Positions 1-64,000 of a stretch of DNA of 64,000 nucleotides are shown here, in pieces. The DNA comes from Microcoleus vaginatus HSN003 (GTDB lineage: Bacteria > Cyanobacteriota > Cyanobacteriia > Cyanobacteriales > Microcoleaceae), in assembly GCF_022701255.1 (NCBI RefSeq), contig NZ_CP031705.1, positions 5,518,001 through 5,582,000 on the forward strand, given 5' to 3'. The notes beneath the pieces are model-generated. The model was not told the origin of the DNA and ran no database searches. It was given only the letters and a program-made list of their open reading frames with translations. A program made the translations under genes and the position numbers. The stretch's first letter is position 1. Every line of letters starts with the position of its first letter.

Positions 1-512
1 CCCTGTCGGAAAATCGCAAATTTCAAGGCATATTTGGCGAGGGAAACCGGCCGCGGGGACAGAAAATCCGCTTGCTGAAACCGCTTACTTACATGAATCT
101 GTCGGGCCAAGCGATTCGGGCGGCGACGGATTGGTACAAAATACCTGCGGAGTCGGTATTAATAGTATACGATGATATGGATTTGCCGATCGGGAAATTG
201 AGAATGCGGCTTGCCGGTTCAGCCGGCGGACACAACGGCATGAAATCGACAATTTCTCATTTGGGCACAGACAAATTTCCCCGCTTGCGGATTGGCATCG
301 GCAAACCTCAAAACGATGCTGCTAAAAATGAGAAAGATACGATTTCCTTCGTTTTAGGAAAGTTTTCCTCAGAGGAAAGTCAATTAGTAGAGAAAGTGCT
401 TAAACTGGTTGTAGAAGCTGTGGAACTAAGTCTACATCAAGGAGTAGAAAAAGCCATGAGCCTTTACAATAGTCGCACAATTGCAGAAACAAACGCGGAA
501 ACAAAAAGGTGA
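1..512 (+). CDS. pth: peptidyl-tRNA hydrolase (5'-truncated by window edge)
   Basis: This is the C-terminal part of peptidyl-tRNA hydrolase, the cytosolic enzyme that releases tRNA from prematurely dropped peptidyl-tRNAs. The reading frame is open from base 3, before any possible start, so the gene begins upstream of the window. Visible family signatures are LKPLTYMNLSGQAI, the VYDDMDLPIGKLR segment with the catalytic-region Asp, and GSAGGHNGMKS followed by PRLRIGIGKP. About 170 residues are present, of roughly 190-210 in the family. The stop TGA (510-512) overlaps the GTG start of the next gene by four bases, suggesting translational coupling. The identification is secure; the N-terminus is not visible. 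Confidence 0.95.
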   Translation, partial: LSENRKFQGIFGEGNRPRGQKIRLLKPLTYMNLSGQAIRAATDWYKIPAESVLIVYDDMDLPIGKLRMRLAGSAGGHNGMKSTISHLGTDKFPRLRIGIGKPQNDAAKNEKDTISFVLGKFSSEESQLVEKVLKLVVEAVELSLHQGVEKAMSLYNSRTIAETNAETKR

Positions 513-775
513 GTTCGAGACGTTTGCCTGAAACAACTGCATATGTCCGGGTTACTGGTCAATCTTGGCAAAAAGGCACGATTGAGGGTGAAGTGACTGC
601 CGGCAATTTTGAGTGGCAGTTTCAGTGGCGTTTCACGTCAGAAAAAACACTGATACTTGAGCCTTCTCAAGGTAGGGCATTGATTCAGGAACCGCTGCAC
701 CGCTTTCTGGAAAAATGGGATTATCAGCTTGAACCGGGCGGGGATTATTCGTTTACGGTTCGGGCTCAGTTTTAA
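509..775 (+). CDS. small cyanobacterial conserved protein (DUF3146-like)
   Basis: This 88-residue soluble protein starts at a GTG that overlaps the pth stop codon (GTGA), so the two genes are very probably co-translated. It has no signal peptide or membrane segment. The sequence is rich in aromatic and Trp residues (QSWQKGTIEGEV, FEWQFQWRF), and the pattern resembles the cyanobacterium-restricted family DUF3146 from memory, which I could not check. Its function is unknown. Coupling to pth is seen in the sequence, but a functional link to translation is only inference. Confidence 0.75.
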   Translation: MSSRRLPETTAYVRVTGQSWQKGTIEGEVTAGNFEWQFQWRFTSEKTLILEPSQGRALIQEPLHRFLEKWDYQLEPGGDYSFTVRAQF

Positions 776-856
776 AATCTTGGTAAGGGGAAATGCGGCA
801 AAGGTAATCGGGAATAAAAACTTCCTCTAGTAAAATATCCTAATTCCAGTAAGGAT

Positions 857-1231
857 TTAATTAATCAAGGGGAATCGCTGTAATGGGAAATTGGGAAAAG
901 GTAATGGGGAATGCAAACTTTCTCTAGTAGTATCTCCCGATTCCAGTAATTCTTTAATTAAAGCAGGGGGTGTCGCTTCTCGGTAAGGCCCGCAATAATA
1001 CATTGTCAAAACAGCTTTGTAAGCCCAGTGATTGGAAGGTACATCGGTAAAAGGATTTGGCAGGGTTTCAGCCTGATTCTGGACGCAAGCATTGAGAATT
1101 TGTTCTGGCGCTGTCTGCACTTGAACTAAAGAATTATTTGGCTTGAGTGGTGCGGTATTTTGTGCGTTTGCAGGAGCTAACAAACCTGTATAAATTAACA
1201 CTGTAGTAGTGGCAAAGATGCTGAGTTTCAT
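857..1231 (-). CDS. small secreted protein with one SLH-like motif
   Basis: This 124-residue protein has an N-terminal signal peptide of about 23 residues ending in PANA, so it is probably exported. The mature part contains one segment like half an S-layer-homology motif (NPFTDVPSNHWAYKAVL) followed by a CGPYR patch. SLH domains normally occur in threes at 50-60 residues each, so this is either a minimal SLH-like protein or a decayed remnant. Two cysteines in the mature part might form a disulfide. Function is unknown; an envelope location is inferred from the signal peptide. Confidence 0.7.
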   Translation of the reverse strand: MKLSIFATTTVLIYTGLLAPANAQNTAPLKPNNSLVQVQTAPEQILNACVQNQAETLPNPFTDVPSNHWAYKAVLTMYYCGPYREATPPALIKELLESGDTTRESLHSPLPFPNFPLQRFPLIN

Positions 1232-1315
1232 AAGTTTATAAATTTCTGAATAAGTTGGGTGGTAGTGAGGACTTGAGTCCTCAAAATCGTGGGAAATAAG
1301 GGCTGTTCGTCCTTA

Positions 1316-2146
1316 CTACAAACCTTTGGAATGTTCAGACATTTTTCGCATTCCCAAGGCCAAGACACTCAAAAACAACAGGCCGATCGCCCCAGCTAGC
1401 GGATTGCCGTTAACTCCTGTCACCCACTCGGGAACAGATGCCGAATATCGCACTAACTGCCCGATGTTAATCATGTAATATCCCCAGACTAAACCTGCAT
1501 GAAGCCCGATCGACAAACCGAGGCGATTTTGGCGCGATCTTTTTCCCCAAACCAGAATCAAACCCAGCAACAACAACCCCGGAAACTGCGGCCAACTCTG
1601 CAGCATGGCCGCGACAGGTTTGATAAAATGAGATAGGGCAAACACCAGGCTATTCGCCCACAGAGATATTTTATAATTGTAATCCCGCTGCAACTCGTCC
1701 AGCAACCAACCACGGAATACCAACTCCTCCGCAAAACCGACTCCAAGGGCGCTTAATAGCCCTTCTGCGATGATTCTCGGCAAATTATCAGAATTTTGCC
1801 ACGCGACTAAGCCGAACAGCCCTTGCACCGCAAATAGAGTGAAAGTGAGCAAAAGCCCGATCGCCAATCCGATTAAAAGCTCAAAACCGTTTTTTCGCGT
1901 ATTGATTACACCGTAACTCTTGAGTAATTGGGTTTGTCCGTAAACCTGCTTTCCCCAGCGCGGCACTAGGAACAGAAACTCAGTAAACAACAATCCCATT
2001 GTCAGAATAGTTGCTAGGTTACTATCTTTAACTAAGAGATAAATTGGTGCTGCTAACGGCAGCCAAATTACTAGCAAGATTAATAGGAAAATTATTACAC
2101 GTAAAGGAAATGGATAACTGGCTATTATTTGGAGGCGGTTAATCAT
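1316..2146 (-). CDS. CPBP family intramembrane glutamic protease
   Basis: A 276-residue multi-pass membrane protein of the CPBP (CAAX protease/bacteriocin-processing, Abi) family. Hydrophobic helices fill most of the length. The hallmarks are the EELVFRGWLLDEL motif with the catalytic Glu pair, then FALSHF and a third His in GLHAGLVWG, which form the intramembrane active site of the family. Family members cleave prenylated proteins or signal-peptide-like substrates, but the substrate here cannot be deduced. It is transcribed away from the GTPase gene downstream and is not obviously in an operon. The family call is firm. Confidence 0.9.
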   Translation of the reverse strand: MINRLQIIASYPFPLRVIIFLLILLVIWLPLAAPIYLLVKDSNLATILTMGLLFTEFLFLVPRWGKQVYGQTQLLKSYGVINTRKNGFELLIGLAIGLLLTFTLFAVQGLFGLVAWQNSDNLPRIIAEGLLSALGVGFAEELVFRGWLLDELQRDYNYKISLWANSLVFALSHFIKPVAAMLQSWPQFPGLLLLGLILVWGKRSRQNRLGLSIGLHAGLVWGYYMINIGQLVRYSASVPEWVTGVNGNPLAGAIGLLFLSVLALGMRKMSEHSKGL

Positions 2147-2289
2147 TGTTGTAAATTAAACAGGTTTTACATGATATCTGTAGGGAGACAGCATTGCTGT
2201 GTCCATCCCCGGATTCTAAACACGCCATTGCCGTACCCCTAATGTACAAAGCAGACGGAAAAAGCTAGAATGGCATGGTATCGGTTGAA

Positions 2290-2632
2290 ACTTTAAGTCA
2301 GGAACCTTAGCCTAAAGGCATAAGGCTTGAAAGAGAAATCTAGAAAGCCATCCTGACCAGCCTAAGTCCTTCGCGGACTACGTTTTTTGAGTCACGACAC
2401 CCTGGAATGCGTAGCTAGTTCCTTGCTCTGTCGCTGAAAGTTAAACAGTTCTAAGGTCACTGGAACAGTGCTTTTAGCCTAACAAGCTCACTAAACATTG
2501 GCGAAGCTAACTTTACTCCGCAAGGAGAACGGGACAACCATATCCCGGCGGGGAGGCAACCATACCTCCCCAACCCCGCAAGGGGATTCCACTCAATGTA
2601 AAGCCGTCCTAAAAGGACGGGGTTTCAAACCC
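2290..2632 (+). mobile_element. IS200/IS605-type remnant without tnpA/tnpB; possible omega-RNA relic
   Basis: The stretch between the CPBP and GTPase genes has the architecture of an IS200/IS605-family end sequence. There is an imperfect left hairpin (2305-2325, CCTTAGCC / GGCATAAGG) and a right-end hairpin (2604-2620, CCGTCCT / AGGACGG) followed by GGTTTCAAACCC. The right end looks like the 3' terminus typical of cyanobacterial tnpB elements, where the guide RNA scaffold lies. No transposase or TnpB reading frame remains. The left boundary is approximate. It could be a PATE-like non-autonomous element or a deletion derivative. The right end stops 9 bases before the GTPase start codon. Confidence 0.5.
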
Positions 2633-2641
2633 ATAGTTTTG

Positions 2642-4090
2642 ATGACTGAAGCCTCGGATTTTTCAAATGTCGATCGCGAATTAGATGACACAATTTTAAG
2701 CTTCGCAGACATTCAGGCAGAACTCAACCTGCGCCACGCTAAAGATGCTCTGCGAGATATAGTAGAAAATCTCGACTTGACAGTTCAAGAGCGAACTGGA
2801 CTAGAACCGGAAATTGGCGGGTTGGAGAAAATGCTCGACAAGCTAGAGCGCGCTTGCGTGCAAATAGCTGTGTTTGGGATGGTGGGAAGGGGAAAATCTT
2901 CGGTTTTGAACGCGCTGCTAGGTCAAAATGTGTTTGAAACTGGCCCGACTCACGGGGTGACTCGCACGACGACTATTGGCCAGTGGGATGTCGGAGAGGG
3001 AATTGATGAGAAGTTACCCGATCGACTTTCGCCAGTTATTTACCGTTTGTCGCAAGTAGAATTAATCGACACTCCGGGAATAGATGAAGTTGACGGCGAA
3101 ACTCGCGAACTTTTAGCCCGCCGCGTTGCTCAACAAGCAGATTTGATTTTGTTTGTAGTTGCTGGCGACATTACGAAGGTGGAATACGCAGCACTTTCGC
3201 AGTTGCGGGAAGCCGGAAAACCGATGTTATTAGTGTTTAATAAAATTGACCAGTATCCTGATGCAGACAGGCTGGCAATTTATCATAAAATTCGAGACGA
3301 TCGCGTAAGAGAATTGTTGTCTCCCGATGAAATTGTGATGGCGGCGGCTTCGCCTTTGACGGCGAGGGCGGTGCGCCGTCCCGACGGAAGTATGGGCGTG
3401 CAAATGACTCGCAGTTTGCCACAAGTGCAAGATTTAAAATTAAAGATTTTGGAGATTTTAGACCGGGAAGGCAAATCTTTGGTCGCGCTGAATACGATGC
3501 TGTGTGCGGGGGATATTAACGAGCAGTTGGTGCAGCGAAAAATGGAAATTCGAGATGACGCGGCTAATCGAATTATCTGGAATGGGGTAATGACTAAAGC
3601 GGTGGCGATCGCACTTAATCCAATTACTGTAGTTGATATTCTTAGCGGTGCGGTAATTGATGTGGTGATGATATTAACTTTATCTAAAGTTTACGGCATT
3701 GCCATGACGGAAGCGGGCGCGGTGGAATTGCTGCAAAAGATTGCGATTAGTATGGGGGGAATTACTGCGGGCGAATTGTTGGCTAATTTTGGTTTGAGTT
3801 CTTTGAAAGGATTGTTGGGTTTGGCGACGCCAGCGACGGGGGGTTTGGCTTTAGGGCCTTATTTGTCTGTGGCGGTGACGCAAGCTGCGATCGCGGGGGT
3901 TTCTTCCTATGGTATCGGTCAAGTTACTAAGGCTTATTTGGCTAATGGTGCTTCTTGGGGAGATGATGGGCCAAAGGCTGTGGTGAGCAAGATTTTGTCT
4001 TCTTTGGATGAGGATTCTATTTTAAATCGGATTAAGGAAGAGTTGCGGGCTAAGTTGGATTTGGGAAGTGTGGAAAAACAGAAATCTTAG
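2642..4090 (+). CDS. dynamin/Era-like GTPase with C-terminal membrane-associated (DUF697-like) region
   Basis: A 482-residue GTPase. The G1/P-loop is GMVGRGKSS (residues 79-87), G3 is DTPG (143-146) and G4 is NKID (200-203). The C-terminal third is hydrophobic and Gly/Ala-rich (about residues 310-455), resembling the DUF697-type membrane segment of cyanobacterial GTPases that act at membranes. I chose the ATG at 2642 because the frame upstream, open to 2498, translates transposon-end sequence and the family-like sequence starts at MTEASDFSNVDREL. The gene's natural upstream region has therefore been replaced by the IS605-like remnant. The physiological role is unknown. Confidence 0.85.
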   Translation: MTEASDFSNVDRELDDTILSFADIQAELNLRHAKDALRDIVENLDLTVQERTGLEPEIGGLEKMLDKLERACVQIAVFGMVGRGKSSVLNALLGQNVFETGPTHGVTRTTTIGQWDVGEGIDEKLPDRLSPVIYRLSQVELIDTPGIDEVDGETRELLARRVAQQADLILFVVAGDITKVEYAALSQLREAGKPMLLVFNKIDQYPDADRLAIYHKIRDDRVRELLSPDEIVMAAASPLTARAVRRPDGSMGVQMTRSLPQVQDLKLKILEILDREGKSLVALNTMLCAGDINEQLVQRKMEIRDDAANRIIWNGVMTKAVAIALNPITVVDILSGAVIDVVMILTLSKVYGIAMTEAGAVELLQKIAISMGGITAGELLANFGLSSLKGLLGLATPATGGLALGPYLSVAVTQAAIAGVSSYGIGQVTKAYLANGASWGDDGPKAVVSKILSSLDEDSILNRIKEELRAKLDLGSVEKQKS

Positions 4091-4446
4091 CGATCGGCTG
4101 TTTTACGTTGACCCAGCAATCCTGGCACAGCCCTGCCGCAATCCGGCAGGGGTTTAAACCCCTACCTCAAAGCTAAATTTGTGTGAAGACAATTTAACAA
4201 ATTATTAGGATAACAACCTGTTACCAATTACCAATTATTACTCTATCTTACTAACTCATGACTTAGGCAATTGGCAGAGGTTGGGCGATTGCGGCAAATA
4301 AGGTGTGCTGTGCACACCCTACTCTAATTCCGCGAAGGCGGACTTGGTTTGTGTAGCCGCCAATTCGATTCGGTGGGTTAAGATCGAATTTTTAATCCGA
4401 ATTCGATTCGGCGGCTTAACATCAGGTTTTTAACCCTAATTCGCTG
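4091..4446. repeat. intergenic dispersed repeats between GTPase and argG
   Basis: No gene is seen in this 356-base gap. It holds a palindrome (4131-4161) with an inverted CCCTGCCG/CGGCAGGG core followed by GGGGTTTAAACCCC, and a second block (about 4320-4440) built on GCGAAGGCGGACTTGG and two copies of an ATTCGATTCGG(C/T)GG(C/G)TTAA unit. Related sequence recurs at 12734, 29990 and 32895, so these are dispersed genomic repeats. They may provide transcription stops between the convergent genes. Confidence 0.6.
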
Positions 4447-5655
4447 CTATTTATAACCTCTATTTTTCTCCGACCAAATGCGGGTTGGTAGCCCCCAAAC
4501 ATAGACAAATCCTTCGGCAGCTTTGTGATCGAATTCGTCCTCTGCGCCGTAGGTTGCTAAGTCAAAACTGTACAGGGAATTTTCAGATTTGCGGCCCACA
4601 ATCGTCGCATTTCCTTTGAATAGTTTGAGCCGCACGGTTCCAGTTACTCGCTTTTGCGTGTCCTGAATAAATGCGTCTAAAGCAGTTTTCAAAGGATTGT
4701 ACCAAAGACCGTTGTAAATCATTTGGCTGTAGGTTTCTTCGATGCCGCGCTTGTACCGAGTCACATCTGCTGTCAACGTCAAACTTTCTAAGTCTCGGTG
4801 CGCGTGCATCAAAACTAAAATCGCTGGTGTTTCGTAAATTTCCCGCGATTTAATCCCGACTAAGCGGTTTTCAATCATATCAATCCGGCCGACTCCGTGG
4901 TTTCCAACTATTTCGTTTAGTTGGGAAATTAGGGCGACTGGTGATAAATCTTTGCCGTTTAAAGTGACAGGATTTCCGCAATCGAAACCGATTTCTATGT
5001 ATTCGGGTGTGTCGGGAGTTTGTTCGATCGCCTTTGTCATCAAATAAACTTCTTCCGGCGGTTCCGCCCAAGGATCTTCGAGGATTCCGGCTTCGATTGC
5101 CATTCCTAATAAGTTGCGATCGATACTGTAAGGGGAAGACTTTTTCACCGGGGACGGAATGCCGCATCTCTCGCCGTATGCGATCGTTTCCTCGCGGCTC
5201 ATTTTCCACTCCCGCGCTGGTGCTAAAATCTTAATCTTGGGGTTGAGCGCGCCGATCGACACATCGAACCGTACCTGATCGTTTCCTTTACCTGTGCAAC
5301 CGTGGGCGATCGCATCTGCACCGTATTTTTCCGCAGCTTCTACTAACAATTTAGCAATCAGCGGGCGAGCGAGGGCAGTCGAAAGGGGATAACGGTTTTC
5401 GTAAAGTGCGTTAGCTTGAATCGCTGGAAACGCATAGTCTTTGACAAATTCTTCGGTAGCATCAATAACTAAAGATTCCGAAGCACCGGATGCTAAAGCT
5501 TTTTTGCGGATCGGTTCTAATTCGTCTCCCTGTCCCAAATCCGCAGCCAGAGTAATTACCTCTTCCACACCCCACTCGTTTTTGAGGTAAGGAATGCAGA
5601 CGGAGGTATCGACTCCGCCGGAATATGCTAGCACAACTTTTTTAGCGCGACTCAT
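4447..5655 (-). CDS. argG: argininosuccinate synthase
   Basis: A 402-residue, full-length argininosuccinate synthase. It condenses citrulline and aspartate with ATP to argininosuccinate in arginine biosynthesis, in the cytosol. The N-terminal ATP pyrophosphatase loop is YSGGVDTS (residues 11-18). Further family motifs are [13 protein letters not shown], the APAREW segment and SPYSIDRNL. The ATG at 5655 gives the usual [16 protein letters not shown] start. It is monocistronic on the minus strand. About 5 kb away on the other strand lies argZ/agrE, an arginine-degrading enzyme, so arginine synthesis and breakdown genes are close together here. Confidence 0.97.
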
Positions 5656-5711
5656 TGCGATTTACATCCTGAATTTAACTGACATCTTGCACCCTTGTCA
5701 CTAAGCTTTTC

Positions 5712-5781
5712 AGGGCGGGCCAGATGCCCACACCACAAAAAAATATCATTTTTGTGGAACAGGCATCTTACCTGTTCTTGA
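5712..5781. repeat. palindromic dispersed repeat (GATGCC...GGCATC type)
   Basis: The argG upstream gap (5656-5963) contains an inverted repeat with CCAGATGCCCACACCACAAAAA on one side and TTTTTGTGGAACAGGCATCTTACCTG on the other, separated by a short AT loop. The same GGATGCC/GGCATC theme recurs at 61589-61739. It is a MITE-like repeat with no coding potential. No other feature is visible in this gap apart from the presumed promoters of argG and the glycosyltransferase gene. Confidence 0.55.
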
Positions 5782-5963
5782 GAATGGTGCCTAATGTGAG
5801 GTTTAACCGACTTTTCATTATGCACCTAATTGAGATCGATTCTTGTCAGAAATAGCACAGATTTATATATTCTTTTTTTGCTAAACTTTGCTATTTGGCG
5901 GGGGAGTTGCTGCGAAAAATCTGCTACCGTGGGATACGGTAACTGTGGCGATGGGGAAAAACC

Positions 5964-6902
5964 GTGTTTTTTAGTGTTGTGATTCCGACGTACAATCGTA
6001 AACCGATTTTGGCGAAATGTCTACTGGCTTTGGAAAATCAGCAGTTCGGTGAGATTGTCAGAGAGTATGAAGTAATTGTGGTGGACGACGGATCGACCGA
6101 CGGGACGCTGGAGTGGTTGGTGACAAATGCTGAGTTGTTGCCTCATGTGCGCTCGATCGCCCAATGTCACCAAGGCCCCGCCGCTGCCCGGAATTTGGGC
6201 GTTGAAGATGCTAAGGGCGATACGATTATTTTTATTGACAGCGATTTGGTGGTAACAGAGCATTTTTTGCAAGCACATGCAGATGCTTTGCTACAGGGTT
6301 ACAAAGATACTGATGCGGTTTTTACTTACGGCAGCGTGATTAATACTTGCAATTTCGAGAATCCTACTTCGGAACCTTACAAAATAACCGATTTTTCGGC
6401 TGCTTATTTTGCTACGGGAAATGTGGCGATCGCCCGCCACTGGCTGCTGGCCGCTGGACTCTTTGACACTCGCTTTCAACTGTACGGATGGGAAGATTTA
6501 GAATTGGGTGTCAGGTTGAAAAAATTAGGTTTGAAACTGATTAAATGTCCGGCTGCTGTCGGCTATCACTGGCATCCACCTTTTAGTTTAGAGCAAGTTC
6601 CCGGCATGATCGACCGAGAAATTCAGCGCGGGAGAATGGGAGTTTTGTTTTATCAAAAACACCCTAGTTGGGAAGTGCGGATGATGATTCAAATGACTGT
6701 TTTGCACCAAATACTGTGGGGATTTTTATCATTGGGCGGAATACTGAACGAGCGGACGATGACTCCTTTTTTGCAGTGGTTGATTGACCAAGGTAAGCCG
6801 CAGTTAGCTTTAGAAATCGCTCGGATTTTTCTGAATTGGTATAACGTGAAAGCCGTGTACGCTGCTTGTGGGGAATTGCAGACCGACACAAACATACCAT
6901 AA
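5964..6902 (+). CDS. family 2 glycosyltransferase
   Basis: A 312-residue GT-A fold glycosyltransferase. The start VFFSVVIPTYNRKPIL is the typical GT2 nucleotide-sugar-binding beginning, followed by VVDDGSTDGTLEWL, AARNLGVEDAKGDTI and the metal-binding FIDSDLVV (DXD-like). GWEDLELGVRLKK is the acceptor/ED motif characteristic of GT2 enzymes. It has no membrane helices, so it is probably cytosolic or peripheral. The start is GTG at 5964, the only in-frame start before the conserved SVVIPTYN. The sugar and acceptor cannot be deduced. It stands alone, not in a polysaccharide cluster. Confidence 0.9.
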   Translation: MFFSVVIPTYNRKPILAKCLLALENQQFGEIVREYEVIVVDDGSTDGTLEWLVTNAELLPHVRSIAQCHQGPAAARNLGVEDAKGDTIIFIDSDLVVTEHFLQAHADALLQGYKDTDAVFTYGSVINTCNFENPTSEPYKITDFSAAYFATGNVAIARHWLLAAGLFDTRFQLYGWEDLELGVRLKKLGLKLIKCPAAVGYHWHPPFSLEQVPGMIDREIQRGRMGVLFYQKHPSWEVRMMIQMTVLHQILWGFLSLGGILNERTMTPFLQWLIDQGKPQLALEIARIFLNWYNVKAVYAACGELQTDTNIP

Positions 6903-6960
6903 ATCAGCCGGACGGTGCAAATAAAATATAAGATATTGTAGGAGTGTTTCAGGGCCCATT

Positions 6961-7110
6961 GGTGTCAACTTAAGCTCAAATGTAGTAACGGTATACTGTG
7001 TGACACTTATGCCTAAATTCTCCTAGCCTTGCTTAAGAAAGGGGATTTACCGGACTCAAGACTTGGATAGAAACCAGAGAAACAAAGGATTTTAGTCTTA
7101 AGTTGACACC
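6961..7110. mobile_element. 150-bp MITE with 14-bp perfect terminal inverted repeats
   Basis: The left end GGTGTCAACTTAAG (6961-6974) is repeated exactly in inverse orientation at 7097-7110 (CTTAAGTTGACACC). The interior has no reading frame. An element with the same GTGTCAACTTAAG beginning and GTTGACAC end lies at 29872-30068. The structure fits a non-autonomous MITE whose parent transposase is not in the window. The rest of the 570-base gap (6903-7473) shows no gene; its last part presumably holds the promoter of the histidine kinase. Confidence 0.7.
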
Positions 7111-7473
7111 ACTGATCAGAGGGTGTTTTAATTGTCATTCCGACTAAGGATATTTGCTTAGAAAACACAATAGCGAGCCACCAGGTAAAGGCAGGCGAAA
7201 CCGGTTTCTAGACCTTGTAAAAATTTTACCTTTAATCAAAATTGCTTGCTGAGTCTGTGATTTGAGGCATCTCGGCTGTTTTCTTGATGGGCTGCGAGAA
7301 TTAGATTTCCACACATTTTCCAACTATTCTTATTTTTGATATAATTACAGATAATTTAGGAGTGTGCTATCTACCCAAGAGTTGTGCTGGTTTACCTGAG
7401 AGTGTTAGCTACAAACGGTTAATAACTTAAAAGTATTCCCACATAGAAAAGTTGAATAATTTGAGGGTCTGCT

Positions 7474-10236
7474 GTGAATAAAACTGACGAAAAAAATCCC
7501 AGACGAGAAACAATTAGACTTCCAAACACTGCTTTACAAGAAAATATTTTAATGGTGGACGACAATCCAGAAAGCTTGCGACTTGTATCCCGGCTTTTGT
7601 CTAGGCGGGGATATAAAGTGCGGCCGACACGAGATGGCAAATTGGCCCTCAACTTTGCTGTATCGAGTCCACCGGATTTGATTTTGCTGGACATCATGAT
7701 GCCCGGTATGGATGGCTATCAAGTCTGCGAACAGTTAAAAGCGTCTCCGAAAACGAAAGATATTCCTGTGATTTTTATCAGCTCTTTAAATGAAGTTTTT
7801 GATAAGGTCAAAGCTTTTTCGTTGGGGGCGGTAGACTACATTACTAAACCGTTTGAAATAGAAGAAGTCGTGGCCCGCGTCGAAAATCAACTGCTGCTCA
7901 GTCGGCTTTCTAAGGAACTTTTAGCGAAAAATGCGATGCTAGAAGCTGAAATAGAAGAACGCAAGCGGATCGAAGCACAACTACGAGAAAGCCAGCACTG
8001 GCTGTCGGCAGTAATTAAAACGAATCCTAATTTATTGTACGTTTATGATTTGATAGAAGAGAGAAGTCTCTACGTCAACCGCGAAATCTATAGCGATATT
8101 GGCTACACTTTTGAAGAAATACAGGAGATGGCAGCCACATTTATTCCTAAGTTAATACACCCTGACGATATCCCTGCATTCTCAGAACAAAGAAAAAAAA
8201 TTGAGACAGCAAAAGATGGCGAAAGCTTTGATTTTGAATACCGGATACAGCACAAGAATGGTAAATATCGGTGGTTTTGCAGCCGGGAGAGCGTGTTTGC
8301 CAGAACAGCCCAGGGCAAACCTTGGAAAATTCTGGGAACTGCTACTGAAATTAGCGATCGCAAACAAGCAGAACTCGAACTTAAAACAGCTTTAGCTGCT
8401 TTGGAACGGCAAATCAAGCAAAGATTTCTGCTAGAAACAATTACTCTCGAAATCCGCTACAGCTTAAATCAAGAGCAAGTTTTTCACACCGCGACGGCCC
8501 AAATAGGTCGAATTTTTAATACCGATTGCTGCTTGCTTCACACCTACACAGAACACCCACTTCCCCGAATTTTTAATGTCGCTGAGTACAGGAAAACCGC
8601 AGCAAAATCGCTTTTAGATGTAGAAATTCCCGTAGATGGCAATCGTCACACTCAGTTTTTATTGTCCCAAGATCAACCTGTAGTTTATGACGATGTTTTT
8701 GCCGAACCCCTGCTAGAAAACGTCAGAGATTTGTACTGTCAAATAGGTTTGAAGTCGATGATCTCCATCCGCACCTCCTATCAGGGAAAAGCCAACGGAA
8801 TGATATGCTTGCACCAGTACGATCGCCCGCGTCACTGGACACAAGATGAGATCAGATTATTGAAGGCTGTAGCGGCACAGATGGGAATTGCGATCGCTCA
8901 AGCCAATCTTGTCGAACAAGATAAACAACAGCGACTTAAACTTCAACAAAGCGAAGCTAGTCTAGCAGCAGCCCAGAAAATTGCCCATATCGGCAGTTGG
9001 GAATTTGATTTAGTCACCCATAAAATTACTTGGTCAGAAGAAGTATTCCGCATTTTTGGTCTTGACTCAACCGCAACTGAACCGACATCTGCCCAACTTT
9101 TAAAGATGTGTCATCCCGAGGACAGACACTTGTTTCAAAAAAGTGTCACCCTCACTATGTCGCAAGGCATTTCCTACAAAAGAGAGTTCCGATTTTTTCA
9201 TCCTAGCGGTCAAATCATATATGTGGAAGGAAGAGGAGAAGCTGTTTTTAACGAAACCGGGGAAGTAATCAAACTGTTGGGAACAGTAATGGATATTAGC
9301 GATCGCAAACAAGCCGAAGCAGATTTGCTGCTTAGCGAACTGCGAGAACGGGAAAAAGCGCAACAGTTAGAACAAGCTCTGGAATACTTAAAAAATGCTC
9401 AATCCCAGCTCATTCAATCCGAAAAAATGTCAAGTATCGGGCAAATGGTAGCGGGAGTGGCCCACGAAATTAATAACCCTGTCAACTTCATCTACGGCAA
9501 TATTATTCCCGCCAAACAGTACGCTGGCGATTTAATAAAATTGCTCCAGCTCTACCAGCAATACTATCCTGAACCCGTTCCTGAAATAGCCCAAGAATTG
9601 GCAGAAGTCGAGGTGGATTTTATCGCTGAGGATTTTCCGAAAATCATGGCTTCAATGCAAGAAGGTGCGAATCGAATTAAGCAGATAGTGCTGTCTTTGC
9701 GAAACTTTTCCAGACTCGATGAAACCGCTCGCAAAGTAATAGACATTCATGAAGGGATAGAGAGCACTTTGGTGATTTTGCAGCACCGATTGCAGTCACA
9801 GCCAAAACCTCGGGAAATTCAACTTATTAAAAATTACGGCACACTGCCCAAAGTCGAGTGTTATCCGGCTCAATTAAACCAGGTATTTATGAATTTGTTG
9901 TTGAATGCGATCGACGCTGTGGAAGAGTCATCAGCAAACTGTACTTGCAAAGTTAAGCAGATTAGCATTGTTACTGAAGTCAGCCGAGAAAATCAAGTGT
10001 GTGTGCGGATTTCTGACACCGGGCCCGGTATCCGTCCCGAAGTTCAGTCAAGGATATTTGACCCGTTTTTTACTACCAAACCCATCGGCAGTGGGACTGG
10101 TTTGGGGTTGTCGATTAGTTACCAAATTGTTAAAGACACCCACGGCGGTAAGTTGGAGTGTTATTCAGAAGTAGGTCGGGGAACAGAATTTGCGATCACA
10201 CTACCGATTTCGCAAAAGTTAAAAGTTAAAAGTTAG
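7474..10236 (+). CDS. REC-PAS-GAF-PAS hybrid sensor histidine kinase
   Basis: A 920-residue signalling protein. An N-terminal receiver domain (about residues 24-145; acidic pair Asp29/Asp30, phosphoacceptor Asp73 in LLLDIMMPGMDG, Lys125 in ITKPFE) is followed by a coiled linker. Then come a PAS_3-type domain (about 175-300), a GAF domain (about 315-485) and a second PAS (about 505-620). The kinase core carries His664 in VAHEINNP, an N box (FMNLLLNAIDA), G1 (DTGPGI) and the FDPFFTTK...GTGLGLS G2 region. There is no membrane segment, so it is cytosolic. GTG start. No partner regulator is adjacent; the N-terminal REC suggests control by another kinase. The signal is unknown. Confidence 0.93.
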   Translation: MNKTDEKNPRRETIRLPNTALQENILMVDDNPESLRLVSRLLSRRGYKVRPTRDGKLALNFAVSSPPDLILLDIMMPGMDGYQVCEQLKASPKTKDIPVIFISSLNEVFDKVKAFSLGAVDYITKPFEIEEVVARVENQLLLSRLSKELLAKNAMLEAEIEERKRIEAQLRESQHWLSAVIKTNPNLLYVYDLIEERSLYVNREIYSDIGYTFEEIQEMAATFIPKLIHPDDIPAFSEQRKKIETAKDGESFDFEYRIQHKNGKYRWFCSRESVFARTAQGKPWKILGTATEISDRKQAELELKTALAALERQIKQRFLLETITLEIRYSLNQEQVFHTATAQIGRIFNTDCCLLHTYTEHPLPRIFNVAEYRKTAAKSLLDVEIPVDGNRHTQFLLSQDQPVVYDDVFAEPLLENVRDLYCQIGLKSMISIRTSYQGKANGMICLHQYDRPRHWTQDEIRLLKAVAAQMGIAIAQANLVEQDKQQRLKLQQSEASLAAAQKIAHIGSWEFDLVTHKITWSEEVFRIFGLDSTATEPTSAQLLKMCHPEDRHLFQKSVTLTMSQGISYKREFRFFHPSGQIIYVEGRGEAVFNETGEVIKLLGTVMDISDRKQAEADLLLSELREREKAQQLEQALEYLKNAQSQLIQSEKMSSIGQMVAGVAHEINNPVNFIYGNIIPAKQYAGDLIKLLQLYQQYYPEPVPEIAQELAEVEVDFIAEDFPKIMASMQEGANRIKQIVLSLRNFSRLDETARKVIDIHEGIESTLVILQHRLQSQPKPREIQLIKNYGTLPKVECYPAQLNQVFMNLLLNAIDAVEESSANCTCKVKQISIVTEVSRENQVCVRISDTGPGIRPEVQSRIFDPFFTTKPIGSGTGLGLSISYQIVKDTHGGKLECYSEVGRGTEFAITLPISQKLKVKS

Positions 10237-10618
10237 GATAAGCTGTGAAATCATGTGCGGTAAATTAACGATAATTATTGTAGCGGCGGGTTCACCAACA
10301 ATCTAATCTATAAGATAAGCCAGAGATGAGCCGCAACCCGCCCCCACTCTCTGATTGGGAGCAATTCAAGGGAGAGCATATTAATCGTCTATCAGAACCT
10401 ATTTTAGAGTGCGTCATAACCTGATATTTTCACCAGTATTTTATCAAAACGGTTGGTGATTTAGTTTAATCTCATCCTAAGCATGATATAATTAAGAGTT
10501 AGCCTTTTGAGGCTCCAGACGTTGGGCTGCTAAAATTAGTAGTGAATATTACAGTTGCTATTATACAAACTCTGTCAACATACGTCTGCTGTAGCGTCTA
10601 CCACATTTTAACTGAATT
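10237..10618. other. non-coding gap upstream of argZ with inverted repeats
   Basis: No gene is visible in this 382-base gap. It starts with an inverted-repeat block (about 10282-10345, GCGGCGGGTTC facing GAGCCGCAACCCGCC), which may terminate the kinase transcript. It ends with an AT-rich leader that holds a candidate NtcA box (10539-10552) and several TATAAT-like hexamers before argZ. Confidence 0.4.
10539..10552 (+). promoter_or_regulatory. candidate NtcA box upstream of argZ/agrE
   Basis: The sequence GTAGTGAATATTAC fits the NtcA consensus GTA-N8-TAC exactly and lies 66 bases upstream of the arginine dihydrolase start. Nitrogen control of an arginine-catabolic gene would make sense. However, no TAN3T box stands at the usual 22-24 base spacing downstream, and a six-base match of this kind is expected by chance several times per window. 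The call is therefore weak. Confidence 0.25.
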
Positions 10619-12733
10619 ATGACTGACTCAATTCGTTTCCTCATGTGTGCTCCTGACCACTACGATGTGGATTACGTGATTAATCCGTGGATGGAGGGCA
10701 ACGTACACAAATCATCGCGCGATCGCGCCGTCGAACAGTGGGAAAAACTCTACCGCGTCCTCAAAGACAACGCCGTTGTAGACCTCGTACCGCCGGCAAA
10801 AGGCTGGCCGGATATGGTGTTCACCGCCAACGCAGGCTTACTTTTAGGCAATACCTTCGTCCTCAGCCGTTTCTATCACAAAGAACGCCAAGGCGAAGAG
10901 CCCTATTTCAAAGCATGGTTTGAAAGCAAAGGTTTCACCGTGCACGAACTCCCGAAAGACTTGCCGTTTGAGGGCGCTGGCGATGCTTTGCTCGATCGCG
11001 AAGGACGCTGGTTGTGGGCCGGATACGGCTTCCGTTCCGAACTCGACTCGCACCCGTTACTAGCAAAATGGCTCAACATTGAAGTGCTTTCGCTGCGTTT
11101 AGTTGACGAACGTTTCTATCACCTAGACACCTGTTTTTGTCCTCTGACAGGCGGCTATTTGCTCTACTATCCAGCAGCATTTGACTCGTATTCCAACCGC
11201 TTAATTGAAATGCGAGTTGCGCCGGAAAAACGCATTGCCATTGAAGAAGCAGATGCCGCTAACTTTGCCTGCAATGCCGTCAATATTGACAAAGTTGTGG
11301 TAATGAACAAGGTTAGCGAAGCCTTGAAAACGCGCATTACTCAGGCTGGTTTTCAAGTAATTGAAACGCCGATGACCGAATTTCTGAAAGCGGGCGGCGC
11401 CTGTAAGTGTTTGACGCTGCGGGTAACAGAACCGGTGCAAGAAGATCGATCGGCAAACGTGATGGTAGAAAGCCGCACCATTCGCATGGACGGCCACCTC
11501 CTAGATGCCGGTTTAATCAGTCGCGCTTTAGACTTAATTATCGAAAACGGTGGCAGTTTCCAAGTGCTCAATTTCAATTTAGGAGAGCAGCGGCAAAGCA
11601 CGTCATCTGCAGACGTTAAAGTTTCTGCTCCTTCCCATGATGTGATGGAAGAAATCATGGGAATGCTGATTGACTTGGGTGCAGTGCCCCCGCCGCAAGA
11701 GATTTGCGATGCTATTTTAGAGCCGGTAGTGCAAGATGGTGTCGGCCCAGACGACTTTTATGTAAGTACGATTTATCCCACAGAAGTGCGGGTAAATAAC
11801 CAGTGGGTGAAAGTGCAAAATCAGCGGATGGACGGTGCAGTTGCTATTACTGAAACTGCCGATGGCCCGGTGGCTAAGTGCAAATTACTGCGAGATTTAA
11901 AAGTAGGTGAAAAAGTCGTTGTAGATGTAGTGGGTATCCGCACCATCCGCAAAACCGAATCGCGGGAACAGCGCAATTCTCAAGAATTCAGCTTTATGTC
12001 CGGCAGCGTTTCTAGCGAGCGCCGCGTAGAATTGGTAGTAGAACAAGTAGCGTGGGAATTGCGCCAAATTCGCGATCGTGGTGGCAAAGTTGTAGTTACG
12101 GCGGGGCCTGTTGTTATCCACACCGGCGGTGGCGAACATTTAGCACACTTAATTCGCGAAGGTTACGTACAAGCGTTGTTAGGTGGAAATGCGATCGCCG
12201 TTCACGACATGGAACAATCGAATATGGGAACCTCTTTAGGGGTTGACATGAAACGTGGCGTAGCTGTGCGCGGCGGACACCGCCATCACTTGAAAATAAT
12301 TAACACTGTGCGGCGTTACGGGAGTATTGCAAAAGCTGTTGAAGCAGGCCTGGTTACTAACGGTGTGATGTATGAGTGCGTAAAGAACAATATACCGTTT
12401 TCCCTAGCAGGTTCGATCCGCGATGACGGCCCACTTCCCGACACGCAAATGGATTTAGTTAAGGCTCAAGAAGAATATACTGAGCTGTTACGCGGTGCGG
12501 ATATGGTGTTAATGCTGTCGTCTATGCTGCACTCAATTGGTGTGGGAAATATGACGCCGGCTGGTGTGAAGATGGTCTGTGTGGACATTAATCCGGCGGT
12601 GGTGACGAAATTGAGCGATCGGGGTTCGATCGAATCTACTGGAGTTGTTACCGATGTGGGATTGTTCCTAAGTTTGTTGGTGAATCAATTGGATAAATTG
12701 ACTAGCCGTCATCATGTAACTCAATCTGTTTAG
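10619..12733 (+). CDS. argZ: bifunctional arginine dihydrolase / ornithine cyclodeaminase (ArgZ/AgrE type)
   Basis: A 704-residue two-domain enzyme of cyanobacterial arginine catabolism. The N-terminal guanidine-modifying-enzyme fold (about 1-275) hydrolyses arginine to ornithine with release of ammonia and CO2. Visible active-site residues are Asn71 (VFTANAG), His168 (FYHLDTCF) and the nucleophile Cys264 (GGACKCLTL), the latter two matching the positions known for Synechocystis ArgZ. The C-terminal region (about 280-690) is the LOR/SDH-related domain that in Anabaena AgrE converts ornithine to proline; it contains the Gly-rich GGNAIAVHDMEQSN segment. The enzyme belongs to the ornithine-ammonia cycle and cyanophycin turnover. 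It stands alone on the plus strand. Confidence 0.93.
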   Translation: MTDSIRFLMCAPDHYDVDYVINPWMEGNVHKSSRDRAVEQWEKLYRVLKDNAVVDLVPPAKGWPDMVFTANAGLLLGNTFVLSRFYHKERQGEEPYFKAWFESKGFTVHELPKDLPFEGAGDALLDREGRWLWAGYGFRSELDSHPLLAKWLNIEVLSLRLVDERFYHLDTCFCPLTGGYLLYYPAAFDSYSNRLIEMRVAPEKRIAIEEADAANFACNAVNIDKVVVMNKVSEALKTRITQAGFQVIETPMTEFLKAGGACKCLTLRVTEPVQEDRSANVMVESRTIRMDGHLLDAGLISRALDLIIENGGSFQVLNFNLGEQRQSTSSADVKVSAPSHDVMEEIMGMLIDLGAVPPPQEICDAILEPVVQDGVGPDDFYVSTIYPTEVRVNNQWVKVQNQRMDGAVAITETADGPVAKCKLLRDLKVGEKVVVDVVGIRTIRKTESREQRNSQEFSFMSGSVSSERRVELVVEQVAWELRQIRDRGGKVVVTAGPVVIHTGGGEHLAHLIREGYVQALLGGNAIAVHDMEQSNMGTSLGVDMKRGVAVRGGHRHHLKIINTVRRYGSIAKAVEAGLVTNGVMYECVKNNIPFSLAGSIRDDGPLPDTQMDLVKAQEEYTELLRGADMVLMLSSMLHSIGVGNMTPAGVKMVCVDINPAVVTKLSDRGSIESTGVVTDVGLFLSLLVNQLDKLTSRHHVTQSV

Positions 12734-12790
12734 ATTCGGCGGTTGAAACCGCGTCTATACAAACGAAGTCCGCCTGCGCGGACTGAAGAA
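12734..12790. repeat. dispersed repeat (CGGCGGTTGAAACCGC ... GTCCGC...GCGGAC)
   Basis: Immediately after the argZ stop comes CGGCGGTTGAAACCGC, then a short spacer with ACAAACGAAGTCCGCC and a GCGCGGACTGAAGA end. Nearly the same unit is found at 32895-32951 and, partly, at 38940-38990 and 4330-4420. The nested short palindromes suggest a transcribed hairpin. It is a multicopy intergenic repeat of unknown function. Confidence 0.65.
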
Positions 12791-12934
12791 TAGAGGCTGG
12801 TAGGGTACGCATTGCGTACCTTACAGAGCCGATAATAATGCTCATTATCATCGCTCAAAATGCGCCCCAATAAATTGAGCGATCGCCCTTTCGATCGCCG
12901 TTTTCTCCTGCAGACGATGTAATTTCTAAATTAG

Positions 12935-14323
12935 CCCTCTTTTGTCACTCTACGCAGAGGAAAACTTGCCATAAGGGATATTGAGGTTTTGAAAAATTGA
13001 ACGAGTTAAATTATTGACAAGCATTTGAAGCTTAAAAAAGCCCTCGGATAACTTAGGAACAGTAAAAACTTGTAGCCAAGGTTTAATAAAGTTAAATAGT
13101 ACAAATGGTTGAAGTATTAAACGGAGGTTGTTAAGAATATTCTTCCACCCCTTTCCTTTATCCCACCAAGGATGTGATGAAAAATTAGATTCAGATTGTG
13201 GTGGTAATTTTAGCAGTTGTTCAGAGTGGAGGCTAACCATCAAATAAGCGCTAAAAATAATTTCCCACCATTTTTCTATTTGTGGATAATTAGTTAAGCG
13301 AAAATCTGCCCATCCTAATTCGTTTTTACTTTGCTTCAAACCATATTCTACCCAAGTTCTTAAACCATAAAAATTACCTACTTCTCTGGGTGTAATGTTG
13401 GGAAATTTACTCATTACATACCAAGTAGTGTTTTTGGGAAGCTCCTCTTTATCAGTTGTGATTTGACAATATTTAATTTCCGGATTATCACCACAAATAA
13501 TCTCTCTTATATATCTGTCTTCCGAGCTTAAATCAGAGAAGACACGTTTGAATCTTTGCCACTCTGAATATTTGACTTTCGCGTCTGTAACTCCCCATGC
13601 TTTGTGGTTAGAGCGAATTGCCACAATAAAATTTAGATTCAATTCATCTAGTATTTGAATAAAATTTTTACTGCTCTCTCCGTATAAACTATCTGCTAGG
13701 ACAAGATTAAATTTAAATCCCATCGCACGCAATTGTTTGATCATTTTCGCTGCAATTTCAGGTTTAGTTAGGTATTGATCTCCTGGTTGCAGTCTTTCTC
13801 TAGGTTTATAAACTTCAAATAATAGAGGAAAAGTCATGCCAGATAAAACACCATACGCTGTAACTGCAACGATACCATTATCTGTTTTACCTAAATTTCC
13901 AATGTACTGTCGTTTTACATAATCAGTCGCATCCCCCTTTTTTTTATCTCCGGTTTCATCAATTATTAGTACTATTGGGCGCCCTTGAAGTACATATAAT
14001 ATTAATTCTAATCGTTGCTGACTTAATTCTTGTACATCCCAAGGTGATTGTGTTAAAAAATGGTGTAATCCTTGATGATTATCTAGCCCTATAACTTTCG
14101 CTATTGATGGTAGTGTTTTGCGTTTTATGTCCGATATCATACCGATATGTAAGTACTTAAAAGCTTCAAAGCTCCTAACTTCTGGAAATATGTTTTGGTA
14201 AATTTGACAGTATTCATCTATAAATTTGACTGTGGGTACTGGTTTACGAGGCTCTACCATAGGACTGGCAATGCTTTTGGGGTGTGTCACTGCTTATACT
14301 ACCACGAGAGTGACAAAAGACGG
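12935..14323. mobile_element. IS701-family insertion sequence with TTAG target duplication
   Basis: The element is 1389 bp. Its ends are CCCTCTTTTGTCACTCT (12935-12951) and, inverted, CCGTCTTTTGTCACTCT (14307-14323), a 17-bp terminal repeat with one mismatch. It is flanked by TTAG at 12931-12934 and 14324-14327, the four-base YTAG duplication typical of IS701 elements. It encodes one intact transposase. It has inserted into the 3' end of the minus-strand gene at 14299-15420, whose present C-terminus is read from the IS end. The element appears recent and possibly active. Confidence 0.92.
12950..14290 (-). CDS. IS701-family transposase (DDE)
   Basis: A 446-residue transposase filling the IS701 element. 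The DDE catalytic residues are visible as Asp111 in LIIDETGDKKKG, Asp200 in LVLADSLYG and Glu315 in WVEYGLKQSKNELGWAD. The length is normal for the family and no frameshift or internal stop is seen, so it should be functional. The start at 14290 lies 33 bases inside the right terminal repeat. Confidence 0.93.
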   Translation of the reverse strand: MTHPKSIASPMVEPRKPVPTVKFIDEYCQIYQNIFPEVRSFEAFKYLHIGMISDIKRKTLPSIAKVIGLDNHQGLHHFLTQSPWDVQELSQQRLELILYVLQGRPIVLIIDETGDKKKGDATDYVKRQYIGNLGKTDNGIVAVTAYGVLSGMTFPLLFEVYKPRERLQPGDQYLTKPEIAAKMIKQLRAMGFKFNLVLADSLYGESSKNFIQILDELNLNFIVAIRSNHKAWGVTDAKVKYSEWQRFKRVFSDLSSEDRYIREIICGDNPEIKYCQITTDKEELPKNTTWYVMSKFPNITPREVGNFYGLRTWVEYGLKQSKNELGWADFRLTNYPQIEKWWEIIFSAYLMVSLHSEQLLKLPPQSESNFSSHPWWDKGKGWKNILNNLRLILQPFVLFNFIKPWLQVFTVPKLSEGFFKLQMLVNNLTRSIFQNLNIPYGKFSSA

Positions 14324-15420
14324 TTAGGGGCGGTGACGGGAGACAAATCGCCCGGTAAAGACCTAATTCGCAACTCATTTAGCAAAGCATTAATATTGTT
14401 CGGCTCAGCATCCAGAATGCTTGCCAGCGGCAGCAGATTTTGCACTGCATATTCGCCGAGTCGAGCATTAATACTCTCTGCTAAATAGCAGAGCATAATG
14501 TATCTGCTACTGCTACTGATAATATGAAATATTTTATTCAACTCATCAAAGTATTGAGTCCCCGGTATAGATGCCGCGATTTGGGTTTCACCCTTCCAGA
14601 ATAAATCTACATGAATTTGACTAGCTGGCGAAACTTTAGCCTTGGCAATCCAGATGATATCGAGGATTGGTTCAGAGTCGCGCTCGTGGAAAATCAGCCG
14701 CTTTAAACCCGATAGAAATTCTGGGGAATTTAGCGTATTTTGCCATTCTAGACACCAATCATTACTTTTAGCATTTAGGGCATTTTTTACCGTCGTCGGA
14801 CGTTCAATCACATCTTTTAATAAAGAAAGACTTCCCGCAGCTTGGGCAAATTTTGGGGAGATTTGCTGGTGCAGTATCTGGTTGGGATCAATGTAATCTT
14901 TGCGCCAAGGTGCGTCCGGGATGAGAACTTCACAGGCGGGAGCAAGTGTGATGTTAGCAGTAAGTATCGGTGGGTTTTTAACTGTGCAGCCTTCTAATGA
15001 CTGTTGAGATTCTAGACGGCCGATGACCTCGATCGCAGAGTTTTTATCTGCTGCGTTTAAAGGTGTGTTGCTGTACTCTGCTGCTAATTCTTCGAGAAAA
15101 TCTAGGTAATCTTGCACAACAGGCGATATCCCTTGCCCTAAAAGCTGATAGACTTCGGAAAATGGATTAGAAACCGCTATAGTTGTGCGGCGGTTGCCGA
15201 AAAAAGGCACGTCATCCAAAAAAGCGTATTTTGGCCGCCAAAACTTACCCCTAGACTCATCCCACAGACATTGACGGTGAGCAAAGCGCTTTTGAATTTG
15301 CTGGCGTTGTTCGCTGGAAATACTGCCTTGGATGAAAGTATCATCGAGATACTTGTAAATTGCCTTTACTGATTGTAAATGTGCGTTTAGATCGTCGGAT
15401 GTCGTGATTTCAACTGTCAT
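14299..15420 (-). CDS. partner of sacsin-like ATPase, 3' end replaced by IS701
   Basis: A 373-residue protein whose ATG (15420) overlaps the end of the upstream sacsin-like gene by 11 bases, so the two are co-translated or were once one ORF. I do not recognise a named domain, but the opening (AIYKYLDDTF, WDESRGKFWRPKYAFLDDVPFFG) resembles sacsin-repeat continuation sequence, so it may be a split-off C-terminal part. The last seven residues (RLLSLSW) and the stop are encoded by the IS701 end. Joining the flanks at one TTAG copy restores a frame that reads another 24 residues, ending IYWGAF, with a stop at 12855-12857; the uninterrupted protein would be about 390 residues. Function may be little affected by the exchange. 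Confidence 0.7.
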   Translation of the reverse strand: MTVEITTSDDLNAHLQSVKAIYKYLDDTFIQGSISSEQRQQIQKRFAHRQCLWDESRGKFWRPKYAFLDDVPFFGNRRTTIAVSNPFSEVYQLLGQGISPVVQDYLDFLEELAAEYSNTPLNAADKNSAIEVIGRLESQQSLEGCTVKNPPILTANITLAPACEVLIPDAPWRKDYIDPNQILHQQISPKFAQAAGSLSLLKDVIERPTTVKNALNAKSNDWCLEWQNTLNSPEFLSGLKRLIFHERDSEPILDIIWIAKAKVSPASQIHVDLFWKGETQIAASIPGTQYFDELNKIFHIISSSSRYIMLCYLAESINARLGEYAVQNLLPLASILDAEPNNINALLNELRIRSLPGDLSPVTAPNRLLSLSW

Positions 15421-18400
15421 TTTCCCAAGTTTTGATTAGTGTATCAAAGTGGTAGATAACTGTAGTGGTATCTACAGGCTCAAAACCAAGTGCAGTTCTG
15501 ATTTCGGGCTTCAGCAAGTCGCACTCAGGGCGTGCAAATAAAAATTTTTGGCTAGCAACTAGGCGAACATCTTGAATGAAACAGACATCTTTAGCGCGAT
15601 ACAGCCTTGGTTCAGGTATCGCCGCGCCGGGATATTGGCTTAACTTTTGAGGATTTTGCTCGACAGGAATCCAAGGCTTATCTGCGAGTGTTTCAGCCAG
15701 TGTTTTGTTGGTATTGGCAATTTTCGTATGTTTTAGTTCATCCCAATTATCATTATCAACGATGTAGTTAAAAACAGCAATGCAAGCATCGGTTACTGCC
15801 GCTGCACCTGAACGATTTGCGGTTTGAATTAGATTGTCAACACAAGCTACAATGTCATCTGCACTCAAGGTTCTCCGCATACCCAAAGCCTCGAAAAAAT
15901 CGAGCCAGAGTAGCTCATCCTGCGAGTAAAATTCCATGTCTGGAATAGCTGCTAAATTTCCGACAATGTTGCGGATTACTTGATTTTCAGGAGTGTAAAT
16001 TAATTCGGCCGATCGTAATCTGCGATCGCTACAGCGTACCAAACGCGCCTTTTTAAGCTCTTCCTTGAATGAAGAAGCATCCTCTCCTCCCTTTTCTAGT
16101 TCTTTGCAAGCTTCACTCAGATGATCTCGAATCCACGCCAGCGCCATTAATTGTTCTTCCGGGGCAAACGACGCATACTCAGGCAACAAGCACTCGCGAA
16201 TTAGTCTAGCGCGATTCAGTACCGGAACTTGCAAAAGTTGGAATAGCCGCAGCCATTCCCGATTTTGTTCTAGGCGTAAAAGCCTCAACGTACCTGCAAT
16301 TTCTGGCGGTTCGTATCCGCCGCCAGGAAGGTAGACATTTTCATCGTTGAGGGAAACTATTTCGTTGGAAGTTGTGGGGTAAATTGGAAGTTGACGCAGC
16401 TTGTTGAGGCTATCTTGGTTGTAATCTATTGGCTCTGAATTTGCCAGGAAATTGAGGAGAGATGTATAATGCTTTTGGTGGTAGGGTGGCAAACCTCGGG
16501 CGTAGCGCGAAGATACTGTATCTAGGACATCTGGACCAACCACAAACGAAATTAACTGATTTTTGTGTCGTTGGGCAAATTGTGCGATCGCACTTTCAAG
16601 TTTTACCGGTGCTTTGACAAGCGTCACCCCAAAATACTGTACAGCTTCGATCATTTCTCCTGCAATATTATCGCCGCCCAACAAAGGAGTGTCAAGTTTT
16701 CCTCCTTTGTAAAGCTTCCCATCATTTCCCGGAACCAGCGGAACTTTCTTCAATTCATCGATTGTTTCTTGCGACAGATATCTGGGTGAGATATTGAAAA
16801 AATAATTGTATACGAGAGTCAGCCACTCTGCATTTGGTGGATGTGGTGCATCAGCTTGCCAATCACATTCTGACTGCGTTGAACCAATTACGTGCACCAA
16901 TTTCTTCGCTACTTCTGCGGCATTCATCTCTGAAACGCCAATCATGTTATGTGGAGGCAATACATTGGTTAAATCTCCGTGCAAAAACCATTCTAGATGA
17001 TTGGCAAATATCTGCCTTGGTGCATACTCTGAAATGTAAACTGTTCCTATGGGGTTATAACCAAATACTTGTAAAGTATTATTAGCGAGAATAGCTAACG
17101 GCAAACCGCGCAAATCTCGGTGATTGTCGTTGATGCAATAGCGCAGCATATTCGCAACCCAATGTCTATTTTGCAAGCTTGGTTTCGGTGCATTTTGCAA
17201 AGGTACACCTAACTCTTTATTTTCGGTTAAGTGCTTTCGCAAGTTCGCCGCAGTGAATGTTTGCAAGGGCAAACCTGCATCTTTGAAAACTCCCAAAATT
17301 GACTCTGGCAATGGCGGTTCGGGAATGTCAATTTTGTCGGCGCGCAGCGGTTCTAATAAGTTGTCCCACAACTTTTTAGAAGGTAGATTTCTGACTGTCG
17401 GAGGCGTCACCCATCTTGTTTGCGACATCACTATCACGCCCAATAGACGTTCATTTACAGCGTGTTCTACAGCGGAGCGCACAACTTTTTTATGATATAA
17501 TAACTCGATTACAAAGCGCGGCAGTTCTTCTAGAACTTTGCTGACAGTAATTTTGCTAACCGGCCAAAATTTATAAAATTCCTCTGCCTGATACCTGCCA
17601 ATATCTTGCACTAAATCAACAATTAAGTTAGCATAAGCGTGGGACAAAACGTGCTGCGCGAGTAGTTGGTTCCAAATAGATCTCGGTCGGTCTTTTCCAG
17701 TTTGTCCGCTGTCGCTGCTGAGGTTGTCCCGCGAACTATTTAAATTAAAAAAACCGTTGATGTGAACGGGTAGCCCAGTTTCCAGGGGAAGTGGCAAAAA
17801 ACAGTAAACTTTCCCGCCCACAGGTTGAGGGTTTTCCTCGGTACTAACAGCATTAATCCTAGCAGCAGCGCCCGCCCAAGGCAAGACTTTTTCTTGGCTT
17901 TCGTACATTGCTTTTATGACTTTTGCCAACTCACCGCCTTCATCTGTGCGAATTAAACTTACTGTTCTCCAAGTTGATTTGGTATTCCGATTCCCGCTAA
18001 TTGTTTCTATCTCGTGGCGGTAAGAAACTGATATTAAACCGGCGGGATTCTTGTGGCACAATTCCAGCAATTGGTCTGCTGTTTTGGGAATTGCATCGAG
18101 GAGTTGTTGCCGCGCTTCTCTTACTTCTTGCTGGTTCTGGGTAACAATCGCCAGAATTTCTTGCCGAGTTTCTTGACTGTTGGCGGGGATTTCGTAAACT
18201 CTAATTTCCTGAACAGATTTCAGGAATAGCAGCAGTTCTTCACCTGAATTAATCAGTGCGTCTAGTAGTTCCTTGACGTTGGATTCGGTAAAAGCTTGTT
18301 TGCAAATTTCGCTATTTTTAGCGTGTTCTGCGGTTCTCAAGGGCAACCGAAACAAAGTGCCTTGAAAATTTGTATCTCCTAATGGCAATCCTCCCCCTGC

Positions 18401-18925
18401 GTAGACTTGCATAAAATCGGGATATTGTTCGTACCATTTAGCGTCTGCTAAATTCCACTCGCGTCCGGGTTCTTGTCGGGAAGTCCCGGGAATAGCTGCA
18501 CCGTGAGGATCAAAAAAGATGATGCGATCGCGCGATACGAAACTCGGATAATCTGTAACGTGATATATTGCATTAAACCCGACGCCAAATCTACCCGTTT
18601 TCTGCAAATCTCGCGCTTTTTCGCTTTGTCCCAGACTGCGAATGCTCTCAAAATCTTTATCTGCAAACACGCGATCGTTGTAGACTAACATCGCCGGCCC
18701 CATTAGCACTACCATACGATCGTCAGGCAATTGTTTGACCGGATGGTGGCGCCAATCAAGAATAATTTCTACCCGCGTTGCTTTAGCGTCGTCAGCATTT
18801 TGGATCAACTCTTTGATAATGCCAACGCCTTCGGGATAATCTCGGATAATCCCTCTCAAGCGGGCTATCAAGGGTTCGGATTGGTAGAAAGACTTGCCCT
18901 CAATTTCGCTGTTGCTGTAAGCCAT
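15410..18925 (-). CDS. large sacsin-like GHKL (HSP90-type) ATPase
   Basis: A 1171-residue protein with an N-terminal sacsin/'NO VEIN'-type ATP-binding domain. The Bergerat-fold motifs are the N box ELIQNADDAKA (residues 39-49), G1-region VYNDRVF (81-87) and G2 TGRFGVGFNAIYH (110-122). The remaining 900 residues are predicted mixed soluble sequence without recognisable motifs. I placed the start at ATG 18925 (MAYSNSEIEGKSF) because the 31 residues upstream are not family-like. The stop overlaps the next gene's start by 11 bases. Bacterial sacsin-like proteins are poorly characterised; a role in stress or phage defence is possible but not shown here. Confidence 0.85.
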   Translation of the reverse strand: MAYSNSEIEGKSFYQSEPLIARLRGIIRDYPEGVGIIKELIQNADDAKATRVEIILDWRHHPVKQLPDDRMVVLMGPAMLVYNDRVFADKDFESIRSLGQSEKARDLQKTGRFGVGFNAIYHVTDYPSFVSRDRIIFFDPHGAAIPGTSRQEPGREWNLADAKWYEQYPDFMQVYAGGGLPLGDTNFQGTLFRLPLRTAEHAKNSEICKQAFTESNVKELLDALINSGEELLLFLKSVQEIRVYEIPANSQETRQEILAIVTQNQQEVREARQQLLDAIPKTADQLLELCHKNPAGLISVSYRHEIETISGNRNTKSTWRTVSLIRTDEGGELAKVIKAMYESQEKVLPWAGAAARINAVSTEENPQPVGGKVYCFLPLPLETGLPVHINGFFNLNSSRDNLSSDSGQTGKDRPRSIWNQLLAQHVLSHAYANLIVDLVQDIGRYQAEEFYKFWPVSKITVSKVLEELPRFVIELLYHKKVVRSAVEHAVNERLLGVIVMSQTRWVTPPTVRNLPSKKLWDNLLEPLRADKIDIPEPPLPESILGVFKDAGLPLQTFTAANLRKHLTENKELGVPLQNAPKPSLQNRHWVANMLRYCINDNHRDLRGLPLAILANNTLQVFGYNPIGTVYISEYAPRQIFANHLEWFLHGDLTNVLPPHNMIGVSEMNAAEVAKKLVHVIGSTQSECDWQADAPHPPNAEWLTLVYNYFFNISPRYLSQETIDELKKVPLVPGNDGKLYKGGKLDTPLLGGDNIAGEMIEAVQYFGVTLVKAPVKLESAIAQFAQRHKNQLISFVVGPDVLDTVSSRYARGLPPYHQKHYTSLLNFLANSEPIDYNQDSLNKLRQLPIYPTTSNEIVSLNDENVYLPGGGYEPPEIAGTLRLLRLEQNREWLRLFQLLQVPVLNRARLIRECLLPEYASFAPEEQLMALAWIRDHLSEACKELEKGGEDASSFKEELKKARLVRCSDRRLRSAELIYTPENQVIRNIVGNLAAIPDMEFYSQDELLWLDFFEALGMRRTLSADDIVACVDNLIQTANRSGAAAVTDACIAVFNYIVDNDNWDELKHTKIANTNKTLAETLADKPWIPVEQNPQKLSQYPGAAIPEPRLYRAKDVCFIQDVRLVASQKFLFARPECDLLKPEIRTALGFEPVDTTTVIYHFDTLIKTWENDS

Positions 18926-19067
18926 AGATGTTCTGACGACTAAAAGCGGGAGGAATTTAAATGCGATCGCGCATCTTAACTTTGTACCTAATACTATACA
19001 AGCGAAGCGTAAATACAAGTAGGGTGCGCGCGCAGCAACCTACCGAAAGCTATTCGTAATATTGCAA

Positions 19068-19097
19068 TAAAAAGCCTCAGACCCGCAAGCCTGAGGA
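19068..19097 (-). terminator. Rho-independent terminator of gltA
   Basis: Read on the minus strand, an inverted repeat CCTCAGG...CTGAGG (19075-19096) is followed by CTTTTTATT. It lies about 200 bases downstream of the gltA stop and before the sacsin-like gene, so it should separate the two transcripts. Confidence 0.6.
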
Positions 19098-19300
19098 CCG
19101 GAGTTCCTGAAAATCGTCACTTGTTACTATTGTCGCCAACAAACAGCACAACCTACAAGAGGGGTAAAACCCAGCAGGGCAGATCGTGGCAGACAGAGAT
19201 TGCTTCCTGACTCGCAACGCGAAAGGAATTTTTAATTACCACTTCACGAAAGCAAAACAATTCTTCTCGCCATCTTCATATCTGGGTTGATAATTTTGCT

Positions 19301-20446
19301 TTAGGATGGGAGTCTGTCCTCGATCGCAATATAAGGAGCACCGTGAGTGCCGGTATATATTTGAGTCGGGCGGTAAATGCGGTTTGCCTCTAGCTGTTCC
19401 TTCCAGTGGGCCAGCCAACCGGCAACGCGGGCGATCGCAAAAACCGGCGTAAACAAGTCCAGGGGAATTCCCATTTTTCGGTAAACCAGGCCAGAATAGA
19501 AATCTACATTTGCATAAATTCCTTTGTGACCCAATTTCTCCTCAACCACTTCTTCTAACTCGACAGCAATGTCGTAATAATCGTCGTGACCGAAGTTCTC
19601 AAACAACTGTTCTGCTAACCTCTGAAGAATAGTTGCTCTCGGATCTTTCACCTTGTAAACTCGGTGACCGAAGCCCATGATTTTGTCCTTGTTTGCAACG
19701 CACTTCTCGACAAAAGGCCGGACATTTTCTACCGAACCAATTTGCTCCAACATATCAATCACTTCTTCATTAGCTCCCCCGTGCAGCGGTCCCGCCAAAG
19801 TGCCAACTGCTGAAGCAATTACCCCGTAAGGGTCTGTCAGCGTCGAAGCTGTTACCATTGCCGAAAATGTAGAGGCATTAATTGTATGTTCAGCGTGAAG
19901 AGTCAGACAAGTGTCAAAAATTCTAGCTAACAGCGGATCGGGTTCTTGCTCGTTGAGCATATAAAGAAAGTTAGCCGAGTAGTCCAAGTCATCCCTCGGC
20001 CGCACCGGGTCATTTCCCCGTCGCATTTGCTCGAACGCTGCTACCATTGTGGGAATTTTAGCTAGCAGCCGCACTACAGCTTCTCTAATGTATGCTGGGT
20101 TAGCCAGAGCTCTGCGCGAGTAGAACAAGCCCAGAGCAGCCGCTGAAGCTTGCAGGGCGTCCATTGGATGTCCTCTTTCTGGAAAGCATTTCATCATGTC
20201 CCGGATGCGATATTTGATCCGGCGGTGATAGCGAATTTCATGCTCGAAAGCTTCGAGTTCTTCCTTTGTCGGAAGTACCCCCCAGATTAATAAATATGAA
20301 GTTTCCAGAAAGGAGCTTCTCAGTGCCAGTTCCTCGATGCTAATCCCGCGATATTCCAGCAACCCTTTTTGTCCATCGACGTAGCTAATGCTGGACAAGG
20401 TGGCGGGAACACCTTCTAAACCTGGTTTGAATTCGCCGACGACCAT
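19301..20446 (-). CDS. gltA: citrate synthase
   Basis: A 381-residue citrate synthase that condenses acetyl-CoA with oxaloacetate at the entry to the cyanobacterial TCA branch. The catalytic triad is visible: His222 in GPLHGGANEEV, His261 in GFGHRVYK and Asp315 in NVDFYSG. Also conserved are HAEHTINASTF (184-194) and the N-terminal DGQKGLLEYRGISIEEL. The length fits the short bacterial/archaeal-type enzyme. ATG start at 20446 (MVVGEFKPGLEGV). It stands alone. It supplies 2-oxoglutarate precursors and so indirectly the nitrogen metabolism genes nearby, but no regulatory link is visible. Confidence 0.96.
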   Translation of the reverse strand: MVVGEFKPGLEGVPATLSSISYVDGQKGLLEYRGISIEELALRSSFLETSYLLIWGVLPTKEELEAFEHEIRYHRRIKYRIRDMMKCFPERGHPMDALQASAAALGLFYSRRALANPAYIREAVVRLLAKIPTMVAAFEQMRRGNDPVRPRDDLDYSANFLYMLNEQEPDPLLARIFDTCLTLHAEHTINASTFSAMVTASTLTDPYGVIASAVGTLAGPLHGGANEEVIDMLEQIGSVENVRPFVEKCVANKDKIMGFGHRVYKVKDPRATILQRLAEQLFENFGHDDYYDIAVELEEVVEEKLGHKGIYANVDFYSGLVYRKMGIPLDLFTPVFAIARVAGWLAHWKEQLEANRIYRPTQIYTGTHGAPYIAIEDRLPS

Positions 20447-20680
20447 TGCGATACCGTTTTGTATGAGTTCAATCTACTAAAAGTACATTACCAGAAACGA
20501 AGATAGTGTCACAGTCTTGACAGATAATCATTTAATTGCGGTTCAGAAACCGGGTTTTTCAACACGCCAGCCCGATCGCACCGCTGCGTATTGTCGCTTC
20601 TTTTTCCCGGTTTCGCCGTCCCCGAATGCCGTTTTAAGAGGGCTGGCGCGTCCTGTTAATGTCGGGGCGGTTCCCTGTTT

Positions 20681-21175
20681 CTAGGGGAGCAAAAACTTGG
20701 GCGCAGTTAGCCAAAACATTTGGCTGCGGCCCACTGGGGAGCCTGTTTCGGGGAGGATTAAGCCGATGATACCTGCTTTTTTGAGAATCAGGGCATCTTG
20801 CGATCGAGCCCAAAGCAAAGTTTCTGCCCAGTGGCCTAAGTCTGGTTGGTGGCCCACCATGGCCAAGCTGCGGCTACCTGTTTCTTGCCACTGTTTGTAC
20901 CACTCCAGCCAGTTCCCGATGTCTCCCGAGGGTGCGAGGGCGCCGGATTCTTCTATTTTGGAACTCAAACCGACTGTTCGCAGGATTTGGGCGGTTTGCT
21001 GCGCCCGCACTAGGGAACTGGTGAGAATCAGGTCAAACTGAATTTCGAGTTCGTACAGCCGCTGGGCGATTTTCCGGGTTTTACGATCGCCCTCTTTAGT
21101 CAGCGGGCGTTCTGAGTCTGTATCATATTCTTCGGGTTCGGCTGCGATACCGTGACGGATCAGATATAAATGCAC
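20681..21175 (-). CDS. sixA: phosphohistidine phosphatase SixA
   Basis: A 164-residue member of the histidine-phosphatase superfamily. The N-terminal LIRHGIAA is the RHG motif with the catalytic His8, and a second catalytic His lies in MVGHQPDLG. The short length and the 'EYDTDSERPLTKEG' segment are typical of SixA, which removes phosphate from phosphohistidines of signalling proteins. It follows the diguanylate cyclase gene on the same strand by about 90 bases and could be its downstream operon partner. Confidence 0.9.
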   Translation of the reverse strand: MHLYLIRHGIAAEPEEYDTDSERPLTKEGDRKTRKIAQRLYELEIQFDLILTSSLVRAQQTAQILRTVGLSSKIEESGALAPSGDIGNWLEWYKQWQETGSRSLAMVGHQPDLGHWAETLLWARSQDALILKKAGIIGLILPETGSPVGRSQMFWLTAPKFLLP

Positions 21176-21268
21176 TGTCGCTGTCCTTTTGATAGCTGTG
21201 CGATGGCTACGCCCCGGCTTACGCCTACGAACTTATGCGTGAAGTTTGGCGCGATCGACATCTTTTGC

Positions 21269-24200
21269 CTATTCTACAACTGCATTGAAATCTGCCACCC
21301 TCATCGGGTTTGCGTTAGAGGCGTAGCGATCGCGCCCTTGTCGTTTCGCATCATACAATGCTCGATCGGCGACGGCAACGAGTTCATCCGGTGACGTTCC
21401 CAAGCAGGGAATCACAGTCGCAATTCCCATGCTAACAGTCACGATCGCGCTCACATCAGATTGCTCGTGAGGAATTGCCAAATGTCGGATTGCCTGACGC
21501 ATCGACTCAGCAACCGCGATCGCCCCTGCAGCATCCGTACTCGGCAGGATAGCAGCAAATTCTTCGCCCCCATAGCGCACAAACAAATCGGTAGAACGTT
21601 TAACCGAGGCTGCTGCGGCCTTCGCCACTTGCACCAAACAAGTATCCCCAGCTTGATGTCCGTAGCAATCGTTATATCGCTTGAAATAATCTACATCCAA
21701 CATAATCAACGAAAGCTGTTGTTTCCCCTGCATCAGCCGGTGCCATTCCGACTGCAATCGCTCATCAAAACAGCGGCGGTTTGCTACTTGTGTTAACCCA
21801 TCTGTCGTAGCAATTAATCTTTCTTGTTCCGCCCGGTGTCTGAGCATCTCCTCGGCCCGCTTGCGTTCTGTAATATCAGCAAAAGTCGTCACTACTGCAT
21901 AGGGTTGAGACTGATTGAGATGGAACAGCGGTTGAGAATTAATCAAAATCCAAGTCAGCGTTTGATCCGATTTGTGAATACCCATCACCACATTTGATAG
22001 CGGTTTTCCCGTCTGTAGGGTGATCATTGCCGGATGCTGTTGGCCGGGGAAGGGAGAGCCATCTTCTCGAACAGTTCGCCAGTCTAAATCTACGGATGTA
22101 CGACCCATCATTTGTTCGGGGGTCAGCCCTAGAATTCTTTCGGCACTAGCATTACAGGTACTAATTTGTCCGTCTGCTAACTGAAGTACGACGCCTTCTG
22201 TCATGCTCGCAATCACAGAACGATACCGTTGCTCACTTTCCTGTAATTGACTCAGGAGGATGTTTTTAGCATCAAACTCTGAAGCCAGATGGAGGCTACC
22301 AGCCAAAAACCCCGCCATCAGTTGTAAGGTATGAATATCTGACTCTGTAAAGGCACAGGGTGTAGCTGAAACAACTTTTAAGACGCCAACCCGATCGTCC
22401 TGATAGAACAAGGGAACAACCACCATTGACCGGAGACCAATCCGCTGACAGGCAGCCCGATCCACCCGTGCATCGGTTTCTGAATCGTGGCAAAGCATTA
22501 TTTGACCGGTCGCAATACATTTTCCCGATAAACTTGTCTCTACTTTGAGGCGTAATCCAACATAGGGGGTGACAATACCGCTGGCTGCCCGATACACCAA
22601 CTCATCCCCTTCAACCATTTCAATCACCGATCCATCGGCGCGGGTCAAATCTTGAGTCCTCTCTGCAATCACCGCCATCACTGCATCCAGGTTAGGATTG
22701 CGGATGGCGATTTCCTGTTGGGTGGCAATCACCACAGCCCGACGCTGGAACTCTTGCTGTAATAATGCTTCTGCTTGCTTGCGAGCGGTGATATCCTTCA
22801 TAAAGCAGTGATGCCCGATCGATCGCTCCTGCGAGTCGTAGGCTGCCAACAGCACCACCTGCTTGTAAAAGATCGAGCCATCTTTCCTGATACCACGGGC
22901 CTCAACCTCCACTCGGCCCTCGGCTAGCATTTTTTGATAAGCCGCCATCATCCTGTCACAGTCGTCGGGATGAACTGTTTTGTGCCAATTCATACCAACC
23001 ATTTCTTCAGGCTGATAACCTGCTATATTCGCGTAGGCTTGATTAACGTTGATGTACCGTCCGAAAATATCCAGCCGCGAGATACCCTCAACTGCATTAG
23101 CAAGAGCTGTACTCAATTCTCTGAGTTCTGTTTCCGCCTTGACAAGATCCGTAATGTCTTGGGATGTACCAAACAACCGAATGACTTGTCCCTCTGCATT
23201 GAGTTCGACTTGTCCTCTGGCTTCGGTATGGCGGATAGAACCATTCGGGCGCAGGATTTTGAGCCGCAATAGATAAGGCTCTCCGCGAGTGAGCGCTCGT
23301 TGAACTACCATGTGTAGCTGTTCGGCACTTTCGGGATGGTAAAGCCGCAGGTTTTCTTCATAGGTAGGTTCGCCCAGGGCCCTGGATCGTCCCAAAATCT
23401 CAAATAGTTCGGGAGACCAGGTAATTGTACCGGCAATCACGTCAAATTCCCAGTTACCTATGTGGGCAACCTGCTGGGCTTCTGACAAGCGGGTTTCACT
23501 CTTTTGCAGGGCTGTTTCTATCTGCTGCCGATGGGTAATATCCTTTTCGTTCACGAGCAACATCGGGTTGCCTGTTACCGGGTCATTGGTACACCGCACG
23601 TCCAGCCCGTGCCAGCGAACCCCCGCCAGAGTAATCACTTGAGCGTCGGTGCTAAAGACCTCACCGGAGTTAAGAACTGCCATTGCTCGCTCCCCTACCT
23701 GAGAGTCAACAAAGCGGCTTAGAAAAGCATTGTCTGTCGCAGAGCGAGGGTGCAGCGCATCCCCATAACAGCGCAAGGCCGCCGGGTTTTGCAGCAGCGG
23801 CACACCTTCGAGGGTATATAGCGAAACTATGAGCGTCGTGTGTCGGAGTGCCTCGATCGATCGCAGGGTTTCCGGCTCGATTTGAGGAGCGGTTTCGACC
23901 TTACCCTCGACCAGGATTGCCAAACCCCCGCTATCCATCCTGATGCCAGAGCACCGACAGCAGACAGAAACAGGCTCACCGCCCGGATAAAACGTCCACT
24001 GCTCGGACAAGGTTTGACCTTGCTCCAACTGCTGCAGATAGCTCTGCAAGCGAATCCGAGTTAACTCTGACAACATATCCCTAAAGTTGCTGCTCGCGAG
24101 TTGCTGGCGCGTGGAAGCATTCCACAGGTACAAGGAGGCTTGGTTTGCCCACTGGATTTGCCAATCCTTAATATCAAATATCCAGATCGGGTTTTGCAAC

Positions 24201-24913
24201 AAGTCAAAGGCTTTGAGGTGGACAATATCCCCGCTTAGGGAACAGGCAAATTCTGGTTGCAGGGAATTTTGAGGATTGACTCTTGGGAGGCTTTCTGTGC
24301 TAACAGCAGTTTGATTCGGTTCTGTTTCGAGTTGCGGCGGTTGGTTTAGCCCCAGCACCGGGGGGTGAGATTCCAGGTGCCGCATCCTCAAACCGATGTG
24401 CAGTGCAATGTGTTGCAGGATCTGAATGTCGAGAGGTTCCCACTGACGCGGACTTCGGCATTGATGAGCAATCAACAGTCCCCAAAGCTTGGGAGATTGC
24501 TGCTGTTTGCCATTTAGCAAGATTGGCGCAACTAAATTTGCCTCAGCTTGGATGCGATCGAGCCATTCGACATCACAAGCTTGAAGATGGTCGCTGTAAA
24601 TATCACAAATGCTGCTCGTTTGTCCCTGGCTGTAACGCTCTACCCAGGTGGCTTCAAAGCAAGGATCATAAATCTGTTTTCCTAGGATTTGCCGCCACTG
24701 GGCATCAACCGATTCAGCAAATACTACGCCATCTCTAGGCGGTAGGAAGCGATAAATAATCACGCGATCGGTTTGCAGCAGCACCCTGGTTTCTTCTACC
24801 GCACATTGTAAAATTGTCTCCACCTCCGCGAACTCGTTGAGTTGAAGTGCAATTTCTGAAATTTTTTCTAGAATTTTCTCTAACGACAAAGAGGAAGTCG
24901 GTTTTGTAAACAT
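21269..24913 (-). CDS. GAF/PAS multi-sensor diguanylate cyclase
   Basis: A 1214-residue cytosolic signalling protein. In order: a phytochrome/CBCR-like GAF (about 25-185), then PAS-like domains (about 230-340, 355-465, 480-595 and 600-715, the last two ending in the PAC-type DITDL and DITARK segments), a second GAF (about 735-885) and a further PAS (about 900-1020). A GGDEF domain carries YGGEEF (about 1114-1119) and an upstream RSTD inhibitory site, so it should make c-di-GMP with product inhibition. The first GAF keeps a Cys (Cys113) at the canonical CBCR chromophore position but has Asp, not His, next to it. There is no EAL domain. sixA follows on the same strand. Confidence 0.92.
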   Translation of the reverse strand: MFTKPTSSLSLEKILEKISEIALQLNEFAEVETILQCAVEETRVLLQTDRVIIYRFLPPRDGVVFAESVDAQWRQILGKQIYDPCFEATWVERYSQGQTSSICDIYSDHLQACDVEWLDRIQAEANLVAPILLNGKQQQSPKLWGLLIAHQCRSPRQWEPLDIQILQHIALHIGLRMRHLESHPPVLGLNQPPQLETEPNQTAVSTESLPRVNPQNSLQPEFACSLSGDIVHLKAFDLLQNPIWIFDIKDWQIQWANQASLYLWNASTRQQLASSNFRDMLSELTRIRLQSYLQQLEQGQTLSEQWTFYPGGEPVSVCCRCSGIRMDSGGLAILVEGKVETAPQIEPETLRSIEALRHTTLIVSLYTLEGVPLLQNPAALRCYGDALHPRSATDNAFLSRFVDSQVGERAMAVLNSGEVFSTDAQVITLAGVRWHGLDVRCTNDPVTGNPMLLVNEKDITHRQQIETALQKSETRLSEAQQVAHIGNWEFDVIAGTITWSPELFEILGRSRALGEPTYEENLRLYHPESAEQLHMVVQRALTRGEPYLLRLKILRPNGSIRHTEARGQVELNAEGQVIRLFGTSQDITDLVKAETELRELSTALANAVEGISRLDIFGRYINVNQAYANIAGYQPEEMVGMNWHKTVHPDDCDRMMAAYQKMLAEGRVEVEARGIRKDGSIFYKQVVLLAAYDSQERSIGHHCFMKDITARKQAEALLQQEFQRRAVVIATQQEIAIRNPNLDAVMAVIAERTQDLTRADGSVIEMVEGDELVYRAASGIVTPYVGLRLKVETSLSGKCIATGQIMLCHDSETDARVDRAACQRIGLRSMVVVPLFYQDDRVGVLKVVSATPCAFTESDIHTLQLMAGFLAGSLHLASEFDAKNILLSQLQESEQRYRSVIASMTEGVVLQLADGQISTCNASAERILGLTPEQMMGRTSVDLDWRTVREDGSPFPGQQHPAMITLQTGKPLSNVVMGIHKSDQTLTWILINSQPLFHLNQSQPYAVVTTFADITERKRAEEMLRHRAEQERLIATTDGLTQVANRRCFDERLQSEWHRLMQGKQQLSLIMLDVDYFKRYNDCYGHQAGDTCLVQVAKAAAASVKRSTDLFVRYGGEEFAAILPSTDAAGAIAVAESMRQAIRHLAIPHEQSDVSAIVTVSMGIATVIPCLGTSPDELVAVADRALYDAKRQGRDRYASNANPMRVADFNAVVE

Positions 24914-25193
24914 CTCCGTGTTCCTTTTTTTTTTAAGCTATTTTTTACTATTCTAACCCGCAACAAATAAATATTAAAATTTGTTTCACGTCTTACCAAC
25001 GGGTTGTTTGCTTGAGAAAAACACCAAAACTTTATGTTTAAAATACGAGTTTTATGCAATGATATAACTTTTAGTTTTTATGTGGTTTAGCCAAGCATTT
25101 ATCTTTTTCCCTCTCTATTTGGCTGATTGTACGGCGCTTTTTTATCCAAGTTAGCCCAAATCTCCTGCACAAACTCGGACAAAATGTGATTTA

Positions 25194-26364
25194 TAGCCTT
25201 TCTCAAAAAGATGAGGTACAATAACAGCAGTGTGTAAACCAGTTAAAAATATTTGACGATGTAACTTGTCCGAACGCAAAATCTAGGGCTTTTCCTAATT
25301 CTTGATAATTAGTAGTCTTGATAGAACGGAGAATGATTTTAAGTTTTGACCACAGATTTTCAATTGGTGAAAAATCTGGTGAATAAGGTGATAAGTATAT
25401 TAATTTTGCCCCTGTTTTTTCGATCGCTTTTTTCACTTCTTCTCCCAAGTGAATGGGACAATTATCCATCACTACACAAGCACCTTTCCAGAGTTTTGGC
25501 ACAAGTTTTCTGATAATAAAAGCTTCAAATGTAATTGCATCAGTTCCGCCTCTTAGATTAACCGATGTCAAAATCTCATTGACTGACATTGCTCCAATTA
25601 TTGAGACATTTTTGCCACGTTTAGTTGGTTTTGACCCCTTGGCTCTTTCACCTTTTTGCATACCTAGCATATAACCTAACCATTGCCAAATTAACTCCCG
25701 ATTCGTCAATGAATATTAAGTCTTTCAAACTAATCTCTTTAATTGTTTTCCAGAACTCACATCGCAGGATTTGAACTCGCTCTGTCCCTTTCCCTGAAGG
25801 GAAGAGAGTTTTTTTTGACAGTAATGTCTAAGAGTTTTATCATTCTTCCTATTGTTGCTCTACTAACAGAAAATCCAATTCTCCCATAAAGTAAATAACG
25901 GAGTTCTTCAAGAGTTGCATCATTATTTCCTTCAATCAATTCCGCCAAGATGAGTAGTTGCTCCGCATTCAGTTTGCCTTTGACTCCACATCGGTCAGTT
26001 CTCGGAGTAATGTTTTTTGTTTCACGATATTGTTTAAGCAATTTTTGTACAAAACTCAGGGCTACAGAAAAACGCTTAGCTATTGCTTTTTGTGAAATGG
26101 GTTCAGTATGATAAGTATCAAGGATTTTTTGCCTAAAATCAATCGAATAAGCTTTCATTTTTAACAATGTATGAAGTTTGGTACAAGTAAACGTGTTGTG
26201 AGTCAAGCATCGTGTGCTTTCAAAAAAATGCTATTATGTGTGGTATCGCTTTCGCGTGGCTTTACTCAACCATGTAATTATAGTTCATTTGATCTTATCT
26301 TCTCTGTTTGACCCTCACGAGTGAGTGTCAGTAACATCATACCTCATCTTTCTGAGAAAGGCTA
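25194..26364. mobile_element. degenerate IS630-family element
   Basis: The terminal inverted repeats are TAGCCTTTCTCAAAAAGATG (25194 onwards) and its near-perfect inverse ending at 26364 (CATCTTTCTGAGAAAGGCTA), both followed by TA, the IS630/Tc1 target duplication. The element is about 1.17 kb. Its transposase is broken by two single-base excesses in A runs, so it cannot move by itself. Confidence 0.85.
25203..26158 (-). pseudogene. IS630-family transposase, two frameshifts
   Basis: The N-terminal helix-turn-helix part starts at 26158 (MKAYSIDFRQKILDTYHTE). It leaves its frame at an eight-A run near 25810-25817, where one A fewer would give the expected TLFPSGKGTERV. The next segment carries FIDESGVNLAMVRLYAR with the first catalytic Asp, then leaves frame at a five-A run near 25653-25657. 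The last segment (GERAKGSKPTKRGKNVS to the end) has VVMDNCPIHLG and YSPDFSPIENLWSKLK with the second Asp and the Glu. All DDE residues survive but in three frames, so the gene is inactive unless it is rescued by slippage. Confidence 0.85.
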
Positions 26365-26395
26365 TATATCAATTCCGGTTGCACTCCTTATGATG

Positions 26396-26444
26396 TTGAC
26401 TGTTGACTGTTGACTGTTGACTGTTGACTGTTGACTGTTGACTG
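26396..26444. repeat. heptamer tandem repeat TTGACTG x7
   Basis: Seven perfect tandem copies of TTGACTG. Short tandemly repeated heptamers of this type are common in filamentous cyanobacteria and are prone to copy-number change. Confidence 0.95.
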
Positions 26445-27004
26445 TGAATCGAACAACTGAAAATTTCGCCGAGATAGGTGGCGACTTGTAAAAATCATTC
26501 ATGAATAGCCCTCTAATTTATCACCTGACGATGTAGCCGGAAACGAGATTATTTAGCGGTTTTAGAGAAAAACTTCCAAAAAATAACCCTGTAAAATTAT
26601 TAAAGTTTTAAAATTATGTTGTAGAGGTTAGTAATCTCTATGAAATTAAATTTGCCCCCAAACCTGGTTTTTGTTAGCAAAATACTTCGTTGCATTATTT
26701 GATAATAGTTAAAAATACGGTTTCTTGAGTGTGTAATTTTTGGAAATTGGTATAAAATTTATTACTCTTAGTATTGGACGGAGCAAGGGGATTTTTTAAC
26801 CCCCTTACTTCGTTCAAACCCTTAATAAGAGTGAAAAACCCCGTTGATGAAAGTTGGAGTGTGTGCAGGACTGATTGTCAAGTTGAGATTTTGCCCGGAA
26901 TGAGAAAAAAACTCAGCAAAACCTGGTAGCATCCGGAGGTCGAACCCAAAGATAGCATTTCCAGGCTGTTGCTGGAACCAAGACCCCATCTACAAACTCC
27001 AGAG
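26445..27004. other. non-coding gap downstream of the DHH gene
   Basis: No gene is seen. The stretch is AT-rich, with an inverted GGGGATTTTTTAACCCCC segment near 26788-26806 and a nearby AAAAACCCCGTTG that could serve as transcription stops for the minus-strand DHH phosphoesterase gene. Confidence 0.4.
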
Positions 27005-28282
27005 TTAATGATCGTAAACTGGATTGTCTTTAGGACTAATTAAATTCAGCAATTTTTGCTTAATCTGAGCATCAAATACTTCCCATTTGTGCCTTGCATA
27101 CTCGCTATTCTCATTCCCGCCGGAAAGAAATCCCACCGGAATTTCAAAACCTCCCGCTTGACTTCTGCCGCCACCAAAAAAGCGTCCTTGAGCATCTTGT
27201 CCGAAGGCTTCTTTAATGAATTCGTCGGGGTCGAGAGTGAGTTTATTAGTTCGCAGCGACCCAATTACTACTTCAATCTCCTCATCTTTGTCGTGAACGA
27301 TTCCGTAAACAACGGCTGTATGTACGTTCTCCTCTGTTACTAAAAAGTCCGCCGCTTGGGGAATAGAATCCCGATCGTCATAGCGGAGGTAGCCGATGCC
27401 GGCGATCGAAAAATTGTTCTGGACAGTGCGGTGTTTGAGCGATCGCTCGATCGCGTCCATAACCCATTTAGAACGAGACGACTGTAACACTGCATTCAGC
27501 AACTGCGGGTCGTAAAATCGGCTCAAATAAGCCGCAGCTAAAAAGTCTTCCTCCTGAGCTTGTCTGAGGGCGATCGTATCGGATCGCAAACCGTGCATCA
27601 AAGCTGTAGCGCACTTGATGTGCAGACTGACGCTGGCGTCGAGAGTTAGGAGTCCAGCCTGTAAATACTCGGCAAAAATCGTGGCTGTAGCGCGGATTTG
27701 AGGGCGCAAATCGATAAATTCTGCGTTTATTTCCCCCTGCAAATTGTGATGATCGATGACGGCAGCGATCGGAACTCCAGCCGCTAAAATATACTCGGTT
27801 AAATTACAAGTCGTCCCTTGATTGTCGATGAGAGCGCAACCCTGAAACAGCGACAAATCCTTAGTTTTTAATGTTTCCACCGTCCACCGCTGCAACGGCA
27901 ACCCTGTCAATTTAACTAAGGCAATATTTTCTTGGTGGCTGAGGGCGCCGGCGTAGATAATCTCGCATTGGATATCGTACTGTTCGGCAATTAATTTGTA
28001 AGTCCAAGCGCTTGAAAGTGCGTCGGGGTCGGGAAAATCTTGCAGTAATATTAACTGGCGAGTGCCTTTGTGGCGATCGAACATTTGGCCCAATTGCTCG
28101 ACTTTGCGATCGTGCAATTCCTCGCGGAGACGGCCGCGATTCTCTTCGGAAGCAACTTCGGCTTTGCTGCGCCGTTTCGCAGGCGCACTCACTGCGGGTA
28201 CAACCTCGCTGCTGGTATCAAGTTCACCTTCGCGGTTGCCCGATGTTCCATCGGAATTGGTAAGGGCGTGGTCTTTCATCAT
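27005..28282 (-). CDS. DHH/DHHA1-family phosphoesterase (NrnA-like)
   Basis: A 425-residue phosphoesterase. A hydrophilic N-terminal extension (about residues 1-70) precedes the DHH domain. Metal-binding motifs are FPDPDALSS (the D-x-D motif), IDNQG and IDHHNLQG, the family-defining DHH. The C-terminal DHHA1 substrate-binding motif is FFGGGRSQAGGFEIPVG. Relatives hydrolyse nanoRNA, pAp or cyclic dinucleotides, and the exact substrate cannot be told from sequence. There are two adjacent in-frame Mets; either could be the start. It is monocistronic. The domain assignment is strong. Confidence 0.88.
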   Translation of the reverse strand: MMKDHALTNSDGTSGNREGELDTSSEVVPAVSAPAKRRSKAEVASEENRGRLREELHDRKVEQLGQMFDRHKGTRQLILLQDFPDPDALSSAWTYKLIAEQYDIQCEIIYAGALSHQENIALVKLTGLPLQRWTVETLKTKDLSLFQGCALIDNQGTTCNLTEYILAAGVPIAAVIDHHNLQGEINAEFIDLRPQIRATATIFAEYLQAGLLTLDASVSLHIKCATALMHGLRSDTIALRQAQEEDFLAAAYLSRFYDPQLLNAVLQSSRSKWVMDAIERSLKHRTVQNNFSIAGIGYLRYDDRDSIPQAADFLVTEENVHTAVVYGIVHDKDEEIEVVIGSLRTNKLTLDPDEFIKEAFGQDAQGRFFGGGRSQAGGFEIPVGFLSGGNENSEYARHKWEVFDAQIKQKLLNLISPKDNPVYDH

Positions 28283-28485
28283 TAAAAATTAACAATTTAA
28301 CTATTTCAGGATGTGCGCGACATTCTATCTTAAACCCGGTTTCTTTGTAGATGCCTGTTTGTCAAAGCCCCTACTTTTTACGACAAACCTGATTTAAGAG
28401 CGCAAATTCTCTCTTTAATTTTTTAATTCACGCAGAGTGTGTGTGTTGCCCTGAACGAAGCAATCTCAGAAATAATAACTCCCGC

Positions 28486-28519
28486 AAAAAACCCCCGCGC
28501 TTGCGCTGACAGGGGTTTT
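28486..28519 (-). terminator. Rho-independent terminator of the HNH gene
   Basis: Read on the minus strand, the HNH stop codon runs straight into a hairpin (CCCC...CGC-AAG-CGC...GGGG) followed by TTTTTT. This is a textbook intrinsic terminator. Confidence 0.75.
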
Positions 28520-29015
28520 AAAGGCCTATTACATATTTTTGCCATTCTTTGTGCATACCGCTCTTAACGTGTTTAGTGACTTCAAAATAAAGGCCGCTGT
28601 GAGGTTTCCTAGGCGGATAGCGCAGCGACATTCCCGCTTCTTTCGGCGTGCGGCTGCCTTTATTGACATTGCAGCGCACACAAGCGGTGACGAGGTTTTC
28701 CCAACTGTCGCCTCCTCCGCGCGATCGGGGAATTACATGATCGAGGGTTAAATCGTCGCCCGTATAACTACAGTATTGACAAGAGTGTGCGTCCCGGTGC
28801 AGGATATTCCGCCTGGTCAGCGGAATATCCTTATAGGGAACTCGGACATAATGCCGCAGTCGGATCACAGTTGGTAGCGGGAAGTTTGGCGCAATATATT
28901 TCCCGTTGTGTTCTACCTGTTCTGCTTTTCCTTTCAGCAACAAAACTACCGCCCTTCGCCAATTGGTGATGTTAAGGGGTTCGTAGGAGGCGTTCAGCAC
29001 CAGAACATTGCCCAT
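28518..29015 (-). CDS. HNH endonuclease family protein
   Basis: A 165-residue single-domain HNH protein. The N-terminal part ([20 protein letters not shown]) is the leader typical of stand-alone HNH proteins common in cyanobacteria. The nuclease core has zinc-binding pairs CQYC and CVRC around [13 protein letters not shown] (the HNH His) and the downstream Asn in [15 protein letters not shown]. It is not associated with a phage or intron here. Its substrate and role are unknown; housekeeping repair or a mobile-DNA origin are both possible. Confidence 0.9.
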
Positions 29016-29360
29016 TGTTGATTATTAAAGAGAATATTTTTTTCGATGTTAGCACAGGTTCCCCTTTAGGTGGGACAACCTCAGAAAGAGCCAGGGGAGC
29101 GCAAAAAACGGTGCAAAACCACTCCTTTACCCTATACCTTCCCGCTTGCACCCCCTGTGGCTGCACCTGTTTTCTGCCTTTCGTGTTTGTCAGGGAGCTT
29201 TTTTCCCGGAGTTTTGGCTGAGATGAGGCCAGTGTGTGCGATCGCAAAAATTGGCAGAATAAATTTTATTTTTTTCTCTAAATGCCTAATCTTCCCGGCA
29301 ACAAACAGTTTAACTTTTTAGACTATTAGTAACCTTAAATGAAAAAGCTTATTACTGCTC
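29016..29360. other. divergent intergenic region between HNH and COP23-like genes
   Basis: No gene is supported in this 345-base stretch. It must hold the two divergent promoters. Open frames here have no recognisable protein character. A T/A-rich segment at 29255-29340 precedes the COP23-like start. Confidence 0.4.
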
Positions 29361-29825
29361 ATGGAATTTCGGCTCTTAAAGTCAGCTTTTAGCGCGTCAA
29401 TTATTGCCCTTGTTGCTCCGATTTTAGCAAACAGTCCCGCCTTTGCCCAAGCGCCTGCATTCTTCTGCGGCGCTGCTGGCGGCCACCCAGCTACAATTGC
29501 TGTCCAACAAGGCAAAAATATTCCCGTTATTTTGTGGCTAGCTGATAACTATTTCAATGAATCAGGAGAAGATGCGATTACTCGGTGTACCAGAGTCTCA
29601 GGAATTCTCAACAACTCGCAACCGCAAGGAAAATGGGATAATATTGTCACAGCAGGTGCATCGTCCACCGGTCAACTAATTATTTGTGCAGCTAATCCTC
29701 AAGACGGTTCCTGTAGATTATTATATCAAGTACCCAAAGGTCAAAATCCAGAACAAGCCCGACAAGAACTCTTAAAAAGAGTTACAAATCCTAATGTAAG
29801 TGTTTCGCCTGTTAAAGTAAATTGA
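29361..29825 (+). CDS. secreted COP23-domain protein
   Basis: A 154-residue exported protein. The signal peptide ends at about residue 30 (NSPAFAQA). The mature part has the pattern of COP23-domain proteins, named after a circadian-oscillating 23-kDa membrane-associated protein of Cyanothece: FFCGAAGG near the start, IPVILW, the NESGEDAITRC segment, VTAGASSTGQLIICAA and a Cys in DGSCRLLYQVP. Four mature-chain cysteines could form two disulfides. The function of the family is unknown. Confidence 0.8.
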   Translation: MEFRLLKSAFSASIIALVAPILANSPAFAQAPAFFCGAAGGHPATIAVQQGKNIPVILWLADNYFNESGEDAITRCTRVSGILNNSQPQGKWDNIVTAGASSTGQLIICAANPQDGSCRLLYQVPKGQNPEQARQELLKRVTNPNVSVSPVKVN

Positions 29826-29871
29826 TAGTCATAACTCATTAGCTACGGGTAGGACATGGCAATGTCCATTC

Positions 29872-30068
29872 GTGTCAACTTAAGCTTTTCGTCTGCCAGT
29901 CCTCCCGCTCACCCGGCAGTCCGCCAGGGAATGAATTCCCTGCCTAATAATAGCTAAAGTCCTCTCCAAGAGGACTGAAGAACTCATTAGTCCTCTTGAG
30001 AGGACTTTAGCTTTGAGGCAGGGGTTTCAACCCCTGTCGGACTATCGGTTTAACGTGTTTGTTGACAC
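29872..30068. mobile_element. MITE with GTGTCAAC ends, nested in another repeat
   Basis: The ends are GTGTCAACTTAAGC and, inverted, GTTGACAC, the same as in the 6961-7110 element. The interior is a string of small palindromes (AGTCCTCTCCAAGAGGACT, GGCAGGGGTTTCAACCCCTG). The outer flanks, AGGACATGGCAATGTCCAT and GGGCAATGCTGTGTCCTAC, are halves of another dispersed repeat, so this MITE seems to have jumped into a pre-existing repeat. No gene is present in 29826-30113. Confidence 0.6.
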
Positions 30069-30113
30069 CTATGGGCAATGCTGTGTCCTACTTGCTAAAG
30101 TCATGTATGAACC

Positions 30114-31970
30114 CTACTTGCAGATAGTTGAAACTCTTGTAAAATACTTCGGTTGAGTAGTGAAAAAATTGCAGCTTTGCTTCAGCAATTCTTCTAAACC
30201 TTCAACCTGCCTCAGCCAGACAGTGCCGTTGCTTCCAGCTACAGCAATTTGCTCTCCGTCTCGACTCCAACTGACACTAACAACATTCTCCTCGAACTCA
30301 AATTGAGCAACCTGCCGCCCCGCTAAATTCCACAGCCGTACAGTCTTGTCAATTCCCACTGTAGCAAGCCGTTCTCCGTCGGGACTAAAACTAATTGATT
30401 TCGCATCAAAATGCAAGGTTTGAAATTCCTTAACTAATTCTTTTTCGGACAAATTCCACAGCCCAACTTTGCCATTCAATGTTACTGTAGCAAAGCGATA
30501 CTGGTGTTGAGCCGGAGTGAAACTGAGCCCAATTGCCTGAATAGGCAGTGTTTTTTTCAGCTTGCCCGACAAATTCCAAAGTCGCACTGTAGATTTGCCA
30601 TCTAAAGTCGTTATGAAATCGCCGTTTGGGCTAAAATTTACGCTTCTCACTAAGCCGTTGTGACCTGGGAGTTTCAGGCTAGACGATACTAATTGTGGCA
30701 GTTTAGACAAATCCCAAATTGCAGCATAGCTGTCTATCCCTGCTGCCGCTAATAACTTTCCTTCGGGACTAAAACTGATGCTGGTAACAGAGCCTTGAAT
30801 TCCTTTCAAAGTAGAAATATTTTTACCTGATAAATTCCATATTTTAACAGTGCTGTCCCTTCCTGCTGTCGCTAAAAACTTACCGTTCGGGCTAAAAGTT
30901 ACCATATTAACTGACTGCTGTAAAGCTTTCCATTCAGCAATTTTTTGCCCGGAAAAGTTCCATATCCTAACTTGATCGTCTATTCCTGCGGTTGCTAAAA
31001 TTTGCCTATTTGGGCTAAAACTGACGCTGGTAACTGCACCTTTATGAGCTTGCCACTTTATCTTTATTGGCGGAATTAATGAGGCTTTGAGCTGCTGTGT
31101 GTCACTAATTTTATCTAGAATTATTTGTAAGGCTAACAGCGGTCTAGTTGCCGGGTATTGTTCTAGCTTAGGTTTGTTTTTAACCAAGGTTTTTAATTTT
31201 TTACCGGAGGCGATCGCCCTCAGTAAAGCTTCTGATAAAGCTTCGCTATTTTCTGTCTTTTGAGAAACAGCCAACAATAAAGCATCGCTGCCATTTTGTT
31301 CGATTTCAATACTTGCTTGTGCTAGTTTAAACCGCTGGTAAGCGAGAGTTGAAAAGCCGATCGCTGTCAGCAACGATGCTGCCAGTACCGCAGAACCGAT
31401 GCCGATCCACTGTTTGGCTTTTTGTTGGGCAGAGTCAGCTTCAATCAAAGCTTTTTCGGCATCGTAGACAGCTTTTTTGGTTTCTAGTGTAGCTGAATGC
31501 AGCAGTTGATTTTGGTCGCTCAAAATAACTTTCTGGCTGGCAGTCAAAAACTGAAAATCTTCGTTTCTCAAACTTTTTCCGGCCGCCCAAACTAATGCTG
31601 CCTGCAAATCATCCCCTCGCAACAGTTGGGAATAATCTTCACAGCTAGAATTTAGCCAGACTTTGATCGCTTCCGAGTAAGGCGACAGTTTTTCTAATTT
31701 TTCTTCAATTAAGTGTTGGTTAAATACAGCTTGATAAATAGGATTAGAAATTGTTAATTTTTCCCCGCGCTTAACAATTAATCCGCTTAATCGCAACTCC
31801 ATTTGTTCGGCACTGCCATCGGGGACAATTTCAGTTTGTTCTAAAATTTGCTGATACAATCCCAGTCTCCTGACAATGCGCTGGTTTTCTTTGAAAAGCC
31901 GATCGCGAATTGTGGACAAATGTTCTGGGACATCCTGAGATTCCCAATTCTCCACTATTTTCAAGCGCAC
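30114..31970 (-). CDS. WD40-repeat protein, 3' part of a frameshifted AAA-WD40 gene
   Basis: This 618-residue reading frame begins (GTG 31970) with RLKIVENWESQDVPEHL, which in intact relatives directly follows the AAA-like domain. It has a winged-helix/linker region, one transmembrane helix (about 190-212, GIGSAVLAASLLTAIGFSTL) and at least seven WD40 blades (motifs such as VTSVSFSPNRQILATAGID). The upstream gene stops in TAG|TG, sharing one base. Its own frame continues upstream as KEWVEKVVRL, matching the missing join. So this is the 3' half of one ancestral gene. Intact proteins of this type are large scaffold/NTPase fusions of unknown role. Confidence 0.75.
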   Translation of the reverse strand: MRLKIVENWESQDVPEHLSTIRDRLFKENQRIVRRLGLYQQILEQTEIVPDGSAEQMELRLSGLIVKRGEKLTISNPIYQAVFNQHLIEEKLEKLSPYSEAIKVWLNSSCEDYSQLLRGDDLQAALVWAAGKSLRNEDFQFLTASQKVILSDQNQLLHSATLETKKAVYDAEKALIEADSAQQKAKQWIGIGSAVLAASLLTAIGFSTLAYQRFKLAQASIEIEQNGSDALLLAVSQKTENSEALSEALLRAIASGKKLKTLVKNKPKLEQYPATRPLLALQIILDKISDTQQLKASLIPPIKIKWQAHKGAVTSVSFSPNRQILATAGIDDQVRIWNFSGQKIAEWKALQQSVNMVTFSPNGKFLATAGRDSTVKIWNLSGKNISTLKGIQGSVTSISFSPEGKLLAAAGIDSYAAIWDLSKLPQLVSSSLKLPGHNGLVRSVNFSPNGDFITTLDGKSTVRLWNLSGKLKKTLPIQAIGLSFTPAQHQYRFATVTLNGKVGLWNLSEKELVKEFQTLHFDAKSISFSPDGERLATVGIDKTVRLWNLAGRQVAQFEFEENVVSVSWSRDGEQIAVAGSNGTVWLRQVEGLEELLKQSCNFFTTQPKYFTRVSTICK

Positions 31971-32887
31971 TACCTTTTCAACCCACTCTTTAGAAGTGTT
32001 AATTTTATCTTTTCCCCCCCTTGGGCACGGGCGGCTGCATCTTCCTCTCCCCGTTGGCTAGGGGTGGCTGGTGGGGGTAAATTCGGGATTAATTGTGGAT
32101 TTTCCAACAATAGTTTGCACAGCTTTTGAGTCAAAAAAGGCTGCCCGCCCGTCCAATACAAAACCTCTCTCAAAACTTCATGAGGGCTGTCTGTCAGCTC
32201 TGCCAAACCCGCTGCTAGCGGTTGAGCTTCTGTTTCGTCAAAACCAGTTAATTCGATCGCCTTGCCAATATTAAAAGGGGTATTGCTGCTGACATTTTTC
32301 TCGTGGCACAAATCCGTCGGCGATGCTACACCTAAGAGGGCCCAAGTTAGGCGATCGAACTCTGAATTGTGGGCGCGCTTGTTGTAGCACGATCGAATTA
32401 AGGCTAAAAAATCATCGGCGGGAAAATCTAGGGCGAGAATGCTGTCGATTTCGTCAATAAAAATGACAATATTGCTGGAAATGTTGGGTAGCAGTACGGT
32501 TTCGATGAATTCGCTCAACCTTTGAACCGGAGTTAAAAAATTGCGATCGCGCCACCAAGTCCGCACGTTGACAATATCGGACAGGTTAAAGTTATTTTCG
32601 AGAATGCGTAGCAAACCAGCATACCACTGTTCGGGAGTGACGCCACGGTTGCCAATTTCCGAAATGTCGATCGCAGCACAAGCAATTTCTTCATTTCTCA
32701 GACGCTGAATTGTCCGCACCTGCAAGCTAGATTTGCCCATTTGCCGGGAATTCAAAACATAGCAAAATTCCCCTGCTTTCAATCCGTTATAAAGGTCGTC
32801 ATCGGCTTGCCGCTTCACATAATTGGGAGCGTTATTGGTGAGACTGCCGCCGACTTGATAGTAACTGGGCTTTCTGGTAAAATTCAT
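31970..32887 (-). CDS. AAA-like ATPase (AAA_35 type), 5' part of a frameshifted AAA-WD40 gene
   Basis: A 305-residue AAA-like ATPase. The start is ATG 32887 (MNFTRKPSYYQVGGSL); the frame upstream is repeat sequence. Walker A is NSRQMGKSSLQ, Walker B is IVIFIDEIDSI, and the later WTGGQPFLTQKLC segment is typical of the AAA_35 family. Near the C-terminus a low-complexity insertion (PPPATPSQRGEE to QGGEKIK), derived from a repeat, precedes the stop. One additional G in the seven-G tract (C7 at 32014-32020) would fuse this frame to the WD40 part. It is either a pseudogene, a split gene or a phase-variable gene. Confidence 0.75.
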   Translation of the reverse strand: MNFTRKPSYYQVGGSLTNNAPNYVKRQADDDLYNGLKAGEFCYVLNSRQMGKSSLQVRTIQRLRNEEIACAAIDISEIGNRGVTPEQWYAGLLRILENNFNLSDIVNVRTWWRDRNFLTPVQRLSEFIETVLLPNISSNIVIFIDEIDSILALDFPADDFLALIRSCYNKRAHNSEFDRLTWALLGVASPTDLCHEKNVSSNTPFNIGKAIELTGFDETEAQPLAAGLAELTDSPHEVLREVLYWTGGQPFLTQKLCKLLLENPQLIPNLPPPATPSQRGEEDAAARAQGGEKIKLTLLKSGLKR

Positions 32888-32894
32888 ATAAGTT

Positions 32895-32951
32895 ATTCGG
32901 CGGTTGAAACCGCTACTAAACAAACAAAATCCGCCTTCGCGGACTGAAGAA
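32895..32951. repeat. dispersed repeat (CGGCGGTTGAAACCGC type)
   Basis: This is a second copy of the unit at 12734-12790: CGGCGGTTGAAACCGC, then ACAAACAAAATCCGCC and TCGCGGACTGAAGAA. It lies 8 bases upstream of the AAA gene start and so forms the AAA gene's leader. Confidence 0.65.
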
Positions 32952-33004
32952 CTGAGGCGGTATTAAAGCATAATTCTGTATGATAAATTGTAACACAATA
33001 CAGT

Positions 33005-33751
33005 ATGAAAACTGATTGGACGGGATATAACGACGACAAAGACAAGTTAAGAGCTGAAATTTGGTCTTTGCTGAAGCACCAAGCCGCATCTATTGGCGAT
33101 CCGTTCGGTCATATTCCAAATTTTGTCGGTGCTGAGTTGGCGGCTGAAAGATTGGCAACTTTACCAATATGGCAACAAGCAAAAACGATTAAGTGCAATC
33201 CAGATTCGGCGCAAATTCCGGTGCGGATGCAAGCTTTGCAAGATGGAAAACGCCTGTATATGGCAGTACCGCGATTGACAGACGATCGCTGTTTTGTTGA
33301 GTTGACTGCTGAGGATTTGCAGCGGCAAAATATATCTATTGCCGAAAGTGCGATCGCCCGCAAAGCACTTGTTTGCGGAAAATTGGTAAGTTTTGCAGAA
33401 ATGGAGCCGATTGATTTAGTAATAGTCGGCTGCGTAGCAGCAGGGCCGGGCGGTGGAAGAACCGGGAAAGGTGCAGGTTTTGCCGATTTGGAATTGGCTA
33501 TGTTGAAAGAATTCGGGTTAGTAAAAATCGATACGCCAATTGTCACAACAGTGCATCCTTTGCAAATAGTCGCAGATTCGCGTTTACCAATGCAAGCTCA
33601 CGATTGGGCGCTGAATTGGATTGTTACTGCTGAGGAGGTAATTGAGACTAATACAAATTATCCGCGTCCAATTGGGTTAAACTGGGATAGTATACGGCCG
33701 GAACAGTTGGAACAAATTCCAATTTTGGGAAAGTTGAGACAGCAAGACTAG
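33005..33751 (+). CDS. 5-formyltetrahydrofolate cyclo-ligase family protein (MTHFS-like)
   Basis: A 248-residue member of the 5-FCL/MTHFS family (COG0212). The GRTGKGAGFADLE segment is the family's nucleotide-binding signature. RLYMAVPRL and IVGCVAAGPGGG are also typical. It is longer than the folate enzyme (about 190 residues) and belongs to the MTHFS-domain subgroup found in cyanobacteria and plants, whose substrate is uncertain; it may act on folate or on a related metabolite. It lies 50 bases upstream of a macro-domain gene on the same strand, so the two may be co-transcribed. Confidence 0.85.
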   Translation: MKTDWTGYNDDKDKLRAEIWSLLKHQAASIGDPFGHIPNFVGAELAAERLATLPIWQQAKTIKCNPDSAQIPVRMQALQDGKRLYMAVPRLTDDRCFVELTAEDLQRQNISIAESAIARKALVCGKLVSFAEMEPIDLVIVGCVAAGPGGGRTGKGAGFADLELAMLKEFGLVKIDTPIVTTVHPLQIVADSRLPMQAHDWALNWIVTAEEVIETNTNYPRPIGLNWDSIRPEQLEQIPILGKLRQQD

Positions 33752-33801
33752 ATAACGAGTTTTTTTGGTAAACTTGCCTATAGTTTACTATTCCAAAAAA
33801 T

Positions 33802-34311
33802 ATGAAAGTTATTTTGGGCGACATCACCAAACTGGAAGTTGATGCAATCGTGAATGCTGCCAATACCAGTTTACTTGGGGGTGGCGGAGTAGATGGAGCA
33901 ATACACAAAGCAGCAGGTTCAGAACTTGTTCACGAGTGCCGATTGCTCGGAGGATGTAAGATTGGGGATGCTAAGCTAACTAAAGGATATAACTTGCCTG
34001 CGCGCTTCATCCTCCACACAGTAGGGCCAGTATGGCGGGGAGGTAATCATGGAGAACCTGAACTCCTGGCCGAGTGTTACCGCAAGTGTATGCAAATCGC
34101 CGCCCATCAAGAGTTAGAGAGTTTGGCATTTCCTTGCATTAGCACTGGGATTTACCAATATCCTAAGGCTCTAGCAGGGGAGATTGCAGTGAAGATATGC
34201 TCACAACAAATACAAAAGAATGGTGGTTCTCAAAGAGTAATTTTTTGCTGCTTCGATCGAGAGAATTATGAAATTTATGAGAGGATTCTATCTAACTACA
34301 GTCTGAGGTAG
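33802..34311 (+). CDS. macro-domain protein (ADP-ribose / O-acetyl-ADP-ribose hydrolase type)
   Basis: A 169-residue stand-alone macro domain. MKVILGDITKLEVDAIVNAANTSLLGGGGVDGAIHKAAG holds the conserved Asn pair and the GGGGVDGAIH loop of the MacroD/YmdB type; AFPCISTGIYQYP is the second ligand-binding loop. Known members remove ADP-ribose or deacetylate O-acetyl-ADP-ribose in the cytosol. It faces the TIR-AAA gene at 34616-36478, whose family may act on NAD, which is suggestive context only. Confidence 0.92.
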   Translation: MKVILGDITKLEVDAIVNAANTSLLGGGGVDGAIHKAAGSELVHECRLLGGCKIGDAKLTKGYNLPARFILHTVGPVWRGGNHGEPELLAECYRKCMQIAAHQELESLAFPCISTGIYQYPKALAGEIAVKICSQQIQKNGGSQRVIFCCFDRENYEIYERILSNYSLR

Positions 34312-34457
34312 TGAATTTAGTTAGGGTTTTACCCTAGTCTTAATATCTACATTTTTTACTATTTATTTAACGAACCGCGAAGGCGCGTTACGCGAAGCGG
34401 CGCGTAAGCGCTAGGACGCGAAGTAAGAAAGAAGAAGAAGGTAATTTCATAATATAT
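34312..34457. repeat. GC-rich dispersed repeat after the macro-domain gene
   Basis: About 34373-34435 is a GC-rich string of near-palindromic units (GAACCGCGAAGGCGCG, ACGCGAAGCGGCGCG, GGACGCGAAGTAAGAA). It resembles multicopy cyanobacterial intergenic repeats and has no coding character. Confidence 0.5.
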
Positions 34458-34568
34458 CTACTTTGTGGTGAACACGCGCCATGCAATGAAAGCAGTAAAA
34501 CCTAGATAACCAAACACGGTGATCCAATCTAGCCAATTATCGGATGTTATCAAAAAAATATCGTTCAT
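34458..34568 (-). CDS. tiny putative single-pass membrane protein (36 aa)
   Basis: A 36-residue frame reads MNDIFLITSDNWLDW followed by a hydrophobic stretch (ITVFGYLGFTAFIAWRVF) and ends TTK. It is composed like a genuine small membrane protein: a short polar N-terminus, one helix and a basic C-terminus. No ribosome-binding site is obvious and I do not recognise a family. It lies just upstream of nothing on its strand, being downstream of the TIR-AAA gene's direction of transcription by about 50 bases. It may be a chance frame. Confidence 0.35.
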   Translation of the reverse strand: MNDIFLITSDNWLDWITVFGYLGFTAFIAWRVFTTK

Positions 34569-34615
34569 GGGTATCATTCACCTGATTATTACTTGCCGCA
34601 CTTACGCACAAAATT

Positions 34616-36478
34616 TTACACGATCGCGCTTAAGTGCGATCGAAAATATTGCCGGTACAGTTCGCACCTCGGCACGCACTCGTTCCCCTGCAATCTCACC
34701 AACCCCAAACTGTCTAATTTAAACGCCTGCATCGCCTTTAACTGCACCGGAGAGTCCGCAGCCACAATCTCTCTCATCCCCTGCGCCAACTCTGGATATT
34801 CTTCTAAATTCCACAGTTGGCGACGCAAATGGTCGCTGTAAATTCCCGCATCTGCGATCGCAGTTTCTTTTAATTCATCGAGTGTCAAATCCGAGCGCGA
34901 AATGTGATATAATGCAACTCGCACTAAATACGGATGTCCGCCGACAATTGCCATTAATTCTTCAACTTCTGCATCCGACCAATTCAAGTTGTGGCGCGCT
35001 GATAAATCTTGTATTTGCTGAGAGTTGAATTCGGGCAAATCTACGGGCAGCCCGACGTTGAAAGGCGATTGATTGATGTTCATCGGGATGTAAACTTCGG
35101 TGGAGTGAACTACAATTAATCGCAGTTTTTTCCAGATGTCGCGCCGCTTCGATTCTTCGTGCCACGCCCGCAGCAGTCCTAAAAAGTCTTCGGCAATGTC
35201 GGGATATTGGAAAACGCGATCGATCTCGTCTAATCCTAAAATTAAAGGACTGTCGATTTGTGGTAAAATGTATTTTTCAAAGTAATCTTTGCAGTTGACT
35301 TTGCTGCCGAATATCTCGTCCCAATAATCATCTAATTGATTGGGTAAGTGCAGTTCGCGGCCGACGTAAGCGCAAAACCACTTTAAGAATTTATCTAAGT
35401 TGGCGAATACGGCTTTATCTACTAACTGAAAAGTTAGTGGCACTGTGCAATAGCCTTGACGGGCTCCGTGATGCAAAATCCTTGCCATCAAGGAAGTTTT
35501 GCCCATTTGTCTCGGTGCTTTGATTCTAATTAACGCGCTGGGCTGCACAATAGTTTGATAGCAGCGTTCTTCGATGGGCTGGCGTTCTACATAAAATTGA
35601 GAAGCGACATCGACTTGTCCTCCCGGTAATTCCGGTTCGGCGGCGGGTAGAGGTATTTCGTCGTTGCTAATTTCTAATAGCTGTTTTTGTGTTAAATCTT
35701 CCGTTTCTTCTATGACTGGTGCGGGAGTTTCTGCTAACAAGTTCAGCACTTCTTCGATAATAATTGGAGTGTCGGCGGTGGTTTTCCATTCCCTCTGTTT
35801 GATGCGGTACAGATAGCCCCGCAAGTCGTGATTTAGAGGCGCGTTCAGGGGAAAACCTACGCGGATGGGGAGAATTATTGGTTTTCTGTCAGGGCGGGAG
35901 TCTTGCAGTTCTTTTGCCTGCTGAACTTGATATGTTAGCAGTTCGCTTTGATTTCCCGTTGGCGGCAACAGTAGCAGCAAATAATCGCATTCTTGAAGGA
36001 AGAAATTAATGCGATCGAACCAATTATCTCCCAATCTAATGTTATTTTCTGCTGTGAAAACTGTATGACCGATCGCGCTTAAGGCCGTTTCCAACTGTTT
36101 TCCTAACTCGCGATCTGGTTCGGCGCTGCGATAACTGACAAATACTTTAACAATTCTGCTGCTGGCTGTTTCCCCCGCCGCCAAATTGTCCAGCTCGTCT
36201 AAATTCTCCGGTTCCTCAAGTTTAGCCGATCGATGGTCGCTAGCAGCCAGAGTCATTTCAAAAGCCGCGAACAACTGTCGAATTTTACTCAAATCCGCAC
36301 CTTCTCTACCCTGCTTAATTTTGCTGACTGTATCCGCACCGACGCCAGACTCAGCCTCGATTTCAGTCAGAGTACCTCTAATGTTATTTCGGTCAGACCA
36401 TTCTTGGAGCGCCTCGTTAAGTTTCTTTAAGCCAGAGGCAGTGAGAATGCGACCGCGATCGCGTTTTGACTTGAGCAC
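34616..36478 (-). CDS. HTH-TIR-AAA (AAA_35) protein
   Basis: A 620-residue protein. An N-terminal helix-turn-helix-like segment (about 12-78, TLTEIEAESGVGADTVSKI) precedes a TIR domain (about 108-250, VKVFVSYRSAEPDRELGKQL, then CDYLLLLLPP). An AAA_35-type NTPase (about 295-560) follows with Walker A APRQMGKTSL (321-330) and Walker B LILGLDEIDRVF (412-423). The position of the usual NADase Glu in TIR domains appears to be Gln184. GTG start. It is STAND-like in layout, so it is a candidate signalling or defence protein. A second AAA_35 gene lies 2 kb away. Confidence 0.85.
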   Translation of the reverse strand: MLKSKRDRGRILTASGLKKLNEALQEWSDRNNIRGTLTEIEAESGVGADTVSKIKQGREGADLSKIRQLFAAFEMTLAASDHRSAKLEEPENLDELDNLAAGETASSRIVKVFVSYRSAEPDRELGKQLETALSAIGHTVFTAENNIRLGDNWFDRINFFLQECDYLLLLLPPTGNQSELLTYQVQQAKELQDSRPDRKPIILPIRVGFPLNAPLNHDLRGYLYRIKQREWKTTADTPIIIEEVLNLLAETPAPVIEETEDLTQKQLLEISNDEIPLPAAEPELPGGQVDVASQFYVERQPIEERCYQTIVQPSALIRIKAPRQMGKTSLMARILHHGARQGYCTVPLTFQLVDKAVFANLDKFLKWFCAYVGRELHLPNQLDDYWDEIFGSKVNCKDYFEKYILPQIDSPLILGLDEIDRVFQYPDIAEDFLGLLRAWHEESKRRDIWKKLRLIVVHSTEVYIPMNINQSPFNVGLPVDLPEFNSQQIQDLSARHNLNWSDAEVEELMAIVGGHPYLVRVALYHISRSDLTLDELKETAIADAGIYSDHLRRQLWNLEEYPELAQGMREIVAADSPVQLKAMQAFKLDSLGLVRLQGNECVPRCELYRQYFRSHLSAIV

Positions 36479-36754
36479 TTCGCTTGCAGTGAAAGGGGAA
36501 CGAATCTAGAAATTTTAACCCCTTAAGTTCCTATTTTGGGCGATCTTAAGGAAGATAATCAGCCAGCCGGAATTTAAGGAATTTTACTTGGGGAGGTTTT
36601 TTGGGCGCTCGACTCCTCAAACTCTGTCCTGATAACGGCTTCAACAGTTGAATATATTTTAGGATAAAAAGTTTTTCTTAACTCCCCAATCTCCGCCGCT
36701 AATCACCACTTAACTTTTTAGAGTAGATACACCAAGCAAAAAAGGAGCAGCCAA

Positions 36755-36928
36755 ATGAGCAAAATGTTACACAGACTGGCAATGGCCGCTTTGGGAACCG
36801 CCGCCATTTTCACAATTAATACACTTAATAATTTAACAGAAGCATCAGCCGCTGGTAAATTTGACCAACCAGAAATTTATCAAAACACAATTTTTCCACT
36901 TGGCGTACCGGGTCAGTTGCATAAATAG
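36755..36928 (+). CDS. small secreted peptide (57 aa)
   Basis: A 57-residue frame starting at ATG 36755, with a good Shine-Dalgarno sequence (AAGGAG) 8 bases upstream. It reads MSKMLHRLAMAALGTAAIFTINTLNNLTEASAAGKF..., a signal peptide ending in ASA, followed by a mature peptide of about 25 residues (DQPEIYQNTIFPLGVPGQLHK). The strong ribosome-binding site and clear signal peptide argue that it is real. I recognise no family. It is followed at 45 bases by another gene on the same strand, probably in one transcript. Confidence 0.65.
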   Translation: MSKMLHRLAMAALGTAAIFTINTLNNLTEASAAGKFDQPEIYQNTIFPLGVPGQLHK

Positions 36929-36972
36929 CGCAATTCATTGATTGATTGATTTAATTGAATTAAGGAGAAATT

Positions 36973-37305
36973 ATGAAGTCTACACTGTGTTCGCCACAAC
37001 CTATAGCTACCAAATCTGACTCGGTTGATGCTGAGGCTATCGATGCCTGCACTGCACTTGCATGGATGGAATTGGTAGCATTAGATGCCAGCGCCCTCAC
37101 GGGGGATGATTGGCTGGCTTTGTGCGATGATATAGATAGCGGGGAAATCTACCGCTGCTGGTTTTTGTGGCGCGATCGCGAAGTTAGCGGTAATTGGGAA
37201 GCTTACGATCCTTTGAGCGATCGCCGATTTGTTGCTAAAGGAAAAGTCTTTCTCAAAGCCGCGATTGACTCGCTCGAAGATGCTAGAAATCGGGAAGTCG
37301 CCTAA
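36973..37305 (+). CDS. hypothetical protein (110 aa)
   Basis: A 110-residue acidic soluble protein, with AAGGAG placed 7 bases before the ATG. It has a Trp-rich core (LAWMELVALDAS, DDWLALCDDIDSGEIYRCWFLWRDREVSGNWEAYDPL). I do not recognise a family. Its pairing with the secreted peptide upstream and the strong ribosome-binding sites of both suggest a small operon. No function can be assigned. Confidence 0.65.
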   Translation: MKSTLCSPQPIATKSDSVDAEAIDACTALAWMELVALDASALTGDDWLALCDDIDSGEIYRCWFLWRDREVSGNWEAYDPLSDRRFVAKGKVFLKAAIDSLEDARNREVA

Positions 37306-37596
37306 CTTGAATTCATCTCAGGTGAATAAAATTTGTGCCTACAAAACAAGAATTCTGCCAACAGAATTCACGACTGTACAAACTTTCGTCCGCCTGCGCG
37401 AGACTGGAAGAAAAAGGGGTAATAGAACCGGATCTAATATCAGTCCCGGAAACGGAATACTCTCAAAGCAAATAAAAAACTTACGGCTGCGGGCAAGAGT
37501 TGACTGTATGATGCTATGTGCTTCGTCTCGAAAGCGGTTGATAAGGTTTTTTCAGCCGCTTTCTCGTTGCAGCCGTTAAACTCTTTCTCTTCAAAC

Positions 37597-38928
37597 ATGA
37601 CTCTAAAACTGCGATGGCTGTTGCCGGCCGCCCTTAGTCTTTTCTCGATCGCCCTGCCCGCAAAAGCTGATACACTAACATCTTGGCACTTCGATCCCAG
37701 GGGAAATCAGCTCAATTTAACCACAGATTCACGAGTTCAGCCGCAAGTTAAACTAATTGCAAATCCCACCCGCTTAGTAATAGATTTGCCGGGAATAGTC
37801 TTGGAATATCCCGAAACTCCTCAAAGCTACAACTCAGCTATTCAACAAATTAGAGTCGGACAGTTTGACACCGAAACAACCAGGTTAGTCATACAATTAA
37901 CTTCCGGTTATAAGTTAGACCCGCAAAAAGTCCGAGTCATTAGAGAATCTGCCACGCGCTGGTCATTTCAGTTGCCAAATCCCGAGCAAATAGCCGGCAA
38001 CGAGTCTTTTCCACCCACAGCTATTACCCGCATAGAACAAGCAGCAGGTCAAGTTACGCCCACTGTTTCGCCGGGAAATCCGAGAAACTATTCCCATGAT
38101 TTGGGGATGTCAACAGGCTCGGAAATGACAGCCATCAAGCCTCAAATCGAAAGTGCGATCGAACAGTATAGATCCCTGAGCGCCGGAATGTTTTTTCTGG
38201 ATTTAGATACAGGCAACTATTTGGATATCAAGGGCGATCGAGTATTTCCGGCCGCGAGTACCATTAAATTACCAATTCTGATTGCTTTTTATCAAGATGT
38301 AGACGCGGGCAAAGTTAGCCTAGACGAAACATTAGTTATGAAGTCTGACTTAGTAGCCAGCGGTTCTGGCACTATGCAAGACAGACCAAATGGTACTCGG
38401 TTTAGCATCAGAGAAACCGTAGATAAAATGATTACCATCAGCGACAATACAGCCACCAACATGATTATTGAACGTTTGGGGGGAATTGCTAAACTCAACG
38501 AGCGTTTTCGCAGTTGGGGATTAACTGATACGAGAATTCGCAATTGGCTCGGCGATTTTCAAGGAACAAATACCACAAGTTCTGTGGATATGGTAAAGTT
38601 GCTGGCGATGCTGTCTGGCGATAAATTAGTGTCTGAATCGAGTCGGGAACAAGCTTTAGAATTACTGCGGCACACCACAACTAGAACGCTTTTGCCTTCC
38701 GGTTTGGGGCCGGGAGCCGTGATTGCTGACAAAACCGGAGATATCGGCTTTGTGGTTGGCGATGCAGGAATTATTGATATGCCCAACGGTAAGCGTTATT
38801 TAGCCGCAATTTTTGTTAAACGTCCTTACAATGATCCGATTGTGAGAGATTTTGTCCGTCGGATTTCGCGGATTGTTTACAATTATTTAGACCAACCTGC
38901 GGCGAAAGTACCGGATAATTTGCGTTGA
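37597..38928 (+). CDS. AMIN-domain / class A beta-lactamase-fold serine hydrolase
   Basis: A 443-residue exported protein. The signal peptide ends at ALPAKA (about residue 24). An AMIN domain (about 25-135), a peptidoglycan/envelope-targeting module, is followed by a class A beta-lactamase-fold domain (about 185-435). It has S221-TIK (SxxK), S282-DN (SDN) and K379-TG (KTG). The omega-loop region reads RIRNWLGDFQGTNTTSSVDM, with no obvious Glu166 equivalent, so efficient deacylation of beta-lactams is doubtful and a cell-wall peptidase-like role is possible. The start is ATG 37597, which gives a clean signal peptide; upstream residues do not. Confidence 0.87.
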   Translation: MTLKLRWLLPAALSLFSIALPAKADTLTSWHFDPRGNQLNLTTDSRVQPQVKLIANPTRLVIDLPGIVLEYPETPQSYNSAIQQIRVGQFDTETTRLVIQLTSGYKLDPQKVRVIRESATRWSFQLPNPEQIAGNESFPPTAITRIEQAAGQVTPTVSPGNPRNYSHDLGMSTGSEMTAIKPQIESAIEQYRSLSAGMFFLDLDTGNYLDIKGDRVFPAASTIKLPILIAFYQDVDAGKVSLDETLVMKSDLVASGSGTMQDRPNGTRFSIRETVDKMITISDNTATNMIIERLGGIAKLNERFRSWGLTDTRIRNWLGDFQGTNTTSSVDMVKLLAMLSGDKLVSESSREQALELLRHTTTRTLLPSGLGPGAVIADKTGDIGFVVGDAGIIDMPNGKRYLAAIFVKRPYNDPIVRDFVRRISRIVYNYLDQPAAKVPDNLR

Positions 38929-39019
38929 TCAGACCATTCCGTTATTAAAATCGCTACTAAACAAACAAAGTCCGCCTTCGCGGACTTGAAGATAAGATTT
39001 TTAATTACTAATCACTATT

Positions 39020-39143
39020 AGACCTCTTGCAAAAATAATTAGGACGGGCTCTCCGGCCCATCCCACAAGAGTTATTTTTTCTTGTGGGATGGGCCGGAGA
39101 GCCCGTCCCATCAATTGAGGAAAAGGATTTTTGCAAGAGGTCT
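39020..39143. mobile_element. 124-bp near-perfect palindromic MITE
   Basis: The outer ends are AGACCTCTTGCAAAAAT (39020-39036) and its perfect inverse at the right. Inside is a 28-bp perfect inverted repeat (GGACGGGCTCTCCGGCCCAT and onward) around an AT loop. The whole unit could fold into one long hairpin. The TAGACCTC/GAGGTCTA ends recur at 61589-61739. Its last two bases lie in the stop codon of the DUF4342-like gene. A fragment of the CCGCCTTCGCGGACT repeat lies just upstream (about 38945-38990). Confidence 0.85.
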
Positions 39144-39513
39144 ATTCTTTGCGCTCGATGGCTACAGTCAAATGAGCCACAACTGCTCCCACTGTAGCAA
39201 GTACAGCAGCAATTGGAAAGACTACTGAGCCTGCAACGCCGCCCACCAATCCAGCCATCAGCGGAATGTCTGCCAAAGTCCGCCCTTGCGAGTTTTTGAT
39301 GACGAGGCGGCGGAGTTTTCCTTGCTGAATTAGTTCTTTGACTTTACCAATTAGGCTGTCGCCGCTAATCTTAAATTCTTCCACTCTGACTTTTTCCTCT
39401 GTTGCAAATTCTGAGGCGTATAAAGGAGTTTCAACTGTTGGGTTGGCTGAATTTCCAGTCGCTGCTGTTTCGTCTTGTAGAATTGTTACTTGTTGTTCTT
39501 TTTGTAAGTTCAT
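39142..39513 (-). CDS. DUF4342-like protein
   Basis: A 123-residue protein. The N-terminal 45 residues are polar and disordered-looking; then EEFKISGDSLIGKVKELIQQGKLRRLVIKNSQGRTLADIPL and a hydrophobic Gly/Ala-rich helix (about 86-115) follow, the pattern I associate with DUF4342. It is probably membrane-associated. Function is unknown. The TAG stop is formed partly by the end of the palindromic MITE at 39020-39143, so the original C-terminus may have been slightly different. Confidence 0.75.
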   Translation of the reverse strand: MNLQKEQQVTILQDETAATGNSANPTVETPLYASEFATEEKVRVEEFKISGDSLIGKVKELIQQGKLRRLVIKNSQGRTLADIPLMAGLVGGVAGSVVFPIAAVLATVGAVVAHLTVAIERKE

Positions 39514-40335
39514 TTTGTGTAAGGGCGGGTGAAAACCAGCCGTTTAATTTCTATACTCTTATCTTCGGCGATCGCGCTTGGGAATGACAGGCAAGGAAAC
39601 CCTACAATCTGCATTCGTACTTTCCACCCCTGCCTTTTTACTCAAAACTTTATTTTTGTGGCGTTAAATTAGGGCGGGTTTATCTATTCCTAAAGATAGA
39701 GAAGATATTTTTGAAACAACCCGTCTCTAGATACAAGTAAGGTGTGTACTGCTAGCCAGGGTCTTGGTGGCTGCTGTGTTGAATTTTTAAGTTGGACACC
39801 TAGTTAACTAAAGTCAGGGAAAATTATTAAAATTAAAACTTTATATTTCTAGAATGACTTCAAAAGTGATTGCTATCTAGGCACAATCGACCTATGTCTT
39901 GCAATGCGAGTTCCCAAAAGCATCCCAGAGATAGCGATCGCATTGGCGGAGCACAATAAACTCAGAAGCGCAAACCAAGTACATCAACTAACATCTGAAT
40001 CCAGATATTAAATTTGCAGATTTACCTCCATTGCTGGATACGAGTCAATTTCATTTCAGCCATCTATTTAAGCAGTCGCCACATCCCCCTACAAATACCC
40101 GATCGCCCAACGGGTAAAACGGGCAAAGCAATTGTTGAAACTTTCGAGATCGATCGATTATCGACATTGCCTTCGAGTGTGGGTTCAACAGCCACAGTTA
40201 TTCGCAGCACACAGTTTCGGCAATTTACGGGCATGACACTGACACCCGGAGCGATCGGGGAGTCAGACCGAGTTTGGTTTTACAGGTTTAAAGCTTTACA
40301 CTTCGTGCTCAAGCGGGTTGTCACACAGCAGAAAA
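39514..40335. other. gene-free region with a decayed copy of the antitoxin-gene flank
   Basis: No intact gene is visible. The part at 39856-39884 (CAAAAGTGATTGCTATCTAG) matches the end of the antitoxin-like gene at 41594-41800. The part at 40160-40235 (TATCGACATTGCC, GTGTGGGTTCAACAGCCACA, TTTCGGCAATTTACGGGCAT) is repeated at 41826-41905. The region is therefore a degenerate duplicate of 41740-41940, on the other side of the deacetylase-like gene. An inverted GGGCGGGTTT/AACCCGTC pair lies at 39671-39728. Confidence 0.7.
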
Positions 40336-41352
40336 CTAAACATAGGTTGCTAAAGTTCTGACGTGAGCAGTAGCGGCTGCAACTGTAACTGGTAATCTGT
40401 AGCCACCTCCGTGAGTAGAGAGAACTGGACATCCACATCTCTTAGCAAAATCTAATACTATTTCCGTCAGTTTACAGAAATCAGCATTTGTCCAATCTGT
40501 GATTCCCTTTCCACAATCATCTCTGTGTGAATCGTAACCCGAAAAAATAGCAACTAAGTCAGGTTGCCAGGGAAGGTTTTCTAGAGCTTCCTCAAAAGTG
40601 CTAATACTCTGATGCCCGCAGTAGAATCTGCCAGTTATACCCTCTGACTCCAAAACTTTAACAGGAAAAGATTCACTAACGATCGGAATGTTACAGTGTC
40701 CCACAGCTTCAGCAACAGTTGTTGTTCCAACCTTCAAGTCTGATGCTTTAGCCATGTAGAGATCGACGCCACTATGAATGCTAATACAATAGATGCTGGG
40801 ATCGTTAATAAAGATTGACTGAGTTCCATCGCCATGATGAATATCCCAGTCAACAATCAATACTTTTTCAAATCCTTGAACTTGAGCATATCGAGCAGCA
40901 GCAGCAAGAGGATTTAAGAGACAGTAACCGTGTCCCCAATTAATATGAGCGTGATGCCCAACCATACTGAAGCAGTAAGCGCGTTCTAGGTTTCCCTGTT
41001 TCATTTGGTCGATCGCTTCCATCATTCCTCCCAAACCGTAGAGATAACCGGGCAGACAAGACTCCAAGCCTTGACATTCAATACTCAATTGTGGTAAGGA
41101 TATGCTGATTTCATCCAGAGGTCGATCGAGGGCTTGCAATATAATCTTTTGAAGATATTCGCGACTGTGAACCCTAAGATAATCACTTATCCTAGCCTTT
41201 CTTAAGGGTAATGCAGGATAGTTTTTCAGAAATGTTTTAAGAGTCTGTCTAACTTGGTTGTAGTAAGTAAAAGAATAGCCTGTAAAAGAAATTTCTTGAA
41301 TGAGTTTGGAAGTACAAAATGTTTGTGGGTGCAGATAGGTGGCAAATCGCAT
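40336..41352 (-). CDS. histone deacetylase superfamily protein (AcuC/HDAC-like)
   Basis: A 338-residue arginase/deacetylase-fold enzyme. Catalytic and zinc-binding elements are the His133-His134 pair (MVGHHAH), Asp170 and His172 (VDWDIHHGDGTQ), Asp274 (SGYDSHRDD) and Tyr318 (STHGGGY). All key residues of an active metal-dependent deacetylase are present. Bacterial members act on acetylated small molecules (acetoin utilisation proteins, polyamines) or proteins; the substrate here is unknown. It sits alone between two copies of a degenerate duplicated segment, which hints at acquisition or rearrangement. Confidence 0.9.
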   Translation of the reverse strand: MRFATYLHPQTFCTSKLIQEISFTGYSFTYYNQVRQTLKTFLKNYPALPLRKARISDYLRVHSREYLQKIILQALDRPLDEISISLPQLSIECQGLESCLPGYLYGLGGMMEAIDQMKQGNLERAYCFSMVGHHAHINWGHGYCLLNPLAAAARYAQVQGFEKVLIVDWDIHHGDGTQSIFINDPSIYCISIHSGVDLYMAKASDLKVGTTTVAEAVGHCNIPIVSESFPVKVLESEGITGRFYCGHQSISTFEEALENLPWQPDLVAIFSGYDSHRDDCGKGITDWTNADFCKLTEIVLDFAKRCGCPVLSTHGGGYRLPVTVAAATAHVRTLATYV

Positions 41353-41593
41353 GGATTTATTTCATCGGTAACGAGCAAATACACTGCTTCACAGGAATTC
41401 AAGCATCATATCAAATCCGGGTTAGCTACCCCCTCGCTCGTGGGGAGAACAAAACTCACTTCTTGCGATCGCCAGAGAATCTGCCAGATTGCTATTTTTC
41501 CCTCAGCAGGATTGTCATATTCCCGCAGATGGGTAGCAAGCCCAGACTTCCGGGTCATAAAATATGCAAAAAAATCATAATTTTAGTTAATTA

Positions 41594-41800
41594 GTGAAAA
41601 CCTTGACGCAGATTCAAGCAGCAAAATGCCGGGAAATCGAGCGATCTAAAATAACTGATTTGCTGCGTGGCAAACTATCTGAGTTTTCAATAGATCGCCT
41701 GTTCCGGTTCTTAAACGCGCTTGGTAGTGATGTGGAGATTCGGATGATTGCAAAACCTGAATCTGATTCAGACGGTAAGACAAGAGTGATTGCTATTTAG
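41594..41800 (+). pseudogene. HigA/HTH_37-type antitoxin, N-terminally truncated
   Basis: A 68-residue frame with the C-terminal two-thirds of a short XRE-like antitoxin: TQIQAA...SKITDLLRGKLSEFSIDRLFRFLNALGSDVEIRMI. Typical members are about 95-105 residues with an upstream LxxxI...GLTQ half. Here it starts with GTG-AAA-ACC-TTG and the helix-turn-helix contains AKCREIERS in place of the usual AEILGI(S/D)QP. No RelE/HigB-type toxin gene is found on either side. It is most likely a decaying toxin-antitoxin remnant. Confidence 0.7.
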
Positions 41801-41935
41801 GCACAATCCAGCTCTGACAAATCGATTATAGACATTGCCGTATTGGTGTGGGTTCAACAGCCACAGCCATTCGCCGCACAGAGTTTCGGCAATTTACGGG
41901 CATGACACCGAGAGCCGGATCGAATTGAGCGATCG
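41801..41935. repeat. second copy of the segment duplicated at 39884-40270
   Basis: This carries TAGGCACAATC, a TAGACATTGCC segment, TGTGGGTTCAACAGCCACAG, ATTCGCCGCACAGAGTTTCG and AATTTACGGGCATGACACC, all matching 39880-40250 in the same order and orientation with scattered differences and a shorter spacing. Confidence 0.75.
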
Positions 41936-41980
41936 AGGTTTTGTACACTACACAGTTTGTTATGCCGCTTTTCAGTAGTC

Positions 41981-43138
41981 CTAATCTTCCTCTCCCCAAT
42001 CTGGATCAATATCCCCAAAATCAATGCTGACAGGTGTTTTCATCTCCACTTCAACCTCATCTACTTTGACCTGTGCGCCAACCCTTTTAAAATCACCTGC
42101 AAATGTAATTAAAACCTCCACCTCCAAATTGTCTTGAGTATTTACGCTATAGCCTCCTATTCCAACATAATCTTTGTCGATATGATCGTAGACATAAAAT
42201 GAAAAACTGCACTCAACATTGACATCAACACTTAATTTTGATTCAACTATCAAGCTATTGTCATCAAAATTAACGGGTCTAAATATTATGTTAGGAGACT
42301 CAAGCAATTCAAATTCAAATTCCGTGACCTTGATTTGTGTTACTTCTTGTTCATAATTAAAAGAAGAGTTAGCCTCTGGATAAATATCCATTTCACAAAC
42401 TTTATAATCTAAAGCATTAAACACAGCTTGTTTTACATCTTCAAGAACGCCATTTTCATATTGCTGGGATAAATGTCTACATAGATCATCAGCATTTTGA
42501 AACAGTCCTAAAACGCCGGCAAAGTCATCACTAGAGTAAAGTCTTTCAGAGCCTTTGCAGAAATTTTTCCAGTCATTGTCAGATGTAACAACAATAATTT
42601 TTGTTTTGTTTTTATTAGCCCAACTCTCAAGAGAGATTAAAGCAATTGCATCAGGAAATTCATTTTTTTTCTTACCATTTTCAGAAAAAGGGGGCTTGGC
42701 TCTAAAATATTTTTGTATTAGTTCGGTGACTATTAAATAATCTTGAGCTTCGAGAATCTCCAGAGATGTAGCCTCTATAAACTGACTAAATCGCTCAGAC
42801 GCAACTTCTTGTGCTTCACGTCCACCGAAAAGTGAGTTTTTTATGTCTTCAATATCACTATCCTCAACTTGCCAATAATCCTTAGCGTCTTTGAGGGATT
42901 TATCAATGTCCCTTTGTGCATCTTTGGTTTTTTTAGTTAAGTGCGATAATACTTCCTCTTTAACCACCTCGGAGATAATCAACTTTGTAGAATTATCTAG
43001 AAATTGGTCTAATTGCTTAAGCAGCCCAGACTCTAGCTTTAACCCTTGAGACTCAAAAATTGATGTATCCAAACTAATTGCTCCAAACTCTCCCATTCTG
43101 ACAAGCTCCTTAAGTTCATTTAGTTCCATATGTTCCAT
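41981..43138 (-). CDS. PIN-domain protein (DUF4935-like)
   Basis: A 385-residue protein with an N-terminal PIN-like nuclease domain (about 18-215). Acidic active-site candidates are Asp24 (ISLDTSIF), Glu57-Glu62 (SEVVKEEVLSHL), the Asp in KNEFPDAIALISLE and the Asp pair in VVTSDNDW. The C-terminal half is beta-rich and acidic without a recognised domain. Such large PIN-like proteins are not classical VapC toxins and no antitoxin is adjacent. RNase activity is inferred from the fold. The gene has lower GC than its neighbours, consistent with horizontal acquisition. Confidence 0.8.
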   Translation of the reverse strand: MEHMELNELKELVRMGEFGAISLDTSIFESQGLKLESGLLKQLDQFLDNSTKLIISEVVKEEVLSHLTKKTKDAQRDIDKSLKDAKDYWQVEDSDIEDIKNSLFGGREAQEVASERFSQFIEATSLEILEAQDYLIVTELIQKYFRAKPPFSENGKKKNEFPDAIALISLESWANKNKTKIIVVTSDNDWKNFCKGSERLYSSDDFAGVLGLFQNADDLCRHLSQQYENGVLEDVKQAVFNALDYKVCEMDIYPEANSSFNYEQEVTQIKVTEFEFELLESPNIIFRPVNFDDNSLIVESKLSVDVNVECSFSFYVYDHIDKDYVGIGGYSVNTQDNLEVEVLITFAGDFKRVGAQVKVDEVEVEMKTPVSIDFGDIDPDWGEED

Positions 43139-43336
43139 ATATTTAAGTCACGAAAATATAAGATATTAATATATAAATTTTATCACATTCTTAACATTTA
43201 TTAAAGTTTATATCCTCATAAAAATCAAGTTCGCCCTTGTCTTGAAGAAGTTTCATCGGAACGACAGACCATACCGATGCAACCCGAAAGGATCGAACTA
43301 AGTTAAACTAAGTCAGGTAAATGACTTTCTATACAG

Positions 43337-45259
43337 ATGACTATTTTTACTCTGCGATCGATCAAAAAAGACTTCGGCATCAAGGAACTCTTGACAGATG
43401 CGAGTTTCAGCCTGGATGAAGGCGATAAAGTCGGACTCATCGGCACTAACGGTTCCGGGAAATCAACCCTGCTGAAAATGATTGCGGGTATGGAGTCGAT
43501 CGACTCTGGCGATCGCTGGGTCAATCCAGGGTCTACAATTGTCTATCTCCCCCAACAGCCGGATTTAGACGAAAATCACACGGTTTTAGAGCAAGTATTT
43601 GCCGACAGTGGCGAACAAATGGCTTTAGTGCGCGAATACGAGGAAATTTCCGATCAATTGTCCCACGGCAAAGGCGATACAGACAAGTTGATGGCGCGTC
43701 TGTCTGCAGTGTCTGAACGCATTGATGAGGTGGATGCGTGGGATTTGGAAACGAAGGCGAAATTGATTTTAACCAAGTTGGGGATTGAGGATTTTGATGC
43801 GAAAATTGCCGATTTGTCCGGCGGCTACCGCAAGCGAATTGCCTTAGCAACGGCTTTGTTGTCCGAGCCCGATGTGTTGCTGATGGATGAACCGACAAAC
43901 CACTTGGATGCGCTGTCTGTGGAGTGGTTGCAGAACTATTTGAACGGCTATCGCGGTGCTTTGCTGCTGATTACGCACGATCGCTATTTTCTCGATCGCG
44001 TTACCAATCGCATCCTAGAGATCGATCGGGGCGACCTTTACAATTATGCTGGCAATTACGCTTATTACTTGGAGAAAAAAGCCCTAGCTGAAGAATCGGC
44101 CGCCAGCACTCAGCGCAAATTCTCGGGAGTATTGCGGCGCGAGTTGGAATGGCTCAAGAAGGGGCCGAAGGCGCGCAGTACGAAGCAAAAAGCCAGAATT
44201 GATCGCATTAAAGATATGCGAGCAGAGGAATTCAAAACAGCCAACGGCAAAGTCGAGATTGCGACAGCGGGCCGCCGGATTGGTAAGAAAGTGATTGAGT
44301 TATTGAATATCTCTAAAGCCTATGGCGATCGCACTTTAATTAAAGATTTTACCTACAATTTCACTCCCGAAGACCGGATTGGAATTATTGGGTGCAACGG
44401 TGCGGGAAAATCGACGCTGATGGATATCATCACCGGACGCATTCAGCCGGATTCGGGTACAGTCGAAATTGGGACAACCATTCACATCGGTTATTTTGAC
44501 CAGCATTCAGAGGATTTGACGCCCAACGAAGACCAGCGAGTTATTGAATACTTGAAAAGTGTGGCGGAGTTGGTGCAAACGGCGGATGGGGAAATCATTA
44601 CCGCTTCTCAAATGTTGGAAAAGTTTCTGTTTCCACCGAACCAACAGTATGCACCGATTAACAAACTTTCCGGCGGGGAAAAGCGCCGATTATTTCTGTT
44701 GAAAGTGCTGATGAGTGCGCCGAACGTGCTGATTTTGGACGAACCGACAAACGACCTGGACGTGCAGACTTTGGCGGTTTTGGAGGATTATCTCGAAGAT
44801 TTTAACGGCTGCGTAATTGTGGTGTCCCACGATCGCTATTTTCTCGATCGCACGATCGACATGGTTTTCGCCTTAGAACCGGGCGGCAATTTGCGTTTGT
44901 ATCCCGGCAATTATTCGGTGTATTTAGACTACAAAAAAGCCGAAGAAGCCAAGGGAATCAAAGGGCAAAAAGAAAAAGAAAAACTTACACGCACCGCTGA
45001 ATCTAGTAATTCACAAACCCCAACTTCCACTCAAAAAACTACCAAAGTTTCCTTTAATGAGAAGCGGGAATACGAACAATTAGAAAGTCAAATTCCGAAG
45101 ATGGAAGCTGAGAAACAAGAGATTGAAAAGAGGTTGTCTAACAATGCTCCCAGCGGGTTTGCCGAGGTGAAGAAGTTATCGGATCGTTTGGCTCAGTTGA
45201 CGCAGCAGATCGATCGGGCGACTGAGCGCTGGTTGGAATTGGCGGAACGGGTGGGTTAA
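43337..45259 (+). CDS. ABC-F family ATPase (Uup-like)
   Basis: A 640-residue duplicated-ABC ATPase without membrane domains. NBD1 has Walker A GTNGSGKST (36-44), signature LSGGYRKR and Walker B VLLMDEPTNHLD. NBD2 has GCNGAGKST, LSGGEKRR and VLILDEPTNDLD. A C-terminal coiled coil (about 570-640), preceded by a charged linker, is typical of the Uup branch. ABC-F proteins act on ribosomes or DNA-linked processes in the cytosol. ATG start at 43337. It stands alone. The family assignment is secure; Uup over other ABC-F subgroups is likely. Confidence 0.93.
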   Translation: MTIFTLRSIKKDFGIKELLTDASFSLDEGDKVGLIGTNGSGKSTLLKMIAGMESIDSGDRWVNPGSTIVYLPQQPDLDENHTVLEQVFADSGEQMALVREYEEISDQLSHGKGDTDKLMARLSAVSERIDEVDAWDLETKAKLILTKLGIEDFDAKIADLSGGYRKRIALATALLSEPDVLLMDEPTNHLDALSVEWLQNYLNGYRGALLLITHDRYFLDRVTNRILEIDRGDLYNYAGNYAYYLEKKALAEESAASTQRKFSGVLRRELEWLKKGPKARSTKQKARIDRIKDMRAEEFKTANGKVEIATAGRRIGKKVIELLNISKAYGDRTLIKDFTYNFTPEDRIGIIGCNGAGKSTLMDIITGRIQPDSGTVEIGTTIHIGYFDQHSEDLTPNEDQRVIEYLKSVAELVQTADGEIITASQMLEKFLFPPNQQYAPINKLSGGEKRRLFLLKVLMSAPNVLILDEPTNDLDVQTLAVLEDYLEDFNGCVIVVSHDRYFLDRTIDMVFALEPGGNLRLYPGNYSVYLDYKKAEEAKGIKGQKEKEKLTRTAESSNSQTPTSTQKTTKVSFNEKREYEQLESQIPKMEAEKQEIEKRLSNNAPSGFAEVKKLSDRLAQLTQQIDRATERWLELAERVG

Positions 45260-45525
45260 TTTGGGTTGTCCGAGTGTTGTGTTTAGCTCCTGCTCACAAT
45301 GACAGGAGCGACAGGAATTATGAGTGAAAAAATCCCATGCTGAAACGAATATATATTGACAAATTACAAGAATTTTTTTTATTACAAATGTTGTAAAAAA
45401 AAAAATGTAAAAAAATATTAGGAATAATGCTTATTTAGCAGACGATTTTGCAACCTTTGACAATTTATTACCTAAGTGTGATGAAGCTATGGTACTATTA
45501 AAGTTATAAAATCGGTTGCTTGTTA

Positions 45526-46714
45526 AGCTGCTACGCAGCTAAACCGGATAAAATAGCATTGCCTTTATTTTTGATTTTTCGCTCCCATTTGATAACCATT
45601 TCTCCTTCATTTAATAATCTATGTAGTAATTCTGACAATTCTTCTACTGACTTAAACAGTCGATGTGCTATATATTCTTTCGCTGAATGCCAGACCAATT
45701 CAATCAAATTATAATCGGGGCTGTAAGGTGGCAAAAATTCTAAAATAATATGAGGCATTTCGGCTGATATTTGGCTCAGAATATCTTTCTTTTTATGAAA
45801 ACTAGCATTGTCTAAAATAATTACAATCTTTATTCCTGATTCGGCAAAACTTTCAGCTTGATTACCCAGTTCTCTCCATTCTTGGACAATCGAATCATTT
45901 AAGGCATTAATTTGCTCATAAAACGTATTCGAGTCTCCTTTTTTTATTACAAAATTTAACCTTTTTTTGTCATAATATCTCAATCCACCCATGATATTTA
46001 CTCTGCCTCTTCTCCTTTGACCTGTGATTTTTTTTCGACTACCTTTTTTACCCCAAGTTTTTCTTCTTATCACTCGCAAGCTAAATCCACTTTCGTCCCA
46101 AAACCATACCTGTAAAAGCTCTGGGGTTTGTTTTGTTATTTTTAAATACTCGGATAGCTTCTGTTTAAATACTTCTCTTTCAACGGGATTTTGTTTGTCC
46201 TCTAAACTATATTTAGCCCAAATGTAAACGTATTTTTTTTTATGTAATATCCTGGATATTTGGGAACCACTCAATTTAATTCCTGTGACTTTTTCTAAAT
46301 ATGTTGCTAGTCTGGCTGCCGTCCATCTCCCAAATTCATATCCATATTCTGCCGGAGCTTTATCGATTGTATCTATCAATATTTTTTCATACTCTGGAGT
46401 GACTTTGCGAAAATTACCTTGGCTTCTTTTATCTAAAAAACTATCCAAATTATCTGGGTCGCCATGAACTGACCAATAAGCTACCGTTGTGTAAGCAATC
46501 TCCATGAATTCACTGATTTGTTGATAACTTTTTCCGTCATTTATTAGCAATAAGATTAGAACTTTTTCCCTCACATAATTATCCTCAGACTCTTTTAATA
46601 GTTTAATGAGTCTCTGTTTTTGATTTTGAGATAGATGGTTTTTGGCTGGCATACATTATAACTAATTATCGCTTATTTTATATTTATATTATACAATCTA
46701 GCTGCGTATCAGCT
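45526..46714. mobile_element. intact IS630-family insertion sequence
   Basis: The element is 1189 bp. Its ends are AGCTGCTACGCAGCT (45526-45540) and, inverted, AGCTGCGTATCAGCT (46700-46714), flanked on both sides by TA as expected for IS630/Tc1 target duplication. It carries one uninterrupted transposase. It differs from the degenerate IS630 element at 25194 in both ends and protein. Confidence 0.85.
45531..46652 (-). CDS. IS630-family transposase
   Basis: A 373-residue, intact transposase. The N-terminal helix-turn-helix regions (about 10-115; SYQQISEFMEIAYTTVAYW) are followed by the DDE domain with VWFWDESGFSLR (first Asp), IVIILDNASFHKKK (second Asp) and PPYSPDYNLIELVWHSAK (Glu). It is longer than classic IS630 transposases because of a complete two-part DNA-binding region. 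The stop codon lies within the left terminal repeat. It is probably functional. Confidence 0.92.
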   Translation of the reverse strand: MPAKNHLSQNQKQRLIKLLKESEDNYVREKVLILLLINDGKSYQQISEFMEIAYTTVAYWSVHGDPDNLDSFLDKRSQGNFRKVTPEYEKILIDTIDKAPAEYGYEFGRWTAARLATYLEKVTGIKLSGSQISRILHKKKYVYIWAKYSLEDKQNPVEREVFKQKLSEYLKITKQTPELLQVWFWDESGFSLRVIRRKTWGKKGSRKKITGQRRRGRVNIMGGLRYYDKKRLNFVIKKGDSNTFYEQINALNDSIVQEWRELGNQAESFAESGIKIVIILDNASFHKKKDILSQISAEMPHIILEFLPPYSPDYNLIELVWHSAKEYIAHRLFKSVEELSELLHRLLNEGEMVIKWERKIKNKGNAILSGLAA

Positions 46715-46716
46715 TA

Positions 46717-47137
46717 CTACTGTCAAGCAAATTGACCAACAAACTTAAGACGAATAAAAGTCGGAAATCCTTGTTAAATCTGTAAGCCGCTCGGAAACAG
46801 CGACAAAAAACCCGCTTTATTTGCGAGAGCCTCAAGTAAAGCTGTGTGTCAAGAACTGCGACGCCCCGGAGGTTGGGGTTGACAAAAGCAGTAGAATATG
46901 CACTAAAGGTCAGGGTGAGCAAATAAGACTGGCAGCAGAAAACAGGGGCGAAAAGACCCAAAACAGGTAAAACAAAAGTCGATAGGGCAAAGTAAGTTGG
47001 CCGAAGACTAAACATTTGGTGATCGGTGAGGTACAATTCACCTATTAAGGGGAACTAAGGTAAATTTTAAGATTATCCTGTAGAAGTCAAAAGTTAAGAG
47101 TCTCAGGGTTGTCGAGCAGCGCGAATCAGAGAAAACT
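46717..47137. other. gene-free leader region upstream of the 47138 gene
   Basis: Between the IS630 element and the next gene lie 420 bases without a convincing reading frame. The base composition is mixed, and there are several short GC-rich patches (GCGACGCCCCGGAGGTTGGGG). It may be the promoter and leader of the gene at 47138, separated from older upstream sequence by the IS, or hold an unrecognised RNA. I found no tRNA-, tmRNA- or SRP-like landmark. Confidence 0.4.
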
Positions 47138-48379
47138 ATGCCTCAAAAAGTAATCGCCAAACAGATGTCTTTGGAATCAGCGTCAGAGCCGATCTCCGTG
47201 GTTGCGACCGTCGAAACAGTGCCAGCCGAAGCAGTGGCAGTAGAGTCCTACGCCGATCGGTTGATGGACGAACTGTTTGAAGGAGTCGATCAAGCATTCG
47301 ACGGCAGTGACGGACTGCCATCCGAGCCGGTGCAGCCAGAATTCGTGGCGCTCAGGTCGATCTCGGTACCTCCAATAGTTTTGTCGCAGTTGGCGCCCCA
47401 GCCTCCGCGAGCCGAAAAAGACGTAGAAGCGATCGCCCGCCAAGTCGCCCTAGAAACAGCCAAAAAACAGCAGTCCAAACAATCATTCGACAGAATGCTG
47501 CTGGGAGCAGCATTTGGGTCGCTGCTGCTAGTCATGGGGTTGTGGTTGGCAAGCAGGTCGGGACTCGTGCGCTTGCCCGCCGCCCCTACACCAGAGACGC
47601 CCGTAGCAAGTGGCAAAACAGCACCAGACACCCCGTTTGTCGAATACGTGCAGCGCTCCCTAGAAGCGATCGAACAAAAAAAAGCACCCCAAGCTAACCC
47701 CCAACTTGCAGGAGTTCCCGCAGCCCCCACCCCAGGGACGCTGCCGAGCATTTCAATTTCCGGTGCGCCGCCGGCAACCGCAGGTCTTTCCACCGCAGTC
47801 AACCGCATCGCCGATGCCCTAGAACAAGCCGGCGCCCAGCCTGGAGCACCTGCACCCCAAATCGTAGTCATCCCTCCCCCCGCTCAGGTGACTGTGGCTC
47901 CGGCTGCTCCGGTAGCTGCGGCTCCGGCTGCTCCGGCTGCTCCGGCTGCTCCTCAAACCGCTGCAGTTTCCCCCTCGCCTGCTGCTCCAGGCTCCGGTCG
48001 TGCGCTCGCCGCTGCAGGCACTCGATCTCCCCTCGCCGCTTCCCCTTCCCCCTCGGAGTCTCCCGAACCGAAGATTTTGGCTCGCGAAACCGAACCGGCA
48101 CCAGCGCCCCCAGCCCAGCAATCCGCGCCCGCGCCCGCGCCCGAGCAATCGGCACCGGCCGTCACCAGCGCCCCCACTTCCGCGCACACGCTGGTAGGGA
48201 TTTTGGAGTTGGGCGATCGATCGGCTGCTTTGTTTGAAGTAGAGGGCGTAGCCCGCAGAATTTATGTCGGCGAAAGCATTGGCGCTAGCGGTTGGACGCT
48301 CGCAGAAATCAAAAATCAAGAAGCAGTGATTCGCAAGGGAGGAGATGTGCGATCGGTTTTTGTCGGCCAGAAATTTTAA
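47138..48379 (+). CDS. single-pass membrane protein with Ala/Pro-rich linker and C-terminal beta domain
   Basis: A 413-residue protein. The N-terminal cytoplasmic part (1-125) is acidic. One transmembrane helix lies near 128-145 (LLGAAFGSLLLVMGLWLAS). A long Pro/Ala-rich linker (about 150-345; repeats such as APAAPAAPAAPQ) leads to a compact C-terminal domain (about 350-413, LVGILELGDRSAALFEVEG...VFVGQKF). That domain resembles the small periplasmic beta domains of PilP/GspC-type secretion and pilus proteins. A role in envelope or pilus assembly is inference from architecture. The gene is followed by the 191-residue coiled-coil gene. Confidence 0.75.
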   Translation: MPQKVIAKQMSLESASEPISVVATVETVPAEAVAVESYADRLMDELFEGVDQAFDGSDGLPSEPVQPEFVALRSISVPPIVLSQLAPQPPRAEKDVEAIARQVALETAKKQQSKQSFDRMLLGAAFGSLLLVMGLWLASRSGLVRLPAAPTPETPVASGKTAPDTPFVEYVQRSLEAIEQKKAPQANPQLAGVPAAPTPGTLPSISISGAPPATAGLSTAVNRIADALEQAGAQPGAPAPQIVVIPPPAQVTVAPAAPVAAAPAAPAAPAAPQTAAVSPSPAAPGSGRALAAAGTRSPLAASPSPSESPEPKILARETEPAPAPPAQQSAPAPAPEQSAPAVTSAPTSAHTLVGILELGDRSAALFEVEGVARRIYVGESIGASGWTLAEIKNQEAVIRKGGDVRSVFVGQKF

Positions 48380-48555
48380 TTAGTCAGTTGTTAGTTGTTA
48401 GTTGTTAGTTGTCAGTTGTTAGTTGTCAGTTGTCAGTTCTTAGTAGCTAATAAATTAATCACTGGGGAATCTCAACTGCGAAAAACTAACAACTAACAAC
48501 AAATAACCAATAATTAATAACTAATAACTAATAACTAATAACCAATAACATAGGA
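48380..48555. repeat. degenerate heptamer repeats (TTAGTTG / TAATAAC arrays)
   Basis: The first part (48380-48440) is an array of TTAGTTG/TCAGTTG units. The second (48485-48550) is an array of AACTAAC, then AATAACT units, in the inverse sense. Together the two arrays can pair into a loose hairpin. This is the same class of cyanobacterial short repeats as at 26396. Confidence 0.8.
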
Positions 48556-48565
48556 CTAATAAAAA

Positions 48566-49141
48566 ATGGGCTTATTTGACGATTTCAGCCGATTTCTAGA
48601 AACCCGATTAGAAGAATTTTTACGCAGCAATCCCCATCTGGAATTGCAGGCAATAGAAGAACAACTGAAGGAACAAGAAGAAGACACTCTGCGGCTGATT
48701 CTCGATATCCAAAAACAAGAGAAAAAACTGCAAGCCGAAATTCTCTCCGCAGCCCAAGAAATTCAGCGTTGGAACGATCGCATCAACAAAGCTAAAGCTG
48801 CTCAAAGGCTCGATTTAGCTCAAGCCGCCCAAGAGCGGCAAGCCGCTTTGCTGCGTCAGGGAAATCAGCGCTGGGGTCAAATGCAAGGCTGCAAAGAACG
48901 CATTGAAAAAGCCAAAGAACTGTACCGCCAAATTCAAGTACGGCGAAAAGAAGTCCGAGCAAAAGCCGCCGAAGCTGCAACTCGCCCTACCACTAAAACA
49001 GAGCCAAATTGGGATACAAGGGGTTGGAATCAGAGTTCAAATTATAATAGTTTTAATGCGGCAGATCCTTTAGAGGAAAAGTTTCAACGCTGGGAAGCAG
49101 ACGAAGAACTAGATCAAATGAAGCGGAATATAAGCCGATAG
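48566..49141 (+). CDS. coiled-coil protein (TIGR04376-like, cyanobacterial)
   Basis: A 191-residue, highly charged protein. The N-terminus MGLFDDFSRFLETRLEEFL is an amphipathic helix. It is followed by a long coiled coil (about 28-135, rich in Glu/Gln/Lys) and a disordered tail. The start closely resembles the family TIGR04376 (cyanobacterial, unknown function), recalled from memory. The layout is reminiscent of PspA/IM30-type membrane-associated proteins, but that is only an architectural similarity. It follows the preceding membrane-protein gene after a repeat array. Confidence 0.78.
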   Translation: MGLFDDFSRFLETRLEEFLRSNPHLELQAIEEQLKEQEEDTLRLILDIQKQEKKLQAEILSAAQEIQRWNDRINKAKAAQRLDLAQAAQERQAALLRQGNQRWGQMQGCKERIEKAKELYRQIQVRRKEVRAKAAEAATRPTTKTEPNWDTRGWNQSSNYNSFNAADPLEEKFQRWEADEELDQMKRNISR

Positions 49142-49342
49142 GGCGTTGCTGATTTACGGTATGAAAGGCTAAATATGCAAGTCATATAAACCAGTACCCA
49201 CAAAGCTTCCCGATTTCCAACTGATTTTTTTCATACCCTGATTAAGCAACGCCGATTTTGGAATAATATCTGCTAAGAGTCGAGTAAAAAAGAGGCATTC
49301 TGAATCAACAAACAGTTTTTTAATTTAAATCGCTGCGGTTAT

Positions 49343-50239
49343 TCACAACGGTTGCTCTGCTTGAGAAGGTGGCTCTTCTGGCAGCGGAATAAACTCTGTC
49401 TCTTGAGGAACCTCAGCAAACCGTCCCTCTCTCCAATCGAGTTTAGCTTGCTCAATGCGCGAGTGGCGACTCGAAACAAAATTCCACCACTTATGCCGCT
49501 CACCAACAGGTTCACCGCCAATCACAATACAACGAGCCTTGCCTGAAGCAGAAATGTTTACTTCAGTGCCGGAAGTGATAACTGCCAACCGATGTTGTTC
49601 CAGAGGCACTCCATCGATCAAAAGCCCCTCTGTTACGCTGTAAACTGCCTGTTCGCTGTAATTGCCCGGTAAGGTAAATTGCTTGCCAGGAGTCAGTTGC
49701 ACGTCCAGATAAATCATGGGTGAAAATATTTGAACTGGGGAAGTACGACCATAGGCTTCACCCGCAATTAGGGTGAATGAAACTCCTGCATCCTCCCAAG
49801 CAGGCAGTTGAGTTGCCGGATGATGCCGAAACCAGGGGTCGGTTTCTTCGTATTCATCGGGAAGTGCTATCCAAGTTTGAATGCCATGCAGGATGGCTTC
49901 TTTGCTGCGCTCGTCGTCAGGCGTGCGTTCGGAGTGGACAATGCCTCGCCCTGCTGTCATCCAATTCACGGCACCAGGACGGATTTCTTGAACGCTGCCC
50001 ACACTATCACGATGCAGCAAAACCCCTTCAAACAGGTAGGTGACGGTTGCTAAGTTGATGTGCGGATGCGGTCTGACATCCACGCCCCGGCCGGGTGGAA
50101 ACACCGCAGGGCCGAGATGGTCAAAAAAGATGAACGGGCCTACCAGTGCTAAAACGTCTGAGGGAAGCAGGCGGCGGGCTTGGAATCCACCCAAATCTTG
50201 AATGTGTGGCTCAATGAGATGCTGGATCGTATCCCTCAT
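49343..50239 (-). CDS. pirin family protein
   Basis: A 298-residue bicupin. The pirin signatures are GPFIFFDHLGPAVFPPGRGVDVRPHPHINLATVTYLFEG and HRDSVGSVQEIRPGAVNWMTAGRGIVHSE, with the metal-binding His and Glu residues of the N-terminal cupin. The C-terminal cupin follows (VQIFSPMIYLDVQL). Members can act as quercetin 2,3-dioxygenases or redox regulators. I chose ATG 50239 (MRDTIQHLIEPHIQDLGG) as start; the 37 residues upstream are not family-like. It is monocistronic. Confidence 0.9.
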   Translation of the reverse strand: MRDTIQHLIEPHIQDLGGFQARRLLPSDVLALVGPFIFFDHLGPAVFPPGRGVDVRPHPHINLATVTYLFEGVLLHRDSVGSVQEIRPGAVNWMTAGRGIVHSERTPDDERSKEAILHGIQTWIALPDEYEETDPWFRHHPATQLPAWEDAGVSFTLIAGEAYGRTSPVQIFSPMIYLDVQLTPGKQFTLPGNYSEQAVYSVTEGLLIDGVPLEQHRLAVITSGTEVNISASGKARCIVIGGEPVGERHKWWNFVSSRHSRIEQAKLDWREGRFAEVPQETEFIPLPEEPPSQAEQPL

Positions 50240-50394
50240 AATGTTTATGAAGTTGGGAACGCTAATTGTGTATGTCAAAAGTGCATTATACAAAAAGCTA
50301 TCCTGGTAGAGGGCGATCGCAATATCAGTCACTGGTCTAAACTTTCCCAAGAGAAAGCTCTTTTAGAGTGTCGAGTTCTCAAGGAGCTTTCTGC

Positions 50395-50610
50395 TTACGA
50401 GACGATGGAGAGTTCATCACTGACTTGAATGCGACCTTTGACCAGAGAGCGAATCAGACGATCGAGTGAGCCACGTTCTTCTTCACTGATGGACTCATCG
50501 AGGATGGCGGCCATCATGCCGTACCGGTCAGCCTTGGTAACGCGGTGAGTATCGGTGACAGTGGCAATTAATTCGTTGATAGCGCCGGGGAGAAGATTAA
50601 CTTGAAACAT
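50395..50610 (-). CDS. small conserved cyanobacterial protein (71 aa)
   Basis: A 71-residue helical, soluble protein: MFQVNLLPGAINELIATVTDTHRVTKADRYGMMAAILDESISEEERGSLDRLIRSL... The pattern (LPGxINELI, ADRYGMMAAIL, EEERxxxDRLIR) is one I recall as widespread in cyanobacteria, without a known function. It lies upstream of the pirin gene on the same strand (about 155 bases). Confidence 0.7.
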   Translation of the reverse strand: MFQVNLLPGAINELIATVTDTHRVTKADRYGMMAAILDESISEEERGSLDRLIRSLVKGRIQVSDELSIVS

Positions 50611-50993
50611 GAGATTATTTTGAACTCGACACCTTAATCATCTCGTGGTTTCTTCTAAGAGCAAGTGATGGTGCTGGTTTTTTTCCGTGATAATACTGAG
50701 AATATTGGGTGAACCAAGTCCGTGTTACCAGTGATCGAAGTCACAACATTGAAACCAATGCAGCGGTGGAACAATTACAACCCACATTCGGCTCTTGGAC
50801 TGTCACACTGTGATAATTTTCGTCTTTCACGAGTCTGAACTTCCTGCTGTGCAAAAGTTTCAGACCTTCATCGGAAGAGCTACCTCTTCTTCAACCAATT
50901 CTCAACAAGTAACGACTGTTGACTTTTTATCCCAAATCAAAATAAGTAGACAGACAAAAAAATTAGTCCGCCTACTTAATCGCTAACTACAAA
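50611..50993. other. non-coding gap between guaA and the small conserved gene
   Basis: No gene is supported in these 383 bases. Nothing recognisable is present beyond AT-rich promoter-like sequence close to 50611-50700. Confidence 0.35.
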
Positions 50994-52607
50994 TCACTCC
51001 CACTCGATCGTTCCCGGTGGCTTAGAAGTAATATCGTAAACCACCCGGTTCACTCCCTTAACCTCATTCACAATCCGATTCGAGATCAGTTCCAACAAAT
51101 CGTAAGGAACCCGCGCCCAGTCAGCCGTCATCCCGTCTTCACTCTTAATAAATCGCAAGACGATCGGGTAAGCATAAGTGCGCTGATCACCCATCACCCC
51201 TACACTGCGAATCGGTAGCAAAACTGCAAAAGCTTGCCAAAGTTCACCGTACAATCCGTGTCGGTTAATTTCTTGGCGAACAATGAAGTCAGCATCCCGC
51301 AAAATATTTAGTCTCTCGGAGGTAACTTCTCCTATAATCCGAATCGCCAATCCCGGGCCAGGGAAAGGTTGTCGGTTCACGATTTCTTCGGGAAGCCCGA
51401 TCGATCGGCCGACTTTTCGCACTTCATCCTTAAACAGTTTTCGCAGCGGTTCAATCAGCTTAAATCGCAAATCTTTCGGCAAACCGCCGACGTTGTGGTG
51501 GCTTTTAATTTTAACAGCAACTCGTTCGCCGCTTTTCGGGTCTGCATTAGTGTCAGCCGACTCAATCACATCAGGATAAAGAGTACCTTGTGCGAGGTAG
51601 TCAAAGGGGCCCAGACGCTTCGATTCTTCTTCAAATACGTTGATAAATTCGTGACCGATCCGCTTGCGTTTTACTTCAGGATCGGTAATCCCTTCAAGTT
51701 GAGCTAAAAAGCGTTCGCGAGCATTAACATACTCAACGTCAATGTGGAATTGCTCTTTAAATAATTTTACCAACCGTTCTGGTTCATACTTCCGCATAAA
51801 CCCTTGGTCGATAAACATACAGGTAAGTTGGTCGCCGATCGCCTTGTGCAGCAAGAAAGCCAAAGTAGAAGAATCTACACCACCGGATAGAGCCAGCAAA
51901 ACACGTTTGTCTCCGACTTGCGCGCGAATTTCGCGAATCGATTCCTCCACAAAAGTAGCTGTCGTCCAAGTCGGTTCGCACTCGCAAATGTGGTAAACAA
52001 AATTGCGAATTAAAGCTATTCCCCCGATCGAGTGAACGACTTCTGGGTGGAACTGAACGCCGTACAAATTTTTATCGTGGTGAGCAACAGCAGCAGACGG
52101 AGTATTGTCCGTGTGAGCGAGGATCTCAAAACCCGACGGCAACTCGGAACACGAGTCTCCGTGGCTCATCCACATCGTGCTGCCTTCTTCGACATTTGTC
52201 AGCAAATCCGTAGGATCGTCAATAAATAGCGATGCCTTGCCGTATTCGGCTAACTTAGCCCGCTCAACCGTTCCTCCGAGCTGCTTTACCATCAACTGCA
52301 TCCCATAACACACTCCCAACACCGGTATTCCCAACTTCCAAATTTCTGGGTCGCATTGGGGAGCTCTTTCATCGTATACAGAACTCGGGCCTCCTGACAG
52401 AATAATTCCTTTAGGATTGATAGCTTTTAACTGTTCTGCCGTAGTGCGGAAAGAAATAACTTCTGAATATACTTGAGTTTCGCGAATGCGGCGAGCAATC
52501 AGTTCGGAATATTGCGAACCGAAGTCGAGAATCACGATCATCTGGCGATCGCTCTGCCCCAGAGAAGATTTTGTGAGGTCTGATTCAGTTTTTATTTGAG
52601 TAGTCAC
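50994..52607 (-). CDS. guaA: GMP synthase (glutamine-hydrolysing)
   Basis: A 537-residue full-length GMP synthase that aminates XMP to GMP in the cytosol. The N-terminal class I glutamine amidotransferase domain begins [19 protein letters not shown] and has the nucleophile Cys in GVCYGMQLM and the HPEV His. The ATP pyrophosphatase loop is [11 protein letters not shown]. The C-terminal dimerisation domain ends in [10 protein letters not shown] chose GTG 52607 ([11 protein letters not shown]) over an upstream ATG at 52697 because the extra residues are repeat-derived (TAATTGCTAATTGC). It precedes and is probably not co-transcribed with other genes; cbiD lies 336 bases upstream on the same strand. 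Confidence 0.96.
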
Positions 52608-52942
52608 GGTTATTGCGTAATTGCTAATTGCTAATTGGGCAGAAAGTAGGGGAGGTATTTGTCGCCGCTTCACTACAAGACTGAGGAAGGCGAGCAAGCA
52701 TTAGTCGCTAGGAATAAATCTTATTTATACTAGATTGCAGTCAGCGCTCGTAGTCGATTAATAGGGTCGAGGGCAAGCATAGATTTACTTCAATCCTTAC
52801 CCTAATTAATTGAACTCTGTCGTCAAAAACTGCGTCCCCAAGCAACCTAGTATAATTAAGGTCTAGGGACAAAGAATTATTACTTGTTAAATATTATCCC
52901 TGAGCGATGTTTTAAACAGAATTCAGGGATATTCACACTACA

Positions 52943-54112
52943 TTAACAAATTTGGGTCAAAAATGTATCTCCTATATCACTTTTAACAATAATTTTGCGA
53001 TCGCGCCCGAACATCACCGATCCCACGGGGATGTGCAAGTTAGTGTGAGTAAAAATGCAATCCGATGACCGCAAGTCTATTTGTCGGGCGATGTCGCCGT
53101 AAATTCGATCGACCCAATTGCTCCCAAACTCGGCGTCTAAAGCCCGCAGTTGCCCGAGAGCCTCTTCGGCTGTCGCTGCGGCAAAAATTGCGGAACACGC
53201 ATCGGCGGGCATTCCAGCCTTAGCACAGTAAGCTGTGAGAATTTCCCTGCGCCCGTCAGCGAGGTGGTGGTGAGTGTGAAAAATCCCCGCAGCCAATTTC
53301 ATCAGTTTCCCGTGATAGCCAAACAGTAAAATTGACTGTACCCCCTGACATCCTGCTTCTACCAGCAGCGGGCCGAGCCAATTAGCGGTTTTGACGAGCC
53401 TCTCAGGATTAATCCCCAGTTGTCGCGCCAAATCCAATCCGTTTTCGCCGATGCAGAATACTAAAGTGTCAAACACTTCTGCTTTTTGTTGCAATTGTTC
53501 GCGGTAAAGTTCCAACTGTCCAGGGGCACTCAGCGGTTGAGAAATGCCAGTTGTACCCAGCAGCGAAAGTCCTTCTACCACGCCGAAAGCTTCGTTAGAA
53601 GTGCGGGCGGCTAGTTGCCGCCCAGATGGCAGAATTAGGGTGACAGTAATTTTTTCTCCCCCTGCGAGTTCTTGGCTCAGATTCGATCGCAACAGCCGCA
53701 TTGCGTAATCATAGATTGCGGCTCCTCCACCGACTGTGTGACGCCCTATACCTTCACCGCCGAGAATCACAATCTGCTCTCCCTCTCCCCGATTCTCTCC
53801 CTCTCTCCCGCTTTCCCTCTCTCCCTCTTCCCAATTCCCCAATTCCACCATTGCCCAAACGGGGGTATTGCGAGTCAGATCGAGATTGTCCCCCGGATCG
53901 GAGCGAGTCACTCCTAAAGCGGTACCAGTTTTGAGTACAGACGCCTGTTCGATCGGAATTTCTGCCGTTATTTGGGGTTCCAGTAAATTTACTGATACGC
54001 TATCAACAGACTGGATACCCTCACGCAAGCACCGCAAAGCTGCAAGTGCGGCCGCACAGGCAAATACTGGCAATGTATAGCCGGATAAAGGTTGAGTTTT
54101 TGTCACGATCAA
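52943..54112 (-). CDS. cbiD: cobalt-precorrin-5B (C1)-methyltransferase
   Basis: A 389-residue CbiD of the anaerobic cobalamin pathway, which methylates C1 of the corrin ring using S-adenosylmethionine. The opening SGYTLPVFACAAALAAL, the DPGDNLDLTRN segment and SLLGTTGISQPLS are characteristic. Residues about 95-115 form a low-complexity insert (EEGERESGREGENRGEGEQ) encoded by a CTCTCCCTC-type microsatellite, absent from typical CbiD proteins. The insert sits before GGEGIGRHT and probably forms a surface loop. It lies upstream of guaA on the same strand, an arrangement common in cyanobacteria. Confidence 0.92.
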   Translation of the reverse strand: MIVTKTQPLSGYTLPVFACAAALAALRCLREGIQSVDSVSVNLLEPQITAEIPIEQASVLKTGTALGVTRSDPGDNLDLTRNTPVWAMVELGNWEEGERESGREGENRGEGEQIVILGGEGIGRHTVGGGAAIYDYAMRLLRSNLSQELAGGEKITVTLILPSGRQLAARTSNEAFGVVEGLSLLGTTGISQPLSAPGQLELYREQLQQKAEVFDTLVFCIGENGLDLARQLGINPERLVKTANWLGPLLVEAGCQGVQSILLFGYHGKLMKLAAGIFHTHHHLADGRREILTAYCAKAGMPADACSAIFAAATAEEALGQLRALDAEFGSNWVDRIYGDIARQIDLRSSDCIFTHTNLHIPVGSVMFGRDRKIIVKSDIGDTFLTQIC

Positions 54113-54815
54113 ATGCAGAAATCCGTAAATTTGCGGAAGATGACATCACGCAGTAGGAGTGATGCCCCTCAAACATTTAAGCTTAATTTTAAGGTTTGCT
54201 ATTATCATCAGTTAGCGTAATTTTTGTCAAGTAAGAATTTTTTCCTAGCAGTTCCCGATCTCAGCCACACTTTTGTTGAGGTGCGTTAGCGGAGCCCTCG
54301 TAGAGGATCGCCAATAACCCACTCTGAAGCCTTACGGGCACGTGCGGGCGATTTTCACAAAAAACCCGGAATCTCGATCGCGATTGCTTGGACTGAACAA
54401 ACGGATTCCAGGAATTAGGTACCAATAGTTAGCCGGTCTACTCGGCAAGTCGATCGTCTTTCATTCTAGAGATTTAGCTAGCCGTAAAGGTGCCAGAGGC
54501 GAGTCGAGGATCGGGCGCTAAATTTGCTTTGGTCTTTGGGGAACTTGTTTGAGGCGGAATTTGAGCAATTTTTGGCAGGCGAAATGCTGGGATCGCTTCT
54601 TGGTTAAGCCCTACAACCTACTTTTTTACAATTACCAAATTTATATCTCCCAAGCGGTTGATGTCCTAGCGATTGCCAGTCATTTATATTGATATGAATT
54701 ACCCGGACGTGCCAGTCCTACTTTCGAGCTAGCCTCTTGAAGGTGGGACTGGTTTTATCTAACCTTATTACTTCAATCCTCGCATCAACAATCTAAAATC
54801 TAAAATCGATTGACT
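54113..54815. other. 700-base intergenic region between cbiD and the MFS gene
   Basis: No gene is seen. The region holds a decayed repeat (about 54281-54350, GTGCGTTAGCGGAGCCCTCGTAG-like) and, near 54710-54755, a GGACTGG/CCAGTCC-type inverted pair. It must contain the divergent promoters of cbiD and the MFS gene. I found no B12-box or other recognisable riboswitch core. Confidence 0.4.
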
Positions 54816-56258
54816 ATGGTTGAACCCGTTGCAGAGGTAAATGAACCTCTATCTTTTCAGACTCCAGAAATAGTAGAAATAGTAGACCCGAAAATTTTTC
54901 AGCTCGTTCTCTCTGCAAAAACAGCTCTCAAATTTTCTAAAAAAGACGTTCGATCAACCCTGAAAGCCTCAACTCTCGACGGTGTTTTTGCCACTATCTT
55001 CGAGTCGGCGACCACCGGCGTGCTGCTGAGCAACTTTTTGCTGCAACTCGGCGCGAGTAGCGTGGAAATAGGTATATTTTTTGCTATTCCGATGGTGGTA
55101 AATCTCCTGCAACCACTAGGAGCCTACATCGCAGATCGCACAACCAGCCGCCAGTGGTACAACCTATTTGTATTCGCCGCGTCGCGGCTGCTGTGGCTGG
55201 CGCTGGCGGTGGCAATTGTTTGGGGTTCCCAGCACGCAGACCTCCACCAACTGCTGCAATGGACGCTGGTAACAGTCGTAGCAGCGAGTGTGCTGGCAGC
55301 TTTGGCCAATTCTAGCTGGTTCAGTTGGATGGCTGCTGTGGTTCCTCAGCGCTTGCGGGGACGCTATTTTGGCTTTCGCAACAGTGCTGTCAGCCTGATC
55401 ACTTTGCTGGGAGTGCCGCTGATGGGATTGGGAGTGTCAACTTGGGAGGGCGGTCCAATTTTTGGCTATGGTATTGTTTTATTGGTGGGTGTTTTGGCGG
55501 GAATGATTAGTTTGGTGTGTCAATCCTTCATGGTTGATGTGAATCCCCAGGTATACAAAAAAGATGCACAGAGCGATCGACTTACAGAGAAAAAAGAAAA
55601 GCAAATAACAGATTTTGTGCCTTCTGTGCTGAAAGATTCTAATTTTTTAATGTTTATTCTTTACTTCAGTGTGTGGACATTTGCTGTCAATCTTAGCGCG
55701 CCTTTTTTTAATATCTACCTGCTGAAAGATTTAAGCTTGGATGTGAGTTTGGTAACGATTTACACCAGCTTAAGTTCCGGCGCAAATCTACTGCTGCTGA
55801 TGTTTTGGGGCAAGTTGGCCGATCGCTGGGGAAATCGCCCCCTGCTAATTGCGGTGGGGCTGGTGGTGGCGATAACGCCTTTGCTGTGGTTGGGTACGGG
55901 CAATTACCCGTTTGCCCTCTGGGTATGGCTGCCGCTGCTGCACTTGCTAGGGGGAACGACTTTAGGCGCGATCGCGCTGTGTAGTAACAATATTCAAATG
56001 GAGATAGCGTCGATCGAGCAACCTTCGACTTATTTTGCGATCGCCGCAGCAGTTTCGGGAGTAGCTGGGGCTTTGGGAACTACCGCCGGCGGCTTTCTTG
56101 CCGAACTTCCTGGCATGAGTTTGGGAGCAGTGTTTGCCCTCTCGGCTGGTGTTCGCTTGATTGCCCTTGTGCCTTTGGTTTTGGTGCGAGAACCTCGTAG
56201 CCAGTCGCTGCGGTTGATCGTCCCCACTTTGGGACGTTTCAATTTAAACCGCGGCTAG
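54816..56258 (+). CDS. MFS transporter
   Basis: A 480-residue major-facilitator protein with about twelve hydrophobic segments from residue 55 on. An N-terminal cytoplasmic tail of about 50 residues precedes helix 1. ADRTTSRQWYN and ADRWGNRPLL are the two loop 2-3 / 8-9 motifs of the superfamily. The substrate cannot be told. I chose ATG 54816; a TTG two codons earlier is also possible. It is monocistronic. The C-terminal tail ends shortly after the last helix. Confidence 0.88.
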   Translation: MVEPVAEVNEPLSFQTPEIVEIVDPKIFQLVLSAKTALKFSKKDVRSTLKASTLDGVFATIFESATTGVLLSNFLLQLGASSVEIGIFFAIPMVVNLLQPLGAYIADRTTSRQWYNLFVFAASRLLWLALAVAIVWGSQHADLHQLLQWTLVTVVAASVLAALANSSWFSWMAAVVPQRLRGRYFGFRNSAVSLITLLGVPLMGLGVSTWEGGPIFGYGIVLLVGVLAGMISLVCQSFMVDVNPQVYKKDAQSDRLTEKKEKQITDFVPSVLKDSNFLMFILYFSVWTFAVNLSAPFFNIYLLKDLSLDVSLVTIYTSLSSGANLLLLMFWGKLADRWGNRPLLIAVGLVVAITPLLWLGTGNYPFALWVWLPLLHLLGGTTLGAIALCSNNIQMEIASIEQPSTYFAIAAAVSGVAGALGTTAGGFLAELPGMSLGAVFALSAGVRLIALVPLVLVREPRSQSLRLIVPTLGRFNLNRG

Positions 56259-56889
56259 GAAATTTTCGCACAAATTTACCGATCGAGAAACCAGAAAAAC
56301 CCACAGATTGTTAAAAACTTCAAGCACATCGCAGAAAAGCTGAGAGTGACTGAAACCAAATTCAACCTCATATCGTTTCCGGTTGCATCGGAATAATAAA
56401 ATCGAGTCAACAGTTAACACTCAACCATTCAGTTTTTCGACCCCGACTCAACTGTCAACAGTCAACAGTCCACAGTCAACAATAATTCCGGTGCCACCGG
56501 AATTGATATCAAACATCGCCCAAATCTGATATTTGTGCGCCAAATACCTCACTATTATCTTGCAGCCAACTGACAAATCGATCGAATATAGCTATTTTAA
56601 AAGCTGACAAGGCAGAGCGTAAATGTGTTTAAAGGTTTGTTACCGAGGGCCTCGGATCACTACTTCTGTTAAGAGAATCGAGGATTTTCCCAGAAGCAAA
56701 GCTACTATTTCACGCTCTGAATTTTTTACGTTTTAGGAGAATCGAGGATTTTCCCAGAACCAAAGCTACTATTTCACGCTGTAAATATTTTAGTTGTATA
56801 AATATAAATAAAATTAACATTTTAATACAGCCAACTAGACTATAGGGTATTGTGGGACTAATATCCTGAGAATCGAAATAACTAAAGAT
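56259..56889. repeat. intergenic repeats, including a 44-bp direct repeat
   Basis: No gene is present. About 56400-56500 contains degenerate GTCAACAG/CAGTCAAC heptamer repeats beside a GGAATAAT palindrome. A 44-bp direct repeat (56673-56716 and 56737-56780, beginning GAGAATCGAGGATTTTCCCA) differs at one base, with 20 bases between copies. The nine bases ACTAAAGAT at 56881-56889 are the left target duplication of the IS4 element that follows. Confidence 0.8.
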
Positions 56890-57060
56890 CATTGGTAACA
56901 ACTTAGAAGGGAGTAAATTTTGTCAATACTCCTTTGTATAGAAAGATAATTGAATAATAATGATAATCAAACAAGGGGGTAAAGGTGGGATAGTCTGAAT
57001 ACGGCGGACTATCCCACCGACAGCGATTATCATTATTAATAAGTGGTGTACTCGACTGGC

Positions 57061-57158
57061 GTTGGGGGCCGGCGCTGGTAGTTGGGGGCCGGCGCTGGTA
57101 GTTGCGGGCAAGCGCTGGTAGTTGCGGGCCCGCATGATAGTTGCGGGCGTTGGTATTA
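57061..57158. repeat. 20-bp tandem repeat array inside the IS4 element
   Basis: About five units of GTTGGGGGCCGGCGCTGGTA: two perfect (57061-57100), then GTTGCGGGCAAGCGCTGGTA, then two shorter, diverged units. The array sits between the IS left end and the transposase start. The period is exactly 20 bp for the first three units. Confidence 0.92.
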
Positions 57159-57208
57159 TCAAACGATAGAATTGACAAAAAATTGAGCAATTGTGTAGGT
57201 CAGTAAAT

Positions 57209-58582
57209 ATGGCTAAGAGTCAAAAAACCAACCGTGACCATGCCAAAAAAACCACCAGACCGATGGTGGAAGACGAGGTGATTGCCTCGCAACTATCGGC
57301 ATTACTTACACCAGCCATCACCTCACAAGAAAATTACTACCGTCAACTGGGTTTACGAGGGAGAATTCTTAACCTACCGTTGATGGTAGCAGCGGTATTA
57401 ACTTTACTGTGGCGAGACGTGGCGGGAGTGACAGAACTCACAAGAATGCTGGCAAGAGAAGGTTTTTTGTGGTGCCGACCCACAACTGTCACTCAACAAG
57501 CAATGTCTCAAAGATTTTTAAGTTTTCCAGCTCAACTATTTGAGGGAGTCTTCAAAAATTTATTACCGAGTTTAAGAACATCTTGGCACCAGAGAAATCA
57601 ACGACCCCTACCAGAAAGCATTCAATTTACCTTGCGGAAATTTTCACGAGTTTGGATAGTAGATAGCTCGACCCTCGAAGCATTATTTTGCAAGCTCAAA
57701 AGCCTGGAAGATTTGCCCAAAGGGCAGTTGGCCGGGAAAATGGCAACAGTTATAGATTTAATGACCAGGCTGCCTGTCGAAATTTGGTTTCTGGAAAATC
57801 CCAAAGCTTCTGATGTGAAGTTAGAAGAAAATATTCTGCAATTGGTTGAAGGCCAAACATTACTTTTACTGGATAGGGGTTTCTATCATTTTAGCTTTTG
57901 GCTCAAATTAATCGAACGAGAGATTCACCTAATTACTCGGTTAAAAAAAGGAGCCTCAATTAAAATCGAGCAAGTATTCACCCAGAGTTACGACCTCCGA
58001 GATAGTCTAATCCGTTTGGGTTCAGGAACCACAAAAACGCCATATATCACCTTACGTTTGATTGAGGTTCGTTCGGGTAACACCTGGCATTCTTATTTAA
58101 CAAGTGTACTTGACCCTAAGATATTACCTCCCTACGTTGTGGCAGATTTATATCGCAGGCGGTGGCGAATTGAAGAAGCCTTTAATACCGTTAAAAGACT
58201 CTTGGGCTTAAGTTATTTGTGGACGGGTTCTCTCAACGGTATTCAGTTACAAATTTGGGCCACTTGGCTATTTTATGCTGTCTTGGTCGATTTAGGTGAT
58301 ACTGTTGCTGACCAACTCTGTTTGCCAATAGATGCCATCTCGTTAGAAATGATTTACCGCGGTCTTTACCATTTTTACGTCGCCCATCAACAAGGTAAGG
58401 CAACGGACCCGATTTCATATTTCACTTCCAGAGAAAATCAAGATTTAGGTATTGTTAAACGACAACGAAAACCAAATATTAAGTTAATTGTCGCGCCTTT
58501 TCCAGAACGACAGCGAGACCCTGAGCAATTTTTCTTTAAGGCTGCTATGGAAATCCCCTTGACAACTGCCATGCAGCCTTAA
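57209..58582 (+). CDS. IS4-family transposase
   Basis: A 457-residue DDE transposase starting at ATG 57209 (MAKSQKTNRDHAKKT); the six residues upstream are probably not translated. The catalytic residues are in RVWIVDSSTLEAL (first Asp), LLLLDRGFYHF (second Asp) and YRRRWRIEEAFNTVKRLLGL, the Y(2)R(3)E(6)K signature of IS4. The length is normal for the family and there are no frameshifts. The N-terminal region contains the DNA-binding helices. It should be active. Confidence 0.93.
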   Translation: MAKSQKTNRDHAKKTTRPMVEDEVIASQLSALLTPAITSQENYYRQLGLRGRILNLPLMVAAVLTLLWRDVAGVTELTRMLAREGFLWCRPTTVTQQAMSQRFLSFPAQLFEGVFKNLLPSLRTSWHQRNQRPLPESIQFTLRKFSRVWIVDSSTLEALFCKLKSLEDLPKGQLAGKMATVIDLMTRLPVEIWFLENPKASDVKLEENILQLVEGQTLLLLDRGFYHFSFWLKLIEREIHLITRLKKGASIKIEQVFTQSYDLRDSLIRLGSGTTKTPYITLRLIEVRSGNTWHSYLTSVLDPKILPPYVVADLYRRRWRIEEAFNTVKRLLGLSYLWTGSLNGIQLQIWATWLFYAVLVDLGDTVADQLCLPIDAISLEMIYRGLYHFYVAHQQGKATDPISYFTSRENQDLGIVKRQRKPNIKLIVAPFPERQRDPEQFFFKAAMEIPLTTAMQP

Positions 58583-58749
58583 CTTGTTACCAATGACTAA
58601 AGATTGCCCAGCCACATAACAACAATTTCGAGCCAAAAACTAGCGGGGAGCGCCTGACGCGATACAAAAAGGAGAATTGGCAATCTCAAGTAACCGATTA
58701 CCAAAGACAGCTCACTCTCAAATTTCAGATTCATAGAGAGAATTAAAAA

Positions 58750-61512
58750 ATGAAACGTCTGATTGTTTGCTGTGATGGAACTTGGCAACAACTAAATAGT
58801 AGTTACCCAAGTAATGTGATTAAGCTTGCCCAGGCAGTGAAATCGACCGCCAGTGACGGGGTTCCGCAGATCGTGTTTTATGACGAGGGAATTGGATCGG
58901 ATAGTAACAAGATTTTGGGCGGAGCGACTGGACTAGGAATCGGTAGAAATATACAAGATGCCTATCGTTTTCTTTCTCTCAACTATCAGCCTGGTGACGA
59001 AATCTATTTATTCGGGTTCAGTCGCGGTGCTTACACAGTCAGGAGTCTAGCCGGGATGATTTATTGCTCCGGTCTTCTAGCCCGCCCTCATATTACCAGG
59101 GCATCAGAAGCTTACGAGCTTTACCGTAACCGAGACATTAAACCAAAGGATCGGGTAGCAGCCAATTACCGTGAAGATTATGGCGATCGCGTCCCGATTA
59201 CCTTACTTGGTTGTTTCGACACCGTTGGAGCCCTTGGTATTCCTACTCTACCCGCCTTCAAGAAGTATCACGAACAGCTCAATAAGAGATACAGATTCCA
59301 CGACACCACTTTAAATCAGTCAGTTCAGAATGCGTTGCACGCCGTGGCGATCGACGAAATTCGTGAAATCTTTGATGTTACCCCGATGAAAAAAAATCCT
59401 GATGTTGAGAACCAGCGGGTTATTCAAGTTTGGTTTCCAGGAGAACATGGCTGCATCGGGGGTGGAACAGAAGAATACAGCGGGTTATCAGATCCAGCCT
59501 TGCAGTGGATGTTGGATTCAACCCGCAACCTTGGATTGGGGATTGAATTTGATCCAAGCGTCATTCCCACAGGTATCAATCCTAATTATGAGATTGATTT
59601 TAAAAACGATCCTGGGGTCTTCAAATTGGCAGGAATTAAGTTCCGCGATGTAGGCGATGCCATTGAGAATCTTCATGAAAGCGGGATCAAGCGTTTGGAA
59701 CGCCGAAAAGACTACCGCCCCAAGAATCTAAAAAGCTTTTACTCAAACTTAAATCCAATTGAAGAGGAGATAGAAGAATTTATCAAGCTGCCGGAAGAGA
59801 CGGTTAGCAATCAATCGAATCCACCACAACCCAAAGAACAAACAATTATGTCTTCACAAATAAACCCCTCTATGTCTTCAAAAAGAGACACATCAAGAGA
59901 CGGATTTAAAAACAAAGTCGAGACTTTCCTTTTAACTAACTTGAAACCGTTTTGGAACTTCATTCAAAGCAACGAGGGGCTGAGCAAAAAAGTTAACAAA
60001 ACTCTGATTAACAATGCCATTCTCAAAATTCCAACTCGCCCCTATCCTTTTAGTGCCATGTCTCCCTACACCTCTTGGGATTCGTTAAACGATCGCACTT
60101 ATTCGGGACTCCAACTACCGCCTACTGATTGGAAGCCCTTAACGAATAAAAACTACATAGGGGTTAATTTAGCACCCACAGATAATTTTGAAAAAAATCT
60201 TCCTGATGTCAAGGAACTAGAGGTCTTGTATCGCAAAAGAGGAGAGACTAAATACTCGCCCAAATCCTCTCTGATTTTTCCCTATTTCGTGCAATGGTTT
60301 ACCGACAGTTTCCTGCGGACAGATCGGCTAGATCAGCGCAGAAATAGTTCCAACCACCAAATCGATCTGTGTAACGTCTATGGGTTGAACGCCAATATTA
60401 CTCGCCTGCTGAGATCTCATCAAGGAGGAAAGCTAAAAAGCCAAATTATTAATGGCGAAGAATATCCTCCTTTTTATTATGATGACAACGGACAGCCTAA
60501 GGAAGAATTCACAGGAATTCCGCATCTAATGGTCGGGGAAAACGAAAAAAAATCGGATAAAATCCCCTATGAAAAAAGAAAAAAATTATTTGTAATGGGG
60601 ATAGAGTTAGAGCGTGTCAATGTGCAAGTGGGCTATGTAATGCTCAATGTTCTTAGCTTAAGAGAACATAATCGCGTGTGCGACCTCTTGGCAAAAAACT
60701 ATCCAACTTGGGATGATGAACGCCTTTTCCAAACCGCCAGAAATATAGTGATGGCAGAGTTTCTGAAAATTGTGCTAGAGGATTATATCAACCACATTAC
60801 TCCCTATAACTTCCAATTCTTCACAGATCCCCCAGCATTTAATCATGAAAAATGGTATCGCACCAATTGGATGTCGGTAGAGTTTACTTTAGTTTATCGT
60901 TGGCATAGTATGCTGCCCGATAAGCTGATCCATGACGGCAAAGAAATGTCTATGCCGGAGACGATGTGGAACAATGATATGATTATCAACAAGGGTTTGG
61001 GAGCTATGTTTGAAGAAACTTGTTCCCAACCCGCAGCGCAATTGAGTTTATTTAATACGCCTGAGTTCCTAATTCCAACCGAGACCGCCAGTATTCGTGC
61101 AGGTCGTGCGGCGAAATTAAGAAGCTACAACGATTACCGCGAACTCTGTAAGTATCCAAGGGTGACTGATTTTGCTCAAATTACTAGCACTGAAGATGTC
61201 CAAAAAGAATTGAAACGATTGTACGGTCACGTAGACAACATTGAGTTGTATGTGGGACTCTACGCAGAAGATCTGCGGGCAAATTCAGCCTTACCTCCTT
61301 TAGTCGGACGACTGATAGGAATTGATGCCTTTTCTCAAGCTTTCACTAATCCTCTGCTAGCCGAAAATGTGTTTAATCCAGAAACTTTTTCACCTGTAGG
61401 TTGGGAAGAGGTTATGAATACCAAGACCCTCTCGCAGGTGTTGAATCGTAATGTTCCTCCCGGCAAAGAGTACAGAGTTTCTTTCTATAATGAGGGTTGG
61501 CAACGAGCTTAA
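58750..61512 (+). CDS. DUF2235 (Tle1-like) lipase fused to a cyclooxygenase-like fatty-acid dioxygenase
   Basis: A 920-residue two-domain protein. Residues 1-330 form a DUF2235/Tle1-type alpha/beta-hydrolase: CCDGTWQ, the nucleophile elbow GFS91RGAY, LGCFD157TVG and WFPGEH233 followed by GGG give a Ser-Asp-His set. A linker of about 100 polar residues follows. Residues 430-915 closely match animal cyclooxygenase: SLREHNRVCDLL, PTWDDERLFQTAR and VYRWHSMLPD, in which Tyr716 and His719 correspond to Tyr385 and the proximal haem His388. Gln515 matches Gln203, but the distal His207 position is Asp519. Ser862 aligns near Ser530. There is no EGF or membrane-binding module and no signal peptide. I infer fatty-acid release coupled to oxygenation. 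Confidence 0.88.
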   Translation: MKRLIVCCDGTWQQLNSSYPSNVIKLAQAVKSTASDGVPQIVFYDEGIGSDSNKILGGATGLGIGRNIQDAYRFLSLNYQPGDEIYLFGFSRGAYTVRSLAGMIYCSGLLARPHITRASEAYELYRNRDIKPKDRVAANYREDYGDRVPITLLGCFDTVGALGIPTLPAFKKYHEQLNKRYRFHDTTLNQSVQNALHAVAIDEIREIFDVTPMKKNPDVENQRVIQVWFPGEHGCIGGGTEEYSGLSDPALQWMLDSTRNLGLGIEFDPSVIPTGINPNYEIDFKNDPGVFKLAGIKFRDVGDAIENLHESGIKRLERRKDYRPKNLKSFYSNLNPIEEEIEEFIKLPEETVSNQSNPPQPKEQTIMSSQINPSMSSKRDTSRDGFKNKVETFLLTNLKPFWNFIQSNEGLSKKVNKTLINNAILKIPTRPYPFSAMSPYTSWDSLNDRTYSGLQLPPTDWKPLTNKNYIGVNLAPTDNFEKNLPDVKELEVLYRKRGETKYSPKSSLIFPYFVQWFTDSFLRTDRLDQRRNSSNHQIDLCNVYGLNANITRLLRSHQGGKLKSQIINGEEYPPFYYDDNGQPKEEFTGIPHLMVGENEKKSDKIPYEKRKKLFVMGIELERVNVQVGYVMLNVLSLREHNRVCDLLAKNYPTWDDERLFQTARNIVMAEFLKIVLEDYINHITPYNFQFFTDPPAFNHEKWYRTNWMSVEFTLVYRWHSMLPDKLIHDGKEMSMPETMWNNDMIINKGLGAMFEETCSQPAAQLSLFNTPEFLIPTETASIRAGRAAKLRSYNDYRELCKYPRVTDFAQITSTEDVQKELKRLYGHVDNIELYVGLYAEDLRANSALPPLVGRLIGIDAFSQAFTNPLLAENVFNPETFSPVGWEEVMNTKTLSQVLNRNVPPGKEYRVSFYNEGWQRA

Positions 61513-61588
61513 CGAGGTGACTGAAATAAAGTTGGGTTACAAATTGTGAAGTGCACGCCCTTCTTTTAAATGTATAGCTTCAGTTCAA

Positions 61589-61739
61589 TAGACCTCCCAG
61601 AAAAGCCAGTCTTGAACAGGCAGGATGCCTGTTCCACAATAATTATTGGAGAGGTCTAATAGACCTCTCCAGAAAAGCCACTCAAGGGCAGGCAAGATGC
61701 CTTACCCCTACTCCCCACAATAATTGTTGGAGATGTCTA
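61589..61739. repeat. two tandem MITE-like units with TAGACCTC...GAGGTCTA ends
   Basis: The gap between the two haem-enzyme genes (61513-61907) contains two head-to-tail units, 61589-61658 and 61660-61739. Each begins TAGACCTC and ends (T)GGAGAGGTCTA or a one-base variant, with a GGCAGGATGCCTG-type core. They share ends with the palindrome at 39020 and the core with 5712. No gene lies in this gap; the remainder is an AT-rich leader for the next gene. Confidence 0.75.
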
Positions 61740-61907
61740 ATAATAGCCGACAGTCCCAGTGGTGAGTTGTTCGTGGCTTATAGAATTACGCAATGAACCG
61801 CGAACAACTTAAACCTGAGAGCCCTAGACATCCCGTTAAAAATTAGGTAAATTACAACGGGAAAATGCCAACCATTATCCCCACAATCAGCTTTTAAAAG
61901 GTTATTT

Positions 61908-63110
61908 ATGAGCAAGAAGTTATTTACCGAATATCCAGAACAGGACGAGCTCAAATACTACGATCTTTTGGTTGAGCAAGCCAAGCTTCGGATGGATAAT
62001 CTTTACGGGGTTAAGGAGCGGGCACTGCGAGATACTCACGCCAAAACTCATGTTTGCGTTAAAGGAACTCTGGAAATTTTTGACTTTGATGAGGAAGCGA
62101 TTAAACGGGAATTGGGCAAACGCGCTTCGTTAAGTTCTTCGCAACTGAATGCGATTTCCCTTAAGCAAGGTTTGCTAGCAAAACCCAAACATTATCCTGT
62201 TTGGTTGCTATTTGCTAACGGGGCTACCAAAGTAGCCAATGATTTCGCCCGAGATTCGCGCTCAATTTCAGTGAAAGTCATGGGGGTGGAAGGGGAACGA
62301 CTGGCGCAAAGCCACGAGTCAAAAACCCAGGACATCATTGTTCACAATTCAGAGATATTTGTGAGCCAAACCATCAAAGATTACTACGGCTTTTTTTCTG
62401 CTCCTGTGGAATCACCAGATACATTGAAAAAGTGGCTAATGCGACATCCCAGACACTTTCTAGCGGTGTCAACGCTTACGGGTAGCCGGACTCCGAAGAG
62501 TTTGCTAACAGCAAAATATTGGAGCGGTTCACCCTCTGCTTTGGGTCTCAATCCCGATTTCGATCCCTCGCAGCCTGGTCTAGTTCCTGTCGAATATCCG
62601 GCTGTAATTAAGTATGGGTTTACTCCGGTTTCATGCGAACCACCGCACGACATAATTCCAGAACAATCTAGACCGGGAATTCCTAAAATGCCCTTTGTCG
62701 ATCGCGCTAAAGCCTTGGGTTTAGATCCCAATCAACCCGATAATTATTACCGGGATGACCTAATTCAAGCCCTGGCGAAACCTGACGCTCAATACTGTTG
62801 GGATTTTGGCATTCAGTTCCAAACCAGCCTAAAAATGCCGATCGACGATGGCATCAATGTCTGGAAGGAAAAGGAATCACCCTTCTTGAGAGTAGGTCGT
62901 CTCACCGTCAAGCATCAGATTATTGATTTTGAAAAACAATCTGATTTCAACGAAAACCTGAGATATTCTCCCTGGAACGGTTTGGCCGTCCATCGTCCAG
63001 TAGGCGCGATCAATCGGATACGCGGTGTTGTTTACCCAGTTGTAGCGAATTATCGGCTTCAAAAGCGAGGTCTTGTCCACCAAGAACCAACCGGAGAAGA
63101 AACATTTTAA
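61908..63110 (+). CDS. catalase-related haem protein (allene oxide synthase / hydroperoxide-processing type)
   Basis: A 400-residue catalase-fold protein. AKTH48VCVKGTLEIF carries the distal Thr-His of catalases and coral/cyanobacterial catalase-related allene oxide synthases. PVWLLFANGA, FARDSRSISVKVMGVEG and TQDIIVHN147 form the core. The proximal haem region is PWN...HRPVGAINRIR372GVVY376, with the R-x3-Y Tyr ligand spacing. It is shorter than true catalases (about 480 residues or more), lacking the C-terminal parts, as in hydroperoxide-converting relatives. It follows the lipase-cyclooxygenase fusion on the same strand, suggesting that it processes that enzyme's hydroperoxide product. The product type is not deducible. 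Confidence 0.85.
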   Translation: MSKKLFTEYPEQDELKYYDLLVEQAKLRMDNLYGVKERALRDTHAKTHVCVKGTLEIFDFDEEAIKRELGKRASLSSSQLNAISLKQGLLAKPKHYPVWLLFANGATKVANDFARDSRSISVKVMGVEGERLAQSHESKTQDIIVHNSEIFVSQTIKDYYGFFSAPVESPDTLKKWLMRHPRHFLAVSTLTGSRTPKSLLTAKYWSGSPSALGLNPDFDPSQPGLVPVEYPAVIKYGFTPVSCEPPHDIIPEQSRPGIPKMPFVDRAKALGLDPNQPDNYYRDDLIQALAKPDAQYCWDFGIQFQTSLKMPIDDGINVWKEKESPFLRVGRLTVKHQIIDFEKQSDFNENLRYSPWNGLAVHRPVGAINRIRGVVYPVVANYRLQKRGLVHQEPTGEETF

Positions 63111-63167
63111 GGGAATAATTTTTGTCGGGGACATCATTCCGGAAACGATATTAACAAGCGAAACCTT

Positions 63168-63198
63168 CAAAAAATCCCATCCCTTTTTAGGGGTGGGA
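63168..63198 (-). terminator. Rho-independent terminator of rpsD
   Basis: Read on the minus strand, CCCACCCC and GGGATGGG (63176-63197) form an 8-bp stem followed by ATTTTTTG. It lies about 150 bases downstream of the rpsD stop and may also insulate it from the convergent catalase-related gene. Confidence 0.55.
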
Positions 63199-63345
63199 GT
63201 GTTGAAAATTATTAATTTTTAGTGCTCAGTCCTTAGTCCTCATTATTCAGTAGCAATTAATCAATAACTGGGTTCGTACCCAATTATTAATTATTGTGCT
63301 AGCAACCAACTGATGACTAATGACCAACGACTGAGGACTAATAAC

Positions 63346-63954
63346 TTAAGCTTGCCGTGAGTAGTATTCCACCACTAGCAGTTCGTTAATCTGTAGAGCA
63401 ATCCACTCGCGTTCGATAACGCCGTTAACTTTGCCAATTAGTTTTTGCTTATCAAATTCCAAGTGATTCGGCAAGTGAGCCAAGCCTGGGTCTTTGAGAT
63501 TAGCTTCTACCATTGTGCGCGAGCGCTCTCTATTTTTCACCGCAACTACATCACCAGGCTTGCACTGATAGCTGGCGATATTGACTTCACGGTCATTGAC
63601 AGTTATGTGACCGTGATTTACCAATTGTCTAGCGGACGGAATGGTTGGAGCCATTCCCATCCGAAACACAGTATTGTCCAAGCGCATTTCCAAAAATTGC
63701 AGTAACACTTGACCTGTGGAGCCCGTGACACGGCGGGCTTTGCGGACGTAACGGAGCAGTTGGCGTTCCGTCACACCGTAATTGAAACGGAGTTTTTGCT
63801 TTTCTTGCAAGCGAACCGCGTACTCAGAGAGCTTTTTGCGGTTTTGACCGTGCTGTCCAGGCGGATAATCTCGTCTGGGAGTTTTGCGGGTTAGACCCGG
63901 CAACTCTTTCAGGCGACGGACGATTCTCAATCGGGGGCCTCGATATCGAGACAT
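63346..63954 (-). CDS. rpsD: 30S ribosomal protein S4
   Basis: A 202-residue ribosomal protein S4, a primary 16S rRNA-binding protein of the small subunit. The start [24 protein letters not shown] and [35 protein letters not shown] are typical of cyanobacterial/plastid S4. The S4 RNA-binding motif follows at about residues 92-150 ([28 protein letters not shown]). The full length is normal. It is transcribed alone towards the haem-enzyme genes; its promoter lies at or beyond the window edge. Confidence 0.98.
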
Positions 63955-64000
63955 TTATTTTCCTCTCTAATATCTGTATGCAATTTTATGCAGACTCTAT

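Follow-up and report, generated by a model that had tools for sequence, protein, structure and literature searches.

A lipase-dioxygenase fusion gene of Microcoleus vaginatus and a putative lipase, 10S-dioxygenase and catalase-related gene set

The window, a stretch of 64,000 nucleotides from Microcoleus vaginatus HSN003, contains an open reading frame of 920 codons (58750..61512) that begins with ATG at 58750, ends with a stop codon closing at 61512 and has no internal stops; this frame and its parts, the insertion sequence and the downstream catalase-related gene described below lie on the forward strand. Its product carries two Pfam domains, T6SS_Tle1-like_cat (PF09994, formerly DUF2235) at residues 2-256 (E 1.8e-80; 270.8 bits against a cut-off of 27) and An_peroxidase (PF03098) at residues 529-903 (E 3.2e-53, above the cut-off), the latter with the fold of the cyclooxygenases (COX). 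The original prediction of a single uninterrupted frame, with a DUF2235 hydrolase in its N-terminal part and a haem-peroxidase/COX domain in its C-terminal part, is thus borne out. NCBIfam holds no family for the fused protein or for the catalase-related protein encoded downstream, PADLOC gave no match to either, and a scan of viral contigs found no relative. Upstream, between a major facilitator gene and the fused gene, lies an IS4-like insertion sequence (56890..58595; transposase 57191-58582) flanked by 9-bp target duplications (56881-56889 and 58596-58604). In the congeneric genome G099 (locus L046, at 6113) the corresponding site is empty and the 9-bp target occurs just once; the element is a neighbor that lies outside the lipase-dioxygenase system.

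The lipase part of the protein comprises residues 1-334 (58750..59751). Its catalytic residues, Ser91 (59020-59022, within GFSRG), Asp157 (59218-59220) and His233 (59446-59448), stand exactly where they had been predicted and form a triad conserved in all 38 aligned lipase sequences; catalytic roles for the Asp and the His are assumed from this conservation.

The dioxygenase part, 10S-dioxygenase-like, comprises residues 375-920 (59872..61509), Met375 being the old start. COX-2 chains are the best solved relatives of the fused protein (E 1.7e-62, residues 392-902), and COX is the nearest solved match by fold as well as by sequence. The "COX motifs" named in the original prediction are present, with SLREHNR beginning at 636 and YRWH at 716, but the further step of calling the enzyme a strict cyclooxygenase does not hold. 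Its key residues are Asp519, Tyr679, the catalytic Tyr716 and the proximal His719, of which the last two align with Tyr385 and His388 of COX. Only these are kept from the cyclooxygenase set of His207, Tyr385, His388 and Ser530: the distal His207 is replaced in the COX-2 alignment by Asp519, within an FTDSF motif that begins at 517, the aspirin serine Ser530 is replaced by Ala860, and the pattern of the substrate site resembles that of the cyanobacterial 10S-dioxygenase. A true cyclooxygenase-like enzyme making prostaglandin-type endoperoxides, although COX is its nearest solved relative, is therefore highly improbable, given these two replacements and a closest characterized relative that is a linear 10S-dioxygenase.

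That relative is the linoleate 10S-dioxygenase of Nostoc punctiforme (B2J5P4, 542 aa). The available parts of a 2026 review (PMC13049297) give the COX position numbering and a signature consisting of FTDSF, Tyr305, Ile306, Thr310, Tyr342 and the terminal motif GRxxSxIPAxxARxIGxDAFxQ; they also describe free oleic and linoleic acids as substrates of the characterized enzyme and a linear 10S-hydroperoxide as its product. Equivalents of FTDSF and of the four single residues are kept in the window at the same spacing as in B2J5P4. The terminal motif, LRANSALPPLVGRLIGIDAFSQ, is shifted by one residue and differs at G469, I475, A477 and A480, and the helix IGxDAFxQ is kept with one residue fewer ahead of it. 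Dioxygenases of 14 Nostoc-type loci, seven of them chosen for already matching the B2J5P4 numbering and seven new, match it at all tested positions and are 542-553 residues long; two tree neighbors of such Np-signature enzymes (L042 and L045) have Val at 469. In the tree the window dioxygenase falls in the sister clade of the Np-signature enzymes; it is 55-56% identical to those compared with it, all from loci other than that of N. punctiforme itself. Asp519 at the distal-His position and the shared 10S-dioxygenase pattern therefore argue for a relative of a proven linear dioxygenase rather than a cyclooxygenase proper. Its place in a sister clade and the changes in the terminal motif suggest that its regiochemistry could differ from 10S.

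An AF2 model of the full-length fusion is of modest quality (pLDDT 59.5, pTM 0.53); it displays the COX fold and offers nothing reliable on how the two halves meet. Residues 281-384 have a pLDDT below 50. Tle1 structures did not appear among the best 50 matches listed in each fold search with this model.

Between the two parts lies a linker (residues 335-374; 59752..59871; low pLDDT) that derives from the old intergenic spacer. Its origin can be read from an alignment of the junction with four relatives (L046, L048, L050 and L114). In the unfused L048, L050 and L114 a TGA closes the lipase frame. Just ahead of that place, in the final codons of the lipase, the window is one base short at a stretch of five A (59730..59734; CTAAAAAGC, compared with CTAGAAAAGC in the unfused relatives), and its frame passes the ancestral lipase stop. 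The stop in G099 falls later than this TGA. A frameshift or misassembly near the junction had been considered beforehand as a possible undoing of the fusion: the frame is unbroken, and close to the suspected spot the read-through was itself produced by the loss of 1 bp, as judged against the nearest relatives without the fusion. Further along, a second Met (residue 367, 59848) lies in the linker within a 24-bp insertion absent from six aligned relatives.

The window's fusion hangs on one base in this run of A, the kind of place at which a sequencing error could have joined what are really two genes. G099 is collinear with the window, and a comparison of 40 of their open reading frames (some overlapping on opposite strands) reveals one further frame difference, in an AAA_35/WD40 gene at about 31970. 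That it occurs at all counts for such an error, but a single other difference in 15,055 aligned residues makes error unlikely. The genome is a single contig, 99.97% complete; the 24-bp insertion in the linker keeps the frame and introduces no stop; the ribosome-binding sites at both candidate dioxygenase starts in the window are weak (-1.1 and +2.2); and fusions occur in three separate records, L064-L066. Taken with these points, a sequencing error has only a slim chance of being the explanation.

The fused architecture is moreover independent of the window's assembly because two-domain frames of 903-926 residues are found in five other records (Microcoleus sp. MP8IB2.171, Microcoleus sp. TY_ISSM_2, isolate 341R, Tychonema sp. 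LEGE 06208 and Lyngbya sp. CCAP 1446/10), with both Pfam domains in all five; one of these, L049, probably from G404, is cut by a contig end and starts inside the gene. The five records are probably those of the fused genomes of the genus other than the window's own. Of 29 genomes from the genus to which the window belongs, 12 gave matches, and the frame is fused in six of the 11 that bear the dioxygenase (G000, G406, G203, G404, where the match begins at residue 27, G402 and G336). Lipase and dioxygenase are both present with stops between them in G388, G396, G397 and G399, the dioxygenase is broken in G099, and G403 has a relative of the lipase only. No fused frame was seen outside the genus among the matches listed in a survey of the order (388 genomes, 160 with a match) or of the phylum (386 genomes, 26 with a match), and none of the 36 lipase-dioxygenase tandems examined outside the genus (29 and 7 from two sets) is fused. 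As far as surveyed, then, the fusion is restricted to one genus. Chance resemblance, a pseudogene and simple misassembly were also considered and set aside on the strength of the Pfam matches, the dN/dS ratios and the presence of both domains in other records.

In trees built from 56 dioxygenase and 38 lipase sequences, the fused ones are scattered. Holding all six together is rejected (p-AU 2.1e-9 for the lipase, 7.3e-5 for the dioxygenase). A group made up of the window, L047 and L049 is rejected as well, at 1.2e-7 in the case of the lipase and at 3.4e-4 in that of the dioxygenase, the unfused G099 being kept out of the group in the latter case. On each tree a minimum of three changes between the fused and unfused states is needed. 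The junction DNA is likewise varied: L047 and L049 have other indels than the window, and the linker of L064-L066 is different, longer and contains an internal repeat. Trees and junctions together point to at least two, and probably three, separate fusions by small indels that carried the frame past the lipase stop; by the trees alone, an ancestral fusion may have been split again in some lines.

Stop-codon loss between adjacent, co-expressed genes may simply be tolerated, with the enzymes remaining independent of one another and their joining without function, and we regard this as a serious possibility, if one to which we would give somewhat less than even weight. Small indels in a short spacer are sufficient to bring it about, close relatives include both fused and unfused arrangements, and the linker, as delimited, varies in sequence and in length (34-54 residues) among the fused loci. 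For the linker, dN/dS in four pairs lies between 0.30 and 1.76, the latter being the value for L064/L065. The lipase part, too, has a high dN/dS in three of seven fused pairs (L047/L049 0.66, window/L049 0.77, window/L047 0.95), in which it appears to evolve as if less constrained. This may, however, reflect the lipase lineage rather than fusion because the unfused pair L112/L113 has a lipase ratio of 0.80. The ratio is 0.08-0.22 in the remaining four pairs, namely the Tychonema-type trio and window/L065 (0.17), and 0.20 between the window and the unfused L046; all these pairwise values also count change that predates the fusions. On the other side, the dioxygenase ratio is 0.06-0.21 in all seven fused pairs, and fusion has probably arisen three times in one genus, where six of 11 are fused, compared with none of 36 tandems outside it. 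The old dioxygenase start differs in the fused sequences as well: its Met is lost in L047, and Shine-Dalgarno-like pairing ahead of it is weaker in the six fused sequences (-3.0 kcal/mol in four, -0.6 and +2.2 in the others) than in 49 separate dioxygenase genes (median -5.9 kcal/mol; -5 or stronger in 33), a difference for which the Mann-Whitney p of 9e-4 is indicative only because the sequences are related.

Downstream of the fused gene lies a gene for a catalase-related protein of 400 residues, a likely hydroperoxide lyase (61908..63110), which the original prediction did not include and which completes a pathway that is in part already published. Pfam catalase matches it below the cut-off (E 0.018), and its nearest solved relative is the coral allene oxide synthase 1u5u (E 0.0044). 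All 21 sequences aligned share Thr43-His44, Asn147 and Arg372-x-x-x-Tyr376, which conform to the catalase-type haem-site pattern; His44, Asn147, Arg372 and Tyr376 we take, from the catalase motifs, to be the haem-site residues. The fold assignment rests on these motifs and on weak profile matches because the AF2 model is poor (pLDDT 36.7). Brash et al. (2014), according to later papers, reportedly described a pair formed by the linoleate 10S-dioxygenase of N. punctiforme and a catalase-related 10S-hydroperoxide lyase. The parts available of two such papers (PMC9410191, PMC9579011) have the catalase-related protein of that species acting as the 10S-hydroperoxide lyase that leads to 1-octen-3-ol. 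The position of the gene downstream of the window dioxygenase matches this pairing, and the 395 bp between the dioxygenase stop and the catalase-related start make co-transcription with the fused gene uncertain.

The lipase gene looks like a third member of this 10S-dioxygenase/lyase pathway because the order lipase, dioxygenase, catalase-related gene is found in 38 of 56 non-duplicate loci at which both flanks of the dioxygenase are visible, a sample that leans toward near relatives because patterns derived from the window were used to pick up many of the loci. The first two genes are fused in five of the 38. The lipase is not obligatory, since the dioxygenase has neither neighbor at 14 loci and only the catalase-related gene at three; at one it has the lipase alone. 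In the genus of G663, a dioxygenase sharing over 90% identity with the Np-signature query occurs in 11 of 53 genomes, each of which has the three genes in this order. Where the dioxygenase of G099 was lost to an insertion, the lipase and the catalase-related gene were retained.

We therefore think it reasonably probable that the fused gene joins the leading pair of a widespread three-gene set (lipase, 10S-dioxygenase, catalase-related lyase) whose products act in that order. This reading rests on the fusion itself, the intact catalytic residues, the gene order, the low dN/dS of the dioxygenase in seven of seven pairs and of the lipase in four of seven, the repeated origin and the weak ribosome-binding site at the old start. 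The substrate of the lipase, the regiochemistry of the dioxygenase, the lyase activity, the membrane seating and any channeling are inferred, the chemistry from published relatives. The N-terminal alpha/beta-hydrolase, by means of Ser91, Asp157 and His233, would free an unsaturated C18 fatty acid (oleic or linoleic) from a membrane lipid. Its partner, the haem dioxygenase with the COX fold, would be seated on the membrane through its own N-terminal helices; three helices of the 10S-dioxygenase align with the COX membrane-binding domain in the available parts of PMC13049297, and those modeled at residues 386-425 of the fusion are in the same place. A radical would form at Tyr716 and O2 would be inserted to give a 10S-hydroperoxide, which the separate catalase-like haem protein would cleave into two products, a C8 alcohol (1-octen-3-ol, for instance) and a C10 oxo-acid. 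The original idea of release followed by oxygenation keeps its domains, its conserved catalytic residues and the support of a conserved gene order, and loses the strict cyclooxygenase.

Domains and gene order alike would also suit a reversed sequence of events, in which the dioxygenase oxidizes lipid-bound or otherwise released acyl chains and the Tle1-like domain removes the oxidized chains as a form of membrane repair. Lipases that remove oxidized acyl chains exist in other systems. COX-type channels, on the other hand, accept free acids. Free oleic and linoleic acids are also what the characterized 10S-dioxygenase is reported to use (PMC13049297), and we consider the reversed order improbable. 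On the preferred order of release before oxygenation, fusion would set the supplier of fatty acid beside the oxygenase and fix their ratio; tethering may bring channeling, a fixed stoichiometry or nothing. The boldest form of the proposal, a self-contained pathway from membrane to volatile oxylipin with three fusions in one genus driven by phospholipase-to-dioxygenase channeling of substrate from the bilayer, is tentative, and we hold it to be rather unlikely. Were it true, this would be a natural phospholipase-to-dioxygenase enzyme, the counterparts of which in animals are separate proteins.

The dioxygenase/lyase pair is already known; that a lipase is frequently the third gene, and that it has repeatedly become fused with the dioxygenase, appear to be new, neither point having been seen in print in the open-licence literature searched. 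The 2014 report on the 10S-dioxygenase may already mention a lipase neighbor. The work in that literature that pairs DUF2235 with cyanobacteria concerns polymorphic toxins. The cyanobacterial 10S-dioxygenase literature, in its available parts, leaves the source of the free fatty acid unstated; the adjoining gene offers a candidate, and thereby a candidate lipase for the cyanobacterial route to 1-octen-3-ol. Repeated fusion within one genus also provides naturally matched fused and split pairs with which the effect of tethering on flux could be tested.

The lipase part shares its catalytic domain profile and its Ser/Asp/His residues with the Tle1-like phospholipases of type VI secretion systems (PF09994; PDB 4o5p, 9j3f), but by profile it matches these two solved Tle1 structures weakly (E 0.15 and 0.03). 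Neither the ten other window ORFs scanned nor the two neighbor genes matched a secretion-system family. With the N. punctiforme 10S-dioxygenase (B2J5P4), as far as the available accounts go, the window has in common the COX fold, FTDSF, the equivalents of Tyr305, Ile306, Thr310 and Tyr342, and a catalase-related partner gene; the Nostoc enzyme stands alone at 542 residues, whereas that of the window belongs to the sister clade and is fused to a lipase. Fungal dioxygenase-cytochrome P450 fusions, as described in the parts available of PMC13049297, likewise join a COX-type dioxygenase to an enzyme of the same pathway in one chain, but their second enzyme follows the dioxygenase in order of action, and the one in the window would precede it. 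The coral allene oxide synthase-lipoxygenase (PDB 3dy5) and the catalase-lipoxygenase of Acaryochloris marina (PMC11719350, available in part) are again sequential oxylipin enzymes in a single chain. In both, an oxygenase is joined to a downstream catalase-like enzyme; in Microcoleus, it is joined to the lipase that would act upstream.

In four congeners (L110–L113), the catalase-related gene is 92–95% identical to that of the window and the lipase 70–89%, whereas the dioxygenase, the middle gene, is 54–55% identical to its counterpart in the window and belongs to another clade. This contrast suggests that the dioxygenase between the two flanking genes has been exchanged.

In G099, the congener that is collinear with the window but unfused, the dioxygenase is broken (locus L046, 8033–9502) by an insertion with a transposase of the ISAs1 family (NF033564, 2.9e-127), and about 125 bp of the gene is missing besides. 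The lipase and catalase-related frames of the same locus are both open. G099 also has a single 968-aa frame as the counterpart of two ORFs of the window, AAA_35 and WD40 (30114–32923, junction at 31970). This is a second gene with a split versus fused state that is unlike between the two genomes.

Upstream of the fused gene in the window lies an IS4-like element (56881–58604 including its target duplications; transposase at 57191–58582), flanked by a 9-bp target duplication, ACTAAAGAT; the fused gene starts around 150 bp past its end. The corresponding empty site is present in G099 (L046 at 6113). The promoter of the fused gene may have been displaced or supplied by this element. The spacer between the fused and catalase-related genes contains two direct repeats (34 nt, 82%; 28 nt, 93%) within 61597–61742; it also has an inverted repeat of 12 bp, without mismatches, at 61647–61671.

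Among Tle1-like lipase paralogues chosen because of their long frames (L141–L144), all four carry LamG-type (Laminin_G_3) domains N-terminal to the lipase domain, and that of L143 has jacalin and tectonin domains in addition. A distant dioxygenase match (31% identity) lies in a 3106-aa open frame (L018) of a 2.4-Mb genome from the same class as the window's.

Dioxygenase relatives are also found on plasmids outside the cyanobacteria. In Paracoccus yeei (region 5033–7617 of L139) the gene before the relative bears the annotation 'catalase family protein', and association with a catalase-like protein may therefore reach past the cyanobacteria; the annotated protein has no Pfam match at 0.001. 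The relatives in Rhizobium etli (region 4727–7629 of L138) and Sinorhizobium medicae (region 3733–6650 of L140) are about 38% identical, and directly 5' of each is a gene annotated as cytochrome P450, for which the Pfam match in Rhizobium is slightly under the cut-off. The same pairing occurs in the fungal dioxygenase-P450 fusions, whereas on these plasmids the two genes stay separate.
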